Assembly (NCBI GenBank): GCA_003252515.1
Contig: QKDR01000157.1
Span: 1 to 35,345, forward strand
Direction: 5' to 3'
From: Candidatus Delongbacteria bacterium
GTDB lineage: Bacteria; UBA4055
Length of the DNA: 35,345 bases
Positions 1 to 35,345 of the stretch are shown here, in pieces. A program made the position numbers and the translations under genes. A model generated the notes under the pieces. That model did no database searches. It saw only the letters and a list, made by a program, of their open reading frames with translations, and was not told the DNA's origin. The first letter of the stretch is position 1. Each line of letters begins with the position of its first letter.

Positions 1-1
1 A

Positions 2-523
2 AAAAAAACGGTATTATTTTTACACGATTACAATTCTATATTATTCAGAATTACACTGCTTTATATAAGCACATTCAGCATTATTATAATTTGGAATATT
101 AAATTCGATGATACTGTATCGGGAACTAGCAATATTCCTGTAAGCGATACTGAATTGTTTTTTAGACAAACTTTTGAAAATGAATTATTTCCATTAAAAG
201 ATTTGGATGGTTGGTCAAGTCCGGTTCATCCTTGGGATCTTGATCCTGTAATACAAAAGTGGATTACATTTCGTTCGGACAGCATTATTAAGTTAAAACA
301 TGAAGAAAAATACATTCCAGCAGATAATGAGAAAGAAAAATTCATAAATTGGTTTATAGAATTCGCGACTGACAAAGGGTATAGAAATTTAATTACCGAT
401 CTAGATTCTCTGAAATACATTACATTAAGTAAATTCAATAGAGACGAAAACGGTAAAAAAGGAAGATATTTTTATTTCTATAATTCAAAATCAAAAAAAC
501 ACTACCTTTATTATGCAAACTAA
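2..523 (+). CDS. Unknown AT-rich membrane-type protein, 5' end beyond the window
   Basis: I do not recognise this protein. The frame is open from base 2 to the TAA at 521-523 with no in-frame ATG. The first usable internal start is a TTG at 155, which would give 122 residues without a good ribosome binding site. Upstream of that TTG the frame encodes a hydrophobic stretch (ITLLYISTFSIIIIW, about bases 47-94) followed by a polar linker. The simplest reading is therefore a protein that begins outside the window, with one membrane segment and a soluble C-terminal part rich in Lys, Asp and aromatic residues (it ends KKHYLYYAN). The coding sequence is visibly more AT-rich than mnmA, whose ATG lies inside its last codons (overlap 513-523). 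Strand and frame are fairly safe; the start and function are unknown. Confidence 0.55.
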   Translation, partial: KKTVLFLHDYNSILFRITLLYISTFSIIIIWNIKFDDTVSGTSNIPVSDTELFFRQTFENELFPLKDLDGWSSPVHPWDLDPVIQKWITFRSDSIIKLKHEEKYIPADNEKEKFINWFIEFATDKGYRNLITDLDSLKYITLSKFNRDENGKKGRYFYFYNSKSKKHYLYYAN

Positions 524-1556
524 GCGTGTGTTGATAGGAATGAGCGGCGGGGTCGACAGCTCAGCCTCTGCTATAATCCTGAAAGAACAGGGTTACCAAG
601 TGACCGGTTGCTCCATGCTCCTCTCCCCTTCCGATACGGAAGAAAAATACGCCGATGCCGTTAGAGTCTGCGAAAAGATCGGCTGCGAACATCATTTCTA
701 CGATCTAAGAGACTATTTCAGAAGCACAGTGATAGAATATTTCAGAAAAGAATATCTTGCGGGAAGAACTCCTAATCCGTGCGTTCTGTGCAATTCGGTG
801 ATCAAATGGGACAGGCTGTTCGATAAAGTGGACGAACTCGGATGCGAGTATCTTTCGATGGGCCATTATTCAAGAATCGTTCAGGATGAAAAAGGATTCC
901 ATCTCAGACGGGGTCTTGATACTAAAAAAGATCAAAGCTATTTCCTTTACGTTATGAAAAAGGAGATAATGCCCAGGATCCTTTTCCCGCTCGGTGAAAT
1001 GGTCAAGGACGAAGCAAGGGCGATATGTGCTCAGACAGGTCTGGATTTTCACAGGAAAAAGGACAGCATGGAGATATGTTTTATTCCGGATGACGACTAC
1101 AAAAAATTCCTTCTCGAAAATTTTGAAGAGTTCAGAAAGATCAGATCAGGCAGGATAATCCGGGACGACGGTGAAAAGACTGTCAATAAACACGAAGGAT
1201 ATCCGTTCTATACGGTAGGTCAGAGAAAAGGACTCGGCGGCGGATACGCGGAACCGATGTACGTCTCCGGGATCAATCCTGAAAAGAACGAAGTTCACAT
1301 TTCCGCCAGAGAAGGACTTGCGCATTCGTTCGTAGTATTCGGCGAAGCGAACTGGCTGGAGGAGCCTGAGGACGGTGCTGTCTACGCTGCAAAGATCAGG
1401 TACAATACCGAACCTGCCGAATGCGTAATTGAAATAAAAGAGAACGGTCTGTATCAGGCTGTATTTACAAAACCCGTATTCGCCGTCACACCCGGACAGT
1501 CGTGCGTTCTTTATAAAGACGATACCGTTATAGGCGGCGGGATCATCAGGTCATGA
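513..1556 (+). CDS. mnmA: tRNA-specific 2-thiouridylase MnmA
   Basis: This enzyme thiolates the C2 position of the wobble uridine in Lys, Glu and Gln tRNAs in the cytoplasm, using ATP and a persulfide relayed from a cysteine desulfurase. The N-terminal PP-loop SGGVDSS spans residues 11-17. The TPNPCVLCN segment (86-94) carries the likely catalytic Cys93. The second active-site cysteine is Cys189 in SMEICFIPDDDY. The tRNA-contact motif TKKDQSYFL lies at 137-145, and the C-terminal half shows the GQRKGLGGG motif and the expected barrel domain. At 347 residues it is slightly shorter than E. coli MnmA but complete. The start has no strong Shine-Dalgarno and overlaps the preceding ORF by 11 bases, so translation may be coupled. 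The gene overlaps uvrC by ATGA. Confidence 0.96.
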   Translation: MQTKRVLIGMSGGVDSSASAIILKEQGYQVTGCSMLLSPSDTEEKYADAVRVCEKIGCEHHFYDLRDYFRSTVIEYFRKEYLAGRTPNPCVLCNSVIKWDRLFDKVDELGCEYLSMGHYSRIVQDEKGFHLRRGLDTKKDQSYFLYVMKKEIMPRILFPLGEMVKDEARAICAQTGLDFHRKKDSMEICFIPDDDYKKFLLENFEEFRKIRSGRIIRDDGEKTVNKHEGYPFYTVGQRKGLGGGYAEPMYVSGINPEKNEVHISAREGLAHSFVVFGEANWLEEPEDGAVYAAKIRYNTEPAECVIEIKENGLYQAVFTKPVFAVTPGQSCVLYKDDTVIGGGIIRS

Positions 1557-3370
1557 ACGATAAGATAGAAAATACTCTCTCCAATCTGCCCAGTTCGCCA
1601 GGTGTTTATTTTTTTAAGAATAAAGACGGCAAGATCATCTATATCGGAAAAGCGAAGATTCTGAAGAATCGCGTTAAGTCGTATTTTCAGAATATAGGCA
1701 GACATGAACAGTTCAAGACCGAGATACTCGTAAAAAAGATAGATACTATCGAATACATAATCACCGATAACGAGCTCGAAGCGCTTCTACTCGAAGCCAA
1801 TATGATAAAGCAACATAAACCGAAGTACAACATCGACCTCAAGGACGACAAATCTTTCCCGTACATAAAGATCACGAAAGAGCTTTTTCCGCAGGTATTC
1901 ATCACACGGAACGTCGAAAAAGACGGATCAAAATATCTTGGGCCATTCACGCATGTCAAAACCGTCAGAGCGATCCTTTCAGTTCTGAAGAAACTTCTTA
2001 AGATCAGGAACTGCAGGCATAACATCACTTCTGACGCGATCAGGGATAAAAAATACAGATTATGCCTCGACTATCAGATCGGGATATGCGGAGGCTACTG
2101 CGCGGATGAGAAGGATGCTGAGGAATACATGAACAGTATTAGGAATATAGCGGCTTTCTTCACGGGACAGGACAACGACCTTCCGGATGTGCTTGATGTC
2201 AGAATGAAAGAAGCTGCCGGAAGAAAGAATTTCGAGCTCGCGGCGGAATTCAGAGATGCGCTTAAGGCGGTTGACGATTTTACGACCAGACAGAAGGTGG
2301 AGAACGCAGTATCGACGCCGAGGGATTATTTCGCGGTCGAGATCGAGGACAACGACGCTTGCTGCGTGGTTTTTAAGCTTCGTAACGGCAGGCTGGTGGC
2401 AAGGAACCACTTCTTCCTGAAAGGTGTATGGCAGAAGACAGAAGAGGAAGTACTGGAAGAATTCATCAAGCTTTATTACGAGATGTCTCAGCACGACGTT
2501 CCGTCCGAGATCGTTCTCAATACGGATATCGTCGATTACGCAGTGATAGAGGAATGGCTGAAAGCTCTTTCCGGTCAGAAAGTCGAGATACTTTCCGCAT
2601 CTATCGGTGACAAGGCGAAGCTCCTTTTCCTGGCGCAGAAGAACGCACAGCTGCTGCTCAACGATCTCAGGCTGGAGAAGATGAAGCGCGATTTTACTCC
2701 GAACAGCCTTAAATCGCTGATGCGCGATCTTAGCCTGAACAAAATCCCCGACATTATAGAATGTTTCGACATTTCCCACTTCGCCGGCAAGGAAACAGTA
2801 GCCTCAATGGTAACGTTCAAGAATGCGAAACCGTACAAATCGGGCTACCGGAGGTTCAAGATCCGCACCGTCGAAGGCGTGGACGATTTCGCATCGATGC
2901 GCGAGGTCGTCGAGCGCAGGTACAGCTCGCTTAAAGAAGAACCTGAACCTGTCTGGCCCGACCTGATCATGGTGGACGGAGGTAAAGGTCAGCTCTCCTC
3001 CGCTGTAGAGATACTAAAGAATCTGAATATTACTAATATTCCAATAATCGGACTCGCCAAAAGGCTGGAAGAGGTTTTCGTTCCCGATAAAAGCGAAGCC
3101 ATAATAATCCCGCGCACATCTTCCGCATTAAAACTACTCCAGCAGGTCAGGGACGAGTCGCACAGGTTCGCCATCACCTACCACCAGAATCTCAGAGGAA
3201 AAACAATTTCGTCAGAGCTTGAGAATATCAAAGGCATCGGTCCCGCGAAACGTAAAGAACTGCTCAAAAAATTCGGCTCTCTTAAACGCATTAAAGAAGC
3301 TTCGGTCGGGGAACTCATGGTGATCAAAGGAATAACTGAAGAACTGGCGAGAGCGATAAAGGAAAGCTGA
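1553..3370 (+). CDS. uvrC: UvrABC excinuclease subunit C
   Basis: UvrC makes both incisions in nucleotide excision repair after UvrA/UvrB mark the lesion. The N-terminal GIY-YIG nuclease shows GVY at 17-19, YIG at 30-32, Arg40 and the ELEALLLEAN helix (74-83). Four cysteines (154, 171, 179, 183) reproduce the spacing of the Fe-S cluster ligands described for the family. A UVR (UvrB-binding) segment lies near 214-249. The RNase H-like C-terminal nuclease includes ECFDISHFAG (403-412) and MVDGGKGQ (473-480), and a tandem helix-hairpin-helix ends the protein (GIGPAKRKELLKKFG). At 605 residues it is full length. It overlaps mnmA by 4 bases, so the two are co-transcribed; both belong to nucleic-acid maintenance. 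Confidence 0.97.
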   Translation: MNDKIENTLSNLPSSPGVYFFKNKDGKIIYIGKAKILKNRVKSYFQNIGRHEQFKTEILVKKIDTIEYIITDNELEALLLEANMIKQHKPKYNIDLKDDKSFPYIKITKELFPQVFITRNVEKDGSKYLGPFTHVKTVRAILSVLKKLLKIRNCRHNITSDAIRDKKYRLCLDYQIGICGGYCADEKDAEEYMNSIRNIAAFFTGQDNDLPDVLDVRMKEAAGRKNFELAAEFRDALKAVDDFTTRQKVENAVSTPRDYFAVEIEDNDACCVVFKLRNGRLVARNHFFLKGVWQKTEEEVLEEFIKLYYEMSQHDVPSEIVLNTDIVDYAVIEEWLKALSGQKVEILSASIGDKAKLLFLAQKNAQLLLNDLRLEKMKRDFTPNSLKSLMRDLSLNKIPDIIECFDISHFAGKETVASMVTFKNAKPYKSGYRRFKIRTVEGVDDFASMREVVERRYSSLKEEPEPVWPDLIMVDGGKGQLSSAVEILKNLNITNIPIIGLAKRLEEVFVPDKSEAIIIPRTSSALKLLQQVRDESHRFAITYHQNLRGKTISSELENIKGIGPAKRKELLKKFGSLKRIKEASVGELMVIKGITEELARAIKES

Positions 3371-3400
3371 AGTCAGGTGGAGATGATCCCGATTATTCAT

Positions 3401-3429
3401 TTGCATAATTCATAGAGCTTAAATATATT
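3401..3429 (+). promoter_or_regulatory. Promoter of the lipoprotein gene
   Basis: A -35 element TTGCAT (3401-3406), a spacer of exactly 17 bases and a -10 element TATATT (3424-3429) lie about 38 bases before the ATG at 3467. A GGAG ribosome binding site sits just before the ATG. The -10 is identical to those of four other promoters in this window, which strengthens the call. Confidence 0.6.
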
Positions 3430-3466
3430 ACTGAAAGTTTAAATAAAATCAAACGCGGAGTATCAA

Positions 3467-4639
3467 ATGAAAAAATTCATTCTTGCACTGAGCTTAGTTA
3501 TAATTCTGTCATCCCTCTTCATTTCCTGTTCTGATGACTCGTCCACAAGCCCCGATAACACTCCGAAATTCAGGATCACCGAGGACAATGTTTACACATA
3601 TCTGAATTCAAAATCCTGGAGTCCCTTCTTAAACACAAATTATACCTATGACGACCTAGGAAGGATCGTGGTGGAAGAATTCATTGACAACTCAGACTAT
3701 GAGGAATCTAATACAGACTCTTTCTTTTATAATTTAAGTTCAAAAAATCCATATGAAGCGCGCAGGTACAAAGACGTTGGAAAACTCACTACACTTTCTA
3801 ATATCGTTTCTTTTACGTACGAGAACGGGAAACCGGCAGAAATAATTGAATCTGTCAGGGACACAGATACGGGAGTGATGACAAAAAGTTATAAGACAAA
3901 TTACACTTACGAAAACAATTTAATAGTAAATGAATCTTCTTACCGTTATAATACTGATTCTGAAACATGGGTATTATATACAGATTACGACCTTACCTAT
4001 ATTGACGGTAAAATTACTTCAACATCCGTGATAATAGCAGGAGGAGGAAGCGGAGTCGAGACTTTCACTTACTCCGGTGATCAGCTTACTGAAGCGGCAA
4101 TAGACTATACTATTTATTACATGTCATTGTCATTACATATTAAATACAGATATTTGTTTACCTATGAGAACGGGAATGTTGCCTCAGTAGAAATTCAGGA
4201 TTATGTCGACGGAGACGCTATATGGGTGAATGAAGAAAAAATGGAATTCCAATTCGAAAATAACAAGTTAAGTGAAGAGTTTTATTATCGGTGGTATGAT
4301 ATAAAAGACTGGTATGCGAATTACAAAAATTCATATACTTATGATTCTAACGACCTAGTTACATTGATTGAGAATTTTTCCTGGAATGCTGCAGACAGCA
4401 CTTACACTCTTTCTGAATATGACAGCAAACAGGAATATATATATAAAGACGGCTCCGGGAATTATACTGAGCTGGATAAATGCTTCAATCCGTTGTTCTA
4501 CTATACCGGAGGCTATACAAAGCTCATGCAGCCCGAACCGCAGCCTGTGAAAAGTTCAGGAATATTCTGGGATGAATATATTCCGGCAATATTAAAGAAT
4601 GCAATTTATAAAGGATTAAATTCGGTCTCAGATAAATAA
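3467..4639 (+). CDS. Putative lipoprotein with YD-like tyrosine repeats
   Basis: The family is not firmly recognised. The N-terminus is a lipoprotein signal: a basic start, a hydrophobic core and the lipobox FISC with Cys21, followed by an acidic and Ser-rich linker. The mature part is built of about seven degenerate beta-type repeats marked by an aromatic-aromatic-Tyr-Asp/Glu-Asn pattern: YTYDDLGRIV, FTYENGKPAEI, YTYENNLIV, FTYSGDQLTEA, FTYENGNVASV, FQFENNKLSE and YTYDSNDLV. These resemble RHS/YD-type repeats of surface proteins in Bacteroidetes and relatives. The product is probably anchored in the outer membrane with the repeats in the periplasm or on the surface. It has its own promoter at 3401 and faces metH convergently across 58 bases without an obvious hairpin terminator. 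Confidence 0.75.
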   Translation: MKKFILALSLVIILSSLFISCSDDSSTSPDNTPKFRITEDNVYTYLNSKSWSPFLNTNYTYDDLGRIVVEEFIDNSDYEESNTDSFFYNLSSKNPYEARRYKDVGKLTTLSNIVSFTYENGKPAEIIESVRDTDTGVMTKSYKTNYTYENNLIVNESSYRYNTDSETWVLYTDYDLTYIDGKITSTSVIIAGGGSGVETFTYSGDQLTEAAIDYTIYYMSLSLHIKYRYLFTYENGNVASVEIQDYVDGDAIWVNEEKMEFQFENNKLSEEFYYRWYDIKDWYANYKNSYTYDSNDLVTLIENFSWNAADSTYTLSEYDSKQEYIYKDGSGNYTELDKCFNPLFYYTGGYTKLMQPEPQPVKSSGIFWDEYIPAILKNAIYKGLNSVSDK

Positions 4640-4697
4640 ATTCTTTTGCTTTTTTCATACACTTCTACGCTTTAAGGATGTCATATAAAAGAAAACA

Positions 4698-7600
4698 TTA
4701 TTCTATTTTAAAATAAATAGCTTCAGGATGGTAAATATATATCCCGCTTACGGACAGTTCTGGAACGAGCTGAAAGTTCTCTGTTAAACTAACACCTATT
4801 GATTCTGAATCTAGAAGTGTACAGATCTTTTTCTGCTCACTGAGATCTGACCAGACGCTGTAGCCGGGACTGTACCTTCTCCCCTGTTTTTCAGGCACTG
4901 AAAGTTCTTTCCTGATAATATCGTTCAGATATTCGGCCAAAGCTTCGGTAATTTCAGCTGTAAAACCGTACCAGTAATAAAATTTAGTGTACGATTCTTC
5001 TCCGAAAAGTCTTTTTGTGATCTCAACTGCTTCCTGACCTGCAGTAGCAAGAAATACTGCGGAAAAATCGTTATCGGTGATAAAATCAGAAAGAGAGATC
5101 TCGGGAGATGTTTTCCTTCTCGGGAATTCGAACCCGGTCTCTTCCCTACTGAAATATCCGTAACCCGCTTTAAATGTCAGTTCCGACGCTTTTTCTGAGC
5201 ATTTCACGTAGAGTTCTTCTTTATCCTTATCGTCCGCCCACCTTATCTTAAAAAGCCTGTTTTTGTTAAAATATTTCTCGATGTCTGAAAATTTAATATT
5301 TTCGAGCTTTTTGGTGCCGGAAAACGGTTTTTTAGGCCGTTTGTAATCTTTATTAATGTCTACTTTTATAATGCTTTCGGAAGTTTCCTTAGATTCATCT
5401 GACTTAACAACTTGACCTTCACCGGTTTCCATGATCCTGACCGCCTCGAAAGAATCCTTAGCGTAGAATATCTTTCCGTTGTAAATAGGAGCAAGCGATC
5501 CGTTCACGAACGCGGCGTTCAGTGCTGCACCTCCACAGAGTACGGGGGTCGTAATCCCCCTTTCGTTGAAATGCGCGACCACATTCTTCATCTCCTCCGC
5601 TGAAGATACAAGAAGACCGCTCAAACCTATGAAATCAGCTTTGTTCTCTATCGCCGCGTCCGCTATAGTCTGAGGAGTACAGTCAATTCCGATATTATGG
5701 ATTTTAAATCCGTTGTTGCTCAGGATTATATCTACCAGGTTCTTGCCGATATCGTGAACGTCGCCTTTGACAGTGGCAAGCACAACACCTGCTTTGGCAG
5801 ACATCTCATCAGCCTGAAAATGAACGGAAAGAATATCCGCAGCTTTTTTCATAGTTTCAGCCGATTTGAGAACGAACGGCAGCTGAAGAGTTCCTTTTCC
5901 GAACTGCTCGCCGACCTCGGCCATTCCTTTTAAAAGAAAATCGTTTATTATCTCTAGTGGTCTGTATTTCTCCAAAGCTTTACCGAGAAGTTCCTCCAGA
6001 CCTTTCTTTTTACCTTCGATTATTGCTGAGACAAGTTCTTCCTCCAAAGTCAACTGTACCTTTTCCGCTTTTAGTGTATCTGTCGACGTTTTATCGAACA
6101 TGGCGATTATATTTTCGAGAGGATCATTATCATTATCACGCTTGTTGAAGATCAAGTCTTCAGCTGCTTTCTTCGCTTCTTCCGGTATTCTGTTGAACGG
6201 AATTATTTTTCCTGCGTGGAATATCGCAGCATCAAGCCCGTACTGAACTGCATGAAACAGGAATACCGAATTGATTACTTTCCTGGCTTTTTCGTTCAGA
6301 CCGTAAGAAACATTACTTACTCCAAGCATGACCTTTACTCCGGGATAAGCTTTCTTAATTTCCATTACTCCGTTAAGCGTATCAATACCCGCATTGTACA
6401 GGCTGTGATCTCCGCTTCCGAGTGTGAAAGTCAGTGGATCAATCAGAACGTCGGAGTAAGGAAGTCCTTTTGACTTGGTCAGTTCGAGAATTTTACCTGC
6501 AACGGCTACTTTTCTTTCAACGGTTTTTGCCATACCTTCATCGTCGATCGTCAGAGCGATCACGGAAGCTCCGTATTCTCTTGCAAGTTCTATTATCCTG
6601 CCTGCTTTTTCTCCTCCTCCCTCCAGGTTGATCGAGTTTATCAGAGCTTTACCGGCATAGTTCTTTAAGGCAGTTTCTATTACATCGACGCTGGTAGAAT
6701 CGATCGATAGAGGAATACGGAGTTCTTTGGAAAGTCTCCTTACCATCTCCCCCATTATTCCCTGTTCGTCAACACCGGGATAGGCGACGGAAAGATCGAG
6801 CATGTGAGCCCCTTCTTTCTCCTGCTCCTTCGCGAGTTCGGTCATGGCTTCGAAATCGTTCGAAAGCAAAGCCTCTCTGAATTTTTTACTTCCAGTCGCG
6901 TTTGTTTTCTCACCTATAATGAGAGGGCGCGGTTCTATATTGTAATTCTGACTTGTGTACAATGATGCTGACACTGATACAGGAACTGCCTTATTCCTTC
7001 TCCTGACTGGTATATCTTTAACAGCTTCGGCTAGCGCTTTTATATGTTCGTAAGTTGTTCCGCAGCATCCTCCCACGATCTCGATACCTGATTCTACGAC
7101 GAAACGCTTCAGATGCGAAGCGAATATCTCTGGTGTCTGAGAATATGACAGTTTACCGTTTACGATCTCTGGCAGTCCCGCATTTGGAAGAACAGAACAG
7201 TGGAACGGGTTCTTCTGCGACAGTTCTCGAACTGTCTCGTGCATAGACTCAGGTCCGGTTCCACAGTTGAAACCGAGAGCGAACAGGTCGTAAGAAGAAA
7301 AAGCGGCTATTACGGCTGAAAGATCTGTTCCCAGAAGCAGTCTTCCGTTGTGCTCAAGCGTGACCTGAAGTATGACAGGAAGCTTTTTCTTCTTTTCCGC
7401 CATGGCTTTGAACAATGCGGACAAGGCGGCTTTAGACTGGAGCATATCCTGGCAGGTCTCGACCTGGAACAGATCAACACCTCCGTCGATAAGTCCCTGC
7501 GCCTGAATAAAGTAAGATTCCTTAAGCTCATCGTATGTAGTCTGCAGCAGGCTCGGGAGCCGCCTTCCCGGCCCTATTGAGCCGGACACGAACTTCGGTC

Positions 7601-7925
7601 CGTCCGCCGAATAGCCCAGTGCGGTACTGCGGGCGATCTCCGCGGCTTTTCTGTTGATCTCGTAGGTCCTCTCACCCAGACCATGGTGTTCAAGTGCCGC
7701 TTTCGCCGCCCCGAACGTATTCGTTTCAATAATATCGGCTCCGGCTTCAAGGAAACCGGCATGAACCGAGCTTATCACATCGGGTTTTGATAGTACGAGG
7801 TAATCAGGGCAAGATACGTGTCCGTGATAGTCATCAGGTGAAAGTCCGTATCTCATCAGGCTGGTTCCCATCCCGCCGTCTACGATCAGTGTTTTTTCAA
7901 GTATAAATTCTTCTATTTTCTTCAT
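4698..7925 (-). CDS. metH: Cobalamin-dependent methionine synthase
   Basis: MetH transfers a methyl group from methyltetrahydrofolate to homocysteine through cobalamin. The homocysteine domain (about 1-305) has zinc ligands Cys221 (GFNCG) and Cys287-Cys288 (GGCCGTT). The pterin domain covers about 335-590 (IGEKTNATGSKKF, IDSTSVDVIE). The cobalamin cap (about 625-705) precedes the cobalamin domain with GDVHDIGKN, in which His724 should be the lower ligand, and LSGLLVSS. The reactivation domain ends with RRYSPGYSVW, containing the AdoMet-binding RxxxGY (1017-1022), and LTENFQLVPELSVSG. All modules are present, but only about 210 residues follow the cobalamin domain, against roughly 330 in E. 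coli, so the reactivation domain is reduced (total 1075 versus 1227). It overlaps metF by ATGA and is second in that operon. Confidence 0.97.
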   Translation of the reverse strand: MKKIEEFILEKTLIVDGGMGTSLMRYGLSPDDYHGHVSCPDYLVLSKPDVISSVHAGFLEAGADIIETNTFGAAKAALEHHGLGERTYEINRKAAEIARSTALGYSADGPKFVSGSIGPGRRLPSLLQTTYDELKESYFIQAQGLIDGGVDLFQVETCQDMLQSKAALSALFKAMAEKKKKLPVILQVTLEHNGRLLLGTDLSAVIAAFSSYDLFALGFNCGTGPESMHETVRELSQKNPFHCSVLPNAGLPEIVNGKLSYSQTPEIFASHLKRFVVESGIEIVGGCCGTTYEHIKALAEAVKDIPVRRRNKAVPVSVSASLYTSQNYNIEPRPLIIGEKTNATGSKKFREALLSNDFEAMTELAKEQEKEGAHMLDLSVAYPGVDEQGIMGEMVRRLSKELRIPLSIDSTSVDVIETALKNYAGKALINSINLEGGGEKAGRIIELAREYGASVIALTIDDEGMAKTVERKVAVAGKILELTKSKGLPYSDVLIDPLTFTLGSGDHSLYNAGIDTLNGVMEIKKAYPGVKVMLGVSNVSYGLNEKARKVINSVFLFHAVQYGLDAAIFHAGKIIPFNRIPEEAKKAAEDLIFNKRDNDNDPLENIIAMFDKTSTDTLKAEKVQLTLEEELVSAIIEGKKKGLEELLGKALEKYRPLEIINDFLLKGMAEVGEQFGKGTLQLPFVLKSAETMKKAADILSVHFQADEMSAKAGVVLATVKGDVHDIGKNLVDIILSNNGFKIHNIGIDCTPQTIADAAIENKADFIGLSGLLVSSAEEMKNVVAHFNERGITTPVLCGGAALNAAFVNGSLAPIYNGKIFYAKDSFEAVRIMETGEGQVVKSDESKETSESIIKVDINKDYKRPKKPFSGTKKLENIKFSDIEKYFNKNRLFKIRWADDKDKEELYVKCSEKASELTFKAGYGYFSREETGFEFPRRKTSPEISLSDFITDNDFSAVFLATAGQEAVEITKRLFGEESYTKFYYWYGFTAEITEALAEYLNDIIRKELSVPEKQGRRYSPGYSVWSDLSEQKKICTLLDSESIGVSLTENFQLVPELSVSGIYIYHPEAIYFKIE

Positions 7926-8884
7926 TGTTTTTTCCCGAATACAGATTCTAATAGAGCTGCCGACGAAGCCCCTTTGCCCATGGTGAACAGATGAATTCCG
8001 GGAAATCCGTAGTCCAGAAGCTTCTCTACGAAACCGGACATGAATTTTATCCCCTGCGCGAACTCTTCTTTTTTCGTTTTAGCATTATTTACTGCCTCAA
8101 TAAGTTCTTGCGGCATTTTTATACCGAATGTCTTGGGTATGATCCCGACCTGCTTAAGCGAAGTAACTGGCTTTATTCCGGGAATAACCGGTATTTTAAC
8201 ACCAGCTTCCCTGATCTTTTCCACGAAATTCTTTACTGCTTCAAAATCAAAACTCATCTGAGTTATTATAAAATCAGCTCCTTTTTCTACTTTTTCTTTG
8301 AGATGGCGCAGATCAGTATCAAAGTCAGGTGCTTCCGAATGTTTTTCAGGGTATCCGGCCACGCCTATACAAAAATTTGTTGGTATCGATATTTCAGATG
8401 AGTTCAGATATATACCTCTGTTCATGTCCGATATACTTTGTACAAGCTCCGAAGCATGAGCATAACCGTCTTTCTCGGGGATGAAATTTCCTTTGCCCGA
8501 AGGCGGATCTCCCCTTACCGCGAAGACATTCTCTATACCCAGATAATTGAGATCTATCAAAGCATCCTCTGCAGAATATTTATTCTGACCTCCGCAGAGT
8601 ATATGAGGTACCGCGTCTACTCCGTACCTGTTCTGTATTGCGGAACTTACGCCTACAGTTCCGGGTTTCTTCGAGCGTACAATACGCCTGAGTGAATCGC
8701 TTTCACCTATAAATTCCACGAAAGGCTGATGGTATGTGACGTTTATGAACTGCGGATCGTACGGAAGAAGAAGATCAACGGATCTGAATATATCTTCTAT
8801 ATTCCCCCCCTTATCGGGCGGAGTGATCTCAAGCGAAATTACTGTGCTTCTGTTTTTACTTAAAATATCAGTTATTTTAGGCAT
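7922..8884 (-). CDS. metF: Methylenetetrahydrofolate reductase
   Basis: MetF reduces 5,10-methylenetetrahydrofolate to 5-methyltetrahydrofolate with FAD and NAD(P)H, supplying the methyl donor used by the adjacent MetH. It is a 320-residue single-domain TIM barrel of normal bacterial length. Family landmarks are SLEITPP with Glu19, FINVTYH (46-52), AVRGDPPSGKG (122-132), GVAGYPEKH (174-182), the folate-contact segment ITQMSFD (207-213), PGIKP (235-239) and the terminal PGIHLFTMGKG. The start at 8884 follows a strong GGAGGA ribosome binding site. It overlaps metH by 4 bases, giving a two-gene methyl-supply operon. I see no SAM or cobalamin riboswitch: the shared divergent upstream region is only 149 bases and lacks the conserved elements. 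Confidence 0.96.
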   Translation of the reverse strand: MPKITDILSKNRSTVISLEITPPDKGGNIEDIFRSVDLLLPYDPQFINVTYHQPFVEFIGESDSLRRIVRSKKPGTVGVSSAIQNRYGVDAVPHILCGGQNKYSAEDALIDLNYLGIENVFAVRGDPPSGKGNFIPEKDGYAHASELVQSISDMNRGIYLNSSEISIPTNFCIGVAGYPEKHSEAPDFDTDLRHLKEKVEKGADFIITQMSFDFEAVKNFVEKIREAGVKIPVIPGIKPVTSLKQVGIIPKTFGIKMPQELIEAVNNAKTKKEEFAQGIKFMSGFVEKLLDYGFPGIHLFTMGKGASSAALLESVFGKKQ

Positions 8885-8931
8885 TGTTCCTCCAAAGTGA
8901 GAAAAATACGAAAAACAGACGCATTAGACAA

Positions 8932-8943
8932 GCTGATATTAGC
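8932..8943. repeat. Imperfect 12-base palindrome in the metF/MFS divergent region
   Basis: GCTGATATTAGC is a palindrome except for one mismatched pair. It lies roughly midway between the divergent starts of metF (8884, minus) and the MFS gene (9034, plus) and could be an operator. The rest of the 149-base gap is AT-rich, and I cannot find a promoter pair there that matches the others in the window. Confidence 0.25.
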
Positions 8944-9033
8944 AAAATTCGTATATCTTAACGATAAATTTTCATAGCGGGTTCCGTTTTTTTTTAATAT
9001 ATTCAAAAATTCGATAATAAAAACGCAGACAGT

Positions 9034-10305
9034 ATGAGAAAAAGGCTGAAAAAGATAACCAACAACAATGTGCATCTGGCGTTCATCTTTACTGGACTTC
9101 AGGGATTCGGTCGCGGAGTATGGATGGGAAACATTCTCAGCCTTTACATCGTTCTGATTGCTGAAAGAAGCGAACCTCTCTTCGGACTTGCTCCGAACGA
9201 ATTGCTGGGCATCACTTCAGGGATCACTGGGATCGCCATGACAGCGCTGGTATTCCCTTCGGGTTTCTTAGCGGACAAGTACAAACGTGAAGTTATGCTT
9301 AAAGCCGCATCATGGATCGGATCAGCCGCAATGCTGCTGCTGTTCTTAGCGGGAAGCATATACGCCATCTTTACCGCAATGTTCCTGTGGGGAGCGTTCC
9401 AGGGCCTTTCCAGACCGGCATTCGAATCTATTTTCGCAGATTCTGTAGCTTCGGGGAAAAGATCGGGAATTTACGCTAAGATCCATCTTACCGATCAGAT
9501 CGCGATGGCAATAGGACCGTTCATGAACGTCGGGCTGTTCTTCATCCTCGGCGACGAATGGGATATCACGATATTAAGGAACATAATGTATTTCGGGCTG
9601 TCGTTCTCACTATTGTCTGCGCTGATTCTGAACTTTTTTAAGGACGACAGATCGCTAGGCGATGAGAGCGAATCAACTTTCGCGGACACTGGTGATGAAA
9701 ATCCCGAGAGATCTTCCAACGGTAAGGCAAAAAAAATAGCATTTCTTCTTGTGGGATCGAACCTGATAGTCGGAATGGGCGCGGGAATGACCGTGAAGTT
9801 CTTTCCCGTCTTCTTCAGAGCTGTATACGGAATGAAGCCGATCGCTGTACAACTTATAATGGGAACGACTCTTATAATGACCGGACTTTTCGGACTTATC
9901 GCGCAGAAGTTCTCCGAAAAAAAGGGAAGGGTCGAGATCATGCTTGCAGTAAAACTTCTCGCTACATTATTTCTCTTTACAATAGCGTTCTACCCGCCTC
10001 TGATCGTACTTCTGCCTTTATTCGTTCTTCGCGGTTCGCTGATGAACTCCGCGCAGCCTCTCAGCAGATCAATACTCATGGATACAGTTCCTAAAAAACA
10101 CAGGGGGAAGTGGAATTCAGTCGAAACTATCTCGTGGGGGTTGTTCTGGAACGCGTCGGCAGTTCTCGGAGGATTTCTGATCGGTGATAATAATTTCAGG
10201 CTCTGTTTCCTGGTAACCGCCGGAATATATCTTGTCGGGACGATACCGGTGATGCTTCTCATCCCGCTCGTAAATAAGGAAAATACTGACCGGAGTAATA
10301 TATGA
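9034..10305 (+). CDS. Major facilitator superfamily transporter
   Basis: This is a 423-residue integral membrane protein with about twelve hydrophobic segments in two halves, separated by a charged central loop near residues 205-240 (KDDRSLGDESES and following). The MFS loop 2-3 signature is visible as GFLADKYKRE (77-86), with a looser second copy after the central loop (LIAQKFSEKKGR). SRPAFESIFAD in the fourth to fifth segment region also fits drug/proton-antiporter-like MFS proteins. The substrate cannot be assigned. It overlaps the S9 peptidase gene by ATGA, so the two are translated together. This suggests, as inference, export or import linked to peptide turnover. The ribosome binding site before the start is weak. 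Confidence 0.88.
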   Translation: MRKRLKKITNNNVHLAFIFTGLQGFGRGVWMGNILSLYIVLIAERSEPLFGLAPNELLGITSGITGIAMTALVFPSGFLADKYKREVMLKAASWIGSAAMLLLFLAGSIYAIFTAMFLWGAFQGLSRPAFESIFADSVASGKRSGIYAKIHLTDQIAMAIGPFMNVGLFFILGDEWDITILRNIMYFGLSFSLLSALILNFFKDDRSLGDESESTFADTGDENPERSSNGKAKKIAFLLVGSNLIVGMGAGMTVKFFPVFFRAVYGMKPIAVQLIMGTTLIMTGLFGLIAQKFSEKKGRVEIMLAVKLLATLFLFTIAFYPPLIVLLPLFVLRGSLMNSAQPLSRSILMDTVPKKHRGKWNSVETISWGLFWNASAVLGGFLIGDNNFRLCFLVTAGIYLVGTIPVMLLIPLVNKENTDRSNI

Positions 10306-12683
10306 AAGTGCTCAAATCGTTGATTCTGACAATATTTATTGCCGTCTTATCCGTATACGCGGAAGGATATAAACTTCCCCCCGATGAAATACTTAAAGTT
10401 TTCGACGCTCCCGACGAACAGCTTCTTACCATGATCAGCGGAACTGACAAAGCAATAGAATATACTTACGCGCGGTATGAGAGCCTTGAAAGCCTGTCGA
10501 GGGAAAAACTTTCCCTGGCAGGGAATATCATTTTCCCGAAACTCCATTCAGAGAAAATCAGGTTCCCGAAACTTTATCTTAAAATTGTTGATCTGATCTC
10601 AGGTGAAAAGACCCCGGTAAGTCAGGCGGAAGACAGTACGATCCTCGACTTTGAAGTCTCCCCCGACAGGAAATATATAGCGTATCTTTCACAGCTCTCC
10701 GACGGCGTTTATCTGAGGGTGGCGGAAATCGAAACCGGCAGGATGATCTTTAAAGATGAAAATAAACTGAACATGAGCATGTCGGAACTTCTTATCAAAT
10801 GGAGTACAGATTCAAAATATCTTTTCATTCCGAGGCCTGTTTACGGTAGTGATCCTGTTCCGGAAAAAACAGTTGATGACATATCTCCGGTAACCGAGGA
10901 AAGTTTCGGTAAAACTGCACAGCTACGGACATACTCGAATTTACTTCAGACGGCTTTCGATATCAGGCTTTTCGAATATTTTTTCACATCACAGTTCGTC
11001 AGGCTCGATTTTATTTCAGGGACAGAGACAGCCGTTGGAGAACCCGGTATATACAGATCGTTCTCCGAATCACCCGACGGCAAATATTTTCTCGTCAGAA
11101 AGATAAATAAGCCGTATTCATTCACCGTACCTTACTACAGGTTCGGATACAGCTGGCTTATACTGGACAGTAGCGCAAAAACTGTAAAAGAGCTGGTAAC
11201 AAAAAGCGTTCAGGACGAGATCCCGATCGGTGGTGTCGAGACCGGATTGAGAGACCCCCGCTGGATTCCTGCCGAGAACTTGATGCTATGCTGGATCGAA
11301 GCCAACGATGACGGCGATCCGAAAAAAAAAGTACCGAACAGGGACAGCTTTTATAAGCTTAAAGCTCCTTTCACCGAAAAACCGGGGCTTTTCCTGAAAA
11401 CTAAAAACAGAGGCTATATTTCCGGTTTCACGGCAGAAAAAGGCAGACTCGTATATCTTGATTATGACAGGGACAACGAGTGGATGAGTACTTATTACGG
11501 TTCGTATGACGGGAGCAAAGAAGACAAGCTTCTTTTCACAAGAAGCGAGAACGAAAAATACGAACATCCCGGAGATTTCGTGACGGAGAAACTTCCCAAC
11601 GGATATGATGTGATACGGACCGCGGACGGTATATTCTACTTATACGGACAGGGATACTCTCCCGAAGGGAATTTTCCGTTCCTTCAGAGTTTTTCAGCCG
11701 AGAGCGGTGAAAAGCATATTCTTTTCAAATGCGGTCAGGGAGCTTACGAGAATTTTTCTTCTTTTACCGGAACCGGAACGGACAGGATACTTTTCACCCG
11801 AGAGACCCCGGATAAACCGCGGAATTATTTTACTATGGTTCTTAATACAGGCGAACTAAAGCAGATAACTGAAAATACTGATCATGCTCCGGAAGTAAGG
11901 AATATAAAGACCGAGCTCGTTACTTATGCGAGAGAAGATTCGGTCACTTTGAGCGGCAAACTTTATCTTCCGCCCGATTATGAAGAGGGGAAAAAATATC
12001 CCGTCATGATCTGGGCTTACCCGCGCGAATATGTCGAACTTTCCACTGCCGGACAGGTCACGGGATCACGATACACTTTCACAAGGTTCTGGGGCGCGTC
12101 CGTAAAATATCTCGCGCTGCACGGCTACATCGTTCTTGACAACGCTTCCATGCCGATCGTAGGCGATGTCCGGAAAAGGAACGATACTTTCATCGGTCAG
12201 ATCAGAATGAACGCGGAAGCTGCACTCGATTATCTCGACAGACGCGGACTGATCGACCGCTCCAGAGCGGCCGTGGGCGGCCACAGCTACGGCGCCTTCA
12301 TGACGGCAAATCTCCTCGCGCACTCGGACCTGTTCCGCGCCGGCATTGCGAACAGCGGGGCCTACAACAGGACCCTCACCCCGTTCGGGTTCCAGTCGGA
12401 GGATCGGACTTACTGGCAGGCGAAGGATTTCTACCACTCCGCCTCCCCTTTCACGAACGCCGACAGTATAAAGACCCCGCTGCTCCTCATTCATGGCGCC
12501 GACGACAGTAATGCTGGTACCTACCCGATGCAGTCGGAAAGAATGTATGCGGCGATCAAGGGTAACGGCGGAATCGCGAGGCTCGTCATGCTTCCGTATG
12601 AAGGTCATGGATACGAATCAAGGGAAGCTAATCTGCACGTTCTTGCAGAAATATGCGAATGGCTGGACAGGTTTTTAAAATAA
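10302..12683 (+). CDS. Exported S9D peptidase, glutamyl-endopeptidase-like
   Basis: A prolyl-oligopeptidase-fold serine peptidase. Residues 1-20 form a Sec signal peptide (cut near VYA-EG). An irregular beta-propeller with motifs such as FEVSPDRKYIAY and RSFSESPDGKYFLV covers about 60-530, and the alpha/beta-hydrolase domain covers about 545-793. The nucleophile is Ser662 in GGHSYG, the acid Asp735 in HGADDSNAGT and the base His769 in YEGHGY. The segments SGAYNRTLTPFGFQ and DSNAGTYPMQSERM match, as I recall it, the S9D group (chloroplast and bacterial glutamyl endopeptidases), so cleavage after Glu is plausible. At 793 residues it is full length. The catalytic domain, about 12230-12500, is strikingly GC-rich relative to its surroundings. 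It overlaps the upstream MFS gene by 4 bases. Confidence 0.93.
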   Translation: MKVLKSLILTIFIAVLSVYAEGYKLPPDEILKVFDAPDEQLLTMISGTDKAIEYTYARYESLESLSREKLSLAGNIIFPKLHSEKIRFPKLYLKIVDLISGEKTPVSQAEDSTILDFEVSPDRKYIAYLSQLSDGVYLRVAEIETGRMIFKDENKLNMSMSELLIKWSTDSKYLFIPRPVYGSDPVPEKTVDDISPVTEESFGKTAQLRTYSNLLQTAFDIRLFEYFFTSQFVRLDFISGTETAVGEPGIYRSFSESPDGKYFLVRKINKPYSFTVPYYRFGYSWLILDSSAKTVKELVTKSVQDEIPIGGVETGLRDPRWIPAENLMLCWIEANDDGDPKKKVPNRDSFYKLKAPFTEKPGLFLKTKNRGYISGFTAEKGRLVYLDYDRDNEWMSTYYGSYDGSKEDKLLFTRSENEKYEHPGDFVTEKLPNGYDVIRTADGIFYLYGQGYSPEGNFPFLQSFSAESGEKHILFKCGQGAYENFSSFTGTGTDRILFTRETPDKPRNYFTMVLNTGELKQITENTDHAPEVRNIKTELVTYAREDSVTLSGKLYLPPDYEEGKKYPVMIWAYPREYVELSTAGQVTGSRYTFTRFWGASVKYLALHGYIVLDNASMPIVGDVRKRNDTFIGQIRMNAEAALDYLDRRGLIDRSRAAVGGHSYGAFMTANLLAHSDLFRAGIANSGAYNRTLTPFGFQSEDRTYWQAKDFYHSASPFTNADSIKTPLLLIHGADDSNAGTYPMQSERMYAAIKGNGGIARLVMLPYEGHGYESREANLHVLAEICEWLDRFLK

Positions 12684-12701
12684 TAACAGATACGAATAAT
12701 C

Positions 12702-12730
12702 TTGAAAAATTATATTTTTTTTCTTATTTT
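12702..12730 (+). promoter_or_regulatory. Possible promoter of the TPR protein gene
   Basis: TTGAAA (12702-12707), 17 bases and TATTTT (12725-12730) lie in the very AT-rich 78-base gap after the peptidase gene. The elements are weaker than the other promoters in the window, and the AT-richness makes chance matches likely. Confidence 0.35.
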
Positions 12731-12761
12731 GAAAATATGTTAAATTATAAGGTAAAATGTG

Positions 12762-13748
12762 ATGAAAAAATTTATAACCGCATTAACGGTCTTTACCCTA
12801 TCTGTTAACGTTTTTGCGTCGGAGATCGAACATAAAGAAATGAAGAGCATAAACGCGGCCGTAGATCTTCTTTATCAGGAAAAATTTGAAGAAGCATATT
12901 CTATATTTTCGTACATTCAGGACACATATCCGGACCATCCCATAGGACCTTTCTTTATGGGTTACTATTATAATTTTCTTTCTTCTTACTATGAAACTGA
13001 CAAATTCGATTCAAAAATCGTTCTTTACTACGATCTGGCTGAGAAAAAGTCTGATTTTCATCTAAAATTCGACGAAAATGACCCTTGGATGAACTTCTAC
13101 AAAGGCGCATCTTTGATCAACAGGGGATATCTTTTGGGTAGAGACGGAAGAAGATTCTCGGCACTGACTAAAACCTTTGACGGAATATCTTATATTAAAG
13201 ACTGTCTTGAGTATGATAAAGATAACGGAGATGCTTTACTGCTGTACGGGACATACAGTTTTTATAAAAGTTCTCTTTTGAGCTGGATATGGGACAGCCG
13301 GGACGAAGCAGTTTCAACAGTAAAAGAAAGTGCTGAAAAAGCTTATTTCAGTAAATATCTCGCTGTATCCACTTTAGGCTGGATATATATAGATTATGAA
13401 AAATTCGATAAAGCTGAAAAAACAGCGGACACTGCACTTGAGAAATATCCTGACTCTCACCTTTTCCTTTTTCTTAAAGCACGGGCTTTATTCGAGCAGA
13501 AAAAATATACCGAAGCAGAACCAATATATTCAGCTTTAATTGAGAAACTTAAAAATATGCCTGAGCACTATTCTGAAAAAGATCTTTTCAATTCTTATTA
13601 TTTCCTTGCAAGAATATACTATTCAGAAAACGACATAAAAAAATTCGAAGAATATAAAAATTCCGCGCTACAAACAAATCTTACAATCAGAGAAAAAGAG
13701 ATGCTGGAGGAAAGGATAGAGATTCTTACAGATCTAAAAACTCGTTAG
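12762..13748 (+). CDS. Exported tetratricopeptide-repeat protein
   Basis: This 328-residue protein has a Sec signal peptide (MKKFITALTVFTLSVNVFAS) and a largely helical mature part with TPR-like helix pairs. Examples are AVDLLYQEKFEEAYSIFSYI near the N-terminus and DYEKFDKAEKTADTALEKY plus EQKKYTEAEPIYSALIEKL near residues 210-265. Repeats of this kind bind proteins; the periplasmic partner is unknown. I prefer the ATG at 12762 over the GTG one codon earlier because it leaves AAGG at proper spacing and gives a clean signal peptide. The last 15 bases overlap the end of the convergent PfkB-family gene, so no terminator fits between them. Confidence 0.82.
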   Translation: MKKFITALTVFTLSVNVFASEIEHKEMKSINAAVDLLYQEKFEEAYSIFSYIQDTYPDHPIGPFFMGYYYNFLSSYYETDKFDSKIVLYYDLAEKKSDFHLKFDENDPWMNFYKGASLINRGYLLGRDGRRFSALTKTFDGISYIKDCLEYDKDNGDALLLYGTYSFYKSSLLSWIWDSRDEAVSTVKESAEKAYFSKYLAVSTLGWIYIDYEKFDKAEKTADTALEKYPDSHLFLFLKARALFEQKKYTEAEPIYSALIEKLKNMPEHYSEKDLFNSYYFLARIYYSENDIKKFEEYKNSALQTNLTIREKEMLEERIEILTDLKTR

Positions 13749-14645
13749 TTTCTTGAACTGTTCGAATTCCTCGTGAATATCTTCAACATCGAAATCTTTT
13801 AAACCCTCTATAGAAAAATCATTTACAGAATATGAAGCTGTTATAGAACCGTAAACACATGCTGTTTTCATGTTCTGGAAAGTAAAATCTCCGGATTTTG
13901 CGAGATATCCAGCAAAACCTCCGGCAAAACTGTCACCTGCGCCGGTCGGGTCCGCGACCTGTCTGAGCGGAAATGCTGGAAGAAAAAACTCCTCTTTCCC
14001 GTCCGTTGCGTAAATTCCGAATTTTCCAAGTTTAACAATAAGAGCTTTAAGCAGCGAGCACTCTTCCAGTATTCTGTCCGCGGCCGCAAGGAAATTATTT
14101 TCTCCGGTCATCAGAAGAAGTTCGGAATCATTGATGATGAATACATCTGATTTCCTTATAACCTGTGCAACTTTAGAAGGATCGTTGTAAATCCAGAAAT
14201 TCATTGTATCAGATATCACAAGTTCAGGTCTGTTGAGCATATCAAGGACTTCAAGCTGTAGATCGGGTTTAATATTCGCAAGGAACAGTATTTCGGAATT
14301 TTTATATTCTTCCGGAAGTTTCGGTTTGAAAGTTTCAAGAACATTAAGTTCTGTAAGCAGAGTATCCCTGTTGTCCATATCGTCATGGTATCTGCCCGAC
14401 CACCTGAACGTTTTCTGTCCGTCAACGATTTCAAGTCCTTTAGTATCAATACCTCTGGTCTGCATAAAATCAATTATATCTCTCGGGAAATCCGAACCTG
14501 CGACACCTACGATATTCACAGCTGAGAACATTGAAGCCGCAAGACTGAAATAAACTGCGGACCCTCCCGGAACACCTTCAACTTTACCCGAAGGCGTTTC
14601 AATATCATCAATACCTACAGATCCGACTACCAATATTTTTTTCAT
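13734..14645 (-). CDS. PfkB-family sugar or nucleoside kinase
   Basis: A 303-residue ribokinase-fold kinase that phosphorylates an unidentified sugar or nucleoside with ATP. It begins MKKILVVGSVGIDDIETP, has the PfkB N-terminal Gly-rich substrate segment VPGGSAVYFSLAAS (25-38), the conserved NDSE (172-175) and the C-terminal signature DPTGAGDSFAGGF (232-244), with Asp238 as catalytic base. The GGSAxYFSLAAS form is common in FCB and delta-proteobacterial kinases of unknown specificity, so no substrate is named here. It is the last gene of the long minus-strand operon, its start overlapping the preceding response regulator by 4 bases. Its 3' end overlaps the convergent TPR gene by 15 bases. Confidence 0.9.
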   Translation of the reverse strand: MKKILVVGSVGIDDIETPSGKVEGVPGGSAVYFSLAASMFSAVNIVGVAGSDFPRDIIDFMQTRGIDTKGLEIVDGQKTFRWSGRYHDDMDNRDTLLTELNVLETFKPKLPEEYKNSEILFLANIKPDLQLEVLDMLNRPELVISDTMNFWIYNDPSKVAQVIRKSDVFIINDSELLLMTGENNFLAAADRILEECSLLKALIVKLGKFGIYATDGKEEFFLPAFPLRQVADPTGAGDSFAGGFAGYLAKSGDFTFQNMKTACVYGSITASYSVNDFSIEGLKDFDVEDIHEEFEQFKKLTSF

Positions 14646-15475
14646 AATCTTTTCCTCAATTCAAATCTCTTATAATGATCGTAAATTTCTTCGATCAAGT
14701 CAACAATTATTTCAATTTGTTTTTTTAATTTCTGCACCATGCATTTCGGAGCGATCTTAATACAGAAATTACCCCGGCAGTATACTTCATCAAAAGAGCA
14801 TCCGACGGATCTCATATAATCTTTATCTTTTAAAAAATAAGCCGATATTCCCTCTCTCGAGTACTCCCTTTGGAGCAGCTCTCTGGCAAGATATATACAT
14901 CTGTTCAGGATCTCATTATGAAGGACAAGAATCTGGTACGGTTCAAGTTTAACGACAGCCCGTTCGAGAGCTTTTCTGTCAAGTATGTGGAACATTATTC
15001 CCGACAGTTTCTCATTTGTAAAAAGAAACACCCTGTTCTGAAATTCTTTCAGATCAAAAGGTTTATCAATGAACTGAAAATATCCCTCCATAAACTGCTT
15101 CTCGAACAGATCGAACATCATTTTCTTGCTCGACCATGCGCTGACGAAAAATATTTTCTGATGAGGATTGATCTTAATTATCTTCTCAGCCATTTCAATA
15201 CCGGTAAGCGCGTCCATCATCACATCGGTCAGTATCACGTCGTGCCTGTCCCGCATATACAGGTCAAGACCTTCCTGCCCGTTATGCGCAGTATCGATCT
15301 TATATATTTCCTGCATCGCAAAAAACTCTTTCAACATTTCCCTGAATGAGCTTTCGTCTTCAACTATAAGAAGTGACGCTCTTTCTTCCGGGTTGATCTT
15401 CGCGAAATCCCATTTGATCCTGTTAAAATCGACCAGAAAGTAATCTTCAAAATCTCTGTAAACGCTTTCGAACAT
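14642..15475 (-). CDS. Response regulator with Cys-rich output domain
   Basis: After a 32-residue N-terminal extension, a receiver domain spans about 33-155 with the acidic pair Glu39-Asp40, phospho-acceptor Asp84 (ILTDVMM), Ser112 in the Thr/Ser position and Lys138 (DKPF). The remaining 120 residues are not a DNA-binding or other output domain I know. They are helical and contain a cluster Cys226-x6-Cys233-x4-Cys238-x6-Cys245 (VGCSFDEVYCRGNFCIKIAPKC), which could bind zinc or an Fe-S cluster. The start at 15475 follows AGGA, 7 bases after the ctp stop codon. No histidine kinase is adjacent. It sits between a periplasmic protease gene and a PfkB kinase gene in the envelope operon. Confidence 0.88.
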   Translation of the reverse strand: MFESVYRDFEDYFLVDFNRIKWDFAKINPEERASLLIVEDESSFREMLKEFFAMQEIYKIDTAHNGQEGLDLYMRDRHDVILTDVMMDALTGIEMAEKIIKINPHQKIFFVSAWSSKKMMFDLFEKQFMEGYFQFIDKPFDLKEFQNRVFLFTNEKLSGIMFHILDRKALERAVVKLEPYQILVLHNEILNRCIYLARELLQREYSREGISAYFLKDKDYMRSVGCSFDEVYCRGNFCIKIAPKCMVQKLKKQIEIIVDLIEEIYDHYKRFELRKRL

Positions 15476-15482
15476 CCGGATC

Positions 15483-17120
15483 CTACAGGTCAGCTAGTTT
15501 TTTTGCTTCATCAAAAAGTGTCAGAGCTTTTTTAACGAATTTATCGTTCATGGCTTTTATTCTGGGATACTGGGTCTTTTCTTTGAAATACTGTCTGGCG
15601 ATATTGTATTTTATCTCTTCTTTTATTCTTTCAGTATCCTTTCCAAGCTGTTCAGTCGTATGATAGTATTCATTCTTGGCACGGTCTTTCTTGTCCGGTA
15701 TTTCTGTCAGAATGTGTATTTTATTCTTGTCAGCGATCCTTATAAAATCTTCCATAATAGCATCAGTAACTGCAAAATTATTATAGAAATTCTCAAAATC
15801 ATCTATGGCATTAAAGAATTCAATTGCGTGGTCCTGGAACACTCTCTGTCTGAAAAGATCTGTAAGCAGAGAAGAATAAGGATCGTAGGTCATAAGGGAA
15901 TCCGGAGTTATACCGCCTCCTCCGTATACTAATCTTTTTTTATTGAGCGTGTAGAATTTCTGCGATTCTTTTATAGAATCCTGTTTTGCTTTCTCCTCAT
16001 CAGTTAAAAGTTCAGGATCAAGATACCTGTCAAAAAAGTAGCTTTCATTGCCTTCATCATACGGCCTCTGGATCAGCCTTCCGGTCGGAGTATAGTATCT
16101 GGCGATCGTGATCCTTGCGACAGAACCGTCTCCCAGCTCAAAAGGTCTCTGTACAAGACCTTTCCCGAATGATTTGGCTCCGAGAATAAATGCTCTGTCA
16201 TGATCCTGAAGCGCACCGCTCACGATCTCAGACGCCGATGCGGATCCTGCGTCTATAAGAACGATCATCGGCAGTTTCTTATGTGTGGCGGCGTTCGTAG
16301 AATAATACTCCTCGTCAAAATCAGCGAATCGGCCTTTCGTATATACTATGAGTTTATTCTCGTCAATAAACTTATCCACCACTTCCACAGCCTGATCCAT
16401 CAATCCACCGGGGTTTCCTCTCAGATCGAGAATAAGTCTTTTCATACCGTTCTTTTCGAGATAATCGAGGGCTTCTTCAAGTTCCTGAGAAGTTTTGGAG
16501 GCGAATCTGTTTATTGAAACATAACCTGTGGATTTATCGTCCAGAAGGCATTTTGCAACTACACTGTGAATAGGTATCGCCGCTCTTATTATCTCGTATT
16601 CAAGCGGTTCATCTACGCCCATTCTGGCTACAGTAATATTCACTTTGGATCCGATCTGGCCTTTGAGCCTTTTGAAGACCTCTTCTGTAGTTATGTCATA
16701 TGCGGTCTTACCGTCGATCCTTATGATCTTGTCGCCCGGCATCAGGCCAAGCCTTTCCGACGGCGTATCGGGTATTGGTGAGATCACAGTAAGATATTTA
16801 TCTTTAATCTCGAATTCGACTCCTATTCCTCCGAATTCGCCTTCAAAATCCTCTTCGACTTCCTTCTGTTTGTCTGCGGGTATGTAAGAAGAATGCGGGT
16901 CGAGCTTTTTCAGCATGCCTTCGATCGCGCCTTCCATCATTTTGTCGAGATCAGGTTCATCTACATAAACATTGTCAACAACTCTCAAAATATAGTTCAT
17001 TTTCTGAAAATACATAAGAGAATTCCCGTTGGAAGCATCCCCGTTCTCATATTTGTAACTAAGAAGGATTGCAATTATCAGCACTGAAACAGAAAAAATG
17101 TAAAATTTCTTGTCCGGCAT
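15483..17120 (-). CDS. ctpA: C-terminal processing peptidase (S41 family)
   Basis: A membrane-anchored periplasmic serine protease that trims C-termini of envelope proteins. Residues 6-22 form an uncleaved signal anchor. A helical segment (36-95) leads to a PDZ domain (about 96-180: GIGVEFEIKDKYLTVISP, PGDKIIRIDGK). The S41 catalytic core follows: LDLRGNPGGLMDQAV (231-245), the nucleophile Ser295 in AGSASASE and Lys320 in SFGKGLVQ. The 25-residue Ser-Lys spacing equals that of E. coli Prc. The C-terminal 150 residues are helical and charged. A GGGGITPD segment near 400 is typical of Bacteroidetes-type CtpA proteins. A good AGGG binding site precedes the start. The gene lies 9 bases after the nucleotidyltransferase gene in the operon that includes rodA. 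Confidence 0.95.
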   Translation of the reverse strand: MPDKKFYIFSVSVLIIAILLSYKYENGDASNGNSLMYFQKMNYILRVVDNVYVDEPDLDKMMEGAIEGMLKKLDPHSSYIPADKQKEVEEDFEGEFGGIGVEFEIKDKYLTVISPIPDTPSERLGLMPGDKIIRIDGKTAYDITTEEVFKRLKGQIGSKVNITVARMGVDEPLEYEIIRAAIPIHSVVAKCLLDDKSTGYVSINRFASKTSQELEEALDYLEKNGMKRLILDLRGNPGGLMDQAVEVVDKFIDENKLIVYTKGRFADFDEEYYSTNAATHKKLPMIVLIDAGSASASEIVSGALQDHDRAFILGAKSFGKGLVQRPFELGDGSVARITIARYYTPTGRLIQRPYDEGNESYFFDRYLDPELLTDEEKAKQDSIKESQKFYTLNKKRLVYGGGGITPDSLMTYDPYSSLLTDLFRQRVFQDHAIEFFNAIDDFENFYNNFAVTDAIMEDFIRIADKNKIHILTEIPDKKDRAKNEYYHTTEQLGKDTERIKEEIKYNIARQYFKEKTQYPRIKAMNDKFVKKALTLFDEAKKLADL

Positions 17121-17129
17121 TTTCTTTCC

Positions 17130-18335
17130 CTATTTTAATTTTAGAAATATTCTTTTTAAAACTTCCTCGTCTCCTTTATCAAGATCACGTCCCCTTCTGC
17201 CCATTACCGTTTTAACAGTTTCCAGAGTTTTATTGAAAGGGTACTTTACAAGCTTTTCTTTACCGCCCCAGTGAAAATCCTCAATATATCTGGGCGGGAA
17301 CCCTTCACCGTACACATTGCACGCAACTCCTATGACAGTTCCGGTATTTATCATTGTGTTTATGCCTGTCTTGGAATGATCACCCATGAACATTCCTACG
17401 AACATAGAACCGGAGTCAATCAGTTTCCCGTTCAGTTCAACTTTGACCAGTGAATAATTGTTCTTGAGATCTGAATTATTTGTATCGGCACCCAGATTAC
17501 ACCATTCACCTATATAAGAATGACCAAGGAATCCATCATGCTGTTTATTGCTGAATGCATGGATCAGCGTACCTTCGATCTCACCTCCAGCCTTACAGTT
17601 TTCTCCTATGGAAGTATTCCCGTAAATTTTGGACCCGATTTTGATCAAGGATTTCTTACCGATATAAACCGGACCGAGTATCACGCTGTTGTGCATTATC
17701 TCAGCTTCGTCGTCTATTATCACCGGTCCTTTGGACGCATCCAGAATTACACCCGGTCTTATTACGGCACTTTTACTTATAAGCACATTATCCTTGTTCT
17801 CGATTATAACATTATTGACCTTCGGGCTCATCCATTTGTTTTCCTGCCTGATGATATTAAAATCATAATTCAGCAGCTCATTAAGATTATTCGTAAGGTC
17901 CCATGGATATCTGATCAATTCGAGCATAGGCTTGACGTTAGTTTTCGCTCCCTTTTTTACGCAATTCACGAATTCGATCTTTGATGTGAATATGCCGGTA
18001 AGCAGGACTCCGTTGTCATCAGCCGCGAGTTTACTCTTGTTTTCAACAAGGATCTTAAAATATTTCAAAAAATTTCCGTTAGGTATTATTCTGGCATTTA
18101 TAGCAATGAACTGAGCTCCCTCTCCAAGATCCGACATTTTCTTAACGTTAAGACGGTTCATTACAGGATCAAAATTTTTCCTGTAAAAGAAATAGAATTC
18201 GTAACCTTTTAATAGTTTTTCATATCTTTCTCTGATACTGTATATTCCGTTTCTGAGTTCAAATACCGGTCTTGTTTTTGTCAACGGTCCGAAATTTTTG
18301 TAATCCATATCTTCGAATAATACTATTTTTTTCAA
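17130..18335 (-). CDS. GlmU-like sugar nucleotidyltransferase, left-handed beta-helix
   Basis: A 401-residue protein of the GlmU-like type known mainly from Bacteroidetes and relatives. The N-terminal part starts with FEDMDYKNFGPLTKTRPVFE and the downstream RNGIYSIRERYEK, the usual opening of this group. The C-terminal half (about 190-350) is a left-handed parallel beta-helix of hexapeptide turns (ISKSAVIRPGVILDAS, GPVYIGKKSLIKIGS), as in acyl- and nucleotidyl-transferases. The segment FSNKQHDGFLGHSYIGEWCN is characteristic. It probably activates a sugar phosphate for cell-wall or surface glycans, which suits its position beside rodA. The start is a TTG at 18335, supported by AAAGGAG 7-8 bases upstream; no in-frame ATG fits better. 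The substrate is unknown. Confidence 0.85.
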   Translation of the reverse strand: MKKIVLFEDMDYKNFGPLTKTRPVFELRNGIYSIRERYEKLLKGYEFYFFYRKNFDPVMNRLNVKKMSDLGEGAQFIAINARIIPNGNFLKYFKILVENKSKLAADDNGVLLTGIFTSKIEFVNCVKKGAKTNVKPMLELIRYPWDLTNNLNELLNYDFNIIRQENKWMSPKVNNVIIENKDNVLISKSAVIRPGVILDASKGPVIIDDEAEIMHNSVILGPVYIGKKSLIKIGSKIYGNTSIGENCKAGGEIEGTLIHAFSNKQHDGFLGHSYIGEWCNLGADTNNSDLKNNYSLVKVELNGKLIDSGSMFVGMFMGDHSKTGINTMINTGTVIGVACNVYGEGFPPRYIEDFHWGGKEKLVKYPFNKTLETVKTVMGRRGRDLDKGDEEVLKRIFLKLK

Positions 18336-18349
18336 AGACTTCTCTCCTT

Positions 18350-19564
18350 TTAAATGATTTTTTCCTGTTTTCCGACTGATATAATGACACCGACCATGAA
18401 CATATTTATTATAAGTGCTGTTCCTCCGTAACTTACAAAAGGAAGCGGTAATCCCGTCACAGGCATCAGTCCGAGACTGATAGAAATATTCAGTACGGTT
18501 TGGAATATGATTAAAGCCGAAATACCTGAACCCACTAGAAAAAGATATCTGCTTTCTGTTTTTACTACTATACGGATCATTCTGTAGAACAGGTATGAAA
18601 AAGCTGTAAGAAGAACAATTATGCCGATCAGTCCGAATTCTTCTGCGATAACACTGAAAATAAAATCATTGTGCCCTTCGGGAAGAAACCTCAGCTGAGT
18701 CTGACTTCCGCCAAGGAATCCCATTCCGGTAATTTTTCCGTTAAAAACTGCGGTCTTTGACTGAACTACCTGCCATCCCCCTTCCCTTGAGAACTTTTCA
18801 GGGTCCAAAAATGTCAGAAGCCTTGTTTGCTGATAAGATTTTAAATTATTCCATATTATATTTGATCCTAAAGAAACAGATACTGCTGTTATGATCAAAG
18901 CCAATGCCGAATATGTTTTCTTTGAATATCTTAACAAGATAGCGGAATAGACCAAAAGAGAAGTTATAAAAAGCTGAACACCCATTGATCTTGCAAAAAC
19001 ATAAAAGATCATCATAAAAATATTGTAAAGGTAAAATCCGGGAAGACCTGCCGCATACACTACTGACAGGAATATAACCATATATACCACTGCGGATCCA
19101 AGATCGGGCTGTTTGAGCAGAAGATAAGCAGGAACCGCAGCAAGAATGAATCCCGAGATAAAAACTCTTTTGTCGCTCCACTGGATCTTACCGACGCTGT
19201 AATATCTGGCGAGAGTACAGATCAGCAGAAACTTCCCGAATTCAGACGGTTGAAACTGGAAATAACCGAATTCGATCCACCTTTTCGCTCCCATTTTAGA
19301 TGATCCGGCTAAAAGAACAAGAAGAAGCATAAGTACAAGTACTGCGTAAAATAAATTCGATAAAGGCAACATTGACCTTGAAGGTATAAGTTGAGTAGCA
19401 TATATAACTGCTATTCCTGTAAGAAACCATAAAATCTGTTTATATATAATATCCTCAGAGCCTTTAGGATATCCTGCAGAATAAATCGCCATAATACCTA
19501 TTGTCGAAAGTATAAACAGAGCGATAATGATTCCGTGATCGATATTTGAAAAAAACTTCATCAT
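18350..19564 (-). CDS. rodA: Rod-shape peptidoglycan polymerase RodA (SEDS family)
   Basis: An inner-membrane glycosyltransferase that polymerises lipid II during cell elongation, normally with a class B PBP. The 404 residues contain about ten membrane segments. Family landmarks are the first helix IALFILSTIGIMAIYSAG, GAKRWIEFGYFQFQPSEFGK, the extracellular loop LTFLDPEKFSREGGWQ, the conserved EGHNDFIFSVIAEEFG and the terminal LPFVSYGGTALI. The short N-terminus and the sequence favour RodA over FtsW. No PBP2, MreB, MreC or MreD gene is present in the window. The start overlaps the SpoIID-domain gene by ATGA. Together with the nucleotidyltransferase, the SpoIID-domain protein and CtpA it forms the envelope core of this operon. 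Confidence 0.94.
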   Translation of the reverse strand: MMKFFSNIDHGIIIALFILSTIGIMAIYSAGYPKGSEDIIYKQILWFLTGIAVIYATQLIPSRSMLPLSNLFYAVLVLMLLLVLLAGSSKMGAKRWIEFGYFQFQPSEFGKFLLICTLARYYSVGKIQWSDKRVFISGFILAAVPAYLLLKQPDLGSAVVYMVIFLSVVYAAGLPGFYLYNIFMMIFYVFARSMGVQLFITSLLVYSAILLRYSKKTYSALALIITAVSVSLGSNIIWNNLKSYQQTRLLTFLDPEKFSREGGWQVVQSKTAVFNGKITGMGFLGGSQTQLRFLPEGHNDFIFSVIAEEFGLIGIIVLLTAFSYLFYRMIRIVVKTESRYLFLVGSGISALIIFQTVLNISISLGLMPVTGLPLPFVSYGGTALIINMFMVGVIISVGKQEKII

Positions 19565-21036
19565 ATCTGACCGATCTTTCTGACCGCCGTCCCCCTGTAA
19601 TAATGTTTCAGTATCTGCCTGTAATCATATCCGGACTGTCCCATGATCTGCGCTCCTATCTGACACAAACCTACACCGTGTCCCCATCCGGCACCTTTCA
19701 GTCTGAAATTCTTACCGTCTCTTATTATTATAAAAGCGGAACTCGGCAGATGAGTATCCGACATCAATCTGCGTATATTGAGTTCTTTTTCTATTACTAC
19801 AGATGTTTCCTCACCAATTACTTCAAGCCTGACAATTCTTCCGGATCTGCTTCTTTCAATTACTTCTATGTCATTTATTTTACCGATCACTGTTGAAAAT
19901 TTGGTTTTCAGATTCTTCTCTATTTGTGAAGAACTGATCTCTGTTTCCCATCTGAAAAGATCTTTACAGAAAGAAAGAGAATCAGGAAGTTCATATTTTA
20001 AAGTGTTGCAGAAACAGTCTAAGTTATTATCCTGTATGAAACTATCTGCCTCCGACTCAGACATGGAAGTGAATATTTCAATTCCTGAAGCATCATCCTG
20101 AACAGACGCAAGATAAGGGAAATCCATGTCTTCCCAGCATGCAGAATACCTCTCGGTAATACCTCCGCAGATCTTAGAATACCTGGCATCTACTACACGC
20201 GAATCGAACAATAGTATCTCTCCTTCAGTATCTTTAGCGACTTTGATCGAAAGTTCCGAAAGTTTTTTTCTTCCCTGATAGCACTGACAGTGGTCGTCTG
20301 CACACAAGTCAAATCCGTCATTAAAATGGTGTTTGCCTATGGTTGCAAGCACCGTACTGCGCGCGGCAACTGTTTGAGCTTTCAGCATTTCAATATTATT
20401 ATCGTTACGCATTTCTGATGAATTTACGCTGGAAATATATTCTTCAAGATCAATAATGTTAACTGCTGTCAATTTGCCGTCGCCGTTTATCATGATCTCC
20501 AGGCTTCCGCCATATTCAAGATCTTCCGAATGGTCCCAGTGGAAATCTATTCCTACTCTAACATTTCTGACAGTAAAACTGCTTTCCTTATTGTCAGGAA
20601 TAAAATTAATCCTGTTCTTATAATTAGAGTCTGAAAAACATATCTCTCCCGACGCTTCTTTAAGTGTGATTTTCTTGTATTTATAATCCCCAGATGGATA
20701 TATTTTCCCGTTCATATCGGATGTCTTTTTAAGCAGCCAGTATTCGAAATTATCTGAATTGCCGACCTTTTTACCGGTTTTTATTATCCTTGTCGAAATT
20801 TCATCGATATAGTACTTCTCTCTGTAAGATTCAAGTTTGCCGACATCATGCACTATTTCAATCTTTTCATACCACTGATATTCCGAGGGAATTGAATTGA
20901 CTAAGGAAATCGCAGTATCTTTATCAGGTATTACTTTCCCGCACAGAACACCATCCGCATTATAAACGGAATATTTTCCGCTGAATCTCACGGACAGCTC
21001 GTCACAGCTATGTAAGAATCCGATTCTTAACTTCAT
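19561..21036 (-). CDS. SpoIID/LytB-domain protein
   Basis: SpoIID-type proteins are lytic transglycosylases or enhancers of amidases acting on denuded or modified peptidoglycan. The SpoIID domain lies at about 175-260: DLEEYISSVNSSEM with Glu208 in the catalytic-Glu position, then LKAQTVAARSTVLA and a Cys-rich FDLCADDHCQCYQG (243-254). The C-terminal part has the repeat-family ending KGAGWGHGVGLCQIGA. The first 170 residues are beta-rich and unassigned. No signal peptide or membrane helix is visible, which is odd for an enzyme whose substrate is outside the cytoplasm. No better upstream start exists because the preceding frame is aroF. It overlaps aroF and rodA by 4 bases each. Confidence 0.88.
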   Translation of the reverse strand: MKLRIGFLHSCDELSVRFSGKYSVYNADGVLCGKVIPDKDTAISLVNSIPSEYQWYEKIEIVHDVGKLESYREKYYIDEISTRIIKTGKKVGNSDNFEYWLLKKTSDMNGKIYPSGDYKYKKITLKEASGEICFSDSNYKNRINFIPDNKESSFTVRNVRVGIDFHWDHSEDLEYGGSLEIMINGDGKLTAVNIIDLEEYISSVNSSEMRNDNNIEMLKAQTVAARSTVLATIGKHHFNDGFDLCADDHCQCYQGRKKLSELSIKVAKDTEGEILLFDSRVVDARYSKICGGITERYSACWEDMDFPYLASVQDDASGIEIFTSMSESEADSFIQDNNLDCFCNTLKYELPDSLSFCKDLFRWETEISSSQIEKNLKTKFSTVIGKINDIEVIERSRSGRIVRLEVIGEETSVVIEKELNIRRLMSDTHLPSSAFIIIRDGKNFRLKGAGWGHGVGLCQIGAQIMGQSGYDYRQILKHYYRGTAVRKIGQI

Positions 21037-22076
21037 TCATCTTCTTTAAAGAATTTTATTGGTTTAGTAGCCAGATCGGACATCTTTTTCATTTCGATCA
21101 AAAGCATATCGAAATCATTGAAAGATAATGACTGAGGCCCGTCAGAAAGAGCTTTATCCGGATCAGGATGTACTTCGATCATCAGTCCGTCACATCCGTA
21201 CGCCATCGCCGCTCTGGTAAGACCGGGTACTTTATTCCTGTCTCTTGTGGCATGACTAGTATCAACAATCATAGGCAAATGGCATTCTTCCTTGAAATCG
21301 CTTATACCCAGCAGATCAATGATCGATCTTTGTTTCGTACCTTCGAATACTCTTATTCCTCTCTCGCAGACGATTATACGCTGGTTGCCTTCGGCAAGAA
21401 TATATTCAAGTGAAACGTACAGATCATCAAGCGAAGAGGTAAATCCTCTTTTAAGAAGTATAGGCTTATCAATAGTGCCGCATTTTTTCAACAGTGAGTA
21501 GTTCTGCATATTTCTTGCGCCTATCTGAATTACATCCACAATTTCTGAAAGAAGGCTGAGAGAATATTCGTCAACTGCTTCTGATACGAACTTCATATTA
21601 TACTTATGCGCCGCTTCCGCAATATACTCCAGAGCTTTTTCTTTCAATCCCTGAAAACTGTAAGGTGATGTCCTTGGCTTAAAAGCTCCTCCGCGCATTA
21701 TCCTGATGCCTCTGGAATGCAAAAAATCAGCTGTTTCCATTATCATATCTTTACTTTCGACAGAGCAAGGTCCCGCGATTATATGTGAATACTTCTCGTT
21801 AAACCTGATGTTATTCCCTATATCGACGACAGAATCTACCCCCCCCACATTTTCTTTGTAGACTAATTTAAGCCTTTTCGAAATATGAATAATATCTCTT
21901 ATTCCAGAATATTTTTTAAAATATGATTCGTCTATATAACCTATATTCCCGTGAACAAGTATCAGTGATCGTTGAGCTCCCTTACTTATTTTTGCCTCGT
22001 AACCAATCTGCTCTATTCCCTGGACGACTTCAAGTATCTGTTTCTTTGTCGCTCCCAATCTCATCACTATAAGCAT
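21033..22076 (-). CDS. aroF: 3-deoxy-7-phosphoheptulonate synthase (DAHP synthase, type Ib)
   Basis: It condenses phosphoenolpyruvate and erythrose 4-phosphate, the first step of the shikimate pathway. Residues 1-75 form the ferredoxin-like N-terminal regulatory domain typical of the Thermotoga and Bacillus type; the TIM barrel follows. Landmarks are IIAGPCSVES with metal-ligand Cys104, RGGAFKPRTSPYSFQG (128-143), DVIQIGARNMQN, LLKRGFTSS, VCERGIRVFEG, VDTSHATRDR and LMIEVHPDPDKALSDG. At 347 residues it is full length. A GGAG site precedes the ATG at 22076, inside the end of the RNA methyltransferase gene (10-base overlap). No other shikimate gene is in the window. Confidence 0.95.
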   Translation of the reverse strand: MLIVMRLGATKKQILEVVQGIEQIGYEAKISKGAQRSLILVHGNIGYIDESYFKKYSGIRDIIHISKRLKLVYKENVGGVDSVVDIGNNIRFNEKYSHIIAGPCSVESKDMIMETADFLHSRGIRIMRGGAFKPRTSPYSFQGLKEKALEYIAEAAHKYNMKFVSEAVDEYSLSLLSEIVDVIQIGARNMQNYSLLKKCGTIDKPILLKRGFTSSLDDLYVSLEYILAEGNQRIIVCERGIRVFEGTKQRSIIDLLGISDFKEECHLPMIVDTSHATRDRNKVPGLTRAAMAYGCDGLMIEVHPDPDKALSDGPQSLSFNDFDMLLIEMKKMSDLATKPIKFFKEDE

Positions 22077-22834
22077 TTTCTGCTCCGGTTATTAAAAATT
22101 TCATGTATAATAATTCCTCCGGCAACTGAGACATTTAAAGAATCAAAAGTTCCTACCGCCTCAATCCGGTAATTCATATCCGTTTCTCTTTTCAGGTCAT
22201 CATCAAGTCCCGACGCCTCATTCCCCAGAAACAATATCTGTTTCTGGTCTTTGCGGCTGTAATTATTCTGCTGATCCAGAAAAGTACCTATTTTTATCCA
22301 TCCGTCAAGATACTGTGAAAACTGTGAATATTGTCCTGACTTTACTATTTCAATATGAAAAACAGCACCCATGCTGCTTCTGACAACTTTTGGAGAAAAA
22401 GGATCCGCACAGTTTCCTATAAGTACAATTCCGTTCAGTCCAAACCAGACTGCAGTTCTTATAATCGTTCCGAGATTACCGGGATCGCTTATATCAAATA
22501 AAGCCAACAGCTCGCTTTTACTGCTGAAAAATATTTTAGGGTCGGGTTTTTCAGGTATCTTTGCTACAGCCAATATACCTTCACTTGAAGACATTACAGA
22601 TACCGAACTGATGTCGCACTCGAAAATTTTTTCAGTGCTGATATTTTCTGTTCCGGGAAATTTTCTTTGATCGAAATTAGAATCTAAAACTATAAACTCT
22701 AGACCAATTCCCGAGATCAAAAGTTCGGATACCGCTTTAATTCCTTCAATCACAAAAAATCCTGTCTCGTTCCTTCCCTTCTTGTTCTGCAGAGACCTGA
22801 TCATTTTTATCTGATTTCTAAAAAGTTTTCTCAT
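22067..22834 (-). CDS. TrmH-family (SpoU) rRNA/tRNA 2'-O-methyltransferase
   Basis: A 255-residue SPOUT-class methyltransferase that adds a methyl to the 2'-OH of a nucleotide in rRNA or tRNA using AdoMet. The N-terminal substrate-binding domain (about 1-95: FRNQIKMIRSLQNKKGRNET, FVIEGIKAVSELL) resembles RlmB/TsnR proteins. The catalytic knotted domain shows the three SPOUT motifs: NLGTIIR (120-126), GNEASG (204-209) and SLNVSVA (232-238). The exact target is unknown; a 23S rRNA site is most likely from the domain plan. It overlaps DUF4159 upstream by 4 bases and aroF downstream by 10. Confidence 0.92.
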   Translation of the reverse strand: MRKLFRNQIKMIRSLQNKKGRNETGFFVIEGIKAVSELLISGIGLEFIVLDSNFDQRKFPGTENISTEKIFECDISSVSVMSSSEGILAVAKIPEKPDPKIFFSSKSELLALFDISDPGNLGTIIRTAVWFGLNGIVLIGNCADPFSPKVVRSSMGAVFHIEIVKSGQYSQFSQYLDGWIKIGTFLDQQNNYSRKDQKQILFLGNEASGLDDDLKRETDMNYRIEAVGTFDSLNVSVAGGIIIHEIFNNRSRKCL

Positions 22835-23481
22835 TTCAAGCTCGATAAATAATACAGAACCAGATTACATCCCATTTTCAGCGCCTGTATTCTTTTTTCT
22901 TCAGGATCATTGTATACTTCACCGTCCTCCCATCCGTTTCCGAGATCGGATTCGTAAGAATAGAACAGAACGAGTCTTCCGTTATGAAATATTCCCAGTC
23001 CTTCTGGAGGTTTGCCGTCATGCTCGTGAACTTTAGGAATACCGTTCGTGAAATCATACTTAATATGGTAAATCGGGTGATCAAAAGGTACCGGGACCAG
23101 TTCTTTATCCGGGAATATTTTTTTTACGAGCAACCTGAAAGATTCATTAAGACCGTAGTTGTCATCCGCATGCAGAAATCCCCCTTTCAGCAAATGTTTT
23201 CTCATGATCTCCGCTTCGGTATCAGACATACTGATCGTTCCGTGTCCGGTCAGGTATAGGTAAGGGAAAGAACTGATATTGTCACTGATCGTGACTACAG
23301 TCTCCATTTCCGCGCATTTCATTCCCGTTTTTTCAGAAATGAATTGCAACAGATTATTTATTGCGGAAGGGCTGCTGTACCAATCTCCTCCCCCATCATA
23401 TTTCAGCCTGCCGATCTGAAAATCAGTACTGCAGAGTGAAAAAGTGAAAAGCAGGATCGCAAATAGACTACATTTCATCAT
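22831..23481 (-). CDS. Exported DUF4159 protein
   Basis: A 216-residue protein with a short hydrophobic signal sequence (MMKCSLFAILLFTFSLCSTD) and one DUF4159 domain covering the rest. The family pattern is clear: YDGGGDWYSSPSAINNLL, FPYLYLTGHGTISMSD, GGFLHADDNYGLN, VPFDHPIYH, GIPKVHEHDGKPPEGLG, FYSYESDLGNGWED and YNDPEEKRIQALKMG. The many conserved His, Asp and Gly residues suggest an enzymatic or sugar/metal-binding role, and the fold is usually described as glutamine-amidotransferase-like; the function is unknown. An in-frame start 63 bases upstream would place 21 polar residues before the signal peptide, so I prefer ATG 23481. That start overlaps the end of the HD-GYP gene by 14 bases. 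Confidence 0.88.
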   Translation of the reverse strand: MMKCSLFAILLFTFSLCSTDFQIGRLKYDGGGDWYSSPSAINNLLQFISEKTGMKCAEMETVVTISDNISSFPYLYLTGHGTISMSDTEAEIMRKHLLKGGFLHADDNYGLNESFRLLVKKIFPDKELVPVPFDHPIYHIKYDFTNGIPKVHEHDGKPPEGLGIFHNGRLVLFYSYESDLGNGWEDGEVYNDPEEKRIQALKMGCNLVLYYLSSLK

Positions 23482-24622
23482 AGAGATATGATTCGCCGTT
23501 TTTCTTAGTTTTATGGAAATTCTCAAGTATCGCTTCATCATCAAGAATAATAGTAGAAGGCTTTATATTTCCGGATTCAGATTCTGTTTTATCTTTAAAA
23601 ATATAATTTTTCTCGTACAGTTTATTCATAACAAAAACATCCACAACGACCGGATCGAACTGAGTGCCTTTGCCGTCAATAAGCACCTGAACAGCTTCAA
23701 TGTTAGTTTTTTCTTTTCGGTATGGCCTTGTCGTTGTGATCGCATCGTATGTATCCGCAACAGCGACAATTCTTGACAGCAACGGAATATTCTCACCTTT
23801 AAGACCTTCCGGGTAGCCTTCTCCGTTGAATTTTTCGTGGTGGTATTTTATGCAGTCGATCATAGGTCCGAAAAAAGATATGTTCTTGACAATATTAGCG
23901 CCGATCGCCGGGTGCGACATAATTGAATCAAATTCCTCTTCAGTCAATGATTTGTTCTTGTTTAAAATTGCATCCCTGACACCGATCTTACCGACATCGT
24001 GCATCATTGCCCCGTATTCTAGTATTTGCAGCTGTTTATTATCCAAATTCATCAGTGTTCCTATATCCAGGCTTATCAGCCTGACACGATTACTGTGACC
24101 CTTTGTATATTCATCCTTAGCCTCTATTGCTGAGGCTATAATGATCAGAGATCCGAATAAAGCGTCCTTCAGCTGAACGGACCTTTTTTCCACCATCTCC
24201 TCTAAATGCTGCTGATACCTTTCATTCTCTTTCTGAAGGAGTATATTCTGCTCTTTCAGCTTTTTAAACTCAATGCATTTTCTTACTGCTATAAGAAGCT
24301 CATCTACATTTATAGGTTTTACCAGATAATCCTGAGCTCCGGCTTTCATAACTTCAACTACAGTGTTAAGGGATTTAACTCCTGTCAGCATTATCACAGG
24401 AATAATTTTATTGATATCTCTGAAATTTTTGAGAAATTCAGGTCCTGTCATTTCAGGCATTTCCACATCTGATACGATACAGTCGAAGTCTTCTTGTTCA
24501 AGTATCAATAAAGCTTTCTTCCCGTTTTCAGCTTCAACGGTCTCAAAATTATTCAATTCGAGACTCATTACAACGAACTCTCTCAGTTCCGGTTCATCGT
24601 CTATTACAAGTATTCTCGGCAT
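23468..24622 (-). CDS. Response regulator with HD-GYP phosphodiesterase domain
   Basis: A two-component regulator predicted to hydrolyse cyclic di-GMP when phosphorylated. The receiver (1-118) has the acidic pair in VIDDEP, phospho-acceptor Asp52 (IVSDVEMPEMTG), Thr80 and Lys102. A coiled coil follows (about 118-150). The HD-GYP domain (about 155-350) has GHSNRV (175-180), the HD pair His208-Asp209 (MMHDVGKIG) and HHEKFNGEGYPEGL (261-274), so the catalytic set is complete. A 35-residue tail follows. I chose ATG 24622 (384 residues): it begins MPRILVIDDEP, follows GAGAG and lies 34 bases downstream of the predicted transcription start, whereas an upstream in-frame start adds only unlikely hydrophobic residues. 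It is the first gene of the ten-gene operon. Confidence 0.95.
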   Translation of the reverse strand: MPRILVIDDEPELREFVVMSLELNNFETVEAENGKKALLILEQEDFDCIVSDVEMPEMTGPEFLKNFRDINKIIPVIMLTGVKSLNTVVEVMKAGAQDYLVKPINVDELLIAVRKCIEFKKLKEQNILLQKENERYQQHLEEMVEKRSVQLKDALFGSLIIIASAIEAKDEYTKGHSNRVRLISLDIGTLMNLDNKQLQILEYGAMMHDVGKIGVRDAILNKNKSLTEEEFDSIMSHPAIGANIVKNISFFGPMIDCIKYHHEKFNGEGYPEGLKGENIPLLSRIVAVADTYDAITTTRPYRKEKTNIEAVQVLIDGKGTQFDPVVVDVFVMNKLYEKNYIFKDKTESESGNIKPSTIILDDEAILENFHKTKKNGESYLYDEM

Positions 24623-24662
24623 TACGCTCTCAATTGATTTACTTAAACTTAGATAGTTCCAA

Positions 24663-24691
24663 AATATAATAGCTTCAAACAGGAAAATCAA
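24663..24691 (-). promoter_or_regulatory. Promoter of the ten-gene minus-strand operon
   Basis: Read on the minus strand: TTGATT (24691-24686), a 17-base spacer and TATATT (24668-24663). Transcription would start near 24656, leaving a leader of about 34 bases before ATG 24622. No further gap larger than 14 bases occurs until the end of the PfkB-family gene at 13734. The same two hexamers recur at 26020, 26090 and 30172. Confidence 0.65.
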
Positions 24692-24799
24692 CTTAATTGT
24701 TTAATTTATTGGACAGATAAATAAGCTAACAAATCCAAAACACATGCTAAAGTAATCGATATTGGAAAATTTAAATTACTATTATTATGATTGTTGAAT

Positions 24800-24818
24800 A
24801 ATAAAGTTATACTTTATT
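24800..24818 (-). terminator. AT-rich inverted repeat after the nitroreductase genes
   Basis: AATAAAGT, TAT loop, ACTTTATT: a perfect 8-base stem 23 bases beyond the stop codon of the downstream nitroreductase. It has only one G-C pair per arm and no U-tract, so it is a weak terminator candidate at best. The rest of the 218-base gap 24623-24840 holds only the operon promoter and AT-rich DNA. Confidence 0.2.
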
Positions 24819-24840
24819 TATTTTCTTACTATATCTCATA

Positions 24841-25407
24841 TCAATTGTAATAATTAACCGTATTCAACCTCCTTTCCGGGCCTTTAGAAGTATTTTTTGA
24901 ACTATATCCAAAAACCACCGCAAAAAGAGGCGTATATTCTTCAGGTATGCTATATATTGTTTTAAACTTTTCGACTCCGGGTGTTTCAAACCAGAATCTC
25001 CGGATAATTCCGTTCCACAGTGATCCTATCTGTAGCGACTCTGCAGCCAGAAGCATGTTCTGAATCGCAGCAGAACAATCAGCGACAGCCGTACCGCTTT
25101 TCATATCTGCCGATACTATTACAAGACATGGTGCTTCGTAAAAAAGATCAAAATCTTTATTCTTTGCGATCGAGAGTCTCTTTGGATCTGTCAGATATTT
25201 TAATGCGTTAGTCTTAGCATCTTCATTTATCTTTTCTATTGTATTTTTATTCCTGATAACCGTAAAATACCATGGCTGTTTATTATTTCCGCTCGGCGCC
25301 CATAACCCGGCTTCGATTATCATTTCCAGTTCGTTCTGTTTTAACGGTTCGTCAGAAAAACTTCTGCAGCTTCTTCTTACTTTGATACATCTGATAACTT
25401 CATTCAT
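24841..25407 (-). CDS. Nitroreductase-family flavoprotein
   Basis: A 188-residue FMN-dependent oxidoreductase of the nitroreductase fold, normally a homodimer using NAD(P)H. Family landmarks are the N-terminal RRSCRSFSDEPL, where the arginines contact FMN phosphate, APSGNNKQPWYFTVI (36-50), the central helix AAIQNMLLAAESLQIGSLW and the end LFAVVFGYSSK. The physiological substrate cannot be read from sequence. GGAG lies 9 bases before ATG 25407. It follows a second nitroreductase gene by 13 bases, so the two are co-transcribed from 26049. The pair is related but clearly divergent, so it is either an old duplication or two specialised enzymes. Confidence 0.92.
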   Translation of the reverse strand: MNEVIRCIKVRRSCRSFSDEPLKQNELEMIIEAGLWAPSGNNKQPWYFTVIRNKNTIEKINEDAKTNALKYLTDPKRLSIAKNKDFDLFYEAPCLVIVSADMKSGTAVADCSAAIQNMLLAAESLQIGSLWNGIIRRFWFETPGVEKFKTIYSIPEEYTPLFAVVFGYSSKNTSKGPERRLNTVNYYN

Positions 25408-25420
25408 TTTAGAATACTCC

Positions 25421-25993
25421 TTATCCGACTATAAGATCTTTAAGTAATATTTTAGGCACATGATGTATTTCACCTTCACGATAATATTTAGTATCAGCAC
25501 CTGCAGGTATATCGTCAACAATTATTTTTTCTTTAGGTTTTCCCAAAGCAATTACAAGAGCGATTTCATATTCAGCACTATCTAACCCCAGATATTCCGT
25601 CAGAAGCGGTTTATTCACAGCTCCGAACATACATCCTCCAAAACCCTTATCTACAGCACCAAGCAGCATACTCTGCGCCATTATACCGGGATCAAGATTG
25701 TTGGGAGCACTTACATTGATAAGCTTAAGGATAACAATATAAGCCGCCGGCCTCTCCCCTTCTTCCGGACCATTCCAGCCTTTAAGCATCATGGCCCATT
25801 TCAAGCATGAAAAAATTTTATCATTTCTTTCCTGACTGAACGACAAAACAAATCTGAGAGGCTGCATATTGCCTCCCGATGCTGAGAACCTTGCCAATTC
25901 AACAAGTTCCTCAAGTGTTTTCTTTGTGATCTTTTCATCCTGAAAGAACCTTCTGTAACTTCGATTTCGTTTTACTAATTCAAGGAAATTCAT
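25421..25993 (-). CDS. Nitroreductase-family flavoprotein
   Basis: A 190-residue FMN-dependent nitroreductase-fold protein. It shows RNRSYRRFFQDEKI near the start, the FMN/substrate segment ARFSASGGNMQPLRFVLSF, the central helix GIMAQSMLLGAVDKGFGGCMFG and the C-terminal EIALVIALGKPKEKI. The SGGNMQP form and the long polar tail (VDDIPAGADTKYYREGE) resemble a nitroreductase subgroup common in anaerobes. The substrate is unknown. The start has a perfect GGAGGTGA Shine-Dalgarno at 25995-26002 and a well-formed promoter at 26020-26049. It is the first gene of the two-gene nitroreductase unit, divergent from purC. Confidence 0.92.
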   Translation of the reverse strand: MNFLELVKRNRSYRRFFQDEKITKKTLEELVELARFSASGGNMQPLRFVLSFSQERNDKIFSCLKWAMMLKGWNGPEEGERPAAYIVILKLINVSAPNNLDPGIMAQSMLLGAVDKGFGGCMFGAVNKPLLTEYLGLDSAEYEIALVIALGKPKEKIIVDDIPAGADTKYYREGEIHHVPKILLKDLIVG

Positions 25994-26019
25994 ATCACCT
26001 CCATTTTGACTGTTTCACA

Positions 26020-26049
26020 AATATAAGTAAAAGAGTACTTTTAAATCAA
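26020..26049 (-). promoter_or_regulatory. Promoter of the nitroreductase pair
   Basis: On the minus strand: TTGATT (26049-26044), an 18-base spacer and TATATT (26025-26020), followed by a perfect Shine-Dalgarno and ATG 25993. The spacer contains an inverted repeat TAAAAG-N4-CTTTTA (26028-26043), the position often used by repressors or MerR-type activators. Confidence 0.65.
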
Positions 26050-26089
26050 TACAAACTTGAAAAATGATAAAAAAATACAACTTTTACTT
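26025..26089. repeat. Inverted 9-base pair in the nitroreductase/purC divergent region
   Basis: AAGTAAAAG at 26025-26033, next to the -10 of the nitroreductase promoter, recurs as its exact reverse complement at 26081-26089, directly before the -35 of the purC promoter. The arrangement could let one regulator touch both promoters. The region is AT-rich, so chance is possible. Confidence 0.3.
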
Positions 26090-26118
26090 TTGATTTAGGA
26101 CAATAACTTTCATATATT
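26090..26118 (+). promoter_or_regulatory. Promoter of purC
   Basis: TTGATT (26090-26095), 17 bases and TATATT (26113-26118). The predicted start leaves a leader of only about 16 bases containing GGAG (26131-26134) before ATG 26141, so there is no room for a purine riboswitch. Confidence 0.65.
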
Positions 26119-26140
26119 TAAGCAAAAAACGGAGAAAAAA

Positions 26141-27037
26141 ATGGCGAAAGCTCTGATTAGCTCAAATATCACAGATTTAAAGCTTTTAAATAAAGGTAAA
26201 GTGCGCGAAATATACCAGTTCGGTGAAGACAAACTGCTGATAGTAACTTCAGACAGAATAAGCGCTTTTGACGTAATTATGGATCAGCCCATACCTGAAA
26301 AAGGTAAAATACTTTCCGAAATATCGAATTTCTGGTTTAAAAAATTTGAACATATCGTAAAGAATCACATTATCTCTACCAATCCTGAGACAGACTTTCC
26401 CGAACTGGCTAAATGGTCTGAACAGCTTGAAGGAAGGTCAGTTGTTGTTCACAAATGCAGACCTCTTCCCGTAGAAGCAATTGTCCGGGGATATCTGGCA
26501 GGCTCGGGGCTTAAAGAATACAATAACTCAGAAACGGTTTGCGGGATTAAACTGGAAGCGGGTCTGAAGAACTCATCTAAACTTTCAGAACCTATATTCA
26601 CCCCCTCCACAAAAGCTGAGATCGGTATGCATGATGAAAATATTTCTTTTGACAGAATGAAAGAGATCGTTCAACCCGAACTGGCTGAAAAAGTAAAAGC
26701 TATAAGCCTTGAATTGTATAAAACAGGTCGGGATTATGCTGCATCTAGAGGCATAATAATAGCCGATACAAAATTCGAATTCGGAATTCTCGGAGATGAA
26801 CTGATATTAATAGACGAAGTCCTGACGCCGGACTCTTCCAGATTCTGGCCTTCTTCAGAATATTCTGAAGGGAAAAACCAGAAAAGTTTTGACAAACAGT
26901 ACTTGAGAGATTACCTCGAAGGTCTGTTTTCAGAAGGCAGATGGAATAAGACCCCCCCGCCACCTGTATTACCTGATGAAGTTCTTAATACTACATCCGC
27001 AAAGTACAGGGAAGCGTTAAGGAATCTGGTAAAATAA
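26141..27037 (+). CDS. purC: Phosphoribosylaminoimidazole-succinocarboxamide synthase
   Basis: SAICAR synthetase joins aspartate to CAIR with ATP in de novo purine synthesis. At 298 residues it belongs to the longer, yeast-like class rather than the 237-residue E. coli class. Landmarks are KGKVREIYQFGEDKLLIVTS (ATP-binding strand region), DRISAFDVIMDQPIPEKG, CRPLPVEAIVRGYLAGSG, ADTKFEFG, LIDEVLTPDSSRFWP and SFDKQYLRDYL. The sequence looks complete and all landmarks are intact. No other pur gene is present. The next gene, a STAS protein, begins one base after the stop codon. Confidence 0.97.
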   Translation: MAKALISSNITDLKLLNKGKVREIYQFGEDKLLIVTSDRISAFDVIMDQPIPEKGKILSEISNFWFKKFEHIVKNHIISTNPETDFPELAKWSEQLEGRSVVVHKCRPLPVEAIVRGYLAGSGLKEYNNSETVCGIKLEAGLKNSSKLSEPIFTPSTKAEIGMHDENISFDRMKEIVQPELAEKVKAISLELYKTGRDYAASRGIIIADTKFEFGILGDELILIDEVLTPDSSRFWPSSEYSEGKNQKSFDKQYLRDYLEGLFSEGRWNKTPPPPVLPDEVLNTTSAKYREALRNLVK

Positions 27038-27038
27038 A

Positions 27039-27326
27039 ATGGAAATTGAAAAAAAAGGGAAAACAGCAACATTGATAATAGGAGAAGATCTTTCAGGAAA
27101 GAACTCAAGAGAATTTATTAACTCTATGAAAACTCTTATATCTGAAGATACTACAAGGTTTACATTAGACTTCAGAAACGTGACCTTTATTGATACACTC
27201 TCTCTTTCAAACCTGATAATATTCTGTAATAAGCCTGAATTAGATTTTACGTTCAGAAATGTCGGTAACCCTGTTCAAAAAATATATGAGATACTTGATC
27301 TGAAAAAAAAGGTTCTTTACGAATAA
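27039..27326 (+). CDS. Small STAS-domain protein
   Basis: A 95-residue single STAS domain of anti-sigma-antagonist type: a beta strand TATLIIGEDL, helix NSREFINSMKTLI, strand RFTLDFRNVTFIDT, helix LSLSNLIIFC, strand LDFTFRNV and a final helix. In SpoIIAA-like proteins the phosphorylated serine follows an Asp-Ser pair (DSSG). Here the motif reads D52-T-L-S, so the aligned position is Leu54 and regulation by phosphorylation, if any, must use Thr53 or Ser55. No anti-sigma kinase or sigma factor is nearby. It begins one base after purC with a weak binding site and is probably translationally coupled to it. Confidence 0.75.
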   Translation: MEIEKKGKTATLIIGEDLSGKNSREFINSMKTLISEDTTRFTLDFRNVTFIDTLSLSNLIIFCNKPELDFTFRNVGNPVQKIYEILDLKKKVLYE

Positions 27327-27343
27327 TTGATATAAATAATTTC

Positions 27344-27372
27344 TTGACATTACATTTAAGCTAAAATAAATT
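27344..27372 (+). promoter_or_regulatory. Promoter of the saccharopine unit
   Basis: A perfect -35 TTGACA (27344-27349), 17 bases and TAAATT (27367-27372), followed by a leader of about 28 bases containing GGGAG before ATG 27408. It begins 18 bases after the STAS stop codon, so the two following genes form their own unit. Confidence 0.6.
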
Positions 27373-27407
27373 CCACCCGCCTTTGAATTAAAAAACAGGG
27401 AGTCGTT

Positions 27408-28706
27408 ATGTCTAAAACAATAGGAATCAGATTCGAAGATAAATATGTTCTTGAAAAAAGGGTTCCTCTTGTTCCTTCCGATGTCGGGAAACTTGTTGCT
27501 AAAGGGTTGAAAGTAGAAGTGCAATCTTCGGAAAAGAGAATTTTCAAAGACTCTGAATATGCATCCGCAGGAGCTGAAATCGTTAAAGATATGCACAATT
27601 CCGATGTGGTTCTCGGGGTTAAAGAAGTAACAATGAATTCGTTCGAGGAACACAAAACATATATATTCTTTTCTCACATCATAAAAGGTCAGTCATACAA
27701 TATGCCTATGCTGGGAAAAATGATCAATAAAAAAATAAATCTGATTGATTATGAAAAAGTAACTGACGATAAAGGCAGGAGACTGATCTTTTTTGGGAAT
27801 TACGCCGGCCTTGCAGGCATGATCGATACTCTCTGGGCTTTAGGACTGAGGCTGGAACATTCAGGCATTGTCACTCCGTTCAGAAAACTGAAACAATCCA
27901 GAATGTATGATTCGCTTGAAGAAGCTAAATCTGTGCTAAGGGACATCTCTTCGGAAATATCTGATAAGGGACTTCCTGAAGAACTTTGCCCTTTCACTGT
28001 TGGATTTGCTGGATACGGAAATGTTTCAAAAGGAGCTCAGGAGATATTCGATATACTTCCTTTTACTGAGATCGGACCTTCAGAACTTCATAAACTTGAT
28101 AAGGCTGCATCTTCCAGAAATAAGCTTTACAAAATCATTTTTAAAGAAGAACATCTGGCTGAAAAAAATGACGGCTCTGAATTCGAACTTCAGGAATATT
28201 ATATTCATCCCGAAAGATTCAAAGGTGTATTTGAGAAATATTTGCCTCATTTATCCGTTCTGATGAACTGCGTGTACTGGACAGATAAATATCCGAGACT
28301 GGTTACAAAAAATTATCTTGAAAAAAACTATAATAAGAACTCTAAGCTGATAGCTATAGGTGATATAACCTGTGATGTGAACGGCTCCGTCGAATGTACA
28401 GAACTGGGAACCCCAATCGATGATCCGGTATATATTTATAATCCTGTCACAGGAACACATACCATGGGCCATGAAGGAGAAGGGCTTCTGATCATGAGCG
28501 TGGATATACTTCCAAGCGAATTGCCCAGAGAATCCTCTGAGTTCTTCAGTAAAGAACTTTATCCTTTCATAGGAAGCATTGCGGAATGTGATTTTTCAAA
28601 ACCTTTCGAAGATATAGTCCTAGCTGAGGAGATAAAACGCGCACTGATACTTTTGAACGGTGAATTTACCCCGAATTATGAATACCTGAGAAAATATCTT
28701 AAATAA
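27408..28706 (+). CDS. Lysine-ketoglutarate reductase (saccharopine dehydrogenase, lysine-forming type)
   Basis: This protein corresponds to the N-terminal half of eukaryotic bifunctional AASS (LKR/SDH), which joins lysine and 2-oxoglutarate to saccharopine with NADPH, or the reverse. It begins like AASS with IRFEDKYVLEKRVPLVP and continues with the AlaDh/PNT-like pattern VVLGVKEV (Lys72), TYIFFSHIIKGQ (His90), LIDYEKVTDDKGRRLIFFG, AGLAGMIDTLWALGLRL, the Rossmann motif GFAGYGNVSKGAQEIFD (199-215) and the late segments LMNCVYWTDKYPRLVTK and AIGDITCDVNGSVECTE. Lys72 and His90 are likely acid-base residues by analogy with yeast Lys1. At 432 residues it is a full domain. It is followed 19 bases later by the matching SDH gene. 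Whether the pathway runs toward lysine breakdown or synthesis cannot be decided here. Confidence 0.88.
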   Translation: MSKTIGIRFEDKYVLEKRVPLVPSDVGKLVAKGLKVEVQSSEKRIFKDSEYASAGAEIVKDMHNSDVVLGVKEVTMNSFEEHKTYIFFSHIIKGQSYNMPMLGKMINKKINLIDYEKVTDDKGRRLIFFGNYAGLAGMIDTLWALGLRLEHSGIVTPFRKLKQSRMYDSLEEAKSVLRDISSEISDKGLPEELCPFTVGFAGYGNVSKGAQEIFDILPFTEIGPSELHKLDKAASSRNKLYKIIFKEEHLAEKNDGSEFELQEYYIHPERFKGVFEKYLPHLSVLMNCVYWTDKYPRLVTKNYLEKNYNKNSKLIAIGDITCDVNGSVECTELGTPIDDPVYIYNPVTGTHTMGHEGEGLLIMSVDILPSELPRESSEFFSKELYPFIGSIAECDFSKPFEDIVLAEEIKRALILLNGEFTPNYEYLRKYLK

Positions 28707-28725
28707 ACTAATAAAGAAGAATAAA

Positions 28726-30066
28726 ATGAAGAAAGTACTTATACTTGGCGCAGGCATGGTCTCAAAACCGATGTTCGAGTATCTGCTTGAAAAAAATATC
28801 AGTTTCACCGCCGCGTCAAACACTCCCGAGAACAGCAACAGAGTTATCGGTAACAACCCGCTTGGAAAAAGCGTTTTCATCGACATCGTGAAAGATAAGG
28901 TACTGATGGAGAATTTAATTTCAGAACATGATCTTACAGTCAGTCTTCTCCCTTATGCCTTTCATATCGAGGTTGCCAAACTCTGTATCAAACATAAAAA
29001 GAACATGGTCACGACTTCTTATGTAAAACCCGAAATGCAAGACCTTGACCAGCAGGCTAAAGATGCCGGAATTATCATACTGAACGAACTTGGTGTGGAT
29101 CCCGGTATAGATCACATGTCAGCCATGAGAATTATTGATCATATTCATAATAAAAGCGGGAAAGTTGAAGAATTTTATTCTATCACCGGGGCTCTGGTCG
29201 CTCCGGAAGCGGAAAAAAATCCGTTCTGCTATAAATTCACATGGGCACCGAAAGGTGTGGTTATGGCCGGTAATAATGACAGTAGATTTCTGTGGAAAGG
29301 TGAAGAGAAATATATTCCTACGCAAGACCTTTTCAAAAAACCTTTTTCAGTTGACTTTCCGGATGTGGGAAAGCTGTTTGTATATCCGAACAGAGATTCA
29401 TTACCGTATATGACACTCTATGGTATTCCTGAGACAAAAACCATATTCAGAGGTACTTTCCGTTATGACAGATGGTGCGAAAATATTGATGCCATGAAAC
29501 AATGCGACCTGCTTTCGTACGATAAAATTGATCTTAACAATAAAAGTTATGCCGATATGCTGGCTGTAAAAATAGGCGCGAACAATTCAGAGAATATCCG
29601 TCAGAAAACAGCCGACTTCTTAAAGATATCCATTAACAGCAGAATACTTGACGCTTTTGAGTGGATGGGACTTTTCAGCGGAGAAAAGATCGGCAGATCA
29701 GAAGATTCCCCGTTCGAAGTAATCTCAGATATGATGATAGACAAAATGATGGTCAGCAACAATGAAAGGGACATGGTCGCAATGCAGCATACTTTCCTTG
29801 CATCATATCCCGACGGCTCTAAAGAAGTGATAAGATCAAGGCTTCTTGATTTCGGATCGCTTCAAACCAACACTTCAATTGCAAGAACTGTCGCTCTACC
29901 CGCTGCAGTCGGTGTCAGAATGATCCTGGAAGGAGAGATACACGTTAAAGGTGTTCACATCCCGGTCATCCCGGAGATCTATAATCCGATACTTGATGCG
30001 CTTGAAGAGATGAATATAAAAATGATCGAAGAATATGGTCTGCCGGAAACCGAGATCATCAGTTAA
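28726..30066 (+). CDS. Saccharopine dehydrogenase (glutamate-forming type)
   Basis: This 446-residue enzyme corresponds to the C-terminal half of AASS and to yeast Lys9. It splits saccharopine into glutamate and 2-aminoadipate 6-semialdehyde with NAD(P)+, or works in reverse. The N-terminal Rossmann fold starts KKVLILGAGMVSKPM. Further landmarks are DLTVSLLPYAFHIEVAKLCI, NMVTTSYVKPEMQDLD, LNELGVDPGIDHMSAM, SITGALVAPEAEKNPF, YKFTWAPKGVV, GTFRYDRWCENI and the C-terminal ARTVALPAAVGVRMILEG. Sequence order and spacing fit the AASS SDH domain. The binding site (AAGAAG) is modest. An intrinsic terminator follows 28 bases after the stop codon, closing the two-gene unit. Confidence 0.92.
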   Translation: MKKVLILGAGMVSKPMFEYLLEKNISFTAASNTPENSNRVIGNNPLGKSVFIDIVKDKVLMENLISEHDLTVSLLPYAFHIEVAKLCIKHKKNMVTTSYVKPEMQDLDQQAKDAGIIILNELGVDPGIDHMSAMRIIDHIHNKSGKVEEFYSITGALVAPEAEKNPFCYKFTWAPKGVVMAGNNDSRFLWKGEEKYIPTQDLFKKPFSVDFPDVGKLFVYPNRDSLPYMTLYGIPETKTIFRGTFRYDRWCENIDAMKQCDLLSYDKIDLNNKSYADMLAVKIGANNSENIRQKTADFLKISINSRILDAFEWMGLFSGEKIGRSEDSPFEVISDMMIDKMMVSNNERDMVAMQHTFLASYPDGSKEVIRSRLLDFGSLQTNTSIARTVALPAAVGVRMILEGEIHVKGVHIPVIPEIYNPILDALEEMNIKMIEEYGLPETEIIS

Positions 30067-30093
30067 AAAGCAAATTTCGTTCAGTATCCTATA

Positions 30094-30131
30094 AAAAGGA
30101 GTTTCAACAGTAAAACTCCTTTTATTTTTTT
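30094..30131 (+). terminator. Intrinsic terminator of the saccharopine unit
   Basis: An 11-base perfect stem, AAAAGGAGTTT (30094-30104) with AAACTCCTTTT (30113-30123), an 8-base loop and a T-rich tract at 30125-30131. Confidence 0.85.
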
Positions 30132-30157
30132 ATATATTATTGCGATTGTCTAAAATA

Positions 30158-30182
30158 ACAGAAATATATTTTTGATTTCTGT
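30158..30182. repeat. Inverted repeat over the -35 of the barrel gene
   Basis: ACAGAAAT (30158-30165) and ATTTCTGT (30175-30182) form a perfect 8-base inverted repeat with a 9-base centre. The right arm overlaps the -35 hexamer TTGATT (30172-30177), the classical place for a repressor operator. Confidence 0.4.
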
Positions 30183-30199
30183 AATTTAAACATTATATT
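30172..30199 (+). promoter_or_regulatory. Promoter of the Omp85-type barrel gene
   Basis: TTGATT (30172-30177), a 16-base spacer and TATATT (30194-30199), about 30 bases before ATG 30229. The hexamers match those at 24663, 26020 and 26090. Confidence 0.6.
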
Positions 30200-30228
30200 C
30201 GTAATTCATAAACAATTAAGACTTTTGT

Positions 30229-31269
30229 ATGTTAAGATATCTTGTTATAATATGCTTATTCATAAATCAGTTCCTGACAGCTGAGATCCGAAATACTGAT
30301 GAACAGGACTCTTTAAATGTTTCTGAAAAAGATTTTATAATTCTTCCTTTCGGATACTATACTAACGAAACAAGTGTTGCCATAGGTCTCTTTTCTCAAT
30401 TGAAGTTCAAAGAAAAAAACAGGATTTTCGGTAATTTTATCTACACGCTCAAAAATCAGATCATGCTGTTTATGATCACTGATTATCATCTCGGAAATAT
30501 AATTTTTTATAACAAACTGGTCACAGAAAATTATTTTGCGGAATCTTATGGTACCGGGAGTCTTTCAAATTTAAAAGATAAATTCGATTACCGTTATATT
30601 AAGTTAGAAAGCTATCTGGAAACCGGTAAAAATATTTTCAGGAACAGTTCTGTTTTCATAGCAACAGATAATTTTTATTACAGACCTTACAGTGATGATA
30701 AATTAGCCATATCATACGACGATTCAAGAGATCAGTTCGCCAATGGGATCGGACTGTCTGTGAAATATTCTGATATTACAGATAAATTTTTCAGGGACGG
30801 TATTTTATATAAAGCCGGTTATTTATTTTATCCTGATTTCTTCGGAAATCTGAAAGAATTTTCTATTCTGGAAGCGGAAACTGCTTTTTTTGTAACTTTC
30901 AGAGAATCTGCTCTGAACACTCATTTTACTACGAGATATTCCTTCGGGACTCCGCATCCCGAGAAACTTTCTACATTAGGAGGATCAGAGATACTCAGAG
31001 GCTACCCTTCAAAAAGATTCGCTGACAAAAGTATATGGGCGGCACAGATACAGTATGACATAAGGTTCTACAAAGACTTATCGCTATGCTGTTTTGCATC
31101 CGCTGGTGATGTCTTCAGCCGGTTTTCCGATATTACAATAAAATATACTAAGGTAGGCTATGGAGGCGGTATTTTGTATGAGTTTAAAGGACTCGCTGTA
31201 AGAATGGAAGCTGCGACATCCAGAGAAAAAGAAATTCAGATAATTGTAACCGGGAACAGAGCGTTCTAA
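30229..31269 (+). CDS. Omp85/BamA-like outer-membrane barrel without POTRA domains
   Basis: A 346-residue exported protein: signal peptide 1-18 (cut near LTA-EI), a short acidic linker, then alternating amphipathic strands to the C-terminus. The strand region resembles the C-terminal barrel of the bacterial surface antigen (D15) family. The family landmark is the loop-6 motif LRGY in GGSEILRGYPSKRF, followed by WAAQIQYDIRFYKDLSLCCFASAGDVF and a glycine-rich GYGGGILYEF. No POTRA repeats fit in the length, so this is a short stand-alone barrel like those called BamA/TamA family surface antigens, not the essential BamA. The cargo or role is unknown. It has its own promoter with an overlapping inverted repeat and ends two bases before a strong terminator. 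Confidence 0.82.
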   Translation: MLRYLVIICLFINQFLTAEIRNTDEQDSLNVSEKDFIILPFGYYTNETSVAIGLFSQLKFKEKNRIFGNFIYTLKNQIMLFMITDYHLGNIIFYNKLVTENYFAESYGTGSLSNLKDKFDYRYIKLESYLETGKNIFRNSSVFIATDNFYYRPYSDDKLAISYDDSRDQFANGIGLSVKYSDITDKFFRDGILYKAGYLFYPDFFGNLKEFSILEAETAFFVTFRESALNTHFTTRYSFGTPHPEKLSTLGGSEILRGYPSKRFADKSIWAAQIQYDIRFYKDLSLCCFASAGDVFSRFSDITIKYTKVGYGGGILYEFKGLAVRMEAATSREKEIQIIVTGNRAF

Positions 31270-31270
31270 T

Positions 31271-31298
31271 AAAAAAAGAGGCTTATGCCTCTTTTTTT
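31271..31298. terminator. Bidirectional intrinsic terminator
   Basis: A perfect 12-base stem, AAAAAAAGAGGC (31271-31282) with GCCTCTTTTTTT (31287-31298), and a TTAT loop. It has T-tracts on both strands, so it serves the plus-strand barrel gene and the minus-strand four-gene unit. The right arm overlaps the stop codon of the DUF1858 gene. Confidence 0.9.
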
Positions 31299-31491
31299 AT
31301 TCAACCGCTTTATTGATCTCTTTTAGAAAATCCTCGACATTAATACCGTGAGCAATCAGTCCGTCTTCCAGCGTCTCAAAACTGGCGGCGATACAACCTA
31401 TACAACCCAGATTGAACTGCCTGAATATCTCGTGCGTCTGAGGATAAGTCTGCACTATCTGAGTAATGGACATTTCTTTAGTGATCTTCAT
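31297..31491 (-). CDS. DUF1858 CxxC protein
   Basis: A 64-residue single-domain protein of the DUF1858 (hybrid-cluster-protein-associated disulfide) type. It starts MKITKEMSITQIVQTYPQ, has the redox-type motif GCIGC with Cys30 and Cys33, and ends in the typical helix HGINVEDFLKEINKAV. Members are thought to act in thiol/disulfide or metal chemistry, and function is unproven. A strong AGGAGGA site precedes the ATG. It follows the IscU-like gene by 11 bases and is the last gene of its operon; its TAA lies inside the terminator stem. Proximity to the scaffold protein suggests a shared role in Fe-S or sulfur handling (inference). Confidence 0.88.
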   Translation of the reverse strand: MKITKEMSITQIVQTYPQTHEIFRQFNLGCIGCIAASFETLEDGLIAHGINVEDFLKEINKAVE

Positions 31492-31502
31492 TTTTCCTCC
31501 TG

Positions 31503-31865
31503 TTATTTTAATTTCTTCTTAATTTCATTAAGTGCTTCCAATGCTAATCTCAGGCTATGATGTTTCTTGTCGGGGATGCCTCCCAGAATTTCGTTCATTT
31601 GATCAAAAGTGATCGAATCAAGCTCTTTAACTGTTTTGCCTATTACAAGTTCGCTGAGAAGAGAAAAAGCTGTGATCGTACCGGAACAGGCTTTCAGTTT
31701 GTATTTCAGGTCGGAAATTATTCCGTTATCATTTTTCACGGTGACATCTACCGTATCGAAACAGCCGCCTTCGGTATTTACAACGTTACAGGAGATATCA
31801 GCATTCTCAATGACGCCTATGTTTCTCGGAGCAGAAAAATGCTCAAGATACTTCTTTGAATACAT
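31503..31865 (-). CDS. IscU/NifU-N-like Fe-S scaffold protein with third Cys replaced
   Basis: A 120-residue protein with the IscU/NifU N-terminal fold pattern: YLEHFSAPRNIG at the start, EGGCFDTVDVTV with Cys35 and Asp37, LKACSGTITAFS with Cys60, and KKHHSLRLALEAL near the end. In standard IscU the last motif is HCSxLA and its cysteine is the third cluster ligand; here the position is His103. The positions of Cys35, Asp37, Cys60 and His103 line up with E. coli Cys37, Asp39, Cys63 and Cys106. The protein may assemble Fe-S clusters with altered ligands or serve a related function. It lies one base after the aminopeptidase gene and 11 bases before the DUF1858 gene. Confidence 0.85.
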   Translation of the reverse strand: MYSKKYLEHFSAPRNIGVIENADISCNVVNTEGGCFDTVDVTVKNDNGIISDLKYKLKACSGTITAFSLLSELVIGKTVKELDSITFDQMNEILGGIPDKKHHSLRLALEALNEIKKKLK

Positions 31866-31866
31866 T

Positions 31867-33132
31867 TTACTTCCTTTTATTCATCAGATCTTCGATCTCG
31901 TCAGTTTCAATAGGTATATGCTCTGAAAGGTTCTTACAACCCTTTGAAGTGATCAGGACATCGTTTTCAAGCCTTATACCGATCTTTTTCTCAGACAGAT
32001 AAAGCCCCGGTTCGACTGTAATAACATTACCGTTCTTCAAAGGCACCTGATTACTTCCCACATCGTGAGTATCAATGCCCAGATAATGACTTACCCCGTG
32101 ATAATAATACCTGGAGAGCTCTTCTTTACTTTTAACTATTTTGAGGTCATAAAGCCCTTTGTAAAGAACATCTTTTGTAATTTCCTGGAGTTCAGGGATC
32201 CTTACTCCGGGTTTTGCGGCTTTTATAACTTCTTTCGAAGCGTTGAGAACGATATTATAAAGTTTTTTCTGGACAGGTGAATATTTTCCGTTAACAGGAT
32301 AAGTTCTTGAAATATCAGCTGAGTAATTTTTGTATTCCGCACCAGTATCTATCAATAAAAGCTCCCCGTTTTGAGTTATCCTGTTGTTATCTTCATAATG
32401 CAGAACTGTTCCCAGCTCGCCTGAAGCGGCTATAGTCTGGAATGCGGGTTGAACCGATCCGTATTTGAGATAATTCATCGCCAGAATACCTTCACATTCA
32501 TTTTCACTTATGCCCGGTTTAATGCTCCTGACAAGAGCTTCGAGTCCCAAGGCCGTTATATCTATAGCTCTTTTCAGCATATTTATTTCCGGCTTCTCTT
32601 TAACAAGCCTTAATTTGTCTATATGTTTATTAACTCCGGATATATTGATAAATCCGAACCTCTGACGCATGTTCGAGGCAAATACTTGAGTATATGTCGG
32701 AACAACAAGTTCCGGGATATATTCGTTATACATATATACTTTCTCTATTCCGGTTCCTGTAAAAACCTGTCTGAAATATTCATCGATATCCTTGATATCT
32801 CTTATATCGTTTACGCCGGAAACATTCTTAATATATTCTTCAGAGATATTCTTACCTACCCATTTTTCCAAAGTTGGATCGAGAAATTTTCTGAAGATCA
32901 CTTCACTGGTTTTCCCACCGGATTTCTGTATTGCAAGTACGGATCTTTTCAGTTCAAGTCCTGTCAGATAAAAGAAATTAGGATCCTGTTTGAACTTATA
33001 GTATGTATCTCTGTTTTTTATTTTATCAATTGAAGATAAAATAAAAGTTACTGAATTATCATCCAGCATTTCTGCCAGTTCAGATCTTTTATTTTTAAAG
33101 AACCCTACCGGAAAGCTTACATCTTTAAACAT
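31867..33132 (-). CDS. pepP: Xaa-Pro aminopeptidase (M24B, PepP type)
   Basis: A cytoplasmic dinuclear-metal peptidase that removes an N-terminal residue preceding proline. Residues 1-165 form the aminopeptidase-P N-domain (FYLTGLE at 54-60 is typical). The pita-bread catalytic domain carries all five metal ligands: Asp262 (LLIDTGAEY), Asp273 (SADISRTYP), His349 (YHGVSHYLGIDTHDVG), Glu374 (ITVEPGLYL) and Glu389 (GIRLENDVL). At 421 residues it is full length. The start overlaps the histidine kinase gene by 8 bases, after a GGAG site located inside that gene, so expression is coupled. Confidence 0.95.
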   Translation of the reverse strand: MFKDVSFPVGFFKNKRSELAEMLDDNSVTFILSSIDKIKNRDTYYKFKQDPNFFYLTGLELKRSVLAIQKSGGKTSEVIFRKFLDPTLEKWVGKNISEEYIKNVSGVNDIRDIKDIDEYFRQVFTGTGIEKVYMYNEYIPELVVPTYTQVFASNMRQRFGFINISGVNKHIDKLRLVKEKPEINMLKRAIDITALGLEALVRSIKPGISENECEGILAMNYLKYGSVQPAFQTIAASGELGTVLHYEDNNRITQNGELLLIDTGAEYKNYSADISRTYPVNGKYSPVQKKLYNIVLNASKEVIKAAKPGVRIPELQEITKDVLYKGLYDLKIVKSKEELSRYYYHGVSHYLGIDTHDVGSNQVPLKNGNVITVEPGLYLSEKKIGIRLENDVLITSKGCKNLSEHIPIETDEIEDLMNKRK

Positions 33133-35341
33133 TTTTGAGATCTCCTTTTAATGAATTATCATTTTGTATATCTGCAGGGAAACTGATCTTGAAACTTGTC
33201 CCCTCCCCTTTAATTGTTTTTACGGATATGAACCCGTCGTAAATATCCACAATACTTTTCACTATGCTCAAACCGAGCCCCTGCCCTTCTCCGGCTTCCT
33301 TTGTTGTATAAAAAGCTTCAAATGCTTTTTCAGTCTGTTCTTCCGTCATTCCTGAACCGTTGTCGGAAACTTCAATGTACATTCTTCCCGACTCTAAACC
33401 TGTTCTTATCTTTATCAATCCTTCGCCGGGATCAAGCTCTCTGTCCTTTATCGCATCTCTTGCGTTAGTCAGCAGATTTATCATTATCTGTGCCATTTCC
33501 TGATAATTGCATTTTAGGGGTGGTATAGAAGGGTCAAGCTCCAACTCAATAGTAGCGTTGTATTTCAGACTGTTCCTGATAATGATGAGAACGTCCGATA
33601 TTATATCATTTACAAGATTATCCCTGGTCTCCCTGTTAAAATGAGTTATCTTTGAAGTACTGGAAACTATCTGATCAATAAGTTCCACAGATTTTTTGTT
33701 ACTTATTATCAGGCTTTTTATATCATTGAACAGCTTTGTCACTCTATGCTTTTCAATAAGACTCTTTATTCCCGACACTCCCGCGTGTTTATTTTTATTC
33801 AGCCTGATGAGATCATATATAAACAGTGCCAGATCATTCATACACAAACGGATATTATCCATAGAAAGCTTGATAACTTGAGCGGGATTTTTTATCTCGT
33901 GTGTTATACCTGCGACCATAGTACCAAGCGATACAAGTTTGTCCATACGGGCAGCTTCTTTCTCGGTCTTTCTAAGTTTTTCATTGGATTCATTAAGTTC
34001 TTTTCTGGTTTTTTCTATCTCCTCGGAAAGTTTCAGGTTAAGTCTTTCTATCTCACCTGAGTAATTCGTAAGAAGCTCTTCATTCTTTGATTTTAATGCA
34101 TAAGCCCTATATGCAAAGTACGATAGACCGGCAATAAGAACAAAAAGGATAATAAAGAAATTATTGATCTGTCTCTGCTTGTCTATCTGAAGCCTTTTTA
34201 TCTCATTATCCCTTATAAGTGAAGAATTCTGTTTTTCTTTCTGGGAAAGTTCGTATTTTGCTGTGATCTCCTGAATCTCTCTCTGTTTTGATTCTGTTGA
34301 TATAATTTCCTCAATGTTCCTGAAATTCTGGAGGTTCAAAAAAGCTGACCGGTAATCTCCTTTCGCCGAATCAATTTTCGAAATATATAAATAATTGTCC
34401 CTTACCAAAGTCGGGACCTCCATCTTTGCCGCAGATTTTATACTTTTATCCAGATATTTTACCGCAAGACTGTAATTTCTTTTGTAATAATACGCTTTTC
34501 CGAAGTTATGATCGTTTAGAGCGAGTCCGAGAATATCTGAACCCGCACTAAAAATACTGCTCGATCTCTTTAGATAATCCAGGGCTTTATTGTAATTCCC
34601 GTTCTCGATCTCGATAGAGGCCATGTTATTTAAAATTATAGCTACTTTGGATTCGTCTTTTTCAGAAGAATAAATGTTAAGCGCCTTTTCAAACGTTTCC
34701 AGCGCCTGATCATACTCCTGCTTGTTGAATTGTGTTGTCGCTATATTATTATATGTTCTGGCGATCTCTTTGAGCTTGTTCCTTTTCTGAAACACTTTAA
34801 GCGCACTTTTATAGTATTCCAGAGCTCTTGAGTAATCTTTAATTTCGTCGTATACAACTCCGAGTTCATTACTTATGTCTGCTTCTTTTAATTCGTCTCC
34901 AAGAGATTTGGCAATATCTGAAGCTTTATAGAAAAATATTGTTGCTGTTTTATAGTCCGACAGATAATAAAAAACCCCTCCCAGCTGTTTGCAGTTCTCA
35001 TACAGGTAATTTACATCTTTTAACTGTTCTGCCTTGATCATTGAATTCTTATATTCTTCAGCCGCTTTTCTGTAATTCCCGTTCTGATATAAAATATCTC
35101 CGTAAACAAATCTGGCTTTCATCAGAATTGAAGGTTCGTTATTCTTCTCGCCGAATTCTACAGCTTTTTGTATGAAACTTCTTGAAAGAGAATCGTTATC
35201 AATATAGATCGAATCCGCTAAAGCGATCATTTTTTCATATTTCTGCCTTCCCGAATAATTCTTCAGGATATCATCGTAAGAGTCAGCCGCGGAGAATAAG
35301 ACCGCAGAAATGATCATCAGTATCGCAGGGGAAAATCGCAT
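33125..35341 (-). CDS. TPR-containing sensor histidine kinase
   Basis: A 738-residue membrane kinase. A signal peptide (1-18) leads to a periplasmic region with about seven tetratricopeptide repeats (about 75-340; for example NELGVVYDEIKDYSRALEYY and NNIATTQFNKQEYDQALETF). One membrane helix follows (393-411, NNFFIILFVLIAGLSYFAY), then a coiled coil (415-470), a HisKA domain with phospho-acceptor His481 (MVAGITHEIKNPAQ) and a HATPase domain with INLLTNARDAI, VSDNGSGM, FYTTKEAG and GQGLGLSIV. Kinases of this plan probably sense protein or envelope signals through the TPRs. No response regulator lies beside it; two others occur elsewhere in the window. The ATG at 35341 is 4 bases from the edge and is supported by the signal peptide that follows it, though the promoter is outside. 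Confidence 0.94.
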   Translation of the reverse strand: MRFSPAILMIISAVLFSAADSYDDILKNYSGRQKYEKMIALADSIYIDNDSLSRSFIQKAVEFGEKNNEPSILMKARFVYGDILYQNGNYRKAAEEYKNSMIKAEQLKDVNYLYENCKQLGGVFYYLSDYKTATIFFYKASDIAKSLGDELKEADISNELGVVYDEIKDYSRALEYYKSALKVFQKRNKLKEIARTYNNIATTQFNKQEYDQALETFEKALNIYSSEKDESKVAIILNNMASIEIENGNYNKALDYLKRSSSIFSAGSDILGLALNDHNFGKAYYYKRNYSLAVKYLDKSIKSAAKMEVPTLVRDNYLYISKIDSAKGDYRSAFLNLQNFRNIEEIISTESKQREIQEITAKYELSQKEKQNSSLIRDNEIKRLQIDKQRQINNFFIILFVLIAGLSYFAYRAYALKSKNEELLTNYSGEIERLNLKLSEEIEKTRKELNESNEKLRKTEKEAARMDKLVSLGTMVAGITHEIKNPAQVIKLSMDNIRLCMNDLALFIYDLIRLNKNKHAGVSGIKSLIEKHRVTKLFNDIKSLIISNKKSVELIDQIVSSTSKITHFNRETRDNLVNDIISDVLIIIRNSLKYNATIELELDPSIPPLKCNYQEMAQIMINLLTNARDAIKDRELDPGEGLIKIRTGLESGRMYIEVSDNGSGMTEEQTEKAFEAFYTTKEAGEGQGLGLSIVKSIVDIYDGFISVKTIKGEGTSFKISFPADIQNDNSLKGDLKNV

Positions 35342-35345
35342 GTTC

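Follow-up and report, generated by a model that had tools for sequence, protein, structure and literature searches.

Organization of the Locus and Identity of the Encoded Proteins

Two adjacent genes from a member of the candidate phylum Delongbacteria raise the question of whether both halves of AASS, the bifunctional LKR/SDH of animals and plants, occur here as separate bacterial proteins, in which direction they operate and whether they have a common history. The locus is located in the window, i.e., the whole stretch of 35,345 nucleotides analyzed, which represents one entire contig (C156) of a 2.52-Mb draft genome with a completeness of 95.9%. The following features were assigned to it:

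27344 to 27372, + strand: sigma-70-type promoter (TTGACA, 17 nt, TAAATT), 10 of 12 consensus matches, kept in the relatives G008, G004 and G009
27408 to 28706, + strand: predicted lysine-2-oxoglutarate reductase (LKR, saccharopine-forming), 432 aa, from PDB and Pfam matches and conserved residues
28726 to 30066, + strand: predicted saccharopine dehydrogenase (SDH, glutamate-forming), 446 aa, homologue of Lys9 and the AASS SDH domain, from PDB and Pfam matches, conserved residues, trees, AU tests and gene-by-gene identities
30094 to 30133, + strand: intrinsic terminator, 11-pair stem and T tract, from folding (z -4.2) and a hairpin-like sequence in G008, G004 and G009

Both open reading frames are encoded on the plus strand, LKR followed by SDH at a distance of 19 nt, in agreement with the first-pass annotation, which had described the two halves of AASS as split genes in AASS-like order. 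The promoter is the joint best sigma-70-like match in the region, where promoter-like matches were not commoner than in shuffled sequences (13 found, 10.0 +/- 2.8 expected). The match alone is therefore no better than chance, and the element is supported by its conservation in three relatives, since G008, G004 and G009 have the identical TTGACA, spacing and AAATAAATT upstream of LKR. For the terminator hairpin (30094 to 30123) plus T tract, a folding energy of -11.8 kcal/mol (z -4.2) was calculated, and hairpin-like sequences with other stem letters were read by eye at the same position in these relatives. Recurrence of both elements supports the earlier description of promoter, two genes and terminator as one closed unit.

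The best phmmer matches of LKR were the structures 8dda/8e8u of the human AASS LOR domain (E ~7e-76, residues 5–428), with yeast Lys1 as a weaker match (E ~1e-24). Residues K72 and H90, corresponding to Lys1 K77 and H96, are invariant in 44 aligned LKR sequences; the title of Kumar 2012, as cited in PMC9490328, refers to these two Lys1 residues as catalytic. Residues E16, R18, E116 and R125 are likewise kept in the alignment. At the site contacting the NADPH phosphate in the human enzyme (S266/R267), the window LKR features K246 and no serine. Near full-length similarity to the AASS LOR domain and presence of the acid-base residues K72 and H90 uphold the LKR identity proposed earlier, and gene 27408–28706 is predicted to encode a saccharopine-forming LKR.

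SDH matched yeast Lys9 (2axq, 1e-80), the Magnaporthe enzyme (1e5l, 2e-79) and the SDH domain of human AASS (5l76, 6e-77) over nearly its full length, and the Pfam domains Sacchrp_dh_C (239 bits) and Sacchrp_dh_NADP (71 bits) were identified. Its residues S98, Y99, D125 and R223 do not vary among the 33 SDH sequences aligned, with the human and fungal ones among them, and presumably correspond to S98, Y99, D126 and R224 of the Magnaporthe enzyme. Where the fungal and human enzymes possess a cysteine, the window SDH carries T154; threonine occupies this position in 7 of the 33 SDHs, and the cysteine was not taken as defining. With Lys9 and the AASS SDH domain as closest solved relatives and both Sacchrp_dh domains present, the initial SDH assignment was confirmed, and the product of 28726–30066 is, as judged from sequence, a putative glutamate-forming saccharopine dehydrogenase.

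Distribution of LKR-SDH Loci

One seed-limited scan of species genomes revealed 37 LKR loci in about 12 phylum-level groups, namely Delongbacteria, Bacteroidota, Neomarinimicrobiota, Planctomycetota, Ignavibacteriota, Calditrichota, Ozemobacteria, Aminicenantes, Myxococcota, CSSED10-310, Thermodesulfobacteriota and Thorarchaeota. SDH is located directly downstream of LKR in 25 loci; in the remaining ones, SDH follows with a broken frame (one locus) or precedes LKR (one), the contig stops shortly behind LKR (three), or no SDH is present directly downstream (seven). The initial view that the saccharopine pathway is uncommon in bacteria was thus incorrect or overstated, and the pair is part of a known, widespread bacterial pathway. 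Serrano 2012 (FEBS Lett) and Neshich 2013 (ISME J) reportedly describe this pathway, with LKR and SDH feeding an aminoadipate-semialdehyde dehydrogenase (AASADH).

AASADH was found as a neighbor family in nine LKR loci of the Neomarinimicrobiota and the Ignavibacteria type. One of these linked enzymes was scored and reached 788 (cut-off 730 for L-piperidine-6-carboxylate dehydrogenase), and the other LKR-linked AASADHs share 57–65% identity with the AASADH of the Delongbacteria source genome. A viral-contig search with AASADH as query returned 18 loci, and the plasmid search yielded distant homologues only, except for one Aureibacter SDH at 55%.

Further observations were made on individual loci. 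In L016 (7293–10062), a single LKR is followed by two divergent SDH copies in tandem. An LKR-SDH pair is present in Asgard archaea (L035 and L036, Thorarchaeota), which bears on the origin of eukaryotic AASS. Lysine fermentation genes beside the Aminicenantes LKR had been suspected from protein lengths; their sequences resemble housekeeping genes, and this candidate was rejected.

History of the Two Genes

The window LKR is 69–71% identical to LKRs of UBP11/Candidatus Delongbacteria genomes, and its flanking genes are syntenic with those genomes, which places the source genome in Delongbacteria. A shared deeper history of the pair is indicated because Delongbacteria and Bacteroidota sequences group together in both the LKR and the SDH tree, in which the human/eukaryotic rows form long branches; the initially suggested ancestral split form is therefore a conjecture. 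The LKR of G002 is placed just outside this group, and no SDH was found near LKR in that genome.

At the genus scale, the two genes disagree. In the LKR tree, the window sequence joins its own genus and G004 (100/99); in the SDH tree, it is nested within genus g7 beside G010 and G012 (100/98), with G011 outside. AU tests rejected placement of LKR with g7 (p 0.002) and of SDH with its own genus (p 0.0003 or less), the groups having been named after the trees were seen, which renders these p values indicative. Identities of the window SDH amount to 78–83% to three g7 sequences and 69–70% to G008, G009 and G004. In gene-by-gene comparisons, the own genus was closest for SAICAR synthase, STAS and LKR as well as for each of the four genes downstream; for four of the genes compared (the OMP, NifU-like, PepP and histidine kinase genes), the stretches covered contained no g7 counterpart. 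The common history at stake in the earlier note is accordingly retained between phyla and lost between genera. Most likely, a copy from a different genus of the Delongbacteria took the place of the SDH coding sequence alone and the remainder of the locus was retained, an apparent example of in-place replacement of one gene in a two-gene operon. GC3 of the window SDH (0.44) equals that of the host and differs from that of g7 (0.23–0.28), which makes a recent event, as well as a chimeric contig with g7 sequence, unlikely.

Conflicting trees would also arise without transfer if an ancient tandem duplication of SDH had been followed by differential loss, or if the contig were chimeric; tandem SDH copies do exist (L016). 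However, nesting of SDH inside g7 with G011 outside would demand several parallel losses after a duplication, and a chimera would require two joins, both SDH flanks being of the own genus, besides a g7-like GC3. These explanations together are regarded as rather unlikely, and replacement of SDH is preferred.

Pathway Genes in the Source Genome and Predicted Direction

Among the window ORFs around the pair, no AASADH was found; the enzyme is encoded unlinked on another contig (C120), after P5CDH. It scored 774.6 with model NF050084 (curated cut-off 730) and matched alpha-aminoadipic semialdehyde dehydrogenase structures at ~1e-167. The first-pass statement that no AASADH accompanies the pair is hence true of the window and false for the genome, in which the complete set for saccharopine degradation (LKR, SDH and AASADH) is present. 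Contamination by C120 as the origin of AASADH was rejected as unlikely because the contig has the composition of the genome and encodes a P5CDH with 87% identity to the one of the same-genus G008, a ModE-type gene adjoining in both.

In the proposed scheme, LKR would convert lysine and 2-oxoglutarate to saccharopine, presumably with NAD(P)H as cofactor. SDH would oxidize saccharopine to glutamate and 2-aminoadipate 6-semialdehyde, and the semialdehyde or its cyclic form would be converted to 2-aminoadipate by the ALDH7A1-type AASADH of C120. The direction had initially been left open. Degradation is favored because nine related loci have AASADH beside LKR and no homocitrate synthase was found in the genome, where the only PF00682 match is partial and resides in a 552-aa protein. 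Very probably, then, the pair serves lysine degradation by the saccharopine pathway, with activity, cofactor and direction being inferred.

Two other fates of the lysine carbon and nitrogen were weighed, namely reduction of the semialdehyde to pipecolate as an osmolyte, or a pair that mainly moves lysine nitrogen to glutamate, AASADH being incidental. Within the 13 Delongbacteria genomes (source genome and 12 relatives), LKR was found in eight and AASADH was detected in the source genome only, which leaves seven genomes with LKR kept and AASADH not detected; G004 (95% complete) and G009 (86%) gave no PF00171 match at all. According to PMC7253579, plants and bacteria possess a branch of the saccharopine pathway that leads to pipecolate. 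On the other hand, the source genome does have AASADH, the gene is linked to LKR in related loci of two other groups, and the incompleteness of the Delongbacteria drafts weakens the absences. Draft gaps may explain part of them: in G008, the contig ends shortly after P5CDH, where AASADH is expected, leaving its absence there uncertain. For the source genome, both fates are judged improbable as the main function of the pair.

Operation in reverse, from aminoadipate semialdehyde to lysine as in fungi, would be compatible with the finding that neither dapB nor a lysA above the curated cut-off was found in the source genome. However, degradation is favored over synthesis because AASADH is present, homocitrate synthase was not found, dapA is present and dapB occurs in 11 of the 13 genomes, its absence here possibly being a draft gap. 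Moreover, LKR resembles the catabolic AASS domain far more than it does Lys1, and the reverse direction is consequently given very little credence. With dapA in the source genome and dapB in relatives, a real loss of the DAP pathway was not concluded. The lysA gene passes the cut-off in only one of the 13 genomes, and the last lysine step in these Delongbacteria may be divergent or absent. Two LysA-like proteins of the source genome were rejected as LysA, scoring below the cut-off and leaning to N-citrylornithine or arginine decarboxylase models. At one locus (L045:116-2769, contig C125), three consecutive genes encode a small protein, an ATP-grasp-like protein and a LysA-like decarboxylase; the best score of this decarboxylase, below cut-off, was obtained for the N-citrylornithine decarboxylase FslC.

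A polyamine pair of the carboxynorspermidine/carboxyspermidine dehydrogenase family can practically be dismissed: the PF03435 NAD(P) domain is common to both families, but the full-length best matches of SDH are saccharopine enzymes, its neighbor is LKR and not a decarboxylase, and carboxyspermidine dehydrogenase (8deb), contained in the PDB library, was retrieved with the second PF03435 protein of the genome and was absent among the SDH matches. The refuting outcome named in the first pass, a better match to this family, thus did not arise. The second PF03435 protein (L049:5271-6407, contig C106) is closest to PH1688 (3abi), a lysine dehydrogenase relative, and may provide an alternative way from lysine to the semialdehyde.

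Lysine Genes in Delongbacteria Relatives

If the absence of AASADH in the relatives is real, the semialdehyde must go elsewhere, e.g., to pipecolate. The fate of aminoadipate semialdehyde in relatives without an aldehyde dehydrogenase is therefore a question raised by this locus. A tentative and rather doubtful extension would be that, in much of the Delongbacteria, LKR-SDH without AASADH or any aldehyde dehydrogenase forms a stand-alone module from lysine to semialdehyde/pipecolate (or for nitrogen transfer) and that, in addition, both genes were exchanged separately between genera.

LKR is missing from the sister genus g6, which has the lysine fermentation cluster KamA-Kdd-Kce-KamDE instead. 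Clusters with KamA, Kdd, Kce, KamD and KamE were located at L097 (G006) and L100 (G002), and G002 possesses both LKR and the cluster. Presence of the cluster in g6 in place of LKR is as expected of alternative lysine routes, in few and related genomes a pattern and not statistics.

Comparison with Known Systems

The window pair has both halves of AASS, their order and the conserved catalytic and substrate residues in common with the animal and plant enzyme; AASS is one fused protein, whereas the pair consists of two genes. Yeast Lys1 and Lys9 are separate proteins as in the window, and Lys9 is the closest solved SDH. In contrast, the yeast enzymes are biosynthetic and the NAD-type Lys1 is much more distant, and homocitrate synthase was not found in the source genome. 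Clusters L018, L021, L025 and L029 (Neomarinimicrobiota, Ignavibacteria-type) encode homologous LKR (48–49% identity) and SDH (41–43%) but include AASADH, which the Delongbacteria genome encodes on C120. The bacterial saccharopine pathway, as reportedly described by Serrano 2012 and Neshich 2013, likewise consists of LKR and SDH feeding AASADH. The pair differs from it in its occurrence in a candidate phylum, in the unlinked AASADH and in an SDH apparently swapped between genera, and it adds Delongbacteria to the known range of the split saccharopine pathway, tied by gene neighborhood to AASADH in other phyla.
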